A DNA stretch of 50,497 nucleotides from Acidobacteriota bacterium (GTDB taxonomy: Bacteria > Acidobacteriota > Vicinamibacteria > Vicinamibacterales > 2-12-FULL-66-21). Below, piece by piece: positions 1 to 50,497 of this stretch. The stretch's first letter is position 1; each line of letters begins with the position of its first letter. A program made the position numbers and the translations under genes. The notes below the pieces were generated by a model. That model searched no databases, was not told the DNA's origin, and worked only from the letters and a program-made list of their open reading frames with translations. The stretch lies in assembly GCA_003222675.1 (NCBI GenBank), contig QHWT01000050.1, positions 1 to 50,497 of the forward strand, given 5' to 3'.

Positions 1-207
1 GGCGGCCAGGCTGTTCGCGGTGGAAAGGTGTATGGGCGTTGGCCCGGGCTTGCGCCGGAACAGCGTTACGACGGACGCGATCTCGCGGTCACGACCGACT
101 TCCGCAGCGTCTTCACCGACGCCGTGCGCGGCCATCTCGGCGTCACGGACACGGCGACGATCTTCCCAGGCTTCAAGAGCTCAGCGCCGCTCGGATTCCT
201 TGCGTGA
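1..207 (+). CDS. DUF1501 family protein, C-terminal fragment
   Basis: This is the 3' end of a gene that begins before the window; frame 1 is open from the first base to a TGA at 205-207, giving 68 residues. The stretch GGKVYGRWPGL, followed by DLAVTTDFRSVF and the ending IFPGF, matches how I remember DUF1501 proteins ending (alkaline-phosphatase-like fold, usually exported by the Tat pathway and often encoded beside DUF1800 genes). Substrate and role are not known for the family. A small membrane protein gene follows after 25 bp on the same strand. The N-terminal export signal and any metal ligands lie outside the window. Confidence 0.75.
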   Translation, partial: GGQAVRGGKVYGRWPGLAPEQRYDGRDLAVTTDFRSVFTDAVRGHLGVTDTATIFPGFKSSAPLGFLA

Positions 208-232
208 TAGTGTAGGGCGTCCTCGGCACGTC

Positions 233-493
233 ATGGACGCTGAAGCCGCGCCACTGGTCGTCTGGGCGGCGATGATCGTGATCTTTCTGGTCATCGTCGG
301 CGTGTCCGCGTATCAGAACCGCGGCGGACGCCGGTCGTCGGTGAGCATCGGTCCCGCCGCTTCCGGCGCCATCTACGATCTTCTCAATCAGGACAAGCGA
401 AACGCGATCGAGCTCATTGTTGAAGAAAAGGCCGGCGCCCGCGATCCGGAGACAGCCGATGACATGGTGAAACCACCCGATGCGCATCGATGA
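233..493 (+). CDS. Small single-span membrane protein, function unknown
   Basis: This 86-residue protein starts at ATG 233, with MDAEAAPLVVWAAMIVIF. It has one hydrophobic segment at about residues 6-25, then a basic linker (YQNRGGRRSS) and a soluble tail containing IYDLLNQDKRNAIELIVEE. The tail looks like a short helical cytoplasmic motif. The reading frame is open further upstream, but that part overlaps the DUF1501 gene in another frame and has no coding character, so I chose the ATG after the DUF1501 stop. It overlaps the next gene by 14 bp, which suggests coupled translation with the PLP enzyme. I do not recognise a named family; a membrane-anchored accessory protein is only a guess. Confidence 0.6.
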   Translation: MDAEAAPLVVWAAMIVIFLVIVGVSAYQNRGGRRSSVSIGPAASGAIYDLLNQDKRNAIELIVEEKAGARDPETADDMVKPPDAHR

Positions 494-1595
494 CCTGCAG
501 ACGCCCGCCGTACTGATCGAATCATCACGCCTGAAGCGCAATCTCGATCGAATGCAGGCGGCGGTGACCGCGCGGGGCCGGCGACTTCGGCCCCACGCCA
601 AGACCCACAAATCGCCGCTCGTGGCCGAGATGCAGATCGCCCGCGGCGCCGTCGGGATCTGTTGCGCGAAGCTCGGCGAGGCGGAGGTGTTCGCCGACGC
701 CGGTATCATGGACATCCGGCTGCCGTATCCGCTGAACCCCGTCAATGCCGATCGCGTCCTCGCGCTCGCTGATCGCGTCGCGTTCTCCTTCATCGTGGAC
801 GATGAGGGCGTGGCGCGCGCGTGGTCGGACATCGCCCGCCGCGCCGGGCGGCGGCTCGACGTGCTGATCAAGGTCGACGTGGGGTTTCACCGGTGTGGTA
901 TCGATCCAAACGCGGGTGACGCGCCGTCAATCGTGCGGGAGGTGGCCGCGCTCCCGGGGCTGCGGTTCAAGGGGCTGCTGAGTCACGCAGGCCACGCATA
1001 TGGCGCGAGCTCCGATGCGGAGGTGGAAGCCATCGCGTGCGCGGAGGCGCGTATGCTCCGCGGTCTCGCGTCGCTATCCGGGGTTGTGTGCGAGGAGTTG
1101 AGCGTAGGTGCAACGCCAACGGCGCGGTTCTCGATTCATCAGGAGGGCGTTACAGAGCTTCGCCCCGGCAACTACGCGTACTACGACCGCATGCAGGTGG
1201 CGGTGGGGTCCGCGACCTGGGACGACTGCGCGCTCACCGTGCTGGCGCGCGTGGTAAGCCGTCCCGCGACCGATCGGATCATTTTTGACAGTGGCAGCAA
1301 GACCTTGACGTCGGACGCGGTGAAGGGCAGAGGGAACACCGCTGGACACGGGGCGGTGCTCGAGGAGGTGCACGGCTCGCGGCCCGACGACTCGCTGTTG
1401 ATCGAGCGCTTGTCGGAAGAGCATGCGACGGTTCGTATCGCGAGCGGTACGTCGCGGCTCGCGATCGGCGATCTGGTCCGGATCATTCCGAACCACTCGT
1501 GCGTCGTCTCGAACATGGTCGATACGGTGTGGCTCGTGGACGGCGACGTGGTGGTCGATCGTCTGCCGGTAGCGGCGCGCGGGCGGATCACATAA
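480..1595 (+). CDS. D-serine dehydratase / D-threonine aldolase-like PLP enzyme
   Basis: A 371-residue fold-type III PLP enzyme with an alanine racemase-like N-terminal barrel. The motif RPHAKTHKS near residues 37-45 is the cofactor site, with Lys41 the likely Schiff-base lysine. The C-terminal PNHSC segment supplies the His and Cys expected to bind the active-site zinc in DSD1-type enzymes. The family removes ammonia from D-serine or cleaves D-3-hydroxy amino acids; the exact substrate cannot be read from the sequence. ATG 480 is used and lies inside the preceding small gene. It is followed by a tandem repeat and then a BMC shell gene. Length is normal for the family. Confidence 0.82.
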   Translation: MRIDDLQTPAVLIESSRLKRNLDRMQAAVTARGRRLRPHAKTHKSPLVAEMQIARGAVGICCAKLGEAEVFADAGIMDIRLPYPLNPVNADRVLALADRVAFSFIVDDEGVARAWSDIARRAGRRLDVLIKVDVGFHRCGIDPNAGDAPSIVREVAALPGLRFKGLLSHAGHAYGASSDAEVEAIACAEARMLRGLASLSGVVCEELSVGATPTARFSIHQEGVTELRPGNYAYYDRMQVAVGSATWDDCALTVLARVVSRPATDRIIFDSGSKTLTSDAVKGRGNTAGHGAVLEEVHGSRPDDSLLIERLSEEHATVRIASGTSRLAIGDLVRIIPNHSCVVSNMVDTVWLVDGDVVVDRLPVAARGRIT

Positions 1596-1603
1596 AATCA
1601 ACC

Positions 1604-1699
1604 ACGGATCACACGGATCACACGGATCACACGGATCCCACGGATCACACGGATCTCAGACCTCAGACCTCGGACCTCGGACCTCGGACCTCGGACCTC
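1604..1699. repeat. Tandem repeats: six 9-mers then six 7-mers
   Basis: Positions 1604-1657 hold six copies of ACGGATCAC (two copies with one change each). Positions 1658-1699 hold six copies of RGACCTC. The 7-mer array ends seven bases before the start codon of the BMC-H gene and so forms its leader. There is no room for a normal ribosome binding site apart from the repeat itself. The same 9-mer family recurs at 49965-50009. Confidence 0.9.
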
Positions 1700-1706
1700 G
1701 AAGCAT

Positions 1707-1994
1707 ATGGCGAGAGACCTGCCCGGTGAAGCGCTCGGCCTCGTGGAAACGCGCGGTTTGGTCGGCATGATCGAAGCGGCCGACGCCATGGTGAAGACGG
1801 CGAACGTCGTCTTTGTCGGCTGGCAGAAAGTGGATGCGGGACTGGTGACCGCGATCGTGCGCGGCGACGTGGCGTCGGTGAAGGCTGCGACCGATGCGGG
1901 CGCCGCGGCGGCGCGACGTGTCGGCGAGCTCGTCGGCGTGCACGTGATCGCCCGCCCCGCCGACGGTCTCGATAAGATCTTTCCTATAGGGTGA
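1707..1994 (+). CDS. BMC-H bacterial microcompartment shell protein
   Basis: A 95-residue single BMC domain. [18 protein letters not shown] is the hallmark N-terminus of PduA/EutM/CcmK-type hexameric shell proteins, and the C-terminal half ([13 protein letters not shown], then GVHVIARP) completes the fold. Such proteins tile the shell of enzyme-containing compartments, and the hexamer pore passes small metabolites. The pore-loop residues that would suggest a substrate are not diagnostic here. No BMC-P pentamer, signature enzyme or second shell gene is visible in the window, so it is solitary. The upstream PLP enzyme could be a cargo or merely a neighbour. The 5' flank is a heptamer repeat rather than a clear Shine-Dalgarno site. 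Confidence 0.88.
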
Positions 1995-2015
1995 TCGCTC
2001 TAGTCAATCTGGTGG

Positions 2016-2033
2016 CTTCCGCCTTCAGGCGGA
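2016..2033 (-). terminator. Hairpin carrying the phhB stop codon in its loop
   Basis: Read on the minus strand, TCCGCC-TGAA-GGCGGA folds into a 6-bp stem. The TGA in the loop is the stop codon of the pterin dehydratase gene. The same element with a longer stem ends malQ at 37255-37274. No T-run follows, so it may protect RNA ends rather than act as a strong intrinsic terminator. Confidence 0.5.
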
Positions 2034-2324
2034 TTTCAGCATCGCGGATGCCAGCCCGTCGGCGATTCGCGCCCCATCGAAATCCTTCTCGGTGAGCCCG
2101 CCCTGGCTGTGCGTGCTGTAGGTCAGCGTCACGCGCTTATAGCTGACGAGGATGTCGGGGTGATGATCGGCGCCTTCAGCGTCGAAGGCCAGACGGGTGA
2201 CGAAGGCAATCGCGTCAGGAAACGAGCGGAACTCGAACTGTCGGCTGATCGCGTTGCCGCGCAGTCCCCATCCTTTTAGATCCGCGACCCGCCGTTCGAC
2301 CTCTGCCGCATCCAACTTCGCCAT
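2025..2324 (-). CDS. phhB: Pterin-4a-carbinolamine dehydratase
   Basis: A 99-residue protein of the PCD/DCoH family, which dehydrates 4a-hydroxytetrahydropterin after aromatic amino acid hydroxylation. The motifs FPDAIAFVTRLAFDAE, ADHHPDI and YKRVTLTYSTHSQGGLT carry the conserved His pair and the later His of the active site. I use ATG 2324 (MAKLDAAEV). A longer reading from GTG 2357 would add eleven residues, seven of them (MSVPVSG) encoded by the dispersed 21-bp repeat, so it is unlikely to be native. No aromatic amino acid hydroxylase is in the window. The gene is convergent with the BMC-H gene. Confidence 0.88.
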   Translation of the reverse strand: MAKLDAAEVERRVADLKGWGLRGNAISRQFEFRSFPDAIAFVTRLAFDAEGADHHPDILVSYKRVTLTYSTHSQGGLTEKDFDGARIADGLASAMLKSA

Positions 2325-2340
2325 CCGCTGAGCATACCCA

Positions 2341-2410
2341 GAAACGGGGACACTCACACTTAATCCCGCACGTGAACAGTCGACGTAAGAACTGTGACTG
2401 TCACCGTTTC
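2341..2410. repeat. Inverted pair of the dispersed 21-bp element
   Basis: A minus-oriented copy (2341-2361, beginning GAAACGGGGACACTC) and a plus-oriented copy (2390-2410, beginning AACTGTGACTGTC) face each other across a 28-bp spacer. The pair can fold into a long imperfect hairpin, like a REPIN. It lies between the divergent phhB and tetR genes. See the RAYT gene at 10421-11119 for the likely mobilising enzyme. Confidence 0.85.
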
Positions 2411-2433
2411 GGAACCTGCCGCTGGTGCTTCGC

Positions 2434-2481
2434 GTCTAACGGTGTTAGACTAGTGAACACCGTTCAGTTCAACCGGTTGAA
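2434..2481. promoter_or_regulatory. Probable TetR operator region with three overlapping palindromes
   Basis: GTCTAAC-GGT-GTTAGAC is a perfect inverted repeat at 2434-2450. AACGGTGTT and AACACCGTT form a second perfect pair spanning 2438-2464. TTCAACCGGTTGAA is a perfect 14-bp palindrome at 2468-2481. All lie 30-75 bp before the tetR start, the usual place for autoregulation of an efflux operon. That these bind this TetR is inference. Confidence 0.65.
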
Positions 2482-2509
2482 AAGCCGTAAATCGCAGGAA
2501 ACACAGCCA

Positions 2510-3184
2510 TTGGGCGTCAAGGAACGACAGGAACGTGATCGCGAGGCCGTCGCCCGCGCGATTCTGGATGCCGCGCGCGATCTCTTCGTCAGCCATGGCT
2601 ACCACAACGTCTCGATTCGGAAGATTGCCGGGCGCATCGAGTACAGCCCCGCGGCCATCTACAGCTACTTCCCCAGCAAGGACGACATCTTCTTCGCGCT
2701 CGCGGAGGAAGGTTTCCGGCTGCTGGCCTCCTCGGGCACCGAGCCGCCCGCCAGCGGCGATCTACTCGACGAAATCCGCTCGATGTTCTGGCACTACTAC
2801 GCGTTCAGCAAGACGCATCCCGAGTACTTCGCGCTGATGTTCATCGACCGCACGGTGCCGCGCATCAGCCGCGACTGGCACGGCTTCGAGTTCGTCGCCG
2901 CCATGAAGCAGCAGCTTCACGATCGCATCCAGCGCGCGATCGAGAGCGGCGCGTTTCCATCCGGGACATCGCCCCACGCGGTGTTCCGCATCCTGCTGAC
3001 GGCTCTGCACGGCGCTGCCACGCTGCGGATCTGCGATCGCATGGAGCGTGGTGAAGACGCCGACCTGCTCGCGCGCGCGACGCTGGACGCGGCAATCCAG
3101 GGACTCCGCGCCGGATCCGGCGTCAATTGCCAGTTGTCCGAGTGTGTTGACAGCGAAGCGAGGGCCGACCGTCATGATTCGTAA
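2510..3184 (+). CDS. TetR/AcrR family transcriptional regulator
   Basis: A 224-residue repressor. The N-terminal helix-turn-helix spans about residues 15-60: ILDAARDLFVSHGYHNVSI, then the recognition part SPAAIYSYFPSKDDIFFAL. The C-terminal ligand and dimer domain includes FWHYYAFSKTHPEYFALMF. I chose TTG 2510 because CAGGAA lies about ten bases upstream and the HTH follows at the usual distance. The frame is open back to 2372, but that stretch is repeat and operator DNA. The gene overlaps the adaptor gene by 11 bp, so it is most likely the local repressor of the efflux operon, acting on the palindromes just upstream. Confidence 0.85.
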   Translation: MGVKERQERDREAVARAILDAARDLFVSHGYHNVSIRKIAGRIEYSPAAIYSYFPSKDDIFFALAEEGFRLLASSGTEPPASGDLLDEIRSMFWHYYAFSKTHPEYFALMFIDRTVPRISRDWHGFEFVAAMKQQLHDRIQRAIESGAFPSGTSPHAVFRILLTALHGAATLRICDRMERGEDADLLARATLDAAIQGLRAGSGVNCQLSECVDSEARADRHDS

Positions 3185-4409
3185 GGTGTTCATATCCGCG
3201 TTCATCAGCAGTGCCGCGATTGCCGCGCTGCTGTCGATGGGATGCTCCGCTCAGCCGACGAGCGCCGCCGAGCCCGCTGCACCCCTTCCAGTGGCAGTCA
3301 GGGTGACTGCCGTCCAGTCACAGGCCATCGACCGTTTCCTCCGCGTCACAGGATCGCTGGCGGCCGACGAACAGGCCGAAGTCGCCGCCGAAACCGGCGG
3401 ACGCGTGATTGCCACGCCGGTCGAGCGGGGAACGCGTGTCTCCGCCGGAGCTGTCTTGATTCGTGTGTCGGGCGAGGAGGCGGACGCGTCGCTTCGCGAG
3501 GCAGACGCCAACGCCGCGCAGATCGAAGCGCGACTCGGCCTCATGCCCGGCCAGCCATTCGATCCCGCGCGCGTTCCGGAAGTCTTGAACGCGAAAGCGT
3601 CGCTCGACTGGGCTGAGGCGGATTTCAACCGCATCAAGGCGCTCCTCGATCAGAAGGTCGTGTCGCAGAGCGAGTTCGATCAGAAGCAGACGCAAATGCA
3701 GGCCGCGCGGCAGCAGTACCAGACGGCACAGAACGCCGCGCAGCAATCGTATCGGTCGCTCCAGGCGGCGCGTGCACGCGTCGACCTCGCGCGCAAGACC
3801 GCGGCAGACACGGTCGTGAAGGCGCCGTTCGCCGGCCTCGTCGCCGAGCGCGTCGTGAGCAAGGGGGACTATGTCACGCGCGGCACGAAAGTCGCGACGG
3901 TCGTTCGAATCGATCCGCTGCGCGTCGAGCTCACCGTTCCCGAACAGTACGTGTCGCAGGTGAAGGCAGGACAAGCCGTCAAGCTGACGGTGGACGCGTA
4001 CGCGGGCGAAACATTCGCCGCGAACGTGCGCTTCGTCTCGCCGGCGCTGAAGGCCGACCAGCGCGCGCTCACCGTAGAAGCAATCGCGCCGAATCGCGAC
4101 GGCCGGCTGAAGCCGGGGCTGTTCGCCACCGCCTTCGTGCAGCAGCCGGCGGCCGCGCCAGCGCTGCTCGTGCCGTCATCAGCCGTCGAAACCCTCGCGG
4201 GGACGAGCCGCGTCTACGTCGTCAAGGGCGAGAGGGCCCGACGATCGCGTCGAGATCACGTCTGGCCTCGCGGCGGGGGAAACCGTCGCCGTGAATCCGC
4301 GCGGGAAGCTGGCCGATGGCACCCGCCTTCAGATCGAAAAACCACGGAACGATACGGAATAGCCGGCAAGTCCGTCTGGTTCCGTGTGCATCGCTGGTGT
4401 GAGAGCTAA
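3174..4409 (+). CDS. RND efflux membrane fusion protein, C-terminus frameshifted
   Basis: A periplasmic adaptor (HlyD/AcrA type), 411 residues as read. It has an N-terminal lipoprotein-like signal (LLSMGCSAQ, lipobox Cys at residue 23), a lipoyl/hairpin region with a long Gln/Ala-rich coiled coil (around residues 140-200) and a beta-barrel segment. After VYVVKGER (about position 4235) the frame becomes basic nonsense ending at 4409. The genuine family ending ([19 protein letters not shown], then [12 protein letters not shown]) is present one frame over from 4240 to a TAG at 4360-4362. About a dozen expected residues also seem to be missing at the junction, so this looks like a deletion plus frameshift, or an assembly error. 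It would lose the membrane-proximal domain that contacts the pump. ATG 3174 overlaps tetR. Confidence 0.8.
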
Positions 4410-4420
4410 CAGGATCGTCT

Positions 4421-9214
<4,794 letters not shown>

Positions 9215-9229
9215 AGGATCGGACCGAGG

Positions 9230-10330
9230 TCAGACTCCGCGGAAGAACCGATTCGGGTGCAGCACAGCGAATGCCGGGTCGCGCTTTTCATCGACGATCC
9301 AGTCGGCGATGAGACGCGCCGTCAGCGGAGCGAGCAGCACGCCGTTGCGATAATGCCCGGACGCATGAATGAGTCCGGGCATCCTTTCATCCGGCCCGAG
9401 CACAGGCAAATCGTCGGGTGCCGCGGGCCGCAACCCCACGTTCACACTCAGGAACGTCGCGCCCCATCCGCCCGGCAGCAGGTCGCACGCGGCATCGAGC
9501 AGATCGCGGACGCCGGCGGCCGTCGCGCGTTCATCAAAGCCGACATCCTCGACTGTTGCTCCCACCAGCAGCGATCCATCGGTCCGCGGAACGATGTAGC
9601 ACTCGGGTCCCCAGATGATCGTCTCGATAGGATGGCCGCGCCAGCCGAGGTGAAGCAGCTGGCCGCGAACGGGGCGTAATGGAGGGATGCTGGAACCCGC
9701 GACATCAATGTCAGAGCCCCACGCGCCCGCCGCCAGCACGACGCTGCGCGCGGTCAGCGCGCCGGTCGACGTGATCACACGCAGGACGTCCCCACCGCGC
9801 TCGATGCGCGTCGCGCGCGTGCGGTGAAATGCGGCGCCGCCCTTGACGGCCGCCGCGGCCTGCGCTGCGGTCAGTTGTCGCGCCGCAACGTATCCATGCG
9901 TCGGCGTGAAGAGCGCGCCCGCAATGCTGCCGAGCGCCGGATGGCGCGCGCGCGCATCGGCAGGGTCGAGCCACGTCCGCGTGACGCCGGCGTCACGCGC
10001 GCTGGTCGCCCGCAGTTGGGCCGCGTGGTCCGCGTCGAGCGCGATCTCCAGCGTTCCAACGCGCCGGTACTCGACATCGAGGCCCGCGTCGCGCGTCAGG
10101 CGCGCGACCCACTCGTCGTAGAGGGCGAGGCTGCGGATCCCGAGATCGAGCAGCGGCCCGTTCTCGTGTCCCTCAACGTATGGCGCGAGCATGCCGGCCG
10201 AGGCCTGGGTCGCCCGGCCACCGGCGTCGCGCTCGTCTATCACGGTGCAGGCGACGCCCCGCGCCGTCAGCTCGCAGGCCACCGCCGTCCCGATGACGCC
10301 AGCGCCCACGATCAGAACGGGGACACTCAC
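9230..10330 (-). CDS. thiO: Glycine oxidase-like FAD enzyme (ThiO)
   Basis: A flavoenzyme of the DAO/ThiO family, about 366 residues. It oxidises glycine to an imine for thiamine thiazole synthesis, or acts on related amines. The FAD-binding GAGVIG motif comes immediately after the start, then ERDAGGRATQASAGMLAP. RPVRGQLLHL and the C-terminal GLRPAAPDDLPVLGP with SGHYRNGVLLAPLTA are typical ThiO segments. The first codons are encoded by the dispersed 21-bp element: GTG 10330 (MSVPVLIVGAG) is my choice, TTG 10342 is the alternative, and no start lies inside the conserved domain. No other thi genes are near. It is convergent with the RND gene. Confidence 0.85.
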   Translation of the reverse strand: MSVPVLIVGAGVIGTAVACELTARGVACTVIDERDAGGRATQASAGMLAPYVEGHENGPLLDLGIRSLALYDEWVARLTRDAGLDVEYRRVGTLEIALDADHAAQLRATSARDAGVTRTWLDPADARARHPALGSIAGALFTPTHGYVAARQLTAAQAAAAVKGGAAFHRTRATRIERGGDVLRVITSTGALTARSVVLAAGAWGSDIDVAGSSIPPLRPVRGQLLHLGWRGHPIETIIWGPECYIVPRTDGSLLVGATVEDVGFDERATAAGVRDLLDAACDLLPGGWGATFLSVNVGLRPAAPDDLPVLGPDERMPGLIHASGHYRNGVLLAPLTARLIADWIVDEKRDPAFAVLHPNRFFRGV

Positions 10331-10384
10331 AGTTCTTCCCAATTGCGGACGGTCATACTTGTGAAAGTGTGACAGTCACAGTTC
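10316..10384. repeat. Two copies of the 21-bp element, 5' of thiO
   Basis: A minus-oriented copy at 10316-10334 lacks one base of the usual AAA and reads directly into the thiO coding sequence. A second, shorter plus-oriented copy lies at 10365-10384 (AAGTGTGACAGTCACAGTTC). They form the left border of the RAYT neighbourhood. Confidence 0.8.
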
Positions 10385-10420
10385 AGACAATCCGTTCGCA
10401 CGCGTCGGACACATCAACGT

Positions 10421-11119
10421 TCAGGTGCGAATCTCCACAGGTTTCAAGATCTTAGCGCGAGTCAACGGACGATGGGGTTCATTGAGCGTGTGCTCCAGAC
10501 CGAGATTCTCACAGACGTCCTCCACCCAACGGTTGCTGCCGTACGGACGGCCTCTGCGGATCGACAGGCGAATGCGGTCGAGATCATCCTGAGACATCAC
10601 GGTTTGAAGGTATTCCGTCCAAAACGACGTGCGGGGAAGTGGCCATTCCGAGAGCGGCGGACGCTCCGGGTGGTTCGCCAATCGCGATGCGCTGCTCCAT
10701 GGCCAGTCACTGGCTTTGCTGACGAGAGCGGCTCGTTGCGCATTGCTCTCCACGTATCGCAGAACGTTCAGCAAGTACCGCGCGTCGCCGATCACAAAGT
10801 TCTTGAACCGCCCCTGATACAGGTGGCCGCGTCCAATCGTGTTGTGAATGCGTTGATGTTGCCGAACGTGCGCATTGAGCAGAAGGCGCATGTACGCAGA
10901 AACATCCTCCCCGTGCGCCGCGCGAAGGACAAAATGAAAGTGCGTGGGCATCAGATTATAGGCGAACAGGTCAACGTCGACGCGCTCCGCGGTCTTGCGC
11001 ATCAGCGAGAGAAACCGCAGATAATCATCGACTTCTGGAAACAGGAGCTTTCGATCGTTCGCGCGGTTCAACACGTGCTGCGCGTAGCCGTCCGGCGAGA
11101 CACGACGATGTCGAGACAT
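10421..11119 (-). CDS. REP-associated tyrosine transposase (RAYT, Y1 HUH family)
   Basis: A 232-residue single-strand DNA transposase of the TnpA-REP family. The HUH metal-binding motif is in LMPTHFHFVLR. The family motif GHLYQGRFKNF and the catalytic tyrosine region LNVLRYVESNAQRA follow. The start ATG 11119 begins MSRHRRVSPDGYAQHVLNR, the normal N-terminus; the frame is open further upstream only because of repeat DNA. The gene appears intact. It is flanked by two copies of the 21-bp element on one side and four on the other, the usual setting for a domesticated or semi-mobile RAYT. Family members bind and cut REP hairpins; here that would be the 21-bp element. Confidence 0.93.
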   Translation of the reverse strand: MSRHRRVSPDGYAQHVLNRANDRKLLFPEVDDYLRFLSLMRKTAERVDVDLFAYNLMPTHFHFVLRAAHGEDVSAYMRLLLNAHVRQHQRIHNTIGRGHLYQGRFKNFVIGDARYLLNVLRYVESNAQRAALVSKASDWPWSSASRLANHPERPPLSEWPLPRTSFWTEYLQTVMSQDDLDRIRLSIRRGRPYGSNRWVEDVCENLGLEHTLNEPHRPLTRAKILKPVEIRT

Positions 11120-11196
11120 AGGGAGGCCCAACAGGGCTTCATGTCTCGTGCCGTCGTCGCGAACGGTGACCGCGACGGGTCGATGGACGGTGCACG

Positions 11197-11356
11197 AACG
11201 GTGACAGTCACAGTTCGAGAGATCCGGTCGCGAGAAAAGTGTGAGTGTCACCCTTTCGGTCGCGCGTTCGTCCGGAGGTGGGAACGAACTGTGAGTGTCA
11301 CCCTTTCGGCAGCACGGTTGTCCGGATGCGGGACGAAGTGTGAGTGTCCCCGTTTC
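11197..11356. repeat. Four copies of the 21-bp element beside the RAYT gene
   Basis: Copies: 11197-11216 (minus orientation), 11237-11257, 11287-11307 and 11336-11356 (plus orientation). The last three are direct repeats spaced 49-50 bp apart, start to start. All share the core TGTGASTGTC. The spacers between them are also alike (GTTCGTCCGGA and GGTTGTCCGGA), so the unit that duplicated was about 50 bp long. Confidence 0.9.
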
Positions 11357-11360
11357 GGGG

Positions 11361-12425
11361 CTACTCGAAGCGGGTCAGCGTGACGTCGAGGCCGCGCACG
11401 CGGTGGTCCGCGCGATTCCACTGGACCAGGATCGGACTCTGGTACCGACCGTCCGCGACGATCCCTTTGCCATCGCTCTCGCGAATGCGCAGGTTGACGG
11501 ACCGCTTCATCCGCAGGAACCGTCCCGCAGGGACCGCGATCGCCCGCGCGAAGAGACGCTCGAGCATGCCCGCCCGCAGGCCCGTGATGTCGAGGACCTG
11601 GTTCAGCGCGCGCACCATGTCGTACTTCGCATAGTCGAGTGCCTTCTGCGGAATCGATCGCGGGTGCGCCAGCATATGACGTCCCCGCTCGGCCGCGAAG
11701 CGGAACGGGTTCCGCAGCACGTCGGCAAGATCGTGGCGCATCAACAGCGTCTCGTACTCGTTGACCGTGAGTCCGGCCTGCCGCTCGCCGCGCGCGAGCT
11801 CCAGCCGCACGCGCCCGCTCGAGACCCCGTGCTCCTTCACCAGCGCGACGATCTGGTCGTAGATTCCCAGCTTCGGGCTCTTGAGATTGATTGAATCGAT
11901 CGGGTGATCCGACATCGGCACCGCGATCGTCAGCCGCGCCACTTCCTGCTCGCGACGAAAACCGACGATGCTCGTGAGCCGGCGGCGTGGACGCCCGTCG
12001 GTGATCCCGTCGAGATCGACGAAGCACACCGGCTGTTGCGGACGGTTCACGTAGCTGACGCAGGTGCTCAGGCCCGCCGCCATGAACGCCAGGTGCGAGT
12101 CCGCGTTGCGCGGTTCGACAGCGCGTTCCTCTGACGTCAGATCCGCCCGCCGGTGCAGCTGATCGTGTTCGTAGCCGGCGCCTTCGGGAAACATCGCTCG
12201 GAACACTTCCACGTACGGCGCGACGGTTTCCTTCTCGCGCGTCAGCCGCGCCGCGAGGCTCTGCTCGAGATATCCCGCCGTCGTATGAAAGGAGTGATAG
12301 AGGTGGCGCGGATAGCCGTCGAGGAGATCGCCGTGTGTCTGCCGCAGGCGCTCACGAACATCAATGATGTCGAACCGCGCCCGCGGTGTGAGTTCGACTA
12401 TGACCTCGACGGGTGAAACGGGCAT
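11361..12425 (-). CDS. YjbQ-like N-terminal domain with a long uncharacterised C-terminus
   Basis: A 354-residue protein. Residues 1-170 resemble the YjbQ/UPF0047 family (linked to thiamine phosphate synthase side activity): FHTTAGYLEQSLAARL carries the HTTA motif, and NADSHLAFMAAG with FVDLDGITDGRPRRR follows the family order. YjbQ proteins are normally about 140 residues, so the remaining 185 residues (including ALDYAKYDMVRALNQVLDITGL) are an extra domain I do not recognise. ATG 12425 was chosen because longer forms run into the next gene; the Shine-Dalgarno is weak. It stands alone between RAYT repeats and a peptidase. Function: unknown. Confidence 0.65.
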   Translation of the reverse strand: MPVSPVEVIVELTPRARFDIIDVRERLRQTHGDLLDGYPRHLYHSFHTTAGYLEQSLAARLTREKETVAPYVEVFRAMFPEGAGYEHDQLHRRADLTSEERAVEPRNADSHLAFMAAGLSTCVSYVNRPQQPVCFVDLDGITDGRPRRRLTSIVGFRREQEVARLTIAVPMSDHPIDSINLKSPKLGIYDQIVALVKEHGVSSGRVRLELARGERQAGLTVNEYETLLMRHDLADVLRNPFRFAAERGRHMLAHPRSIPQKALDYAKYDMVRALNQVLDITGLRAGMLERLFARAIAVPAGRFLRMKRSVNLRIRESDGKGIVADGRYQSPILVQWNRADHRVRGLDVTLTRFE

Positions 12426-12502
12426 CAATGCTCGGACATCAAGTCTAACGTAATAGTGCTTTGCATTGCAAAGGTAATTGCAACCTCTAGCACGGGACTG
12501 GC

Positions 12503-15500
12503 TTAGCGGCCCGGCGGGGTCGTCGTCGTACGCCGCGGCGGCGTCGCCTTTCCGGCGTCGAGGTCGTTCCAATTCAGGATGGCGTTGAACGCGAGGAAGT
12601 ACGTGCCTTGCGTCTGCCAGCGCCAGAACGGCCGTATCGCAAATGACACGACGTGTCCCTGTCCAAGGGGCACGTCGACGAGTTGCGCGCGGTTCGCCAG
12701 CGCCTGGCCGCCCGCGAGCGTTCCTGAAAGAAGCATGTCGTCCGGATTCGACGGGAACTGCAAGATCACCCGCGGCGCGTCCGTGGATGCCGCTCCGCCC
12801 CCGGATCGGCCGGGTCCGCCGCCAGAGCCCTGCCCGGCGCCGCCCCGTCCTCCGCGACCGCCTCCAGGTGGCGGCTCGATTGTCGCCGCCGATTCAGCAG
12901 GCGGCGCTTGCCCTTCGGGATCGTACGGCGCGATGCGCTGCTCGGCTGCGGTGGCCATCGGCGTCACGTTCATGCCCACGCCGGGGATCGCGTTCTCGGC
13001 GCCGCCGAATCCGCCGCGGCCGACGGCGAACGCGCCGCCGGCGGTCACGCTGATGACCGGATCCTGATTGAAGTAGACGGGGATCTGGTTGCCCTCGAAA
13101 CCGTATGCGAGCGGGCTGCGCTTGTCGGCGAACACGCCGCGCAGGATCGATCCGCGCACGAACAACTGCGACGGGTTCTCGATCGTGACGCCCGTGGTGA
13201 TGTTGTATTGCGGCAGGATCGTCGACGTCGATCCTTCGGTAATCAGCGTGCCGCCCTGCTGCACGAATTTCACGAGCTCGATGAGCCCCTCGTAGCCCAT
13301 GCCGCCACGAATGTCGTCGGACTGATCGTTCCCGCCGAGGCTGGGGAACTCCGCGCTCTTCTTGTAGGGAAGCGGCGTGGTGCCGGTCTTCGGAATGCCG
13401 TTCACCTGCGACTGCGCATTCCCGCCGACGTGCGGAAAGATGATCACGTCGTACTTCGAACGCAGGTTTCCCTCGCGCAGCTTCAGGTCGCCGAAATACG
13501 CATAGGGAACGGCATACGTGTCGAGCGCCGCGCGCACCCACCCTTCATCCTGCGTGCGCGACCAGCTGTGGACGTAGCCGATGCGCGGCACGTCGAGGTC
13601 GTGCGCGCCGACGGCCGGCGCGCTCGCCACAGCCCACGCGGAAAGCCCCAGGTCCTTGATCATCGGTTCGAGCGTCGCGCGATCGGCGCTCGGAATGATG
13701 AACGCGCCCGCCCGGAACCGGTGATCGGCCAGCTCGAAGTCCTCCTCCGCCGCCTGCATCTTCACGTCCGCGTTCCTGAACCGGAACATCATCAGGTTGC
13801 TGTCGGTGGTGTGCTCGACGACGAGCACCGGACCGCTGCCTTCGATGCCGCCGGGCGCCTTCGCGTCGGACGTAAGCAATGCCATGCGTTGATCGAGCGC
13901 GCTCTTCTCGGTGATCGGCCGCATTACCAGGTTGCGCATGTACTGGAACGTCCAGCCGGTATCGTCGTATGGACGCGGGTTCGCGGGCGCGTAGTTCTGT
14001 ACGGAGAAATACATGTCGGCGACGGTCCGGTAAGGCTGGTCGCCGCGGATGATGTAGTCGCCCGCCTTGACGTCGATGCTCCCCGCCTTGAACGCCGCCG
14101 CCGCCTGGTGCACTTCGAGCCCCTGCGCGCGCAGATCGTTGACCGCCTGCGCCGCGTCCGCCTTGCGATACTGCATCGCGGGAATCACCCAGCCGTAGGT
14201 CGGCCCCGTCTTGCCCTTCTCCACCGCGCGCTTGTTCTTGATCCAGTAGTTCTCGAGATAGAGCTCCCTGTTCTTCGCGACATGGCTCAGCGACAGCAGC
14301 GCGGCGGACTCCTGGATATTCGTGTTGTTGCGCGGACCCCATTTAATCGATGGCAGCGGCGGGTTCGGCCGAAACCACTCGCGGCTCGTCGTCGTCGCGG
14401 CCGGCGTTACGGTGTAGGGATCGGGACCGTAGCTCTGGACCTCGTAGAACCGGCCAATCGCATTGTGGCCGTGCGCGATGAAGAACATGTAGTTCGGAAC
14501 CCAGCCGTCATAGAAGCCATAGGTCCACACGCCGGGCACGCCGCGCTTGGTCATCTCCATGACGTCGTTCTGCGCGAGCATCCACCATTCGTCGATCGTG
14601 ATCGGATCGATTGCCTCGTTGTAGGGGCCAGTCCCGGTGGATGAATAGAGGTAGGTCTGCGCCTCGTGCAGATCGTGCAGCACGGTCGGTTTCCACTCGA
14701 TGCTCGCCTTCTCGATGTTGCGGGTGAGCGCGAGGAACTGCCCCATACCGTCGCGATTGTTGTCGTGCTGCACGTACTTGCCCCAGTACATCAGCGGGAG
14801 CCGCGGCGCCCCTTCAGGTTGTTTCTTGTTGAAGTAATAGGTGTCCACTTCCTTCTCGCGTCCGTCCACTTCCACGACGGGCGTGATCAGCGTGATGACG
14901 TTGTTGCGGATGTTCTGAATGAACGGCGTCTCTTCGACAGCCAGCCGATAGGCGAGCTCCATCAGCATTTCCGGTCCGCCCGTCTCCGGCGAGTGCATGC
15001 CGCTCGTGAACCAGTAGATCGGCTTCGCGGTCTTGATCAGCTGCTGAGCCTGCGCGTCGGTTGTCTTCCGCGGATCGGTCAGCTGCGCGAGCATCGACTT
15101 GTACTTGTCAATCGTCTTGATCGTCGCTTCGTCCGCGACGGCGAGGAGCACCATGTCGCGCCCCTCTTCGGTCTTCCCGATTCTCCACATCGCGATGCGA
15201 TCCGATGCCTTGTCGATCGCCTCGAAGTACCGATGGATGTCCGCCGCGTGCGTCAGCTCGCCAGGCGTGCCCGGCATATGGCCGAGAAATTTGAGCGGCG
15301 TCGGCACCGTTTCAGACGCGGGCAGGTGGTCGACCAGCTCAGTGGTGATCCGCGGATCCTGGAGGTACTCCTTTATCTTCGCGGTGTATTCAGCGTCGAG
15401 CTTCTGCCTTGGGGCGGCCTGCCGTGCTTGCGCGGCGGGACGGCTCGCCGCCGTCGTTGCAAGGATGAGCGCCAGAATGTGACCCGCAAAGAATCTGGAC

Positions 15501-15508
15501 CGGTACAT
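12503..15508 (-). CDS. Secreted M14-family zinc carboxypeptidase, large form
   Basis: About 1001 residues with a signal peptide (ILALILATTAASRPAAQ). The N-terminal third is an M14 peptidase domain: SGMHSPETGGPEM gives zinc ligands His172 and Glu175, and LHDLHEAQ gives the third His (around 281). The remaining 600 residues contain a region like the glutamine-amidotransferase-type domain often found C-terminal in these enzymes (KYDVIIFPHVGG, then FVQQGGTLITEGS), and a Gly/Arg-rich low-complexity stretch near residues 905-935. The likely role is hydrolysis of peptides outside the cytoplasm. ATG 15508 has GAGGAGCG eight bases upstream. It is divergent from the YihY gene. Confidence 0.85.
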   Translation of the reverse strand: MYRSRFFAGHILALILATTAASRPAAQARQAAPRQKLDAEYTAKIKEYLQDPRITTELVDHLPASETVPTPLKFLGHMPGTPGELTHAADIHRYFEAIDKASDRIAMWRIGKTEEGRDMVLLAVADEATIKTIDKYKSMLAQLTDPRKTTDAQAQQLIKTAKPIYWFTSGMHSPETGGPEMLMELAYRLAVEETPFIQNIRNNVITLITPVVEVDGREKEVDTYYFNKKQPEGAPRLPLMYWGKYVQHDNNRDGMGQFLALTRNIEKASIEWKPTVLHDLHEAQTYLYSSTGTGPYNEAIDPITIDEWWMLAQNDVMEMTKRGVPGVWTYGFYDGWVPNYMFFIAHGHNAIGRFYEVQSYGPDPYTVTPAATTTSREWFRPNPPLPSIKWGPRNNTNIQESAALLSLSHVAKNRELYLENYWIKNKRAVEKGKTGPTYGWVIPAMQYRKADAAQAVNDLRAQGLEVHQAAAAFKAGSIDVKAGDYIIRGDQPYRTVADMYFSVQNYAPANPRPYDDTGWTFQYMRNLVMRPITEKSALDQRMALLTSDAKAPGGIEGSGPVLVVEHTTDSNLMMFRFRNADVKMQAAEEDFELADHRFRAGAFIIPSADRATLEPMIKDLGLSAWAVASAPAVGAHDLDVPRIGYVHSWSRTQDEGWVRAALDTYAVPYAYFGDLKLREGNLRSKYDVIIFPHVGGNAQSQVNGIPKTGTTPLPYKKSAEFPSLGGNDQSDDIRGGMGYEGLIELVKFVQQGGTLITEGSTSTILPQYNITTGVTIENPSQLFVRGSILRGVFADKRSPLAYGFEGNQIPVYFNQDPVISVTAGGAFAVGRGGFGGAENAIPGVGMNVTPMATAAEQRIAPYDPEGQAPPAESAATIEPPPGGGRGGRGGAGQGSGGGPGRSGGGAASTDAPRVILQFPSNPDDMLLSGTLAGGQALANRAQLVDVPLGQGHVVSFAIRPFWRWQTQGTYFLAFNAILNWNDLDAGKATPPRRTTTTPPGR

Positions 15509-15580
15509 GGATCGCTCCTCGGAACGAACGGGCAAAACGGCGTCTTATATCACGAACTCAGTCAGTTAAGCGGCGTCACC

Positions 15581-16735
15581 ATGGATGAGCCCTCGCGATC
15601 GGCCAGGAGTTTGCTATCGATCCGCGGCATGTTGGCACGCTTGCGAGTCCCGCTCGGCTGGACAGACCTGCTCAAACGCACGGGGAATGAAGCCGTCGAA
15701 GACGACATCCTGAACCTCGCCGCGCAGCAGGCCTACTACTTCTTCTTCGCGCTGTTCCCTGCGCTGCTGTTCGTGATCGCGATTGCCAGCTTCTTCCCGC
15801 TGCAGTCGCTGATCGACGACGTCGTCCAGATGCTCGGGCGGATCGCGCCGAAGGCGGTGATCGACATTGTCACGGAGCAGATGTCCTCACTCGCCAAGCA
15901 AAACAGCGGAGGACTGCTCACGTTCGCGTTCCTCGTGACGGTCTGGAGCAGCTCGGGCGCGATGGTGTCGATCATCACGACGCTCAATGCCGCATACGAC
16001 ATCACGGAATCGCGGCCCTGGTGGAAGACCCGCGTCATCGCGGTTGGCCTTACCATCGGCATCGCCTTCTTCATCATCGCGTCGATGTTCCTCGTGCTTG
16101 CGGGGCCCACGGTCGCCGAGCACCTCGCTAACACGCTGTACCTCGGCGCAGCCTTCAAGTGGACGTGGTGGGTTTTGCAGTGGCCGATCGTGTTCGCGTT
16201 TGTCGTCACCGGGATTGGCGTCGTGTACTACTTCGCGCCCGACGCGCAACAGGAATGGGTGTGGATTACGCCGGGTTCGGTGCTTGCCGCCGTTCTCTGG
16301 CTCATCGTCTCACTGGGGCTGAAGCTGTACTACACGCTTGTACCAAACGCGAACGCCACCTACGGAACGATCGGTGGCGTGATGGTGCTGATGCTGTGGT
16401 TCTACTGTTCCGGCATCGCCCTGTTGATGGGGGCGGAGCTCAACGCCGAGATCGAACACGCGTCACCCTATGGAAAAGATCCGGGCGAACGCGTGCCTGG
16501 AGAGAAGAAGGCCATCGGCCCGCTTGCGCAGCGCATCTACGAGGAGAAGCGCGCGAAGGGAGAGATCCCGATCAAGCCAATGCCCGAGACCGTCAACTGC
16601 GACATCGACCGCCCGGCATCGGTCGAGCACCCGGAAGCCACGCCGAGCGAGCTGCTGATCGGCACGATCGCGCTCATCCCGACGGCGGTCGTGGTGGCGA
16701 AGAAGATTCGCGAGGAGATGAAGAAGAGCGCGTAA
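15581..16735 (+). CDS. YihY/BrkB family inner-membrane protein
   Basis: A 384-residue protein with about six membrane spans in residues 45-300. Family-typical segments include AAQQAYYFFFALFPALLF, WSSSGAMVSIITTLNAAY, GSVLAAVLWLIVSL, NATYGTIGGVMVLMLWFY and GAELNAEIEH. Long ago the family was linked to ribonuclease BN, but that link was dropped; its role is not settled. A charged cytoplasmic tail follows, with one late hydrophobic stretch (LLIGTIALIPTAVVVAKK). ATG 15581 is taken because the frame further upstream is antisense to the peptidase gene. Confidence 0.87.
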   Translation: MDEPSRSARSLLSIRGMLARLRVPLGWTDLLKRTGNEAVEDDILNLAAQQAYYFFFALFPALLFVIAIASFFPLQSLIDDVVQMLGRIAPKAVIDIVTEQMSSLAKQNSGGLLTFAFLVTVWSSSGAMVSIITTLNAAYDITESRPWWKTRVIAVGLTIGIAFFIIASMFLVLAGPTVAEHLANTLYLGAAFKWTWWVLQWPIVFAFVVTGIGVVYYFAPDAQQEWVWITPGSVLAAVLWLIVSLGLKLYYTLVPNANATYGTIGGVMVLMLWFYCSGIALLMGAELNAEIEHASPYGKDPGERVPGEKKAIGPLAQRIYEEKRAKGEIPIKPMPETVNCDIDRPASVEHPEATPSELLIGTIALIPTAVVVAKKIREEMKKSA

Positions 16736-16741
16736 TCATCG

Positions 16742-16855
16742 GGGCGCGGGATGCGCGATCCGGGGTGCGAAATCCCGAATCCAGAGTGCGAAATCCCAAA
16801 TCCGGCGTGTGTCAGATCTCGCGTTCCGCGGCCCCGCGCCCCGCATCCCGCGCCC
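16742..16855. repeat. Intergenic repeat block bounded by 13-bp inverted repeats
   Basis: GGGCGCGGGATGC (16742-16754) and its exact complement (16843-16855) enclose about 90 bp that includes heptamer-like words (AAATCCC, GAATCCA, AAATCCC, AAATCCG). It sits between two convergent genes and could fold as a two-way terminator. No gene is visible in it. Confidence 0.7.
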
Positions 16856-16862
16856 GGTAGAC

Positions 16863-17528
16863 TTATCGGCAGAGTATCTGCGGCGGCGGTTCCCACGATC
16901 CGGGACGCAGCTTGCCGCCAAATCCCCAGAACACCGGCTGTGCGTTGATGCAATTACTGGGGAGTGGCACGTTCGCTCGTACCGCTCCGCCGTCGCCGGT
17001 CGGCACGATGACGTTCCGAGTCACACGGTTGGAACGGAATCCCGAATCGCCGAGGAACACTCCCGGTGGGACACCTACACCGAACCCCCCCGAAACGCCG
17101 AAGCCTGCCGTTCCCACGCCGAACCCGGCGGTCGGAAAGTACGGGGCCACGGGCACCATCACGGGCGCCTGCGCAGGCGTCGAATCGTGGTGGTCGATGA
17201 CGATGATGCGCGGTTCAGGCTCTGCCTGCGCTTGCGGTGCGACAGCCGGCTGCGGTGGTGGCGCGGATTCGACCGGAGCCGCTACCGGGGTGCGGCCGCT
17301 GCGAATCAACGCGAGCATGACGCGATCGCTGACGCCCCCGTCTTTCAGCGCCTTCATCGTCGCGGCGTCGAGCGTGAAGACGTTCCGGTCCACCTCAATC
17401 AGCGCGAGAAGCACCTCTTCGCTCAGCCCCGCCCTCGACAGTTCAATCACGTCGCGAACGGTGATCGCGTCGGCGCGCCCCACGGAGAGTGGGACAACGA
17501 ACACGAAGGCGAGAAACACACGCCGCAT
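16863..17528 (-). CDS. Secreted protein of unknown function, Gly/Pro-rich
   Basis: A 221-residue protein with a signal peptide (MRRVFLAFVFVVPLSVGRADA). Residues 24-77 hold two helical units, DVIELSRAGLSEEVLLALIE and ATMKALKDGGVSDRVMLALI. I believe these recur in acidobacterial exported proteins of unknown role. Then comes a Pro/Ala linker, a Gly-rich section (FGVGTAGFGVSGGFGVGV) and a Cys-containing end. ATG 17528 has GGAGG six bases upstream. It is divergent from the glycine-zipper protein gene. I cannot assign a function. Confidence 0.75.
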   Translation of the reverse strand: MRRVFLAFVFVVPLSVGRADAITVRDVIELSRAGLSEEVLLALIEVDRNVFTLDAATMKALKDGGVSDRVMLALIRSGRTPVAAPVESAPPPQPAVAPQAQAEPEPRIIVIDHHDSTPAQAPVMVPVAPYFPTAGFGVGTAGFGVSGGFGVGVPPGVFLGDSGFRSNRVTRNVIVPTGDGGAVRANVPLPSNCINAQPVFWGFGGKLRPGSWEPPPQILCR

Positions 17529-17702
17529 GGAGGACCTCCGATACGCCTCAATAATAGTGCAACGAAAGTGCCTTCGGTTGGCCCGCCGAATTCGGGCTTG
17601 TTACGAGGCGCGTCAGCCGAGGTGGTCCATTCGCGAGGACAGCAGTGTCCCCCGCCCGGAGCGGCCCAGTGGCCGAACAGCCTAGAATTGCGGGGTGGCC
17701 GA

Positions 17703-17718
17703 GGGCACATCCCTTGCT
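17703..17718 (+). promoter_or_regulatory. Sigma-54-type (-24/-12) promoter
   Basis: GGGCACATCCCTTGCT fits the sigma-54 consensus (GG, ten bases, GC; TTGCT at -12). It would start RNA near 17729, leaving a 19-base leader that contains the ribosome site AGGGAG before ATG 17748. A nearly identical site stands at 20278-20293. Confidence 0.68.
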
Positions 17719-17747
17719 CAACCGGCCTGCACAGGGAGTTTTCATCA

Positions 17748-18785
17748 ATGTTCTCTAAACCGCTGGCGTTCGCCCTCCTGGCCGTAGCATGTCTCACGGC
17801 CGCGGCAGGCGGAGCGTACGTCGCCACTCGTCATAACAGCGCGGATGTCGCCGCCGTTCGGCCCGCGGCGACTGCCCCAGCGGCACCGTCGCCGGCCCAA
17901 GCCGCAGCCGCTGGTCCCGTAGCGGAGACTGAAGCAGCCGTGAGCCCGACGACACCGGATCCTGCGCCCGCCGTCAAGGCCGAGAAGGAGGATCCGCCGG
18001 CCGGCGCCCGACGGCCTGCATCGGCAGCCGAACAATCCGCGCCGACCGGCGCGCGGTCACCGCACGCTTCGGCGCCTCGAACGGTCCCCCTGCGCGAGCG
18101 GGCATCGGCGCCACAACCGACTCAGACGCCGTCGCCAGCCGCGCCTCCGATCGTCGCGCCGCCTGCACCTGTCGCCACGAACGTGGCGGACCCAAAACCG
18201 GATCCGCCGAAACCAGTGGACCCTCAACCGGAACCGCCGCGTCAGCCGCAGTTCGAGGAGCTCGTGTTGCCCGCCTCGTCCGTGATCGGATTGCAGGTTG
18301 AGACGGCGTTGTCGTCAGAGCGCGCGCGGCTGGAAGATCGCGTCGACGCACGTGTCACGCGCGATGTCCTCGTCAACGGCCGCGTCGCAATCCCGGCGGG
18401 ATCGCGCGTGTTCGGGTCGGTCACGCTGGTCGATCGTGGCGGGAAGGTCAAAGGAACGGCGCGTCTCGGAATTCGCTTCCACACGCTGGTCCTGGCGGAC
18501 GGCAGCGAAGTCGCCCTGAATACCGAGCCGTTCTACCGCGAAGGCGAGTCGCCGACCGGCGACAGCGCGAAGAAGATCGGCGGCGCGACGGCGGTCGGCG
18601 CGATCCTCGGCGGAATCCTCGGGGGCGGCAAGGGCGCGGTCATTGGAGGAGCGACCGGCGCGGCCGGCGGCACCGCAGCCGCGATGGCCGGCGATCGCAA
18701 CGCCGCGGTCGTCGCGCCCGGATCGATCGTCACCGTGCACCTCTCGTCTCCCGCGACGATCCAGGTCGAGAAGAGAGAGTCATGA
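17748..18785 (+). CDS. Envelope protein with Pro/Ala linker and glycine-zipper C-terminus
   Basis: A 345-residue protein. It has an N-terminal membrane or signal segment (LAFALLAVACLTAAAGGAYVA), an Ala/Pro-rich extended linker (residues 30-165), and a C-terminal domain from LVLPASSVIGLQVETALS. That domain resembles the beta-barrel part of VirB10/TrbI-like proteins: VAIPAGSRVFGSV, then RLGIRFHTLVLADG. It ends with a glycine-zipper hairpin, AILGGILGGGKGAVIGGATG. No conjugation genes are nearby, so it is probably a stand-alone envelope protein. ATG 17748 has AGGGAG upstream and lies just behind the sigma-54-type promoter, so expression is probably activator-dependent. Confidence 0.72.
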   Translation: MFSKPLAFALLAVACLTAAAGGAYVATRHNSADVAAVRPAATAPAAPSPAQAAAAGPVAETEAAVSPTTPDPAPAVKAEKEDPPAGARRPASAAEQSAPTGARSPHASAPRTVPLRERASAPQPTQTPSPAAPPIVAPPAPVATNVADPKPDPPKPVDPQPEPPRQPQFEELVLPASSVIGLQVETALSSERARLEDRVDARVTRDVLVNGRVAIPAGSRVFGSVTLVDRGGKVKGTARLGIRFHTLVLADGSEVALNTEPFYREGESPTGDSAKKIGGATAVGAILGGILGGGKGAVIGGATGAAGGTAAAMAGDRNAAVVAPGSIVTVHLSSPATIQVEKRES

Positions 18786-18790
18786 ACACG

Positions 18791-18868
18791 ATTTGGTAAT
18801 TTGGTGATTTGGTAATTTGGCGCTCGATCGATAATCACCAAATCGATAAATCACCAGATCGTCAAATC
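18791..18868. repeat. Octamer repeat and its inverted half, forming a hairpin
   Basis: ATTTGGTA/ATTTGGTG words are repeated about four times (18791-18820). The reverse-complement words (AATCACCAAATC, AAATCACCAGATC) follow at 18832-18868. ATTTGGTGATT and AATCACCAAAT pair perfectly. It is AT-rich against a GC-rich background. The only available start codon of the decarboxylase gene lies inside it. Confidence 0.85.
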
Positions 18869-20254
18869 GGTTCGTTCAGACACGAAGCTCACCGGCTCGC
18901 CGACTGGATCGCGGACTATCTCGAACATCCCGAGCGCTTTCCCGTGCTCTCGCGCGTGCGCCCGGGCGAGGTTCGCGACCACCTCCCGCAGTCGGCGCCC
19001 GAGCGCGGCGAGTCCTACGAGACAATCTTCGCGGACTTCGAACGCGTCATTCTTCCGGGCATCACGCACTGGAACCACCCGGGCTTCTTTGCGTACTTCG
19101 CGATCAGCGGCAGCGAGCCGGGAGTGCTCGCGGAATTCCTCTCGGCTGCGTTGAACGTGCAGGCGATGTTGTGGCGGACGTCTCCTGCCGCCACGGAGCT
19201 CGAAGACGTCACGCTGTCGTGGCTGCGACAGCTCCTGGGGCTCCCCGACGCATTCGAAGGCGTGATCTACGACACGGCATCGGTGTCGACACTGCACGCG
19301 CTTGCTGCGGCACGTGAGATCGCGGTGCCGGAGGTTCGCGGCGCAGGTCTCGCGGGGCTGCCGCGCCTGCGCGTCTATTGCTCCGAGCACGCGCATTCGT
19401 CGGTTGACAAGGCAGTGATTCTCCTCGGCCTTGGCCACGACGGGCTCCGCAGGATTCCGGCCGACCGGGATTTCGCGATGCGGCCAGACGCCCTCGAGGA
19501 TGCCATCGCCGCGGACCGCGCGGCGGGGATGCTGCCCATCGCGGTGGTCGCAACCATCGGCACCACGTCGAGCACCAGCGTGGATCCGGTCGACGCGATC
19601 GCGCCGATCTCGGCGGCGGAGCAGCTCTGGCTCCACGTCGACGCCGCGTATGCCGGGGTCGCCGCAATGGTTCCCGGCTGCGAGTGGATATTGCGCGGCG
19701 CCGATCGCGCCGATTCGATCGTCGTCAATCCGCACAAGTGGCTGTTCACACCGTTCGATCTGAGCGTGCTCTATTGCCGGCGGATGGAGGCGATCCGCCA
19801 GGCGTTCTCGTTGACGCCCGAGTATCTGCGCACGAGCGAGGGCGAAGCCGGCGTCAGGAATCTGATGGATACGGGCATTCAACTGGGCCGCCGGTTTCGC
19901 GCGCTGAAGCTCTGGATGGTGCTCCGGCATTTCGGCGCGGAAGGCTTGCGCGCGCGCCTGACGGAACACATGCGCCTCGCGCGCGTGCTCGCGGGCTGGA
20001 TCGATGAGAGCGATCGATTCGAGCGCGTCGCACCGGTGCCCCTCAGCGTCGTCTGCTTCCGCCTGCGTGGCGATGCGAGCGACGAGGAGCACCAGCGCAT
20101 CCTCGATCGCGTCAACGCGTCTGGCGAGGTGTTTCTCTCGCACACGAAGCTCGATGGGCGCTTCGTGCTGCGCGTTGCGATTGGCAACCTGCACACAACG
20201 GAAGAGCACGTCGCGCGCGCCTGGGCTCTGCTGAACGACGCGGCCCGGGTCTGA
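18809..20254 (+). CDS. PLP-dependent aromatic amino acid decarboxylase-like protein
   Basis: A 481-residue group II decarboxylase (DOPA/tryptophan/tyrosine decarboxylase type). HEAHRLADWIADYLEHPERF is the normal N-terminus. ITHWNHPGFFAYFA, the cofactor regions (EHAHSSVDKA, LHVDAAYAG) and NPHKWLFTPFD with the PLP lysine all match. It converts an aromatic L-amino acid to an amine in the cytoplasm; the substrate is uncertain. The start is odd: the first 22 residues come from octamer repeat DNA and TTG 18809 is the only in-frame start before the conserved domain. The repeat may have replaced the native start. Confidence 0.87.
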   Translation: MVIWRSIDNHQIDKSPDRQIGSFRHEAHRLADWIADYLEHPERFPVLSRVRPGEVRDHLPQSAPERGESYETIFADFERVILPGITHWNHPGFFAYFAISGSEPGVLAEFLSAALNVQAMLWRTSPAATELEDVTLSWLRQLLGLPDAFEGVIYDTASVSTLHALAAAREIAVPEVRGAGLAGLPRLRVYCSEHAHSSVDKAVILLGLGHDGLRRIPADRDFAMRPDALEDAIAADRAAGMLPIAVVATIGTTSSTSVDPVDAIAPISAAEQLWLHVDAAYAGVAAMVPGCEWILRGADRADSIVVNPHKWLFTPFDLSVLYCRRMEAIRQAFSLTPEYLRTSEGEAGVRNLMDTGIQLGRRFRALKLWMVLRHFGAEGLRARLTEHMRLARVLAGWIDESDRFERVAPVPLSVVCFRLRGDASDEEHQRILDRVNASGEVFLSHTKLDGRFVLRVAIGNLHTTEEHVARAWALLNDAARV

Positions 20255-20277
20255 CCGCGACCTCGGCTTCGAGCCGA

Positions 20278-20293
20278 GGGCACATCGCTTGCA
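20278..20293 (+). promoter_or_regulatory. Sigma-54-type (-24/-12) promoter
   Basis: GGGCACATCGCTTGCA matches GG-N10-GC with TTGCA at -12. RNA would start near 20304. That places GAGGAG inside the leader and supports ATG 20335 over ATG 20317. The flanking CCGAG before the box is shared with the site at 17703. Confidence 0.68.
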
Positions 20294-20334
20294 CTCTTGC
20301 CGCACGGGCATTTTGAATGAGGAGTGCTAGTCAC

Positions 20335-20970
20335 ATGTCTGTGCGAAAAATGTGTCTGATGGTGGCGATGTGCGCTGTGGCGCTGGCAGCAGCGCCGAGG
20401 TCGGCCTCGGCCGACTGGCTCGTGACGCCCTTTGTGGGCTGGAACTTCAGCGGCTCAGCCGACGTGAACGGCAACGGCGGCGCGAGCTTCAATAACCAGT
20501 TCGAGCGGAAGCTCGACTACGGCGTGTCCCTGGCGAACATGGGTGCTGGTGCAGTGGGATTCGAGGCAGACTTCGGCTATTCGCCGAATTTCTTCGAGAC
20601 GGGCACCGCGACCAACAACAGATTCGAGTTCACGAACGATAGCAACGTCGTGACGCTGACGGGCAACGTGATCGTCGGCGCGCCGATCGGCGGGCACGGC
20701 GGATCCGTTCGTCCGTACGTGGTTGGCGGCGTCGGGCTGATCCGATCGAACGTGCAGGACACGCAGCATGTGTTCGACGTCTCGAGCAAGAACGACTTCG
20801 GATTCGACCTCGGCGCGGGCGTGATGGGATTCTTCGCGCAGAACATCGGCCTGCGCGGCGACTTCCGGTACTTCCGATCGTTCCAGGGGAGCAGTGATAC
20901 GGCGACGGGCCTCGGCCTGAGCAACTTCCACTACTGGAGAGGGTCGGCGGGCGTCACGTTTAAATTCTGA
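20335..20970 (+). CDS. Outer-membrane beta-barrel protein
   Basis: A 211-residue protein with a signal peptide (MVAMCAVALAAAPRSASA). The rest has alternating strands and ends in an aromatic residue (RGSAGVTFKF), as small opacity/OmpA-like eight-strand barrels do. Segments such as GAVGFEADFGYSPNFFE, VRPYVVGGVGLIRSN and GLRGDFRYFRSF are typical. The ligand or role is unknown. It has its own sigma-54-type promoter and a GAGGAG ribosome site. It is convergent with argH, with a composite inverted repeat in between. Confidence 0.82.
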   Translation: MSVRKMCLMVAMCAVALAAAPRSASADWLVTPFVGWNFSGSADVNGNGGASFNNQFERKLDYGVSLANMGAGAVGFEADFGYSPNFFETGTATNNRFEFTNDSNVVTLTGNVIVGAPIGGHGGSVRPYVVGGVGLIRSNVQDTQHVFDVSSKNDFGFDLGAGVMGFFAQNIGLRGDFRYFRSFQGSSDTATGLGLSNFHYWRGSAGVTFKF

Positions 20971-20974
20971 GCGG

Positions 20975-21119
20975 CTTATCAGTCGCGACTGATGGTGGTT
21001 CAGGGCCGGGTCTAAAGACCCGGCCTACGGGCAGAGGGCGCCGGATATGAGGACCCGGCCTACGGTGCACTGCAATCGTAGGGCGGACCTTTAGGTCCGC
21101 CGGCCGGAACCACGATAAG
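20975..21119. repeat. Composite palindromic element (MITE-like) between convergent genes
   Basis: The outer ends are inverted: CTTATC plus GTGGTTC on the left (interrupted by a 16-bp palindrome ATCAGTCGCGACTGAT at 20978-20993), and GAACCACGATAAG at 21107-21119 on the right. Inside lie a perfect 22-bp palindrome at 21004-21025 (arms GGCCGGGTCT), a degenerate copy around 21040-21060, and GGCGGACC-TTTA-GGTCCGCC at 21082-21101. It could serve as a two-way terminator for the barrel gene and argH. No gene is visible. Confidence 0.75.
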
Positions 21120-21122
21120 TCA

Positions 21123-22489
21123 TCAGCCTTGAGCCTTGAGCCACTCTCGTGTTTCAGCCAACGCCGCGGCGACTGCATCCGGTGCGGTTGACTGCGGCGT
21201 CCGTTTTTTCTCAATTGACGCACGCGCCGTGATCGCGTTGCGAACGTCTTCGCCAAAGAGCGGCGAGTGCTCCCGCCATTCGCCGAGCGACAAGGCGTCG
21301 AACGATCGTCCTTCCTTCAGCAGCCGGCGGACGACGCTGCCGACGATCTCGTGTGCGTCGCGAAACGGCACGCCACGGGCGACGAGGTAATCGGCAACGT
21401 CGGTGGCAAGCAGCAGCCCTGACGCGGCGCGCGTCGAGACGCGCGGGTTGGGCTGCAGTCCTCGCAACACGGAAGCGACCGCCGAGAGCGAGGCCAGCCA
21501 CGTGTCTTCCGCGTCGAAGAGCGCTTCCTTGTCCTCCTGCAGATCCTTGCTGTAACCCGACGGGAGTCCCTTCATCGAGGCGAGCCATCCCGCGAGGTGG
21601 CCGATCACGCGGCCGCTCTTTCCGCGCACGAGCTCCAGCGGATCGGGATTCTTCTTCTGCGGCATCAGGCTGCTGCCGGTCGCGGCAGCATCCGCGAGAT
21701 CGAAGAACGCAAATTCCTCGGCGGTGAAGAGAATGAAATCCTCGCCGAGCCGGCTGAGATGAACCATGCCGAGCGCCGCAGCGTGAAGGAAGGAGGCCAC
21801 GAAATCGCGATCGCCGCTGACGTCGATGCTGTTCCGGGAGATCCGGGAAAAGCCGAGGGCGCTCGCGATCGCGCGCACATCGATCGCGTAGCTGGTCCCC
21901 GCGACGGCGCCGGACCCGAGCGGCAGTTCGTCGGCTTCGCTCAGCACCGCGGTTAATCGATCGGCATCGCGGCGGAGCGGAAACACGTGCGAAAGGAGAA
22001 AATGCGCGACGAGGACCGGCTGCGCGCGGCGCAGATGCGTGTACGAGGGCATCAGCGCGTCGCCCGCACGCTCCGCGAGCGCCACGAGCTCGCGAACGGC
22101 GGCCGCGATGGCCCTCTGGACCACCGGCACGCGACGCTTCAGATATAACCGCAGATCGACGGCGACCTGCTCGTTGCGCGATCGTCCGGTGTGAAGGCGG
22201 CGGCCAGCCTCGCCGATCCGCGCAACGAGCTCCCTCTCGACGTACGCGTGCACGTCCTCGTCGTTGCTGCCCTCGCCGACGCCCGCCTGGAGAACCTCGC
22301 GCAGGCCTCGATCGATCGCCGCGGCATCGACGGACGACAACACACCCGCTCGCGCCAGCGCCGCGGCCCACGCGGCGCTCCCCCGCACATCGTCTTCGAA
22401 CAGCCGCCGATCGAAGCGGAACGAGGCGCCGAACGCAAAGAGCTCGGCGTCGGGGTCCTCTTCAAACCGTCCGGACCAGAGGTGCGCCA

Positions 22490-22490
<1 letters not shown>
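21123..22490 (-). CDS. argH: Argininosuccinate lyase
   Basis: A 455-residue enzyme that splits argininosuccinate into arginine and fumarate, the last arginine step. The superfamily signature GSSLMPQKKNPD is intact. HTGRSRNEQVA and the catalytic-region LPLGSGAVAGTSY are present. Its ATG overlaps the argG stop by one base (TAATG), so the two are translationally coupled and lie in one transcript with argR upstream. Length is standard. Confidence 0.97.
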
Positions 22491-23746
<1,256 letters not shown>

Positions 23747-23757
23747 GTGCGCTCCGC

Positions 23758-24213
23758 TCAGCTCCGCAGCCATTGCTCAATCTGTTTCGTGAACGCCTGA
23801 GCCTCGCGTTCACCGCGGCAGATGACCAGGATCGTGTCGTCGCCGCCAATCGTGCCGACGACGTCCGCGATGCGGACGCGGTCGAGCGCAACGGCCAGCG
23901 GCTGGGCCTGTCCGGGATCGGTCCGCAGCACGACAAGTTGCTGCACCGACTCGAATCGTCGAAGGAACTCGGTGACAGCGCGGCGCAGCACCGCTTCGGG
24001 ACCGCCATGCGCGTCAGTCTCAGCCGCGCCGGACCGCCGGTACGCGCCGTCTCCGGCCCGCTTCACCAGTCCGAGATCACGGATATCCCGTGACAGCGTG
24101 GCCTGCGTGACGTGAATGCCGCGGCCGTCCAACCTCTCTCTCAACTGCTCCTGGCTCGTGATCGCCTCCCGGTCGACCAACTCGAGCACGAGCGATTGCC
24201 TATACGACTTCAT
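23758..24213 (-). CDS. argR: Arginine repressor
   Basis: A 151-residue ArgR. The N-terminal winged helix contains TQATLSRDIRDLGLVK, the DNA-recognition motif. The C-terminal hexamerisation and arginine-binding domain has GTIGGDDTILVICR. It binds operators when arginine is plentiful and shuts down synthesis. It is the first gene of argR-argG-argH, 11 bp before argG. Its own start codon lies inside an ARG-box-like site (CATAACTATTCA on the plus strand), so it is probably autoregulated. Confidence 0.96.
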   Translation of the reverse strand: MKSYRQSLVLELVDREAITSQEQLRERLDGRGIHVTQATLSRDIRDLGLVKRAGDGAYRRSGAAETDAHGGPEAVLRRAVTEFLRRFESVQQLVVLRTDPGQAQPLAVALDRVRIADVVGTIGGDDTILVICRGEREAQAFTKQIEQWLRS

Positions 24214-24327
24214 AACTATTCAGGCGAACGACTGATTATACACGCATTGCATAGGCCGTGATCCTTATTTTTCTTGACGTTGGCTGGAGACTGCATGTAT
24301 ATCTAATGATTCTGATGAATAGTTATG
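24211..24327. promoter_or_regulatory. Divergent arginine promoter/operator region
   Basis: TGAATAGTTATG occurs in inverted orientation at 24211-24222 (over the argR start) and 24316-24327 (over the argC start). More AT-rich ARG-box-like words lie between (TGATTATACACGCA at 24233-24246; TGCATGTATATCTAATG at 24292-24308). For argC: -35 TTGACG (24274-24279) and -10 GTATAT (24297-24302), spacer 17. For argR: -10 TATAAT (24235-24240, minus strand). ArgR binding here would repress both arms. Confidence 0.72.
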
Positions 24328-25313
24328 CCAATCCAGTGCGGGTCGGCGTGGCAGGGGCGACCGGGTATACAGGGGTCGAGCTCCTCCGCTTTCTCGTGCG
24401 GCACCCCGGGGCGCGAATTGCCGCGGCAATGGGATCACCGGGCTCGACGGCGCGGCGCGTGCCCTCGCTGGCGAGGGTCTGGGACGCGCCCGTCGAAGGC
24501 CTGGATCTCGATACGCTCGCCTCGTCTGCGGACGCCGTGTTCCTGGCGCTGCCAGACGAGGTGTCGGCGGAAATCGCGCCCGCGCTCGTCTCGCGCGGCA
24601 AGCGCGTTTTCGATCTGTCGGGCGCATTCAGGTTGCGGGACGCTGATCAAAGGCGGCGCTGGTATCCGCATTCGCCGGATCTTCCCGCGAGCGTCGTGTA
24701 TGGATTGACGGAACGGTATCGGAACGATCTGGCGGGTTCGCCGCTCATCGCGTGTGCCGGGTGCTATCCCACAGCCGCGCTGCTCGCGTTGCTGCCGCTC
24801 GTAAGTGCCGGACTGGTGGACGGGCCGATCATCATCGACGCGAAGTCGGGCGTCTCCGGCGCGGGCAAGACGCCGACCGAACGCACGCACTTCAGCGAGT
24901 GCCACGGCAGTCTCTCGGCGTACGGCGTGTTTTCGCATCGGCACGCGGCGGAGATCGAGCAGGAACTGGGTGTTCCGGTGACGTTCGTGCCGCATCTGGT
25001 CCCGATCGATCGCGGAATCCTCGAGACGATTTATGTGACGCTGCCGCGCGGCGCGTCGGGAACAGACGTGGCGGCCGCGCTCGAGTCTGCCTATGCGGAT
25101 TCGCCGTTCGTGCGGCTGACGGGAAACGATCTGCCGGAGATCAAGCACGTCGCGCACACGAACTTCTGCGACATCGGCTGGCGCATCAACGATCGGACGC
25201 GCCAGATCGTGCTCGTGTCGTGCATCGACAATCTCGTCAAGGGCGCCGCCGGGCAGGCGGTGCAGAACTTCAATGTCGCGTTCGGCTTCGATGAGAGGCT
25301 CGGGCTGAATTGA
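24315..25313 (+). CDS. argC: N-acetyl-gamma-glutamyl-phosphate reductase
   Basis: A 332-residue NADPH-dependent reductase, the third step of ornithine synthesis. The cofactor motif GVAGATGYTGVELLR is at the N-terminus, and the active-site cysteine lies in ACAGCYPTAALLAL. SGVSGAGKTPTE and PHLVPIDRGI are family blocks. Start candidates are ATG 24315 (MNSYANPVRVGVAG) and ATG 24306; neither has a Shine-Dalgarno and the predicted RNA start is only a few bases upstream, so the message may be leaderless. It is the first gene of argCBDAJF. Confidence 0.94.
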   Translation: MNSYANPVRVGVAGATGYTGVELLRFLVRHPGARIAAAMGSPGSTARRVPSLARVWDAPVEGLDLDTLASSADAVFLALPDEVSAEIAPALVSRGKRVFDLSGAFRLRDADQRRRWYPHSPDLPASVVYGLTERYRNDLAGSPLIACAGCYPTAALLALLPLVSAGLVDGPIIIDAKSGVSGAGKTPTERTHFSECHGSLSAYGVFSHRHAAEIEQELGVPVTFVPHLVPIDRGILETIYVTLPRGASGTDVAAALESAYADSPFVRLTGNDLPEIKHVAHTNFCDIGWRINDRTRQIVLVSCIDNLVKGAAGQAVQNFNVAFGFDERLGLN

Positions 25314-26104
25314 TCACGGTCCTGAAACTCGGGGGGGAACTGCTCGAAGATGAGGCCGCGATGCGGACGGCGGCCGCCGGCATTGCCGCGCTTGCCGGCG
25401 CAGGATCTCTTGCCGTCGTGCACGGCGGCGGGCGCGCGATCGACGCTGACCTTCGCGCGCGCGGCAAGTCGCCGCATTTCGTCGACGGCCTGCGGGTCAC
25501 CGACGCGGAGACGCTGGCGACAGTGATCGGCGTGCTTGCGGGCCGGATCAACACCTCGTTCGTAGCCGCGCTGAGCGCGTCGGGCGTGCGCGCCGTGGGA
25601 CTGACGGGCGCGGATGCCGCTACGGCGCTCTGCCGTCGTGCCCCGGCATTGCAGGCGATCTCCGGCGTCTCTGTCGATCTTGGGCTCGTTGGATTGCCGC
25701 AGCAGGATGGCGGCCGCCTGCTCGAGGACCTGCTCTCGCTCGAGTACGTTCCCATCCTGGCGAGCATCGGCGTCACGCGGGAAGGGGAACTGCTGAACGT
25801 GAATGCGGACGTGCTCGCCGCGCACGCCGCACGCACCCTCCGCGCCGATCGGCTGATCATCGCGGGCGCGACGCCAGGGGTCTTCAATGCCTCGGGCGAG
25901 ACGTGCCGAGTACTCGACATCGACACCGCCACCGCGATGGTGGCGGACGGCACGGCGCGCGACGGCATGGTCGCGAAACTCGGCGCCTGTCTCGACGCGC
26001 TCGCCGGAGGCGTCAAGGACGTGCGCATCGTGGACGGCCGCCGCGGGGATTACCTTGCCGCAAACGGAACGCGGATTCAGCATCATGCTCACGACCTCGT
26101 CTGA
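25310..26104 (+). CDS. argB: Acetylglutamate kinase
   Basis: A 264-residue amino acid kinase fold enzyme that phosphorylates N-acetylglutamate. VLKLGGELLED, AVVHGGGRAIDADL, LNVNADVLAAHAA and DGMVAKLGACLDAL are the family blocks. The start is TTG 25310, overlapping the argC stop TGA, a common coupled arrangement. No separate N-terminal helix of the arginine-sensitive type is present, so feedback inhibition may act elsewhere. Confidence 0.94.
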   Translation: MITVLKLGGELLEDEAAMRTAAAGIAALAGAGSLAVVHGGGRAIDADLRARGKSPHFVDGLRVTDAETLATVIGVLAGRINTSFVAALSASGVRAVGLTGADAATALCRRAPALQAISGVSVDLGLVGLPQQDGGRLLEDLLSLEYVPILASIGVTREGELLNVNADVLAAHAARTLRADRLIIAGATPGVFNASGETCRVLDIDTATAMVADGTARDGMVAKLGACLDALAGGVKDVRIVDGRRGDYLAANGTRIQHHAHDLV

Positions 26105-27299
26105 CCCGATCGCGCTGGACCAGCAACGCGTACTGCAGGTCTATCGGCGATCGCCCGTGGTGTTCGAGTCCGGGCGCGGCTGCTCGCTGTTCACGCGCGA
26201 CGGCCAGCGGTACCTCGACCTGATCTCCGGCGTCGGAGTCGCGGCGCTCGGTCATGCGCATCCCGCGCTCGCGCGCGCGATTGCCGACCAGGCATCCACG
26301 CTGCTGCACACGTCGAACCTTTTCCATCATCCGCTGCAGGCGGAACTGGCGGCGCGCCTCGCCGAACTCTCCGGGCTGTCGCGCGCGTTCTTCTGCAACA
26401 GCGGCGCGGAGGCCGTCGAAACGTGCCTCAAATTCGCGCGGCGCTACTGGCATGCCCATGGGGAGCCCGGCCGCACGGGTTTCGTCGCGCTCGATCATTC
26501 GTTCCATGGCCGGACGATGGGCGCGGTGTCGGTGACGTGGGACGTGCACTATCGCGAGCAGTTCGGGCCGCTGATCCCTGGCGTGACGTTCGTACCCGCC
26601 GGCGAGGCGGCCGCCGTGCGCGCGGCGATCACGAAATCGACCGCTGCCGTCATCGTCGAGCCGATACAGGGTGAAGGAGGCGTGCGTCCGCTCACGCCAT
26701 TGACGGCAGACGCGATTGCCGATGCGTGCCGCGCCACCGGCGCGCTGCTGATCGCCGACGAAGTGCAGTGTGGCCTCGGCCGGACGGGACGCGCATTCTA
26801 CTCGCCGGTGCTCGGCCTGCAGCCTGATCTGATGGCGCTTGGCAAGGCGCTCGGCGGCGGCGTGCCGATCGGCGCCGCGCTCTTTTCCGAGAAGGTGGCG
26901 AGCGCGGCGAAGGCCGGGGATCACGGCAGCACCTATGGCGGCAACCTGCTTGCCTGTCGCGCCGCGCTCGTGTTTCTCGACGAGCTCATCGAAGGCGGAT
27001 TGATGCAGCACGTGGCACAGGTGGGCGCGCATCTCGAATCGGGTCTGCGCGCGATCGCCACGCGTCAGCCCGGCGTCAAGGACCTCCGCGGCGCGGGGCT
27101 GATGTGGGGAATCGAGCTCGATCGGCCCGCTGCCTCTGTCGTCCAGGCGGCGCTCGATCGGCATCTGTTGATCAATCGCACGTCGGATACCGTCGTCCGT
27201 CTTCTGCCGCCGTATGTGATTGGCGAGCCGGAGATCGATGAAGCGCTGCCGCTGCTGGAAGCGGCGATCGCCACGGCGCTGGAGGCGCCGCGCACATGA
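26085..27299 (+). CDS. argD: Acetylornithine aminotransferase
   Basis: A 404-residue class III PLP aminotransferase that makes N-acetylornithine (and perhaps succinyl-diaminopimelate). NSGAEAVETCLKFAR, HSFHGRTMGAVSVT, IADEVQCGLGRTG and LMALGKALGGGVPIGA (PLP lysine) are all intact. ATG 26085 overlaps argB by 20 bp; the frame is open earlier but only inside argB. It overlaps argA by four bases. Confidence 0.95.
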   Translation: MLTTSSDPIALDQQRVLQVYRRSPVVFESGRGCSLFTRDGQRYLDLISGVGVAALGHAHPALARAIADQASTLLHTSNLFHHPLQAELAARLAELSGLSRAFFCNSGAEAVETCLKFARRYWHAHGEPGRTGFVALDHSFHGRTMGAVSVTWDVHYREQFGPLIPGVTFVPAGEAAAVRAAITKSTAAVIVEPIQGEGGVRPLTPLTADAIADACRATGALLIADEVQCGLGRTGRAFYSPVLGLQPDLMALGKALGGGVPIGAALFSEKVASAAKAGDHGSTYGGNLLACRAALVFLDELIEGGLMQHVAQVGAHLESGLRAIATRQPGVKDLRGAGLMWGIELDRPAASVVQAALDRHLLINRTSDTVVRLLPPYVIGEPEIDEALPLLEAAIATALEAPRT

Positions 27300-27886
27300 G
27301 CATCCATCTGCGCACGGGAGTTGCGGCGGACGCTGCCGCGATCCACGGCCTCATCACCGCCAACCTGAGTACGGGCCACCTGCTGCCGCGCTCGCTCGAA
27401 GACATCAGTGAACACGCGCCTCGTTTCATTGTGGCGATCGACGAAGAGGTCGTGATCGGATGCGCCGAGCTGGCGCCGCTCAGCGAATCCGTCGCGGAAG
27501 TGCGGTCGCTCGTCGTCGATGAAGCACGTCGCGGGCGGCGGACGGGCATGTCGCTCGTGACCGCGCTGGCAGATCGCGCGCGCACGCTCGGCTACGTGAC
27601 GCTGTGCGCGTTCGCGCATCAACCGTCACACTTCCTGCGCCTCGGCTTCTCGATCGTGCCGCACCAGTGGGTGCCGGAGAAAATCGCGCACGACTGCGCC
27701 GGCTGCAGTCAGTTCCGTCATTGCGGCCAGTATGCGGTGTCGCTCTCGCTGCGCGCCGGTGGCGGCCTGCGGCTCGCCGAAGGCTTGGGCGCCGCGCCGC
27801 GCACCGTGGCGCCTCCACGCGCCAGCGTCGAGCGGCTGCGTCTCGTGCAGATCGCGAGCGACGAGGCGGAGCGCGTCCCCGCATGA
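27296..27886 (+). CDS. argA: Amino-acid N-acetyltransferase (short ArgA type)
   Basis: A 196-residue GNAT enzyme that probably makes N-acetylglutamate, the first arginine step. RSLVVDEARRGRRTGMSLV is the acetyl-CoA-binding motif region, and FLRLGFSIVP follows. The Cys-rich segment KIAHDCAGCSQFRHCGQYAV is typical of stand-alone bacterial N-acetylglutamate synthases of this short kind (DC..C....C). A low-complexity tail of about 40 residues ends it. ATG 27296 sits in an ATGA overlap with argD. Confidence 0.85.
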   Translation: MSIHLRTGVAADAAAIHGLITANLSTGHLLPRSLEDISEHAPRFIVAIDEEVVIGCAELAPLSESVAEVRSLVVDEARRGRRTGMSLVTALADRARTLGYVTLCAFAHQPSHFLRLGFSIVPHQWVPEKIAHDCAGCSQFRHCGQYAVSLSLRAGGGLRLAEGLGAAPRTVAPPRASVERLRLVQIASDEAERVPA

Positions 27887-29103
27887 CCGTCGCGGAACTG
27901 CAGGTCACGCCAATCACCGGCAGCGTGGCGGCCCCGGAAGGCTTCCGCGCGACGGGGGTATCGTGCGGCATCAAGAGCAAGGGGCTCGACCTTGCGTTGA
28001 TCGTCAGCGACGTCGCAGCCTCCGCGGCCGCGGTGTTCACCACGAACAAGGCGCTGGCGGCACCCGTGCTGGTCTCGAAAGCGCTGCTCGCCGCGTCTCA
28101 CGGCCATGCCCGCGTGATCGCGATCAACAGCGGTTGCGCGAACGCGTGCACCGGCCCTGACGGGCATGCCACTGCTGACGCGATGGCCGACGCGGCCGCG
28201 AAGGCGATGGGGAGCGAGCGGTCGAACGTGCTGGTCGCGTCAACCGGTGTGATCGGCGTCGCGCTGGATCGTGAGAAGGTGACGGCCGGCATTCAGAAGG
28301 CTGCGTCAGCACTGACCCGCGACGGCGGGGCGCTGGCCGCGCGCGCGATCATGACCACGGATCCATTCCCGAAGGCGGAAGCGGTGGTCGTCGACACGCC
28401 GATCGGCCGCTTCAAGGTCGGCGGCATCGCGAAGGGCTCGGGGATGATCGAGCCCTTGATGGCAACGATGCTCGCGGTGGTGACGACGGACGCGGGGGTG
28501 GCCCCGTCGCTGTTGCAGCGCGCCCTGACGGCAGTGACCGACGTGACGTTCAACGCGATCTCGGTCGACGGTGAGTGCTCGACGAACGACTGCGTGTTCG
28601 CGCTCGCCAACGGTGCCAGCGGCGTCACCATCGGCGAGGCGGAGCTGCCGGTGTTCGTGGAAGCGCTGCGTCGCGTCTGCGAGCCGCTGGCGATCGGCAT
28701 CGTCCGCGGCGGAGAGGGGGCGACGAAGCTCGTCACGATCGACGTCACGGGCGCCGCGTCCGCCGCTGAAGCGAAGCGCGCGGCTCGGGCCATCGCGAAT
28801 TCACCACTCGTGAAGACCGCGATCCACGGCGCCGATCCGAACTGGGGACGCCTCGTTGCCGTCGCCGGGCGCGCCGGCGTCGCTTTCGATCTCGACCGTG
28901 CGCGCGTGCAGCTCGGCGAGGTCGAGTTGTTCGCGAACGGCCGCCCGTACGACGAGCGCGCGCCCGACGCGTCGCGTCACCTGCAGCAGGCCGACGTTCA
29001 CGTCCAGGTGGATCTGGGCACCGGCGGCGAGGGATCCGCCCGGATGTGGACCTGCGATCTGAGCGCCGAGTACGTGCGCATCAACGCGGAGTATCGAACA
29101 TGA
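27883..29103 (+). CDS. argJ: Glutamate N-acetyltransferase / ornithine acetyltransferase
   Basis: A 406-residue member of the ArgJ family, which recycles the acetyl group from acetylornithine to glutamate. The self-cleavage and nucleophile site is present in KGSGMIEPLMATMLAVVTTD (Thr of ATML). INSGCANACTG, STGVIG, GECSTNDCV and HGADPNWGRL are hallmarks. ATG 27883 overlaps argA by four bases. With a dedicated argA beside it, the first step is doubly covered; whether this ArgJ is mono- or bifunctional cannot be told from sequence. Confidence 0.95.
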   Translation: MTVAELQVTPITGSVAAPEGFRATGVSCGIKSKGLDLALIVSDVAASAAAVFTTNKALAAPVLVSKALLAASHGHARVIAINSGCANACTGPDGHATADAMADAAAKAMGSERSNVLVASTGVIGVALDREKVTAGIQKAASALTRDGGALAARAIMTTDPFPKAEAVVVDTPIGRFKVGGIAKGSGMIEPLMATMLAVVTTDAGVAPSLLQRALTAVTDVTFNAISVDGECSTNDCVFALANGASGVTIGEAELPVFVEALRRVCEPLAIGIVRGGEGATKLVTIDVTGAASAAEAKRAARAIANSPLVKTAIHGADPNWGRLVAVAGRAGVAFDLDRARVQLGEVELFANGRPYDERAPDASRHLQQADVHVQVDLGTGGEGSARMWTCDLSAEYVRINAEYRT

Positions 29104-30059
29104 GCCTTCATGCCGCTTCGCGCGCCACGGCCGCGTGGCATCCGACGCAGTTCCTGTCGATTCTCGATCTGACGCCCTCGGAGCTCGAAAGCTGCCTCGA
29201 TCTCGCTCGCTCGATGAAGGCCGCGCGGCAGGCGCGCCGCGCGCACGCGACGCCGCTGCAGGGGCATCATGTGGCGCTGCTGTTCGAGAAGCCGTCGCTT
29301 CGCACGCGATCGACATTTCAGATCGCGGTGCGGGAGCTCGGCGGCGAGGTCATCGAGCCTCAGTCGGAAGTGGCGCTCGGCGGCCGCGAAACAATCGAGG
29401 ACGTCGCCCGCAATCTCGAGCGATGGGTGTTTGGGGCGGTCATCCGCACGTTCGCGCAGGATCGGCTCGAGCGCTTCGCGCTATCAGCGCCGGGCCTGCG
29501 TGTCGTCAACGCGCTGACCAACGAGGAACACCCGTGCCAGGCGCTCGCCGATTGCCTCACCCTCATCGAGCGCTTGGAGACGATTGAGGGAAGGACCGTC
29601 GCGTTCGTCGGCGACGGCAACAACGTGGCCGTGTCGCTCGCGCAGGCGGTCGCGATGCTGGGCGGCCACGTGATTGTCGCGTCACCATCCGGCTTCGAGC
29701 TGCCGGCGTCCGTCGTCGAATCCGTCACGCACGTCGCGCGCTTGGGCGGCGGCGTCACTGTCACGAGCGATCCGGCGGACGCGGTGGCGTCAGCCGACGC
29801 GATCTACACCGACGTGTGGGCCTCCATGGGCCAGGAAGGCGAGGCGGCCGAACGTCGCGCGATCTTCACCCCGTACCAGGTGAACACCGCGCTTCTCGCC
29901 AAGGCGCCCGCCGGAACCATCTTCATGCACTGTCTCCCGGCGCATCGCGGCGAGGAGGTCACTGACGAGGTGATCGACTCGCCCGTCTCTGTCGTGTTCG
30001 ACCAGTCGGAAAACCGCCTGCATACGCAGAAGGCGCTTCTCGCGCTGCTCGCCGCCTGA
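29100..30059 (+). CDS. argF: Ornithine carbamoyltransferase
   Basis: A 319-residue enzyme that makes citrulline. The carbamoyl-phosphate loop is FEKPSLRTRSTF (a known variant of STRTR). NEEHPCQALADCLTL, GDGNNVAVSLA, DVWASMGQE and the ornithine-site MHCLPAHRGEEV are intact. It closes the argCBDAJF run; ATG 29100 overlaps argJ by four bases. Its stop TGA (30057-30059) shares two bases with a copy of the 21-bp element. Confidence 0.96.
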   Translation: MSLHAASRATAAWHPTQFLSILDLTPSELESCLDLARSMKAARQARRAHATPLQGHHVALLFEKPSLRTRSTFQIAVRELGGEVIEPQSEVALGGRETIEDVARNLERWVFGAVIRTFAQDRLERFALSAPGLRVVNALTNEEHPCQALADCLTLIERLETIEGRTVAFVGDGNNVAVSLAQAVAMLGGHVIVASPSGFELPASVVESVTHVARLGGGVTVTSDPADAVASADAIYTDVWASMGQEGEAAERRAIFTPYQVNTALLAKAPAGTIFMHCLPAHRGEEVTDEVIDSPVSVVFDQSENRLHTQKALLALLAA

Positions 30060-30201
30060 AACGGGGACACTCACACTTCGTCCCAATAACGAACGCTCGG
30101 CAGTCCGAAAGGGTGACAGTCACACTTCCGGAACTGTGACTGTCACGGTTTCTGGCCGCGGAGTGACCGGTTGTGGGAAGAACTGTGAGTGTCCCCGTTT
30201 C
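30058..30201. repeat. Four copies of the 21-bp element between argF and an oxidoreductase gene
   Basis: Copies: 30058-30078 and 30107-30127 (minus orientation), 30132-30152 and 30181-30201 (plus orientation), giving a minus-minus-plus-plus, mirror-symmetric cluster. The two middle copies are five bases apart. The whole block can fold as one long hairpin and fills most of the gap after argF. Confidence 0.92.
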
Positions 30202-30219
30202 TGGAGTAGTGTTCCCCCC

Positions 30220-31233
30220 ATGCGCCAGATGGTGATCCCGCGGCATGGCGGACCGGACGTGTTCGAGGTCCGCGATGCGCCGGAGCCCATTCCCGGTGAC
30301 GGCGAGGTCCGCATCCGCGTGCGCGCCGCGGGGGTAAACTTCGCCGATATCCTGGCCCGCATCGGGCTCTACCCTGATGCGCCAAAGCCTCCCGTGGTCG
30401 TCGGCTACGAGGTCGCCGGCATCGTCGACGCGACCGGTCCGGACGTGACGATGCTGCGCGAGGGGGACCGCGTGGTTGCGCTCACGCGGTTCGGCGGATA
30501 CTCCGATTCGGTCGTCGTGCCCGCCTCGCAGGCGTTCAGGTTTCCCGATCAGTTGAGCGATGCGGAGGCGGCCGCCGTGCCCGTGACGTATCTCACCGCA
30601 GCCATCGCGCTCTATCGCATGGCCGCGCTGACGGCGGGGGAGACCGTCCTCGTCCACAATGCCGGCGGTGGACTCGGGATCGCGGCGACCCAGCTCGCGG
30701 GACTGCGGCGCGCCACAGTGATCGGTACGGCGTCCGCGGCGAAGCACGACGCGCTGCGCAGCTTCGGCGTCGAGCACGCCATAGACTATCGTCACGCGGA
30801 TGTGGAGTCGGAAGTGAGGCGACTCACGCGCGGACGCGGCGTCGACGTCGTGCTCGACCCGATAGGCGGGCGCAGTTTCGCAGTCAGCTATCGCCTGCTC
30901 GCGCCCCTGGGCCGGCTCGTCATGCTCGGCATCTCGTCGATGGCGTCCGAACGGCGCAGCGCCTGGCGCGTGTTCCAATCCTGGTGGGCGATGCCGTCGT
31001 TCAGTCCGTTCTCCATGATCAACCGTAATCGCGGCGTGTTTGGATTGAACGTCGGGCACCTCTGGGACGAGCGCCGCGCGCTGCAGCCGCTGATGGATCT
31101 GCTGCTGACGGAACTGAGCGCGGGGCGCCTGCACCCGATCGTCGCGAAAACCTTTCCGCTCGATCGCGCGGCCGACGCGCACCGGTTCATCCAGAACCGT
31201 GCGAACATCGGCAAAGTCGTTCTCACCACATAA
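30220..31233 (+). CDS. Quinone oxidoreductase-like MDR-family protein
   Basis: A 337-residue zinc-free medium-chain reductase (QOR/VAT-1 type). GVNFADILARIGLYP, VGYEVAGIVDATG, the NADPH-binding segment VLVHNAGGGLGIAATQLA and VVLDPIGGRSF are present. It probably reduces quinones or enones with NADPH. ATG 30220 (MRQMVIPRHGGPDVFE) matches family starts; upstream sequence in the same frame is repeat DNA. A GGAG at 30203-30206, directly behind the last 21-bp element, may serve as its ribosome site. Confidence 0.87.
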   Translation: MRQMVIPRHGGPDVFEVRDAPEPIPGDGEVRIRVRAAGVNFADILARIGLYPDAPKPPVVVGYEVAGIVDATGPDVTMLREGDRVVALTRFGGYSDSVVVPASQAFRFPDQLSDAEAAAVPVTYLTAAIALYRMAALTAGETVLVHNAGGGLGIAATQLAGLRRATVIGTASAAKHDALRSFGVEHAIDYRHADVESEVRRLTRGRGVDVVLDPIGGRSFAVSYRLLAPLGRLVMLGISSMASERRSAWRVFQSWWAMPSFSPFSMINRNRGVFGLNVGHLWDERRALQPLMDLLLTELSAGRLHPIVAKTFPLDRAADAHRFIQNRANIGKVVLTT

Positions 31234-31234
31234 A

Positions 31235-33301
31235 ATGCGAACAGGCGGTCGAGCGATCCCGATCGTGATCGTCACGGTCGCGCTCGTCGCCCTGACCTGC
31301 GCGTACACGTGGCCGCTGCTGCTGAACGTTCGATCGTTGATTCCTGACGACTCGAACGATCCGCTGCTGGTGACGTGGATGCTCTGGTGGTCCACGAAGG
31401 CCGTGCCGCTGACCGCGCCGTGGTGGAACGCGCCGGCGTTTTACCCCGCGACAGGCGTCTTCGCATTCTCGGAACACATGCTCGGCCTCGCGCCGATCAC
31501 AGTGCCGGTGATTGCCGCGACGGGAAGTCCGCTCGCCGGCTACAATACGGCGTTCTTCCTGAGCTACGTGGCGAGCGGCCTCAGCGCGTATTTCCTCGCG
31601 TTCGCGTTGTGCCGGAGGCACAGCGCCGCATTCGTCGCCGCCACCGCGTATGCGTTTGCGCCGTATCGTCTTTCGCATGCGGCGCATCTTCAGCTGCTCT
31701 CGTCCTACTGGATGCCCGTGGCACTGGCGGCGCTGCACCGCTACCTCGCGACGAACCATCACAGGTGGGCGGTCCTCTTCGCGGTCGCCTGGCTGATGCA
31801 GGCGCTGTCGTCCGGCTACTACTTCTTCTTTCTGTCCGTGCTGGTCGTGCTATGGCTCGGATGGTTTGCCGTAGGGCGGATGGGGCTCCGTCAACTTGCG
31901 ATCGTCAGCGGCTGTTGGGCGATCGCCGCGATGCTCATGCTACCGGTGGTCCTTGGATATCGTCGTATTCACCAGCAATACGGGATGAAACGATCGTTTG
32001 TCGAAATGGTGAATTACAGCGCTGATGTCGCCGGCCTCTTGTCGGCGCCGCGGGCATCTCTGGTCTGGAATCACGTGCACCTCGTCGACAAGTTCGAGTC
32101 CGAGACATTTCCAGGCCTCACGATTCCGGTCCTGCTCGCCGCGGGAGCGGTCGTCGCGTGGCGCAGACGAAAACATCAACGGAACGGGGGACGCGTGCCG
32201 CTTCGCCGCTCCGAGATTCTGTTCTATTCGGCGATGGCCGTGCTGATGTGGCTCTTCGCGCTCGGACCAGCACCCACCGTCAGCGGCCGTCCGGTCGGTA
32301 TGCCCGGCCCATATGCCTTGTTGATGCACATGCCGGGATTCGACGAAGTGCGCGTGACGGCGCGGCTCTGGATGTTGTCCGTCTTGTGCCTGGCGGTCGC
32401 CGCTGCGCTCGTGATCGCGCGGATCGACTCGCCGCGGCGCCGGCGACTCGCGGCGGGGGTGGCCGTACTTGGCATTCTCGCGGATGGGTGGCCGGGCACG
32501 TTCGCGCTATCCACGCCTCCTGCGTTTGTTCCAAAGCCATCGGACACTGTCGCACGTCTCGGACTGCCATTCCATGAGACGGACGTGAAATCGATGTACC
32601 GATCCATTGGCGACAATCTGCCCGTGTTCAATGGCTACAGCGGATATATCGCGCCGCACTATCCGCCGCTTCGCGATCTGCTCGAACGCCGCGATCCCGC
32701 AATCCTGCCGCGCCTCGCAGCATTCGGGCCGATCGAGGTCACCCTGGAGCATCAGCTCGATCCGACCGGAGAGTGGCGTCGCTTCGTCGCTGCCGCGCCA
32801 GGCGCGCGGCTGCTGATGTCTCGCACCGATCTCAGCGCGTTCGAAATCCCGCGCCAGCCGGTCGCGCCGCGCGTCATGCTGCACGGCCCCGTGCTTCCCA
32901 TCGCCGAGCTCACGGCATCCGTGAACCAACCCGACATCAACGCCGTCAAGGACAACGACCTGGTGACACGCTGGCATTCGGCCGAGCAGCGCGGCGACGA
33001 GACGGTCGTGGCCGACCTCGGCGCGACGCGGCATGTGAGCGGCGTGCTTCTCTGCCAGGGCACCTACGCGTCGCAATATCCGCGAGAGTTGAGCGTCGAC
33101 GTCTCCTCAGACGGCACGACGTGGTCGACCACATGGTCGGGACGGACCGCGATGCTGACGTTCGAAGGCGCGCTCGCCGATCCCCGCGCCGTCCCGATCG
33201 GCATCTCAATCCAGCGCGACGCGCGGTTCGTACGCCTTCGCCAGACCGGCGCCGAAGAGACGCGCGGCTGGACGATCGTCGAGCTCCTGGTGCTCGGATG
33301 A
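31235..33301 (+). CDS. Multi-span membrane protein (GT-C like) with C-terminal discoidin domain
   Basis: A 688-residue protein. A first membrane helix (IPIVIVTVALVALTCAYTWP) is followed by DSNDPLLVTWMLWW and about ten further spans, in the style of GT-C glycosyltransferases that use polyprenyl-phosphate sugars; the acidic loop after TM1 is where their catalytic Asp usually lies. Residues about 575-688 form an F5/8 type C (discoidin-like) carbohydrate-binding domain: NAVKDNDLVTRWHSAEQRGD, then YPRELSVDVSSDGTTW. The lectin part should face the periplasm. ATG 31235 lies two bases after the preceding stop. Substrate unknown. Confidence 0.72.
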   Translation: MRTGGRAIPIVIVTVALVALTCAYTWPLLLNVRSLIPDDSNDPLLVTWMLWWSTKAVPLTAPWWNAPAFYPATGVFAFSEHMLGLAPITVPVIAATGSPLAGYNTAFFLSYVASGLSAYFLAFALCRRHSAAFVAATAYAFAPYRLSHAAHLQLLSSYWMPVALAALHRYLATNHHRWAVLFAVAWLMQALSSGYYFFFLSVLVVLWLGWFAVGRMGLRQLAIVSGCWAIAAMLMLPVVLGYRRIHQQYGMKRSFVEMVNYSADVAGLLSAPRASLVWNHVHLVDKFESETFPGLTIPVLLAAGAVVAWRRRKHQRNGGRVPLRRSEILFYSAMAVLMWLFALGPAPTVSGRPVGMPGPYALLMHMPGFDEVRVTARLWMLSVLCLAVAAALVIARIDSPRRRRLAAGVAVLGILADGWPGTFALSTPPAFVPKPSDTVARLGLPFHETDVKSMYRSIGDNLPVFNGYSGYIAPHYPPLRDLLERRDPAILPRLAAFGPIEVTLEHQLDPTGEWRRFVAAAPGARLLMSRTDLSAFEIPRQPVAPRVMLHGPVLPIAELTASVNQPDINAVKDNDLVTRWHSAEQRGDETVVADLGATRHVSGVLLCQGTYASQYPRELSVDVSSDGTTWSTTWSGRTAMLTFEGALADPRAVPIGISIQRDARFVRLRQTGAEETRGWTIVELLVLG

Positions 33302-33313
33302 CTGCGCCAGCGT

Positions 33314-33340
33314 GAGTCGTGGGTCATGAGCCATGAGTCG
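33314..33340. repeat. Short heptamer repeat (GRGYCRT, four copies)
   Basis: GAGTCGT, GGGTCAT, GAGCCAT, GAGTCG(A) lie in a row. The array overlaps the last residues and stop codon of the minus-strand gene that ends at 33324. Confidence 0.6.
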
Positions 33341-35123
33341 ATCGAGCCACGGAGAGCTCCTGCGGCCCGCTGTACAGCGGTGCGTCACCAGGCTCGAGGG
33401 CAACGGGTCGTTCAGGTGCGTCATCCGGCGACATGTCGAAGATACTGACGCCGACAGGCTCGCGTATGCGGGCCACCAGCCTCCATGGCAGCGGCGCATC
33501 AGCGACGAGATTGAACTGTTTCTGAACCAACGGCGTCTCCCAGTCGTCGATCACGAGATACGCATGATAGCCAAGCCGTCCCAGGTCCGCAGCGGCATTC
33601 AGCGCGGACTCAAGGGGGAGCCACTCGTAGCGCAGCGTCATCCGGCCACTGTAAAACCGTATGGAGCCGCTGTGCTGCATCGACAGGACGACGGCGCTCG
33701 GTGGAAGGGTGCGCCTGATGAATTCGCCGACGTAGACGTATCGCCGCTCCCCGGCTTTGAGGGCTCCGAACACGCCCTTGCCTATCGCATAACCGGTCAC
33801 ATGCCGCGTCATGAGGACAACGATCACTGCCGTTGCGAGGCGACCCCACGGGTGAACAACGCATCGCGCGAGCGTAACAATGGCTGCCGCAACGAGTACA
33901 AAAAATGCTGCGAGGCCCGGAAGCAGAAATCTGAGATACCACCACTCGTCGAACTGGAAATACGCGAGATAACATAACAACGTCACGGTGAACATCGCGG
34001 CCGACAGTCGAAGGGGGCCCGGCGCGACCTGCGCGCGCAGCGATGGGATGAATGGCACCGCTGCGAGAAGTATCCACGGCGATTGTGATTGCCAGAGCCA
34101 CAGGCCGTATCGCTGAACGTTCGGCCAGATGTCTTTCGCCGAATACAATTCCGCCAACGTTCCATAACCTGAGGTCGTCGGTGAGCCATACCACATGGCA
34201 TTCAGGCCTGCGACGAAGAGCGCGGCTGGGATAATCGGCGCGAGAAAGAGTGCAGCACGCACGATCCGTCCGCGACCATCAGCGGTGAGCACGACCTGCA
34301 TCAGAGGCACAAGCACCAACGGCAGCAGATTGGGTCGAACGAGCAGGCCTCCCGCGGTGCACAATCCGCTGACGCTCGCGCCCATGGACCCGGGCCCGAG
34401 CGCCGCAACCGCCGCCGCCGTCCACAACGCGCCCGCGGGTACGTCGCTCATCGGCCACAGAGTTTGATACAGCACGACGGGACTCGTCGCGACAAGCAGT
34501 GCAGCGATGAGGCCACCAGTGCGCCCCGCTACATGACGGCCAAGCACGAAGGTGAGCCACACATACAGCGCGGCGAACGCCGGCACGATTAAGTACGGAC
34601 CGATCGGCCCGGCGACGAGCACACCCACCGCCATCAGCAACGGAAGGCCCGGCGAGTAAGTCGGCACGATCGTGTGCGGCTCGTTGCCGATGCGGTAGCC
34701 GAGCGGCGCCTGCGCGGCCTCGGGGATGGCAGGCGATAAGGTCAACGGCAACGCATAGGGCTGCGGCAGGTGACCGCTCGCCCAGCCGTACGCCTGGCTG
34801 ATGTATCCGTAGGGATCCGCACCACCGGCCGTGAATGTGCCATTCGCGATTCCATGCACGGCGATGAGAATGGCAAAGGTCGCAGCAAGCAGTGGCGCGG
34901 CCCTCCGCGCGATCGCCGATACCCGGGCGGTGTCGTGCGCGACCGCTTCGCGACACACGACTGAATACACAAGCAGCAGCGTGAGGCTGATCAGCAGCGC
35001 GCGCGCGGGATCGCGAGAGCGGAACAGCAGGCCCGCCATCCGATACTCGATGCCGCCGGTGACGAGCACGATCGCAGCCCATGCGAGCGCGACGACGATG
35101 AGCGTAAGCAGCAGCCTGCGCAC
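33324..35123 (-). CDS. GT-C/GT39-like multi-span membrane protein
   Basis: A 599-residue protein with about eleven spans. After the second helix pair comes ANGTFTAGGADPYGYISQAYG, whose Asp in the first periplasmic loop is where PMT/ArnT-type transferases keep their catalytic acid. PTYSPGLPLLMAVGV and ATSPVVLYQTLWPMSDVP are typical of the family. It probably moves a sugar from a lipid carrier to an envelope acceptor. It starts at GTG 35123. The C-terminal soluble part (about 150 residues) includes YSGRMTLRYEWLPLE. It is convergent with the other GT-C gene. Confidence 0.75.
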   Translation of the reverse strand: MRRLLLTLIVVALAWAAIVLVTGGIEYRMAGLLFRSRDPARALLISLTLLLVYSVVCREAVAHDTARVSAIARRAAPLLAATFAILIAVHGIANGTFTAGGADPYGYISQAYGWASGHLPQPYALPLTLSPAIPEAAQAPLGYRIGNEPHTIVPTYSPGLPLLMAVGVLVAGPIGPYLIVPAFAALYVWLTFVLGRHVAGRTGGLIAALLVATSPVVLYQTLWPMSDVPAGALWTAAAVAALGPGSMGASVSGLCTAGGLLVRPNLLPLVLVPLMQVVLTADGRGRIVRAALFLAPIIPAALFVAGLNAMWYGSPTTSGYGTLAELYSAKDIWPNVQRYGLWLWQSQSPWILLAAVPFIPSLRAQVAPGPLRLSAAMFTVTLLCYLAYFQFDEWWYLRFLLPGLAAFFVLVAAAIVTLARCVVHPWGRLATAVIVVLMTRHVTGYAIGKGVFGALKAGERRYVYVGEFIRRTLPPSAVVLSMQHSGSIRFYSGRMTLRYEWLPLESALNAAADLGRLGYHAYLVIDDWETPLVQKQFNLVADAPLPWRLVARIREPVGVSIFDMSPDDAPERPVALEPGDAPLYSGPQELSVARSTHGS

Positions 35124-35154
35124 ATCGAAATCGTCCTACAGTTCGCCAGTTCTG

Positions 35155-35826
35155 TCACTCCGGGTGAAGGTTCGAGCCCAGTAAGGAGGACGGCGCGCCC
35201 GCGGCGGTGACGCGTCCCGCATCGAGAACGACCACGTAGTCTGCGAGGCGCTGTACTTCGTCGCGGTCGTGTGAGACGTAGACGATCGGCAGGTGCAGCT
35301 CGTCGCGCACACGCTCCAGGTACGGGAGGATGCGGCGCCGCAGCGGCACGTCCACGGCCGCGAGCGGCTCATCGAGCAGGAGCAGCGACGGACCCGACAT
35401 CAACGCGCGGCCGAGCGCGACCCGCTGGCGCTCACCACCTGAGAGCGCCCCCACCTCACGATCGACGAGCGATTCAATCTCGAGCATCGAGACGACCCGC
35501 TCGAGCGGCGGCGACGTTCCCGGATGCCGGCCGTAGAGGAGATTGCGGCGCACGTTCATGTGCGGAAACAGCGCGACGTCCTGCGGCACGTAGCCGACGT
35601 GACGCTGATGCGTTGGCACGTTGATGCGCCCAGCGGATGAAAAGAGCGGCCGCCCATCAATGGTGATCGCGCCGCGATCCGGCGTGCGGAGACCCGCAAT
35701 GGCATCGAGCGTGGTCGTCTTGCCGGCGCCGGAGGGGCCGAAGATTGCTGTCGCCTTGCCGTTGAATTTCGCGGACACCTCGAGACGGAACGTGCCCTGC
35801 GTCAGTTGAATATCGAGTTCGATCAC
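35155..35826 (-). CDS. modC: Molybdate ABC transporter ATP-binding protein
   Basis: A 223-residue ATPase. Walker A GPSGAGKTT, Q-loop VPQDVALFPH, signature LSGGERQR, Walker B LLLLDEP and H-loop VSHDRDE are all intact. The C-terminal TOBE/Mop domain of the E. coli protein is missing, so it is a short form. GTG 35826 overlaps the modB stop in GTGA. It forms a tight modA-modB-modC run. Confidence 0.9.
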   Translation of the reverse strand: MIELDIQLTQGTFRLEVSAKFNGKATAIFGPSGAGKTTTLDAIAGLRTPDRGAITIDGRPLFSSAGRINVPTHQRHVGYVPQDVALFPHMNVRRNLLYGRHPGTSPPLERVVSMLEIESLVDREVGALSGGERQRVALGRALMSGPSLLLLDEPLAAVDVPLRRRILPYLERVRDELHLPIVYVSHDRDEVQRLADYVVVLDAGRVTAAGAPSSLLGSNLHPE

Positions 35827-36482
35827 GCGGGGCGCCTCTCGGCGAGGCGGTTCGCGTACCACAAGGCCAGGAACGCAATGGATGCCGATGCGACGAGCAG
35901 CACACCGGCCTGACGATCCTGGCCTGTCTCGGTGTACGAGTAAATCGCGACGGCGAGCGTCCGCGTCGCTCCGGGAATGCTGCCGGCCACGATGATCGTG
36001 GCGCCGAATTCGCCAAGCGCACGCGCGAACGCGAGGACGGCGCCGGCGACGATCGATGGCCACGCGAGCGGCAGGCTGATCGAGAAGAAAATCCGCGACG
36101 GCGGCGCTCCGAGCGTCGATGCCACCTGCTCGTAGCGCTGATTGACCTGCTCGAAGCCGGCGCGCGCCGTCCGCACGAGCAGCGGCAGCCCCATGACGGC
36201 CATCGCCAGTACGACAGCCTTCCATGTAAAGACCACCTCGATCCCGGCGGACTCGAGGATGCGGCCGATCGCGCCGCGCCGGCTGAGCAACATCAAGAGG
36301 ATCAAGCCGGTGGCGACAGGTGGCATGACCAGCGGCAGCGACACCAGCGTCTCGACGAGCGTTCGACCGGTAAACCGCCGCCGTGCCAACGCCCACGCGA
36401 CGGCGACGCCAGGGGGCAGGACGATCGCGGTTGCGCCACTCGCGCACGCGACCGTGAACCACGTGATCTGCCAGAGGTCCAT
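35823..36482 (-). CDS. modB: Molybdate ABC transporter permease
   Basis: A 219-residue inner-membrane protein with five or six spans. The SLPLVMPPVATGLILL and LGEFGATIIVAGSIPG blocks are typical of ModB; the latter follows the coupling-helix region that contacts ModC. ATG 36482 overlaps the modA stop (ATGA). Confidence 0.93.
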   Translation of the reverse strand: MDLWQITWFTVACASGATAIVLPPGVAVAWALARRRFTGRTLVETLVSLPLVMPPVATGLILLMLLSRRGAIGRILESAGIEVVFTWKAVVLAMAVMGLPLLVRTARAGFEQVNQRYEQVASTLGAPPSRIFFSISLPLAWPSIVAGAVLAFARALGEFGATIIVAGSIPGATRTLAVAIYSYTETGQDRQAGVLLVASASIAFLALWYANRLAERRPA

Positions 36483-37237
36483 CAGCGCGCGCTGCCGAAA
36501 CCGAATCGCTCGAACACGCGCGCGCCCGCGGCGCTGCGCAGAAAGTCGATGAAACGCTGCGACTCGGCCGGCTCAGTCGAGGTGCGCACGATGGCCGCCG
36601 GGTACACGATCCTCGGGCCGCGGTCAGCCGCTACAACCCACGCGACCGACGCGCGCGTCGACACGCGAGCGTCCGTGCGATAGACGATTGCCGCATCGGC
36701 AGCGCCTGACTCCACCGCTACTAATGCCGCGCGAACACTTGCCGACGGCACCACGCGCGGCTCGATCGCCGACCACAATCCTTCCCGCTCCAGGTACTGT
36801 TTCGCATAGACACCGGCAGGCACGGCCTGGGGATCACCGATCGCGATGCGCCGATACGCCTGGCCTGCAAGATCGTTGATGCTCGCGAACGTCCGCTGAC
36901 GATCGTTCGGAACGACGACCGCGAGTTGATTGGTGAGAAGGTTGACTCGGCTCTGTTCTCTAAGGAGTCCCGCCCGGGCGACGACATCCATCTGCGCCGC
37001 GTCGGCGCTGATGAACAGATCGACGGGCGCCCCGTTCACAATCTGGCGCGCCAGAACGTTGGATGCGGCGAAATTGAAGCGGATAGTGCCGCTCCCGGCA
37101 CGCGCGTACTCCTGCGCGATGGCCGTCAGTGCGGTGGTGAGGCTGACGGCCGCCGAAACCGTGATGGCTGGCCGCTCCGGCGCGTTCTGCGGCGCACAGG
37201 CGAAGGCGAGCCAGATCGCCAGCAGGGTCGCGAACAT
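36482..37237 (-). CDS. modA: Molybdate-binding protein, probable lipoprotein
   Basis: A 251-residue periplasmic binding protein. The lipobox LAFAC puts the lipid-bearing Cys at residue 14. The oxyanion-site Ser/Ala run in TVSAAVSLTTALTAI, NFAASNVLARQI and the DLFISADAAQM block are diagnostic, as is the late GAADAAIVYRTDA. It captures molybdate or tungstate for ModBC. There is no room upstream for a Moco riboswitch and no modE in the window. Confidence 0.92.
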   Translation of the reverse strand: MFATLLAIWLAFACAPQNAPERPAITVSAAVSLTTALTAIAQEYARAGSGTIRFNFAASNVLARQIVNGAPVDLFISADAAQMDVVARAGLLREQSRVNLLTNQLAVVVPNDRQRTFASINDLAGQAYRRIAIGDPQAVPAGVYAKQYLEREGLWSAIEPRVVPSASVRAALVAVESGAADAAIVYRTDARVSTRASVAWVVAADRGPRIVYPAAIVRTSTEPAESQRFIDFLRSAAGARVFERFGFGSAR

Positions 37238-37254
37238 GGCGTCAGCTTAATAGA

Positions 37255-37274
37255 CTTCCGCCTTCAGGCGGAAG
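37255..37274 (-). terminator. Hairpin carrying the malQ stop codon in its loop
   Basis: On the minus strand CTTCCGCC-TGAA-GGCGGAAG is a perfect 8-bp stem whose loop contains the malQ stop TGA. The same element ends phhB (2016-2033). No T-run follows. Confidence 0.6.
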
Positions 37275-39162
37275 AAAGACGACGTTGGCGGCCTGCCCTG
37301 CGCGAAAGGGCCTTCGCGATCCGAGTGGCGAGCGGCGACTTCGTCAGCGTCTCGATCGGCTGCGGGAGCGCCAGAGACCAGTTCGGCCACTCGTTGCTGG
37401 TCGCAGGCATGTTGGGCCGTTCCTCAACGCCCATCGCATCGTCCAGCGTGGCCGTGACGATGCGAGCGGGCGTGCGGCCGAGCGCCTCGTGCAACCGCGC
37501 GATGACGCTTTCAATGGGTGAGCGATTCGTCACGCCCGTCAGCTGACGGACGCGCTCTTTCATCTGCTGAGTGCCCTGGTCGTTCGGCGACAGGTGCAGC
37601 CGCTTCTGCGCCGCGAGATCCGAGCCGGTCCACAAGCCCGCGATCGTCGGCAGATCGTGCGTCGTGACGGCTGCAAGCGCCTGCTCCGGGAACCGGCTGG
37701 GTGGATCCTCCTCGAACCAGACGAGGCGATACGAGAGCACGTTGCGCGCCATCAACTGCGCACGCGCGTCCTCCTCCACCGTTCCAAGATCCTCGCCGAC
37801 GATCACGGCTTTCGCACGGTGGCTCTCCAGCGCGACGATCGCCAGAAGATCCTCCGCCGCGTTGGTGACATACGCGCCGTCCTTGGGATGCATGTCGCGC
37901 GGGATCCAGAACAGGCGGAAGAGTCCCATCACGTGATCGATGCGCAGGCCGCCGGCATGGCGCAGGCAGGCGCGAATCGTCTGGATGAAAGGTTCGTAAC
38001 CCGCGGCGCGCAGGAGATGCGGAATGAATGGAGGGAGGCCCCAGTTCTGCCCTTTCGTATTGAATTCGTCAGGCGGCGCGCCGACACTGATGCCGTCAGC
38101 CAGCACATCCTGAAACGCCCACGCGTCTGCTCCATCGGCATCGAAACCGATCGGCAGGTCCTGCATCAGCGGCATCACACGCCCGGCGCGCGCGAGTTGA
38201 CGATCGACTTGGTATTGAAGCCAGGCGTGGAAGCGCACGCGGCCGGCGAACTCGCGATCCTGCGAGAGTCGCCGGGCACCCGGAGCATCAGGACGCCGAT
38301 ACGCGACGGGCCACGAGTGCCATCCGCTGTCGAACCGCTCGGCGAGCGCACAGAACGTGGCGTATTCGTTGAGCGCCGATCCCTGCTCGGCGAGGTACGC
38401 CTCGAACCTCTCGTCCCGCCTGCGCCGAACGCGCAACCAGATCTTCTCGAACGCGGTCAGCTTCCATTCGAAAATCCGATCGCGCTCGATGATGCGGTCG
38501 CTGTTCAGGCCCCGGGCGGATGACGCTAGCGGAGGCAGATCACCGACCTCTCGCGCGCCGTCCATTTCTTCGGGGCGCAAGTACAGCGGATTGCGGAATC
38601 GCCGGCTGCTCGGAAAGTACGGACTCGCCTGCTGTGGAACGATCGGGGTCGCCGAAGCGAGCGGATTGACGAGCGCGATCGACGCGCCGTCGCGCCGCGC
38701 CCATGCGCCCAGACGGCGCAGATCCGCCAGATCGCCTATGCCCCAGCTTCGACGCGAGCGAGCCGCGTAGAGTTGGATTGCCCAGCCCCACGCCTTGTAG
38801 TCGCGCGGCAGATGACATGATGGCGGCACGACAATGAGGCGCGTATCAACGCGTTCGCCGCGACGCCGAATCGTATGGTACCCAAGCGGCAGATCCTCCG
38901 GCACCGCATCGTCAACGGTGAGTGACGTGCCGTCATCGAGGCGCAGCTCGGCGGGTCCGGTTTCTTTCGGCTCACCCTGCGTGACGATGATGAGGCTGTT
39001 CCCTTTTTTTGCGAGGAAAGGACGCTGCCCGCTTTTTTGGTGGCCGCCTTGGGTGTCGCGAGCCATGACGGCATGGATGGCGTCCAGGGTGGCGGAGGGA
39101 ACGTCGTGTTGCCGGCCGACCGCGTCGACGTAATGCCGCTGAATCGCCGAGTCGTCCATCAT
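37264..39162 (-). CDS. malQ: 4-alpha-glucanotransferase
   Basis: A 632-residue GH77 enzyme that reshuffles alpha-1,4-glucan chains. The nucleophile Asp is in LRIDHVMGLFRLFW, the acid/base Glu in VIVGEDLGTVE and the third carboxylate in VTTHDLPTIAG. An N-terminal extra domain of about 140 residues comes before WGWAIQLYAARS, as in bacterial MalQ. The ATG at 39162 overlaps the glgX stop. With glgX it should degrade glycogen or maltodextrins. Confidence 0.93.
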   Translation of the reverse strand: MMDDSAIQRHYVDAVGRQHDVPSATLDAIHAVMARDTQGGHQKSGQRPFLAKKGNSLIIVTQGEPKETGPAELRLDDGTSLTVDDAVPEDLPLGYHTIRRRGERVDTRLIVVPPSCHLPRDYKAWGWAIQLYAARSRRSWGIGDLADLRRLGAWARRDGASIALVNPLASATPIVPQQASPYFPSSRRFRNPLYLRPEEMDGAREVGDLPPLASSARGLNSDRIIERDRIFEWKLTAFEKIWLRVRRRRDERFEAYLAEQGSALNEYATFCALAERFDSGWHSWPVAYRRPDAPGARRLSQDREFAGRVRFHAWLQYQVDRQLARAGRVMPLMQDLPIGFDADGADAWAFQDVLADGISVGAPPDEFNTKGQNWGLPPFIPHLLRAAGYEPFIQTIRACLRHAGGLRIDHVMGLFRLFWIPRDMHPKDGAYVTNAAEDLLAIVALESHRAKAVIVGEDLGTVEEDARAQLMARNVLSYRLVWFEEDPPSRFPEQALAAVTTHDLPTIAGLWTGSDLAAQKRLHLSPNDQGTQQMKERVRQLTGVTNRSPIESVIARLHEALGRTPARIVTATLDDAMGVEERPNMPATSNEWPNWSLALPQPIETLTKSPLATRIAKALSRRAGRQRRLSSA

Positions 39163-41285
39163 CGGGCGGGCGCGATGTGCCTCAGGAGCACCGTGGACCA
39201 GGCCTGCACGTTGATCTTCTCTCCGGCTTTCAGCTCGCGGCCGCTGTCGTCGCACGTGACGTGATCGGCTTCCTCGTTCGTGTCGAGGACGATCGTCCAG
39301 CGCTCTCCCCACTTCGCCTCGGGCATCGCGAACTCGAGCGGCTGGTCATGGCCGTTGAACATCACATAGAAGCTGTCGTCCACGACACGCTTTCCACGCT
39401 CGTCCACCGTCGCGATCGCCTGCCCGTTGAGGAACACGCCAAGGGACTTCGCAAACCCTGCCTGCCAGTCCTCGTCCGACATTTCCGTGCCCCCCGGCGT
39501 GAACCAGCCGATGTCGGCGACCTTGCCGCCGCGAATGGGGCGTCCCTGGAACCACCGGCGGCGGCAGAAGACGGCATGCTCGGATCGAAGCCGGATCAAA
39601 TCGCACGTGAACCCGAGCAGCTTTTCGTCGGCGTGTTCCCAGTCGTACCAGGAGATCTCATCGTCCTGGCAATAGGCATTGTTGTTGCCGCGCTGCGTGC
39701 GGCCGATCTCGTCGCCGCCGCCGAGCATCGGCACACCTTGCGAGAGGAACAAGGTCGTGAGGAAGTTGCGCATCTGCCGGGCGCGCAGCGCAATCACGGC
39801 CGGATTGTCCGTGTCCCCCTCAGCCCCGCAATTCCAGGATCGGTTGTGGCTCTCGCCGTCGCGGTTCTCCTCGCGGTTTGCCTCGTTGTGCTTCTCGTTG
39901 TACGACACGAGATCCCGCAGCGTGAATCCGTCGTGCGCGGTGATGAAGTTCACGCTGGCGTGCGGGCGGCGCGCGGTTTCCTGGTAGAGATCCGAACTGC
40001 CGGTGAAGCGTGAGCTGAACTCTGCGAGCGTCTGATCCGTCCCGCGCCAGAAATCGCGCACGCAGTCGCGGTACTTCCCGTTCCACTCCGACCAGAGCGG
40101 TGGAAAATTTCCGACCTGGTATCCGCCTTCGCCGACGTCCCACGGCTCCGCAATCAGCTTCACCTGACTGACCACGGGATCCTGCTGAATGAGATCGAAG
40201 AACGACGACAGCCGGTCGACATCGTGCAGTTCGCGCGCGAGCGTCGCGGCAAGATCGAAGCGGAACCCATCGACGTGCATGTCGAGCACCCAGTACCTCA
40301 GGCTGTCCATGATCAGCTGCAGGACATGCGGGTTCATCATGTTGAGCGTGTTGCCCGTCCCGGTATAGTCCATGTAGAACTTGCGGTTGTCCGCTACCGC
40401 GCGGTAGTACGCTGCATTGTCGATTCCCCTGAACGACAGCATCGGCCCCATGTGATTGCCTTCGGCCGTGTGGTTGTAGACCACATCGAGGATCACTTCG
40501 ATGCCCGCCTTGTGGAGCGTCTTCACCAGGTGCTTGAATTCCTGCACCTGCTTTCCCGCGGTGCCGCACGACGCGTACTCGTTGTGCGGCGCGAGATAGC
40601 CGATCGAGTTGTAGCCCCAGTAGTTCCGCAGCCCGCGATCGTGCAGCGTGGAATCCTGCACGAACTGGTGAACGGGCAGCAGTTCGATCGCCGTGATGCC
40701 CAGCTTCTTGAGGTATTCAATCGACGACTTGTGCCCGAGTCCGGCGTAGGTGCCGCGAATGTTCTCGGGCACGCCAGGGTGACGCTTCGTGAAGCCCTTC
40801 ACGTGCGTCTCATACACGATCGTCTTGTGCCATGGCGTGTGCGGCCGGCGGTCGCCTACCCAATCGAACTCCGCGTCGACGACAACCGACTTCGGCATGA
40901 ACGGCGCACTGTCGGTGTCGTTCTTGGAGTTCTCGGGATTGTCGAAGTGATACGGAAACATCGCCTCGTTCCATTTCCACTCGCCCTCAATCGCTTTCGC
41001 ATACGGATCGAGCAGCAGCTTCGACGGGTTGCACCGCTGGCCCTGGTCGGGATCCCATGGCCCGTGCACGCGATAACCGTAGCGCTGGCCTGGCTTCACG
41101 CCCGGAAGGTACGCGTGCCAGCAGAGCGCCGTCACTTCGGGCAGATCGATGGCCGTCTGCTTTCCGTGCTCATCGAACAGGCAGAGCTCAACGCGCTCAG
41201 CGACTTCCGAGAACAGGGAAAAGTTCGTTCCAAACACATCGTAGGTGGCGCCGAGTGGGTACGGTTGGCCGGGCCAGATTTCCAT
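39159..41285 (-). CDS. glgX: Glycogen debranching enzyme
   Basis: A 708-residue GH13 isoamylase-type enzyme. An N-terminal CBM48-like domain (GTNFSLFSEVAERVELCLFD) precedes the barrel. DVVYNHTAEGNH, the nucleophile in VDGFRFDLAATLAR, the acid in KLIAEPWDVGEGGY and NFITAHDGFTLRD are the catalytic regions. It cuts alpha-1,6 branches of limit dextrin. ATG 41285 (MEIWPGQPYPLGATYD) has AAGGAC about 13 bases upstream. It overlaps malQ by four bases, so both form one operon. Confidence 0.95.
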   Translation of the reverse strand: MEIWPGQPYPLGATYDVFGTNFSLFSEVAERVELCLFDEHGKQTAIDLPEVTALCWHAYLPGVKPGQRYGYRVHGPWDPDQGQRCNPSKLLLDPYAKAIEGEWKWNEAMFPYHFDNPENSKNDTDSAPFMPKSVVVDAEFDWVGDRRPHTPWHKTIVYETHVKGFTKRHPGVPENIRGTYAGLGHKSSIEYLKKLGITAIELLPVHQFVQDSTLHDRGLRNYWGYNSIGYLAPHNEYASCGTAGKQVQEFKHLVKTLHKAGIEVILDVVYNHTAEGNHMGPMLSFRGIDNAAYYRAVADNRKFYMDYTGTGNTLNMMNPHVLQLIMDSLRYWVLDMHVDGFRFDLAATLARELHDVDRLSSFFDLIQQDPVVSQVKLIAEPWDVGEGGYQVGNFPPLWSEWNGKYRDCVRDFWRGTDQTLAEFSSRFTGSSDLYQETARRPHASVNFITAHDGFTLRDLVSYNEKHNEANREENRDGESHNRSWNCGAEGDTDNPAVIALRARQMRNFLTTLFLSQGVPMLGGGDEIGRTQRGNNNAYCQDDEISWYDWEHADEKLLGFTCDLIRLRSEHAVFCRRRWFQGRPIRGGKVADIGWFTPGGTEMSDEDWQAGFAKSLGVFLNGQAIATVDERGKRVVDDSFYVMFNGHDQPLEFAMPEAKWGERWTIVLDTNEEADHVTCDDSGRELKAGEKINVQAWSTVLLRHIAPAR

Positions 41286-41311
41286 TCGCGTCTCGTCCTT
41301 CCCGCCTTTGC

Positions 41312-41330
41312 GCCTCGCGCGTCGCGAGGC
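41312..41330. repeat. Palindrome in the glgX/ggt divergent gap
   Basis: GCCTCGCG-CGT-CGCGAGGC has perfect 8-bp arms, followed by CTTCGCGCCGCTTCGGCGAGGC. This looks like a dispersed palindromic repeat. It lies in the leader of glgX; the rest of the 180-bp gap shows no gene. Confidence 0.5.
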
Positions 41331-41464
41331 AGGCCGCCTTCGCGCCGCTTCGGCGAGGCAAGCTGTTACTGTCGCGCTTGAACGAGCAAGTCCCATGCCG
41401 CGGAGCGCGTGACGCTGCCGTTGAGCCCCGAATCGTGTAAGCTGCCCCTTCTGGAGAATCGAAC

Positions 41465-43189
41465 ATGATCCGACGCATGACCGCACTCGTCGCTCTTCTT
41501 CTGCTGGTCGTGCCGATCTCTGCCGCGCCGCTTCGGGACGAGGCGGTCTCATCGAGAGACGGGCTTGTCGTCTGTACGTCGGCGCCGGCGTGCGACGCGG
41601 GAACTGGCATCCTCGCGCGCGGCGGCAACGCCGTGGACGCGGCGGTCGCAACCGCGTTCGCCCTCGCCGTCACGCATCCGAGCGCCGGAAACCTCGGCGG
41701 CGGCGGTTTCATGCTGGTGCGCACGCCGAATGGCGATGCAACCACGTTCGATTACCGCGAGAAGGCGCCGCTGAAAGCGACGCGGACGATGTACCTGCGC
41801 GACGGACAGATTGATATCTCGCTGACCAACGCGGGGTATCTCGCGCCAGGCGTGCCGGGCACCGTGCGTGGTCTCGCGCTCGCGCACAAACGCTTCGGCA
41901 AGCTCCCGTGGAAAGAACTCGTGATGCCCGCGGTGCAGCTTGCCGAGGAAGGATTCGTTCTCTCCGACGCGCTGTCGAAGAGTCTCAACAAGCAGCTTTC
42001 CGGTGCGATGGGCCGCTTTCCCACATCTGTGGAGGCCTATGGCAAGCCAGGCGGCGGCAGGTGGGCGAGCGGCGATCGGATCGTGTTGAAAGAGCTCGGC
42101 AAAACGCTGCGCGCGATCGCGACGAACGGACCCGACGTCTTCTACAAGGGCTGGATTGCGGACCGCATCGCGGAGGACGCGGCGGCAAACGGCGGGCTGA
42201 TCACCAAGGACGATCTTGCGAAGTACGAGGCGAAGGAGCGCACACCGATCCGTGGCCAGTTTCGAGGCTTTGACATCATCACCATGCCGCCCCCGAGCTC
42301 GGGCGGCGTCGCACTGATTGAGATGCTGAACATCCTCGAGCCCTTCGATCTGAAGTCGAAGGGGCGCAACACCGCCGAGTCGATGCACCTTCAGATCGAA
42401 GCAATGCGTCGCGCGTACCTCGATCGCGCGCGGTTCCTGGGCGATCCGGATTTCGTGCATGTGCCGATCGCCGACCTCATCTCGAAGGAGCACGCCCGCA
42501 CGCTCTCGGGATCGATCGATCCGCTCAAGGCGACGAACAGCGTGGAGCTGGGGAAGGATATCGTCACGGTGACGGCGCAGGAACCGGACGAAACGACGCA
42601 CTTCTCTGTGATCGATCGCAACGGCACGGCCGTGTCGAACACCTATACTCTCGAGGGCGGTTTCGGATCGCGTGTCGTGGTGAAGGGCGCCGGATTCCTG
42701 TTGAACAATGAGATGGGTGATTTCAATAAGAACCCGGGGGTCACTGACCTCACCGGCAACATCGGCACGCCCGCGAACCTCATCGATCCGGGTAAGCGCA
42801 TGCTCAGCTCGATGACGCCGGTCATCGTGGCGAAGAACGGCCGGGTCGTCCTGATCACCGGATCGCCCGGCGGACGCACGATCATCAACACGGTGCTCTC
42901 GGTCGTCCTCGGCGTCACGGAATTCGGCCTCGGCGTGCGCGATGCAGTCGATGCGCCACGGATGCATCACCAGTGGCTCCCCGACGCCGTCACCATCGAA
43001 CGGGACGGCACGACTGAGGAGGTGGTGCAGAAGCTGCGGGCGATGGGACACACCGTGAACGTCGCCGGCACGCAGGGGGACGCGAACTCGATCGAGGTGG
43101 ACGAGGGAGGCAGGGCCACGGGCGCCGCCGACCGGCGCAGCCCTGACGGCAAGACGTCGATCCCTCGCGGCTTGACTTCGCGGCGGTGA
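41465..43189 (+). CDS. ggt: Gamma-glutamyltranspeptidase
   Basis: A 574-residue Ntn-hydrolase exported by a signal peptide (ALVALLLLVVPISAAP). It self-cleaves before Thr377 in DETTHFSVIDRNG, the new N-terminal nucleophile. GNLGGGGFMLVR, PPPSSGGVALIEML and ITGSPGGRTIINTV are family blocks. It hydrolyses glutathione or transfers gamma-glutamyl groups in the periplasm. GGAG lies eight bases before ATG 41465. The his promoter seems to lie inside its last 20 bp. Confidence 0.94.
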   Translation: MIRRMTALVALLLLVVPISAAPLRDEAVSSRDGLVVCTSAPACDAGTGILARGGNAVDAAVATAFALAVTHPSAGNLGGGGFMLVRTPNGDATTFDYREKAPLKATRTMYLRDGQIDISLTNAGYLAPGVPGTVRGLALAHKRFGKLPWKELVMPAVQLAEEGFVLSDALSKSLNKQLSGAMGRFPTSVEAYGKPGGGRWASGDRIVLKELGKTLRAIATNGPDVFYKGWIADRIAEDAAANGGLITKDDLAKYEAKERTPIRGQFRGFDIITMPPPSSGGVALIEMLNILEPFDLKSKGRNTAESMHLQIEAMRRAYLDRARFLGDPDFVHVPIADLISKEHARTLSGSIDPLKATNSVELGKDIVTVTAQEPDETTHFSVIDRNGTAVSNTYTLEGGFGSRVVVKGAGFLLNNEMGDFNKNPGVTDLTGNIGTPANLIDPGKRMLSSMTPVIVAKNGRVVLITGSPGGRTIINTVLSVVLGVTEFGLGVRDAVDAPRMHHQWLPDAVTIERDGTTEEVVQKLRAMGHTVNVAGTQGDANSIEVDEGGRATGAADRRSPDGKTSIPRGLTSRR

Positions 43190-43201
43190 AGCAGCTACGC
43201 T
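43172..43201 (+). promoter_or_regulatory. Probable his operon promoter
   Basis: -35 TTGACT (43172-43177), an 18-base spacer, and -10 TACGCT (43196-43201). It overlaps the end of ggt. RNA would start near 43208, only five bases before the leader-peptide ATG. The -10 is weak, so confidence is moderate. Confidence 0.45.
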
Positions 43202-43212
43202 CGAACCTTCAA

Positions 43213-43287
43213 ATGTTTTCGTTGACGCACCATCATTGCCGGCACCACCATTCCTGTCCCGGCGGGCCGGTCGATCTGCGCCACTGA
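43213..43287 (+). CDS. hisL: Histidine operon leader peptide
   Basis: A 24-residue open frame starting MFSLTHHHCRHHHSC and ending VDLRH, then TGA at 43285-43287. Seven of 24 codons are His, six of them within eight codons (43228-43251). It lies between ggt and the his genes, right before a strong terminator. That is the layout of his attenuators: when charged tRNA-His is scarce the ribosome stalls on the His codons and transcription continues. No clear Shine-Dalgarno is visible; the predicted RNA start is five bases upstream, so translation may be leaderless. The gene is too short for standard calling. Confidence 0.85.
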   Translation: MFSLTHHHCRHHHSCPGGPVDLRH

Positions 43288-43317
43288 CCATCGACAAGAG
43301 CAGCACGACTTCACCAG

Positions 43318-43348
43318 GCCCCGCCGGCAGCGCCGAGCGGGGCTTTTT
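43318..43348 (+). terminator. his attenuator terminator
   Basis: GCCCCGC-CGGC-AGC-GCCG-A-GCGGGGC followed by TTTTT gives an 11-bp stem with one bulged A. Its 5' arm (43317-43327) can instead pair with CCGGCGGGCC at 43259-43268 inside the leader peptide (ten pairs, one bulge). That alternative would be an antiterminator, available when the ribosome stalls on the His codons. Confidence 0.85.
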
Positions 43349-43352
43349 ATTT

Positions 43353-43442
43353 GAGGCCACGGAGGGATGGGTCGACAGAGAGTTTTTAACTAAGAGGCCA
43401 CAGACAACAACAAAATGAAGTCTCCGTGACCTCAGTGGCCTC
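43353..43442. repeat. Inverted repeat between the attenuator and hisI
   Basis: GAGGCCAC (43353-43360) pairs with GTGGCCTC (43435-43442), and CACGGAG (43358-43364) with CTCCGTG (43422-43428). A third related word, AGAGGCCACAGA, lies inside. No gene is visible in it. Confidence 0.6.
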
Positions 43443-43459
43443 TGAGTACCAGGACTCCC

Positions 43460-43798
43460 GTGGCCTTTCAATGGACGCTTATGGACTTCTCAAAGCTCGG
43501 AGGTCTGGTTCCGGCGGTCATTCAGGATCGTTACTCGCACGAAGTGCTGATGGTCGGCTTCATGAACCAGGAGGCGCTCGATCGGACGCGCGAGACTGGT
43601 TACGTGACGTTCTTCAGCCGCACGCGGAATGCGCTCTGGACCAAGGGGGAGACATCCGGCAACCGTCTGCAGGTCGCGGAGATGCTCGTCGATTGCGACG
43701 AGGACACGATCCTCGTGAAGGTCACGCGCCTCGGTGACGGCAACGTCTGCCACACAGGTCAGCGCAGCTGCTTCCACCGCACGCTGAACGAGAGATGA
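43460..43798 (+). CDS. hisI: Phosphoribosyl-AMP cyclohydrolase
   Basis: A 112-residue metal enzyme, third step of histidine synthesis. [29 protein letters not shown] and the zinc Cys sites ([13 protein letters not shown], then [12 protein letters not shown]) are intact. It is mono-functional; no HisE (pyrophosphohydrolase) domain is attached and none is elsewhere in the cluster. GTG 43460 has AGGA seven bases upstream; ATG 43481 is the alternative. It is the first structural gene of the operon. Confidence 0.92.
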
Positions 43799-44685
43799 CG
43801 ACCAGGCTGAAGCTGGGTATACCGAAGGGCTCGCTGCAGGACGCGACGATCCAGTTGTTCGCGCGCGCGGGCTTCAATATCTACGCCAGCCCGCGCTCGT
43901 ACTTTCCGAGCATCGACGATCCGGAGATCGAATGCATGTTGATCCGCGCGCAGGAGATGGCGCGCTACGTCGCGGATGGCGTGCTCGATGCGGGGCTGAC
44001 GGGGCTCGACTGGATCGCCGAGCACGAGGCGGCGAACGCGGGCCCGCGGGTCGTCGCGCTCGCCGATCTGGTCTACGCGAAACAGAGCTTCGGGAAGGTC
44101 CGCTGGGTGCTCGCCGTGCCCGAAGATTCACGGTACCGATCGCCACAGGATCTCCAAGGCGGAACCGTCGCGACGGAGCTGGTGCGCGCGACGCAAGCGT
44201 ACTTCGCAAAGCTGGGGATCAACGTCAACGTCGAGTTCTCGTGGGGCGCCACCGAAGTGAAGCCGCCGGTGCTCGCCGACGCGATCGTCGAGGTCACCGA
44301 GACGGGCTCGTCGCTCCGCGCCAACCGGTTACGCATTATCGATACGGTGCTCGAATCCAACACGCAGCTGATCGCGAACGCGGCCGCGCTGTCGGACACG
44401 TGGAAACGCACGAAGGTCGAGAACGTAGCGCTCCTGTTGAAGGCAGCGATCGAAGCGCAGGGGCGCGTTGGAATCATGCTGAATGTCCGGCGGGCGGATC
44501 TCGATGGCGTGCTCGCGCTCCTGCCGGCGCTCCAGCGGCCGACCATCTCGCCGCTCAGCGACACCGACTGGGTCGCCCTGAACACGATCATCGAGGAGCG
44601 GACCGTCCGCGATCTCATCCCGCGCCTCAAGGCCGCGCGCGCGCAGGGGATCGTTGAGTATCCGCTGAACAAGATTGTGATGTAG
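43795..44685 (+). CDS. hisG: ATP phosphoribosyltransferase, long form
   Basis: A 296-residue enzyme for the first histidine step. [21 protein letters not shown] opens it; [11 protein letters not shown] and [17 protein letters not shown] follow. The roughly 75-residue C-terminal domain ([19 protein letters not shown]) is the histidine-binding regulatory module, so HisZ is not needed and feedback inhibition is expected. ATG 43795 overlaps hisI (ATGA). Confidence 0.95.
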
Positions 44686-44713
44686 CCGGAGGTCGGAACG
44701 GAGGACGGAGGTC

Positions 44714-44883
44714 GGTTCACGGTTCACGGTTCACGGTTCACGGTTCACGGTTCACGGTTCATGGTTCATGGTTCATGGTTCGGTTCACGGTTCATGGTTC
44801 GAGGGTTCGGAGTTCAGCTGGTAGCTGGAAGCTGATAGCTGGTAGCTGGTAGCTGGTAGCTGGTAGCTGGTAGCTGGTAGCTG
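44714..44883. repeat. Two heptamer arrays between hisG and hisD
   Basis: GGTTCAC/GGTTCAT repeats about twelve times (44714-44800, slightly broken). GTAGCTG and variants repeat nine times (44821-44883). The second array ends nine bases before the hisD start. There are no spacers, so this is not CRISPR. No gene or ribosome site is visible in this 206-bp gap. Confidence 0.95.
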
Positions 44884-44891
44884 ACGCATAC

Positions 44892-46130
44892 ATGATTCGC
44901 ATCATCGAAGCTTCCGATCGACGGCGTGTCGCGGCGCTGCTGGACCGGGCGCCGCGGCGCGATGCGGCGATCGAGCGCCGCGTAGCGCGGATCGTCGATC
45001 GCGTGCGGCGCGGCGGGGATCGCGCGCTGCTCGCCTATGCCCGGACGCTCGATCGCCTGGACGGCGACATCGAGGTCACCCGCGGCGAGATGGAGGCGCA
45101 GGCCGCCACCGTGCGCCGCGAGATCCGTGAAGCGATCCGCATGGCGGCGCGGCATATCCGTCACGTGGCGCGCCTGCAGGTGCCGCGCGCATGGTCGACG
45201 AGCCCGGTGAACGGCGTCACCATCGAGCAGCGCGTGCTGCCGCTCGACCGGGTCGGCTGCTACGTGCCTGGCGGCCGGTACCCGCTGCCCTCGTCGCTGC
45301 TCATGACGGCGATTCCCGCGCGCGTGGCCGGCGTCCCCGAGGTCGTCGCGGTCTGTCCGAGGCCGGACGCGACCGTGATGGTGGCGGCGCTCGAAGCGGG
45401 CGTCAGCCGATTGCTGCGCGTTGGCGGCGCGCACGCCATTGCCGCACTGGCATTCGGCACGCGCACGATTGCCCGCGTCGACAAGATCGTCGGCCCCGGC
45501 AACGCGTATGTCGCGAGCGCCAAGGCGCTCGTATCGTCGACCTGCGCGATTGATTTTTTCGCTGGCCCCAGCGAAATCCTGATCGTGTCCGAGACGGGCC
45601 GTCCGGATTGGATCGCAGCAGACCTCCTCGCGCAGGCTGAACACGATCCGAACGCACGCGCGATTCTCATGACCCCGAATCGGCGGCTCGCGCGCGACAC
45701 GGAAGCTGCCGTGCGCCGGCAGATGCCGGCAGAAGGGCCCGCTCGCCAGGCGATTGCGGCAAACGGCGCGGTCATCGTGACCAAGACGCTGGACGAAGCC
45801 ATCGCGCTCAGCGAGCGCATGGCGCCGGAGCATCTCGTCTGCGATTCAGCCGCGGCGGCGACGCGTCTGCGCCGCGCCGGCACCGTGTTCGTCGGACGAT
45901 ACAGCGCGCAGGCAGCCGGCGACTACATCACTGGCTCGAACCACGTGCTCCCGACGTCTGGCGCCGCCCGCGCACGCGGAGGTCTCAGCGCGGCAGATTT
46001 CGTGCGCGTGTCGACGGTCCAGCGCGTGACGGCTGAGGGCATCAGGCGCGTCGGGCCGGCGGCCATCGCGCTGGCGAACGCAGAAGGATTGCGAGCGCAC
46101 GCCGCGTCGCTGCGGGTGAGGCTGACCTGA
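44892..46130 (+). CDS. hisD: Histidinol dehydrogenase
   Basis: A 412-residue zinc enzyme that oxidises histidinol to histidine in two steps. GCYVPGGRYPLPSSLLMTAIPA, VGPGNAYVASAKALV, AIDFFAGPSEILIVSE and AQAEHDPNARAILM (metal and catalytic His/Glu) are intact. ATG 44892 is immediately behind a heptamer array with no Shine-Dalgarno, unlike the coupled genes on both sides. Confidence 0.96.
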   Translation: MIRIIEASDRRRVAALLDRAPRRDAAIERRVARIVDRVRRGGDRALLAYARTLDRLDGDIEVTRGEMEAQAATVRREIREAIRMAARHIRHVARLQVPRAWSTSPVNGVTIEQRVLPLDRVGCYVPGGRYPLPSSLLMTAIPARVAGVPEVVAVCPRPDATVMVAALEAGVSRLLRVGGAHAIAALAFGTRTIARVDKIVGPGNAYVASAKALVSSTCAIDFFAGPSEILIVSETGRPDWIAADLLAQAEHDPNARAILMTPNRRLARDTEAAVRRQMPAEGPARQAIAANGAVIVTKTLDEAIALSERMAPEHLVCDSAAAATRLRRAGTVFVGRYSAQAAGDYITGSNHVLPTSGAARARGGLSAADFVRVSTVQRVTAEGIRRVGPAAIALANAEGLRAHAASLRVRLT

Positions 46131-47179
46131 TGAGCGGCGAATATCAGAGGCCGGCGGCAGCCGGCGGCGGTCTTCGACTGCATCTGAACGAGAACACCGC
46201 GGGTTGCTCTCCGGCGGTGCTCGAGACGCTGCGCGCGATGACGCGCGTCGACGTGGCGTTCTATCCGGACTACGACGCGGCGCAGCACGCTGTGGCCACG
46301 CATTTCGATGTCGAGCCGGACGCCGTCCTCCTGACGAACGGGCTGGACGAAGGGATCCTCGCAGTCACCGCCGCCGCCTTCCGCGATCGATCCCGCGGCG
46401 TGCCGGACGCGGTCGGCGTCCTGCCGGCGTTCGACATGTACGAGGTCTGCACCGAGGCGCTCGGTGGGCGCCTCATCACCGTGCCGCTCGGTGCGAGGTT
46501 CGAGTTTTCGTTCCATGAAATCGCGCGGGCGCGCACGCCAGCCACGCGGATCGTGTTCCTGACGAATCCTCACAACCCGACCGGCCAGATCCTGCCGCTC
46601 GACCCGCTTCGAAATCTCGTGCGCGATCTTGCGCCGGTGATCCTGTTCGTCGACGAAGCGTACGCAGACTTTTCAGGCGAAACACTCCTCGATCGCGGCA
46701 CGCTCGATCGCTATCGCAATCTCGTCATCGGACGCACGTTCGCCAAGGCGTACGGCCTTGCGGCTCTGCGCGCCGGAGCGCTCATCGCACATCCTGACAC
46801 GCTGGCGCCCATCCGGCGCATCGTGCCGCCCTACAGCCTCAACGCATGGGCGGCGGCAGCGCTGCCCGTCGCACTCAACGACCGCGCGTATCGCGATTGG
46901 TACATCGCCCAGGCGGCCGAGTCGCGGGACCTGCTGACGAAGGAGTGCGTTCGGCTCGGGCTGCGCACCTGGCCGAGCGCCGCCAACTTCATGCTCGTCC
47001 ATGTCGGTGAAAAGGCGCCGGCGCTGACGGCCGCGCTCGCAGCTCGGGGCATTTACGTCCGCGATCGATCGTCGGAGGCCGGCTGCCAGGGCTGCATTCG
47101 CATCACGACGGGGGTCGTCGAGCATACCCGACAGCTGATAGCCGCGCTCGAGGAGGAACTGTGCGCAAAGCCTCGCTGA
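46130..47179 (+). CDS. hisC: Histidinol-phosphate aminotransferase
   Basis: A 349-residue class I/II PLP aminotransferase. [40 protein letters not shown] and the PLP-lysine block [16 protein letters not shown] are present. It turns imidazole-acetol phosphate into histidinol phosphate. Stop and start overlap with hisD (TGATG). Confidence 0.94.
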
Positions 47180-47748
47180 AGCGCACGACTCGAGAAACGT
47201 CGATCGCCCTGAAGCTCACGATTGAAGGGCGGGGCCGCTACGACGTCAGGACGGGAATCCGCTTCTTCGATCACATGCTGGAGCTCTTCGCCCGCCACGG
47301 CGCATTCGATCTGGTGCTACGCGCCAATGGAGACCTCGACGTGGACCAGCATCACACGGTGGAGGACGTGGGCATCGCGCTCGGCGAGGCGGTCGCATCT
47401 GCGCTTGGCACGCGGCGCGGGATCCATCGGGCCGGGTATTTCGTGATGCCGATGGACGAGACGCTCGCCGTCGCCGCAATCGACCTCAGCGGCCGCCCCC
47501 ATGCCGTCGTCGATCTGAAGCTGGAGGTGCCGCGCGTCGGCGATCTTCAATCCGAACTGGTGCAGGACTTCTTCGAAGGTTTCGCGCAGGGAGCCCGTGC
47601 GAACGTGCACGTGAAGGTGCTGTACGGCCGATCGAGCCATCACCAGGTCGAGGCGATCTTCAAGGCGTTCGCGCGCGCGCTGAGGGTAGCGTGTTCACGG
47701 GATCGCCAGCTTGGAAGGATGCTCCCGTCCACGAAGGGACTGTTGTAA
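47161..47748 (+). CDS. hisB: Imidazoleglycerol-phosphate dehydratase
   Basis: A 195-residue mono-functional enzyme without the HisB phosphatase domain. The metal sites lie in [30 protein letters not shown] and [22 protein letters not shown] 47161 overlaps hisC by 19 bp. No histidinol-phosphate phosphatase is in the cluster, so that step must be encoded elsewhere. Confidence 0.95.
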
Positions 47749-47755
47749 CCGGGAC

Positions 47756-47846
47756 GCGGGACGCGGGGTGCGGGACGCGGGGTGCGGGACGCGGGGTGCG
47801 GGACGCGGGGTGCGGGGTGCGGGGTGCGGGACGCGGGACGCGGGGT
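47756..47846. repeat. Heptamer array between hisB and hisH
   Basis: Thirteen uninterrupted copies of GCGGGAC or GCGGGGT, often alternating. It begins seven bases after the hisB stop and ends shortly before the hisH ribosome site (GAGGAG). The G/C strand asymmetry is extreme. Confidence 0.95.
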
Positions 47847-47862
47847 GCGAGGAGACTACAGA

Positions 47863-48429
47863 GTGATTGCATTGATTGACTACGGCGCGGGCAATCTCAC
47901 GTCGGTGCGCAAGGCGCTCGCGGCCATCGCGGCACCCGTTGTCATCCCCGCCGCCCCCGACGCGCTGAGCGGTGTGTCTGGAATCATCATTCCGGGTGTA
48001 GGACATTACGGCGCGACGGCGGCACTGGATGATACGTGGCGGCGCGGAATCGCGCGCGCCGTCGATGCGGGCGTGCCGCTGCTCGGCATCTGCCTCGGCC
48101 TTCAATACCTCTTCGAAGGCAGCGACGAGGCTCTGCCGCATGTCGGATGGAACACCGTGGAGCTGACCCGGCGGTCGCCGCTTGTCGAAGGGATCCCGAC
48201 CGGGACCTCGTTCTACTTCACGCACTCGTACGCCGCCCCCGTCACCGATGCCTGCGTCGCCCAGACGAAGCACAGCGCCGCCTTCGCGGCCATCGTCGAA
48301 CGCGAGCGCGTCTTCGGCGCGCAGTTTCACCCCGAGAAGTCCGGCGACGCAGGCGTCCGCGTTCTGCGGAACTTCGTTGAAATCACAGGGTCACTGACCC
48401 GCCACGTCACGAGATTTACGGATCACTGA
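47863..48429 (+). CDS. hisH: Imidazole glycerol phosphate synthase, glutaminase subunit
   Basis: A 188-residue class I amidotransferase partner of HisF. IDYGAGNLTSVRKAL opens it; the nucleophile Cys is in GICLGLQYLFEGS and the His-Glu pair in QFHPEKSGD. GTG 47863 has GAGGAG about nine bases upstream; the frame upstream of it is repeat DNA. It passes ammonia to HisF. Confidence 0.95.
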   Translation: MIALIDYGAGNLTSVRKALAAIAAPVVIPAAPDALSGVSGIIIPGVGHYGATAALDDTWRRGIARAVDAGVPLLGICLGLQYLFEGSDEALPHVGWNTVELTRRSPLVEGIPTGTSFYFTHSYAAPVTDACVAQTKHSAAFAAIVERERVFGAQFHPEKSGDAGVRVLRNFVEITGSLTRHVTRFTDH

Positions 48430-48435
48430 GCTCCC

Positions 48436-49191
48436 GTGTTGGCCAAACGCATCATCGCGTGTCTCGATGTCAGAAATGGATGTGTCGTCAAAGGTGTGCA
48501 GTTCGAAGGCCTGACGAATGCCGGCGATCCGGCTGCGCTTGCGAGCCGCTACAACGTCGAAGGGATTGACGAGCTGGTTATCCTCGACGTGACCGCCACG
48601 CTCGAAGGACGCCGCGCGCTGGCCGCAACGATCCGTCAAGTGGCCTCGCGGATATTCATTCCGCTGGCGGTCGGCGGCGGTATTCGCTCGGAGGACGACG
48701 CTGCAGCGGCGCTCGACGCGGGTGCAGACAAGGTAAGCCTCAACAGCGCGGCGTTGGCGGAACCATCGTTGCTTACAAAGCTAGCTGCGAGATATGGCTC
48801 ACAAGCCGTGATCGTCGCCATTGACGCGAAGCAGACAGAAGGACGCTTTGCCGTGTTCGCCCGGAGCGGCAGCACGGCGTCCGGGCGGAGTGCGGTCGAG
48901 TGGGCGCGCGAGGCGGCGGATCGCGGGGCCGGTGAAATCCTGCTGACCTCGATCGATCGCGACGGAACGCGAAGTGGATTCGACTGCGAGCTCACGGCCG
49001 CAGTCTCGTCGGCGGTCTCCATTCCCGTCATTGCCTCCGGCGGCGCCGGCACCTTCGAACATTTTCTCGAGGTCTTCACGCGCGGGCAGGCGGACGCCGC
49101 GCTCGCGGCCTCGATCTTTCACTTTTCGGAACACGCGGTCGCGGATCTCAAGACCTATCTCCACGATCGTGGTGTCCCCATGCGTCTCTGA
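48436..49191 (+). CDS. hisF: Imidazole glycerol phosphate synthase, cyclase subunit
   Basis: A 251-residue TIM barrel. [19 protein letters not shown] with the first catalytic Asp, [17 protein letters not shown], and [13 protein letters not shown] with the second Asp are intact. It joins PRFAR and ammonia to give IGP and AICAR. GTG 48436 (or TTG 48439) is used, six bases after hisH. The gene order H-F-A differs from the common H-A-F. Confidence 0.96.
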
Positions 49192-49193
49192 CG

Positions 49194-49868
49194 ATGCTGA
49201 TTCCCTCGATTGACCTCCAGGGCGGCCGGATCGTGCAATTGGTCCAGGGCGAGCGCCTGGCGATCGTGAGCGCGGACTTCGAGGGCTGGATTGAACGGTT
49301 CAAGTCTTTCGACAAGGTGCAGCTGATCGACCTCGATGCGGCGAAAGGAGACGGGGACAACTCCGCGCTCATCGACATGATTTGCGCGCGGCTGCCGTGC
49401 CGTGTCGGCGGCGGCATCCGCACCGCCGCACGCGCCGCCACGCTGCTGGCGCGCGGCGCCAGGAAGGTGATCCTCGGCTCAGCGCTCTTCAGCAATGGCC
49501 GCGTCGACGTGGGCCTCGCGAAAGAACTGCGCGACACGCTCGGCGACGATCGATTAATCGCAGCGGTCGACGCGCGGGGCGGCCGGGTCACGATTCACGG
49601 GTGGCGCACGCGCCTCGAAATCTCGTCGGTCGACGCGGTGCACACGCTCGAACCGTTCTTCGGCGAGTTTCTGTTTACGAACGTCGACACCGAGGGATTG
49701 ATGAATGGAGCGAACCGTCCGGCTATCGAGGAGGTCCGGCACGCCACCAAGCGCCACGTGACGGCCGCCGGCGGGATCACGACGCAGGAGGAAGTCGACT
49801 GGCTCGATTCAATCGGTGTCGACGCTGTGGTCGGCATGGCCGTCTATACGGGCCGACTGAAAATCTAG
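49194..49868 (+). CDS. hisA: ProFAR isomerase
   Basis: A 224-residue TIM barrel, a little short for the family. IPSIDLQGGRIVQL carries the first catalytic Asp, and CRVGGGIRTAA and GEFLFTNVDTEGLMNG (second Asp) follow. It isomerises ProFAR to PRFAR. ATG 49194 is two bases after the hisF stop. It is the last gene of the operon; no terminator hairpin with a T-run is seen after it. Confidence 0.93.
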   Translation: MLIPSIDLQGGRIVQLVQGERLAIVSADFEGWIERFKSFDKVQLIDLDAAKGDGDNSALIDMICARLPCRVGGGIRTAARAATLLARGARKVILGSALFSNGRVDVGLAKELRDTLGDDRLIAAVDARGGRVTIHGWRTRLEISSVDAVHTLEPFFGEFLFTNVDTEGLMNGANRPAIEEVRHATKRHVTAAGGITTQEEVDWLDSIGVDAVVGMAVYTGRLKI

Positions 49869-49964
49869 CAGGGTGCTGAATGACGCAGCCTGCGAGTCAG
49901 GTAGCAACCTCCCAACCGGGCCGATGAACCCTTGCCGCGACCTCCCCGTCTAAACGACAGGATC

Positions 49965-50017
49965 CACGGATCTCACGGATCTTACGGATCTCACGGATCT
50001 CACGGATCAGATCCGTG
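49965..50017. repeat. 9-mer array with short terminal hairpin
   Basis: CACGGATCT repeats five times with small changes (49965-50009), then GATCCGTG pairs back on the last unit. It is the same 9-mer family as at 1604-1657. It lies between hisA and the last gene. Confidence 0.88.
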
Positions 50018-50046
50018 TTCTTCCGTGTAATCGGTGGTGAATCGCG

Positions 50047-50497
50047 ATGCAATTGGCATATTTCCGCGGAATCGTGGCGTTTTCGGCGGCGCTCTGGCTC
50101 GTCCCCGCGGGCACATCGGCCTCCGCGGCCGAGGCTGAGCGGCGCGAAACGGAGGTCGTCGACCGCAGCTTCCCCTTCAATCCGGACGGCCATCTCGAGC
50201 TGAAGAACTTCTCGGGCAAGGTCACCATCACGGGCAGCAACCGCGCAAACGTGGTCGTGCACGCGGTGCGGCGCGCAACGCGGGAGCGGCTGGCCGGCAT
50301 CCATCTCGAGATTGAGGCAACCCCGTCGGAGATCTCCATCGAGGCAAACAGGAAGGACGACCGCTGGGAGGACCACGACAACAACGTCGTCGACACGGAG
50401 TTCGACATCGAGGTCCCGCAGGCCGTGACGCTGGACGTTCACGCTTTTTCGAGCGATGTGCGGATCACAGGCGTCGGAGGGAAGCAGAAGCTGCATA
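50047..50497 (+). CDS. Secreted DUF4097-like protein, 5' fragment
   Basis: An open frame from ATG 50047 to the window end (150 residues so far). It has a signal peptide (GIVAFSAALWLVPAGTSASA), then the repeating beta pattern of DUF4097/adhesin-like proteins: GHLELKNFSGKVTITGSNR, then FDIEVPQAVTLDVHAFSSD and VRITGVGG. A GGTGGTGA ribosome site lies nine bases upstream. Its role is unknown; family members sit in the envelope. The C-terminus lies beyond the window. Confidence 0.75.
   Translation, partial: MQLAYFRGIVAFSAALWLVPAGTSASAAEAERRETEVVDRSFPFNPDGHLELKNFSGKVTITGSNRANVVVHAVRRATRERLAGIHLEIEATPSEISIEANRKDDRWEDHDNNVVDTEFDIEVPQAVTLDVHAFSSDVRITGVGGKQKLH

Follow-up and report, generated by a model that had tools for sequence, protein, structure and literature searches.

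The his attenuator of enterobacteria is built as a ladder of three stems, and its leader is introduced by a Shine-Dalgarno sequence. In Escherichia coli and Salmonella, where the element is catalogued as the Rfam family His_leader, a leader peptide with seven consecutive His residues, a rho-independent terminator and an antiterminator are described ahead of the first his gene (PMC3896937). Apart from the Gammaproteobacteria, his attenuators are known from some Firmicutes, in which 17 genomes (the Bacillus cereus group, five Eubacteriales and six Erysipelotrichales) are reported to carry a short leader with three to five His codons in a row, together with a terminator and an antiterminator, before their his operons (PMC9413887). 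Leader-peptide mRNAs that are themselves leaderless have been described for other amino acids: the RNA of Sinorhizobium meliloti trpL starts at the trpL ATG (PMC7298713), and mycobacterial polycysteine attenuators are reported as leaderless short frames with contiguous codons for one amino acid, the supply of which drives attenuation (PMC9031893). As for the Acidobacteria, a survey from 2010 states that, for phyla like this one, predicted attenuators are almost all without associated functions (PMC2965389), and the part of another study in which leader-gene distances are plotted for the phylum names no his attenuator (PMC4833913). The publications on attenuation and leader peptides in Acidobacteria or Solibacter that our searches returned hold, in the excerpts covered, no description of an element such as the one presented here.

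Here, we describe a stretch of DNA ahead of an acidobacterial his operon which we hold, with high confidence, to be a ribosome-mediated transcription attenuator that senses histidine through the supply of His-tRNA. It shares with its counterpart in E. coli and Salmonella the His-codon leader, the terminator and the antiterminator, and differs from it in that it finds no match in Rfam, has its promoter at the start codon, shows few Shine-Dalgarno-like sites among its relatives, places the antiterminator strand inside the leader frame and possesses one terminator hairpin only. The Firmicutes attenuators (with which the comparison is one of descriptions) belong to a different phylum, while S. meliloti trpL responds to Trp, belongs to the Alphaproteobacteria and has a known start site, as opposed to His and a predicted start site in our case; the mycobacterial elements, in turn, sense Cys instead of His and belong to the Actinobacteria. 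As far as the searched literature goes, the mechanism is known and the phylum, the extent and the combination are new.

Architecture of the leader region

The analyzed stretch (50,497 nucleotides, hereafter the window) sits in a genome assembly of 7.16 Mb and carries on its forward strand a gamma-glutamyltranspeptidase gene followed by a his operon in the order hisI, hisG, hisD, hisC, hisB, hisH, hisF and hisA (hisIGDCBHFA). The first structural gene, hisI (43481-43798), encodes phosphoribosyl-AMP cyclohydrolase (PF01502, E 4.4e-32; NF000768 above cut-off) and is succeeded by hisG (43795-44685), encoding the long form of ATP phosphoribosyltransferase (PF01634 and PF08029; TIGR00070 above cut-off), and by the genes from hisD to hisA (44892-49868). 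Pfam confirmed the identity of HisI, of HisG and of the gamma-glutamyltranspeptidase encoded upstream, and the remaining his names stem from protein recognition and from a gene order that is the same as in relatives.

Upstream of hisI and on the same strand we found a frame of 24 codons (43213-43287; MFSLTHHHCRHHHSCPGGPVDLRH, then stop) with seven His codons, six of which lie within the putative sensing segment HHHCRHHH (43228-43251), where CAT and CAC interchange freely among the relatives that keep the frame His-rich. Further downstream, positions 43318-43328 pair with 43332-43343 in a hairpin of 11 pairs (loop AGC, bulged A at 43336, -23.9 kcal/mol), which a G-U pair (43317-43344) lengthens and which the run TTTTT (43344-43348) turns into a predicted intrinsic terminator. 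Both of its arms (43317-43328 and 43332-43343) are backed by folding and covariation, and the 5' arm is common to terminator and antiterminator, since it can alternatively pair with positions 43259-43268 of the leader frame (CCGGCGGGCC) in a duplex of ten pairs (-22.3 kcal/mol; -25.2 kcal/mol with flanks). The frame and its HHHCRHHH core, the 11-bp stem with its T run and the ten-pair alternative had been pointed out in an earlier note on this DNA, and all were reproduced. Of 200 dinucleotide shuffles, 199 fold less well than 43213-43350 (z -2.72); as the equilibrium fold of the element is the terminator, antitermination in the window must be kinetic.

On both strands of the window the leader is the sole short frame (10-49 codons) with at least five His in nine codons. 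When at least four are asked for, three frames are obtained, and a hairpin with a T run follows two of them (the leader and a frame at 16021). A scanner with fixed rules listed neither the leader hairpin (probably on account of its bulge) nor a sigma-70 site in the window. The Rfam search of positions 42800-43900 returned no match to His_leader up to E 5, and six loci with His leaders gave no family at the gathering threshold; neither search turned up an attenuator, a T-box or any other family of relevance. A T-box for His was also considered and rejected, as T-boxes were absent among the matches up to E 5 in 42800-43900.

We reason that transcription from a promoter placed right before the leader AUG would yield a leaderless or nearly leaderless RNA, on which a ribosome would immediately start translating the leader. 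With scarce His-tRNA this ribosome would stall on the His run (43228-43251) and leave 43259-43268 free to pair with the nascent 5' arm of the terminator, the terminator would be blocked and hisIGDCBHFA would be transcribed. With ample His-tRNA the ribosome would cover 43259-43268 while the 5' arm is being made, the hairpin (43317-43343) would then form and transcription would stop at the T run. The earlier note had read the region as a case of classical attenuation, and this reading is supported by the parts, their order, their conservation and the compensatory changes, which are provided by the sequence and its comparison with relatives; translation of the frame, its start site, stalling, termination and the response to histidine are what we infer from them, and the regulation itself is a prediction.

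Conservation and distribution among relatives

HisI was matched in 45 of 60 related genomes (the window's own genome included). The 15 genomes without a match, among which are near-complete ones of the families f5, f11, f12 and f15, suggest that histidine synthesis was lost, that the enzyme diverged or that the assemblies have gaps. The earlier note had proposed that relatives be checked for the short His-rich frame and the terminator, and both proved to be kept: at least four His in nine codons were found upstream in 43 of the 45 loci (the other two, L012 and L017, have three), and a terminator could be assigned to 42 of these loci (40 of 43 in a first pass, to which L017 and L021 were later added), the exceptions being L020, L030 and L034.

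The wider sampling comprised 119 genomes of the class and 199 of the phylum (part of the matches being taken) and 80 named public loci, mainly of Vicinamibacteria and Terriglobia (Vicinamibacterales, Acidobacteriaceae, Bryobacteraceae, Acidipila rosea), with some Bacteroidales and one Thermodesulfobacterium. These named relatives confirm the affiliation of the window to the Acidobacteriota, which the earlier note had deemed possible; within the phylum, Vicinamibacteria are the most likely class. From 241 loci with hisI, and after the removal of 21 identical and 3 short regions, we kept 138 unique loci in which hisI comes first (i.e. hisG within 1.2 kb after it, or a stretch that ends soon past hisI, and no his gene directly upstream); merging was confined to identical sequences, and the 138 may still include some near-identical strains obtained from two sources. 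At least three His in eight codons were present in 136 of these loci, at least four in 129 and a terminator in 128, and the His-rich frame (at least four in eight codons) occurred together with the terminator in 124 of the 138. Judged by this comparison, a chance origin of the element is ruled out, because so large a part of the unique hisI-first loci has both components.

Among the 14 loci that fail the joint criterion, no His frame was found in L132 and L235 (the latter from the non-acidobacterial Thermodesulfobacterium), the frame has only three His in L012, L017, L058, L196, L141, L180 and L207, and the terminator is missing from L020, L030, L034, L100, L141, L180, L207 and L222 (L180 has no sequence upstream of hisI, yet it was counted as a miss among the 138). 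Three of them, L020, L034 and L100 of family f11, retain the His-rich leader and a GC hairpin in the absence of the T run, and the terminator of this family may work differently or may have been lost. The same three loci would be accommodated by a leader that, at least in some members, governs translation of the his genes or Rho-dependent termination instead of an intrinsic terminator. Against such a role stand the hairpin and T run found in the window and in 128 of the 138 loci, where the terminator lies at a median distance of about 52 bases from hisI; we deem it very unlikely, and intrinsic termination remains our preferred explanation.

A background scan of 60 loci (up to 20 kb each, 2.12 million strand-bases) recovered 15 short frames with at least five His in nine codons and a terminator, and 15 of the 15 precede runs of genes that contain his genes, a tally which assumes operon membership for L113 and L118 (first his gene 2.9 kb downstream, behind a gene which is aroDE-like in L113). 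Four more frames have exactly four His: those of L125 and L107 precede his runs (L107 at 3.7 kb), and for those of L140 and L161 no tie to his genes was found. Upstream of trpE (19 loci), ilvB (15) and leuA (18) a terminator-like hairpin was seen in 9 of 52 loci and a matching leader before it in 0 of 52, although several of these control genes may not be operon heads. In the other families of the class (f16-f19), 21 loci (L104-L124) yielded no leader at first, and a wider scan then detected three (L107, L113, L118), for which reason the absence of leaders from these families is not established.

Predicted promoter and start of the leader mRNA

The putative promoter of the window consists of a -35 box TTGACT (43172-43177), situated inside the 3' end of the gamma-glutamyltranspeptidase gene, and a -10 box TACGCT (43196-43201), located 18 bases past the -35 box and 11 bases ahead of the leader ATG, in a layout shared with relatives. 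Having 8 of 12 consensus bases, TTGACT-N18-TACGCT falls below the limit of 9 set in the fixed scanner and was found by a wider scan. Promoter and start were called in 105 of the 128 terminator-bearing hisI-first loci, and the gap between -10 box and start codon measures 6-11 bases in 90 of the 105 and exactly 9 in 50, where the start codon is the first in-frame start past the -10 box (a rule that biases the gaps towards short ones but would not create a peak at a single value). Shine-Dalgarno-like 4-mers precede 6 of the 105 leaders, as opposed to 41 of 128 hisI genes (the search ranges differing slightly).

A -10 box some ten bases ahead of the start codon serves as the criterion for leaderless genes in a study that already predicted such genes in Acidobacteria (PMC3160421). 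By this criterion the leader mRNA is most likely leaderless, or nearly so, with a start site predicted from the promoter. Within the window's own genome the pattern TTGAC-N17..20-TANNNT-N7..11-ATG matches 15 times, against 16 times at a spacing longer by ten bases (backward controls: 4 and 7), and some of the matches lie ahead of ordinary genes. In this genome the leaderless layout is not confined to attenuators, and the pattern alone proves nothing, because it is no more frequent than the control with the longer spacing.

Covariation and codon constraints

Compensatory changes, which the earlier note had anticipated in both stems, were assessed in an alignment of 64 leaders from the taxonomic order of the window, using as controls 500 shuffles and slid pairings, both of which ignore kinship among the aligned sequences. 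They are clear in the terminator. There, 91.2% of the cells are paired, a share that drops to 37-57% in slid versions. Both partners have changed in 8 of 11 pairs, a count which the shuffles average at 5.7 and reach in 10 of 500, and double changes occupy 40 cells (shuffled mean 13.4; 0 of 500 as high), with no excess in the number of pair types (17; shuffled mean 16.6). The signal is weaker in the antiterminator: its double-change cells (30) exceed the shuffled mean of 17.2 (0 of 500 as high), while neither double-change pairs (7; mean 7.1) nor pair types (19; mean 19.2) show an excess over shuffles, and the counts of both double-change pairs and double-change cells are higher (9 and 33) once the pairing is slid by -2. 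What supports the antiterminator is the fraction of paired cells (76.1%, as compared with 20-49% in slid versions) and the covariation score (0.222, where slid versions attain 0.104 at most).

The duplexes that leaders form with their own terminators are stronger than swapped ones (-18.97 vs -16.97 kcal/mol over 40 loci; 0 of 20000 permutations), and against mononucleotide shuffles 0.05 is reached in only 18 of the 40 single leaders, because GC-rich sequence pairs well by chance. The position of the strand varies among lineages, as in many leaders of other families it ends immediately ahead of the leader stop (e.g., CCGGCGGAGTTGCGCG, with a partner like GCAGCCCCGCCGG), and within the window's family the most stable pairing involves a segment more to the 5' side, CCGGCGGGCC.

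About 128 bases separate the stop of the gamma-glutamyltranspeptidase gene, which also contains the -35 box, from the start of the hairpin, and this proximity would suit a mere terminator of the upstream gene that is accompanied by His codons through chance. However, the stems covary, the His codons change freely among synonyms, and the his operon retains the element in relatives that differ in the DNA farther upstream, as well as in other gene orders. We consider an upstream-gene terminator extremely unlikely, and the attenuator of the his operon stays the favoured interpretation.

Across the 105 leaders His accounts for 27% of the residues, and it is encoded 351 times by CAT and 326 times by CAC. 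Within nine leaders of the window's family the third positions of the His codons vary, and the codons GGC GGG CCG of the antiterminator strand are identical in 9 of 9, even though their third positions could change without altering the peptide. A tenth leader (L028, family f1) keeps the RNA string CCGGCGGGCCG in another frame, so that it reads ...PAGR... where L003 and others have ...GGP.... Such a pattern would be expected if the first part of the leader were selected for its His content and the second for RNA pairing. Leader peptides that act in trans do exist (peTrpL of S. meliloti; PMC7298713), and the frame might by analogy encode a functional small His-rich protein (e.g., a metal-binding one) that precedes the his operon by chance. 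Yet in the window's family the stretch downstream of the His run is under constraint at the level of RNA rather than of protein, this stretch differs between families, and it is his operons that such His-rich frames precede; a small protein in this place appears highly improbable next to a histidine-sensing leader.

Computed effect of ribosome position

The footprint of the ribosome was masked codon by codon, and the pairing of the terminator 5' arm with the post-His segment was computed for the state in which the 3' arm is still to be synthesized. A ribosome placed on the first His gives an antiterminator probability above 0.5 in 40 of 40 and in 102 of 105 leaders, the mean being 0.82 as compared with 0.49 for a shuffled segment; by sequence and folding, a stall on His would free the antiterminator segment, as the earlier note had claimed. 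With the ribosome at the stop codon, the probability is below 0.5 in 30 of 40 leaders, and in 79, 83 and 88 of 105 for three footprints. The complementary claim, according to which the segment is covered when a ribosome sits at the stop, is borderline in the window: it would hold for footprints reaching 15 or 17 bases upstream of the P site (antiterminator probability 0.15 and 0.02), but not for those of 10 or 13 bases (0.82 and 0.83).

When no ribosome is present, the antiterminator reaches 0.5 in 50 of the 105 leaders, and untranslated RNA would therefore often read through. Enterobacterial attenuators possess a safeguard against untranslated RNA; according to our model, a safeguard of this kind is not general in the leaders analyzed here.

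Further candidate attenuators

A comparable layout, with a strong promoter at the AUG, an amino-acid-rich short frame endowed with an antiterminator tail, and a GC hairpin with a T run, may recur at several other loci. Whether leaderless leader-peptide attenuation would be a general device of the Acidobacteriota, covering his, aspartokinase (Thr), SsuE-like (Cys) and aroDE-his (Trp and His) genes and a tandem case, is in our judgement evenly balanced.

A Cys-rich leader (MPFRCCCPWCICSTPVRERGTSVLARRRIK, then stop) was observed in the window's own genome (G000, contig C145, locus L259, minus strand; promoter and start within C145:5785-5828), where a leaderless-type promoter, the leader and a GC hairpin with a T-rich tail are succeeded by a gene for an SsuE-like FMN reductase (TIGR03567, 159.7 bits, slightly below the cut-off of 164.05). 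The locus is a candidate cysteine attenuator, and a search of the 59 other genomes at E 1e-20 found no counterpart of its SsuE-like gene. Thr-rich leaders (MFAAQITITTTKKRSIKRIGRVGGVCELET in L283, MTLTCTRTQTRKRIKRASRPRWCMRA in L281) precede the aspartokinase genes of relatives, with a GC hairpin and a T run in between, and the same arrangement was seen in the window's own genome (G000, contig C152, L260; leader MGCCSCTATKTSMRNRTMRIRVSGGVCVYAP). At the aspartokinase loci L275 and L278 hairpins are present and the leaders are not Thr-rich, and most other aspartokinase loci examined have no Thr-rich leader of that kind.

Variants were also noted among the his loci themselves. On the minus strand of L162 (approximately 4793-5200 of the reverse complement), two successive His-rich frames, each with its own terminator, precede hisG and possibly act as tandem attenuators. 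In other families of the class (L113, L118 and L107) a leader containing both Trp and His (e.g., MTTPAQSPLGPVWRGSVHHHRHHS) is accompanied by a terminator; in L113 it precedes an aroDE-like gene (PF01487, PF08501) which opens a series of genes extending to hisG, and joint sensing of Trp and His by leaders of this type is possible. A His leader and a terminator lie directly ahead of a hisZ-like gene (PF13393, 1.8e-56; TIGR00443 below cut-off), followed by hisG, in L135 (approximately 2406-2640). In the Bacteroidales loci L215 and L225 (the latter from Perlabentimonas gracilis), a poly-His leader and a terminator precede hisG.

Implications

Taken as a whole, the comparative support for the element is very strong, and what it points to is an ordinary mechanism in an unreported place. 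One class of acidobacterial attenuators, counted in considerably more than a hundred loci, would hereby be assigned a probable function together with a testable signal. Acidobacteriota are common in soil, and the leaderless genes of these bacteria would here become linked to the sensing of an amino acid, while the many natural variants of the His leader would be available for studying the rules of attenuation.
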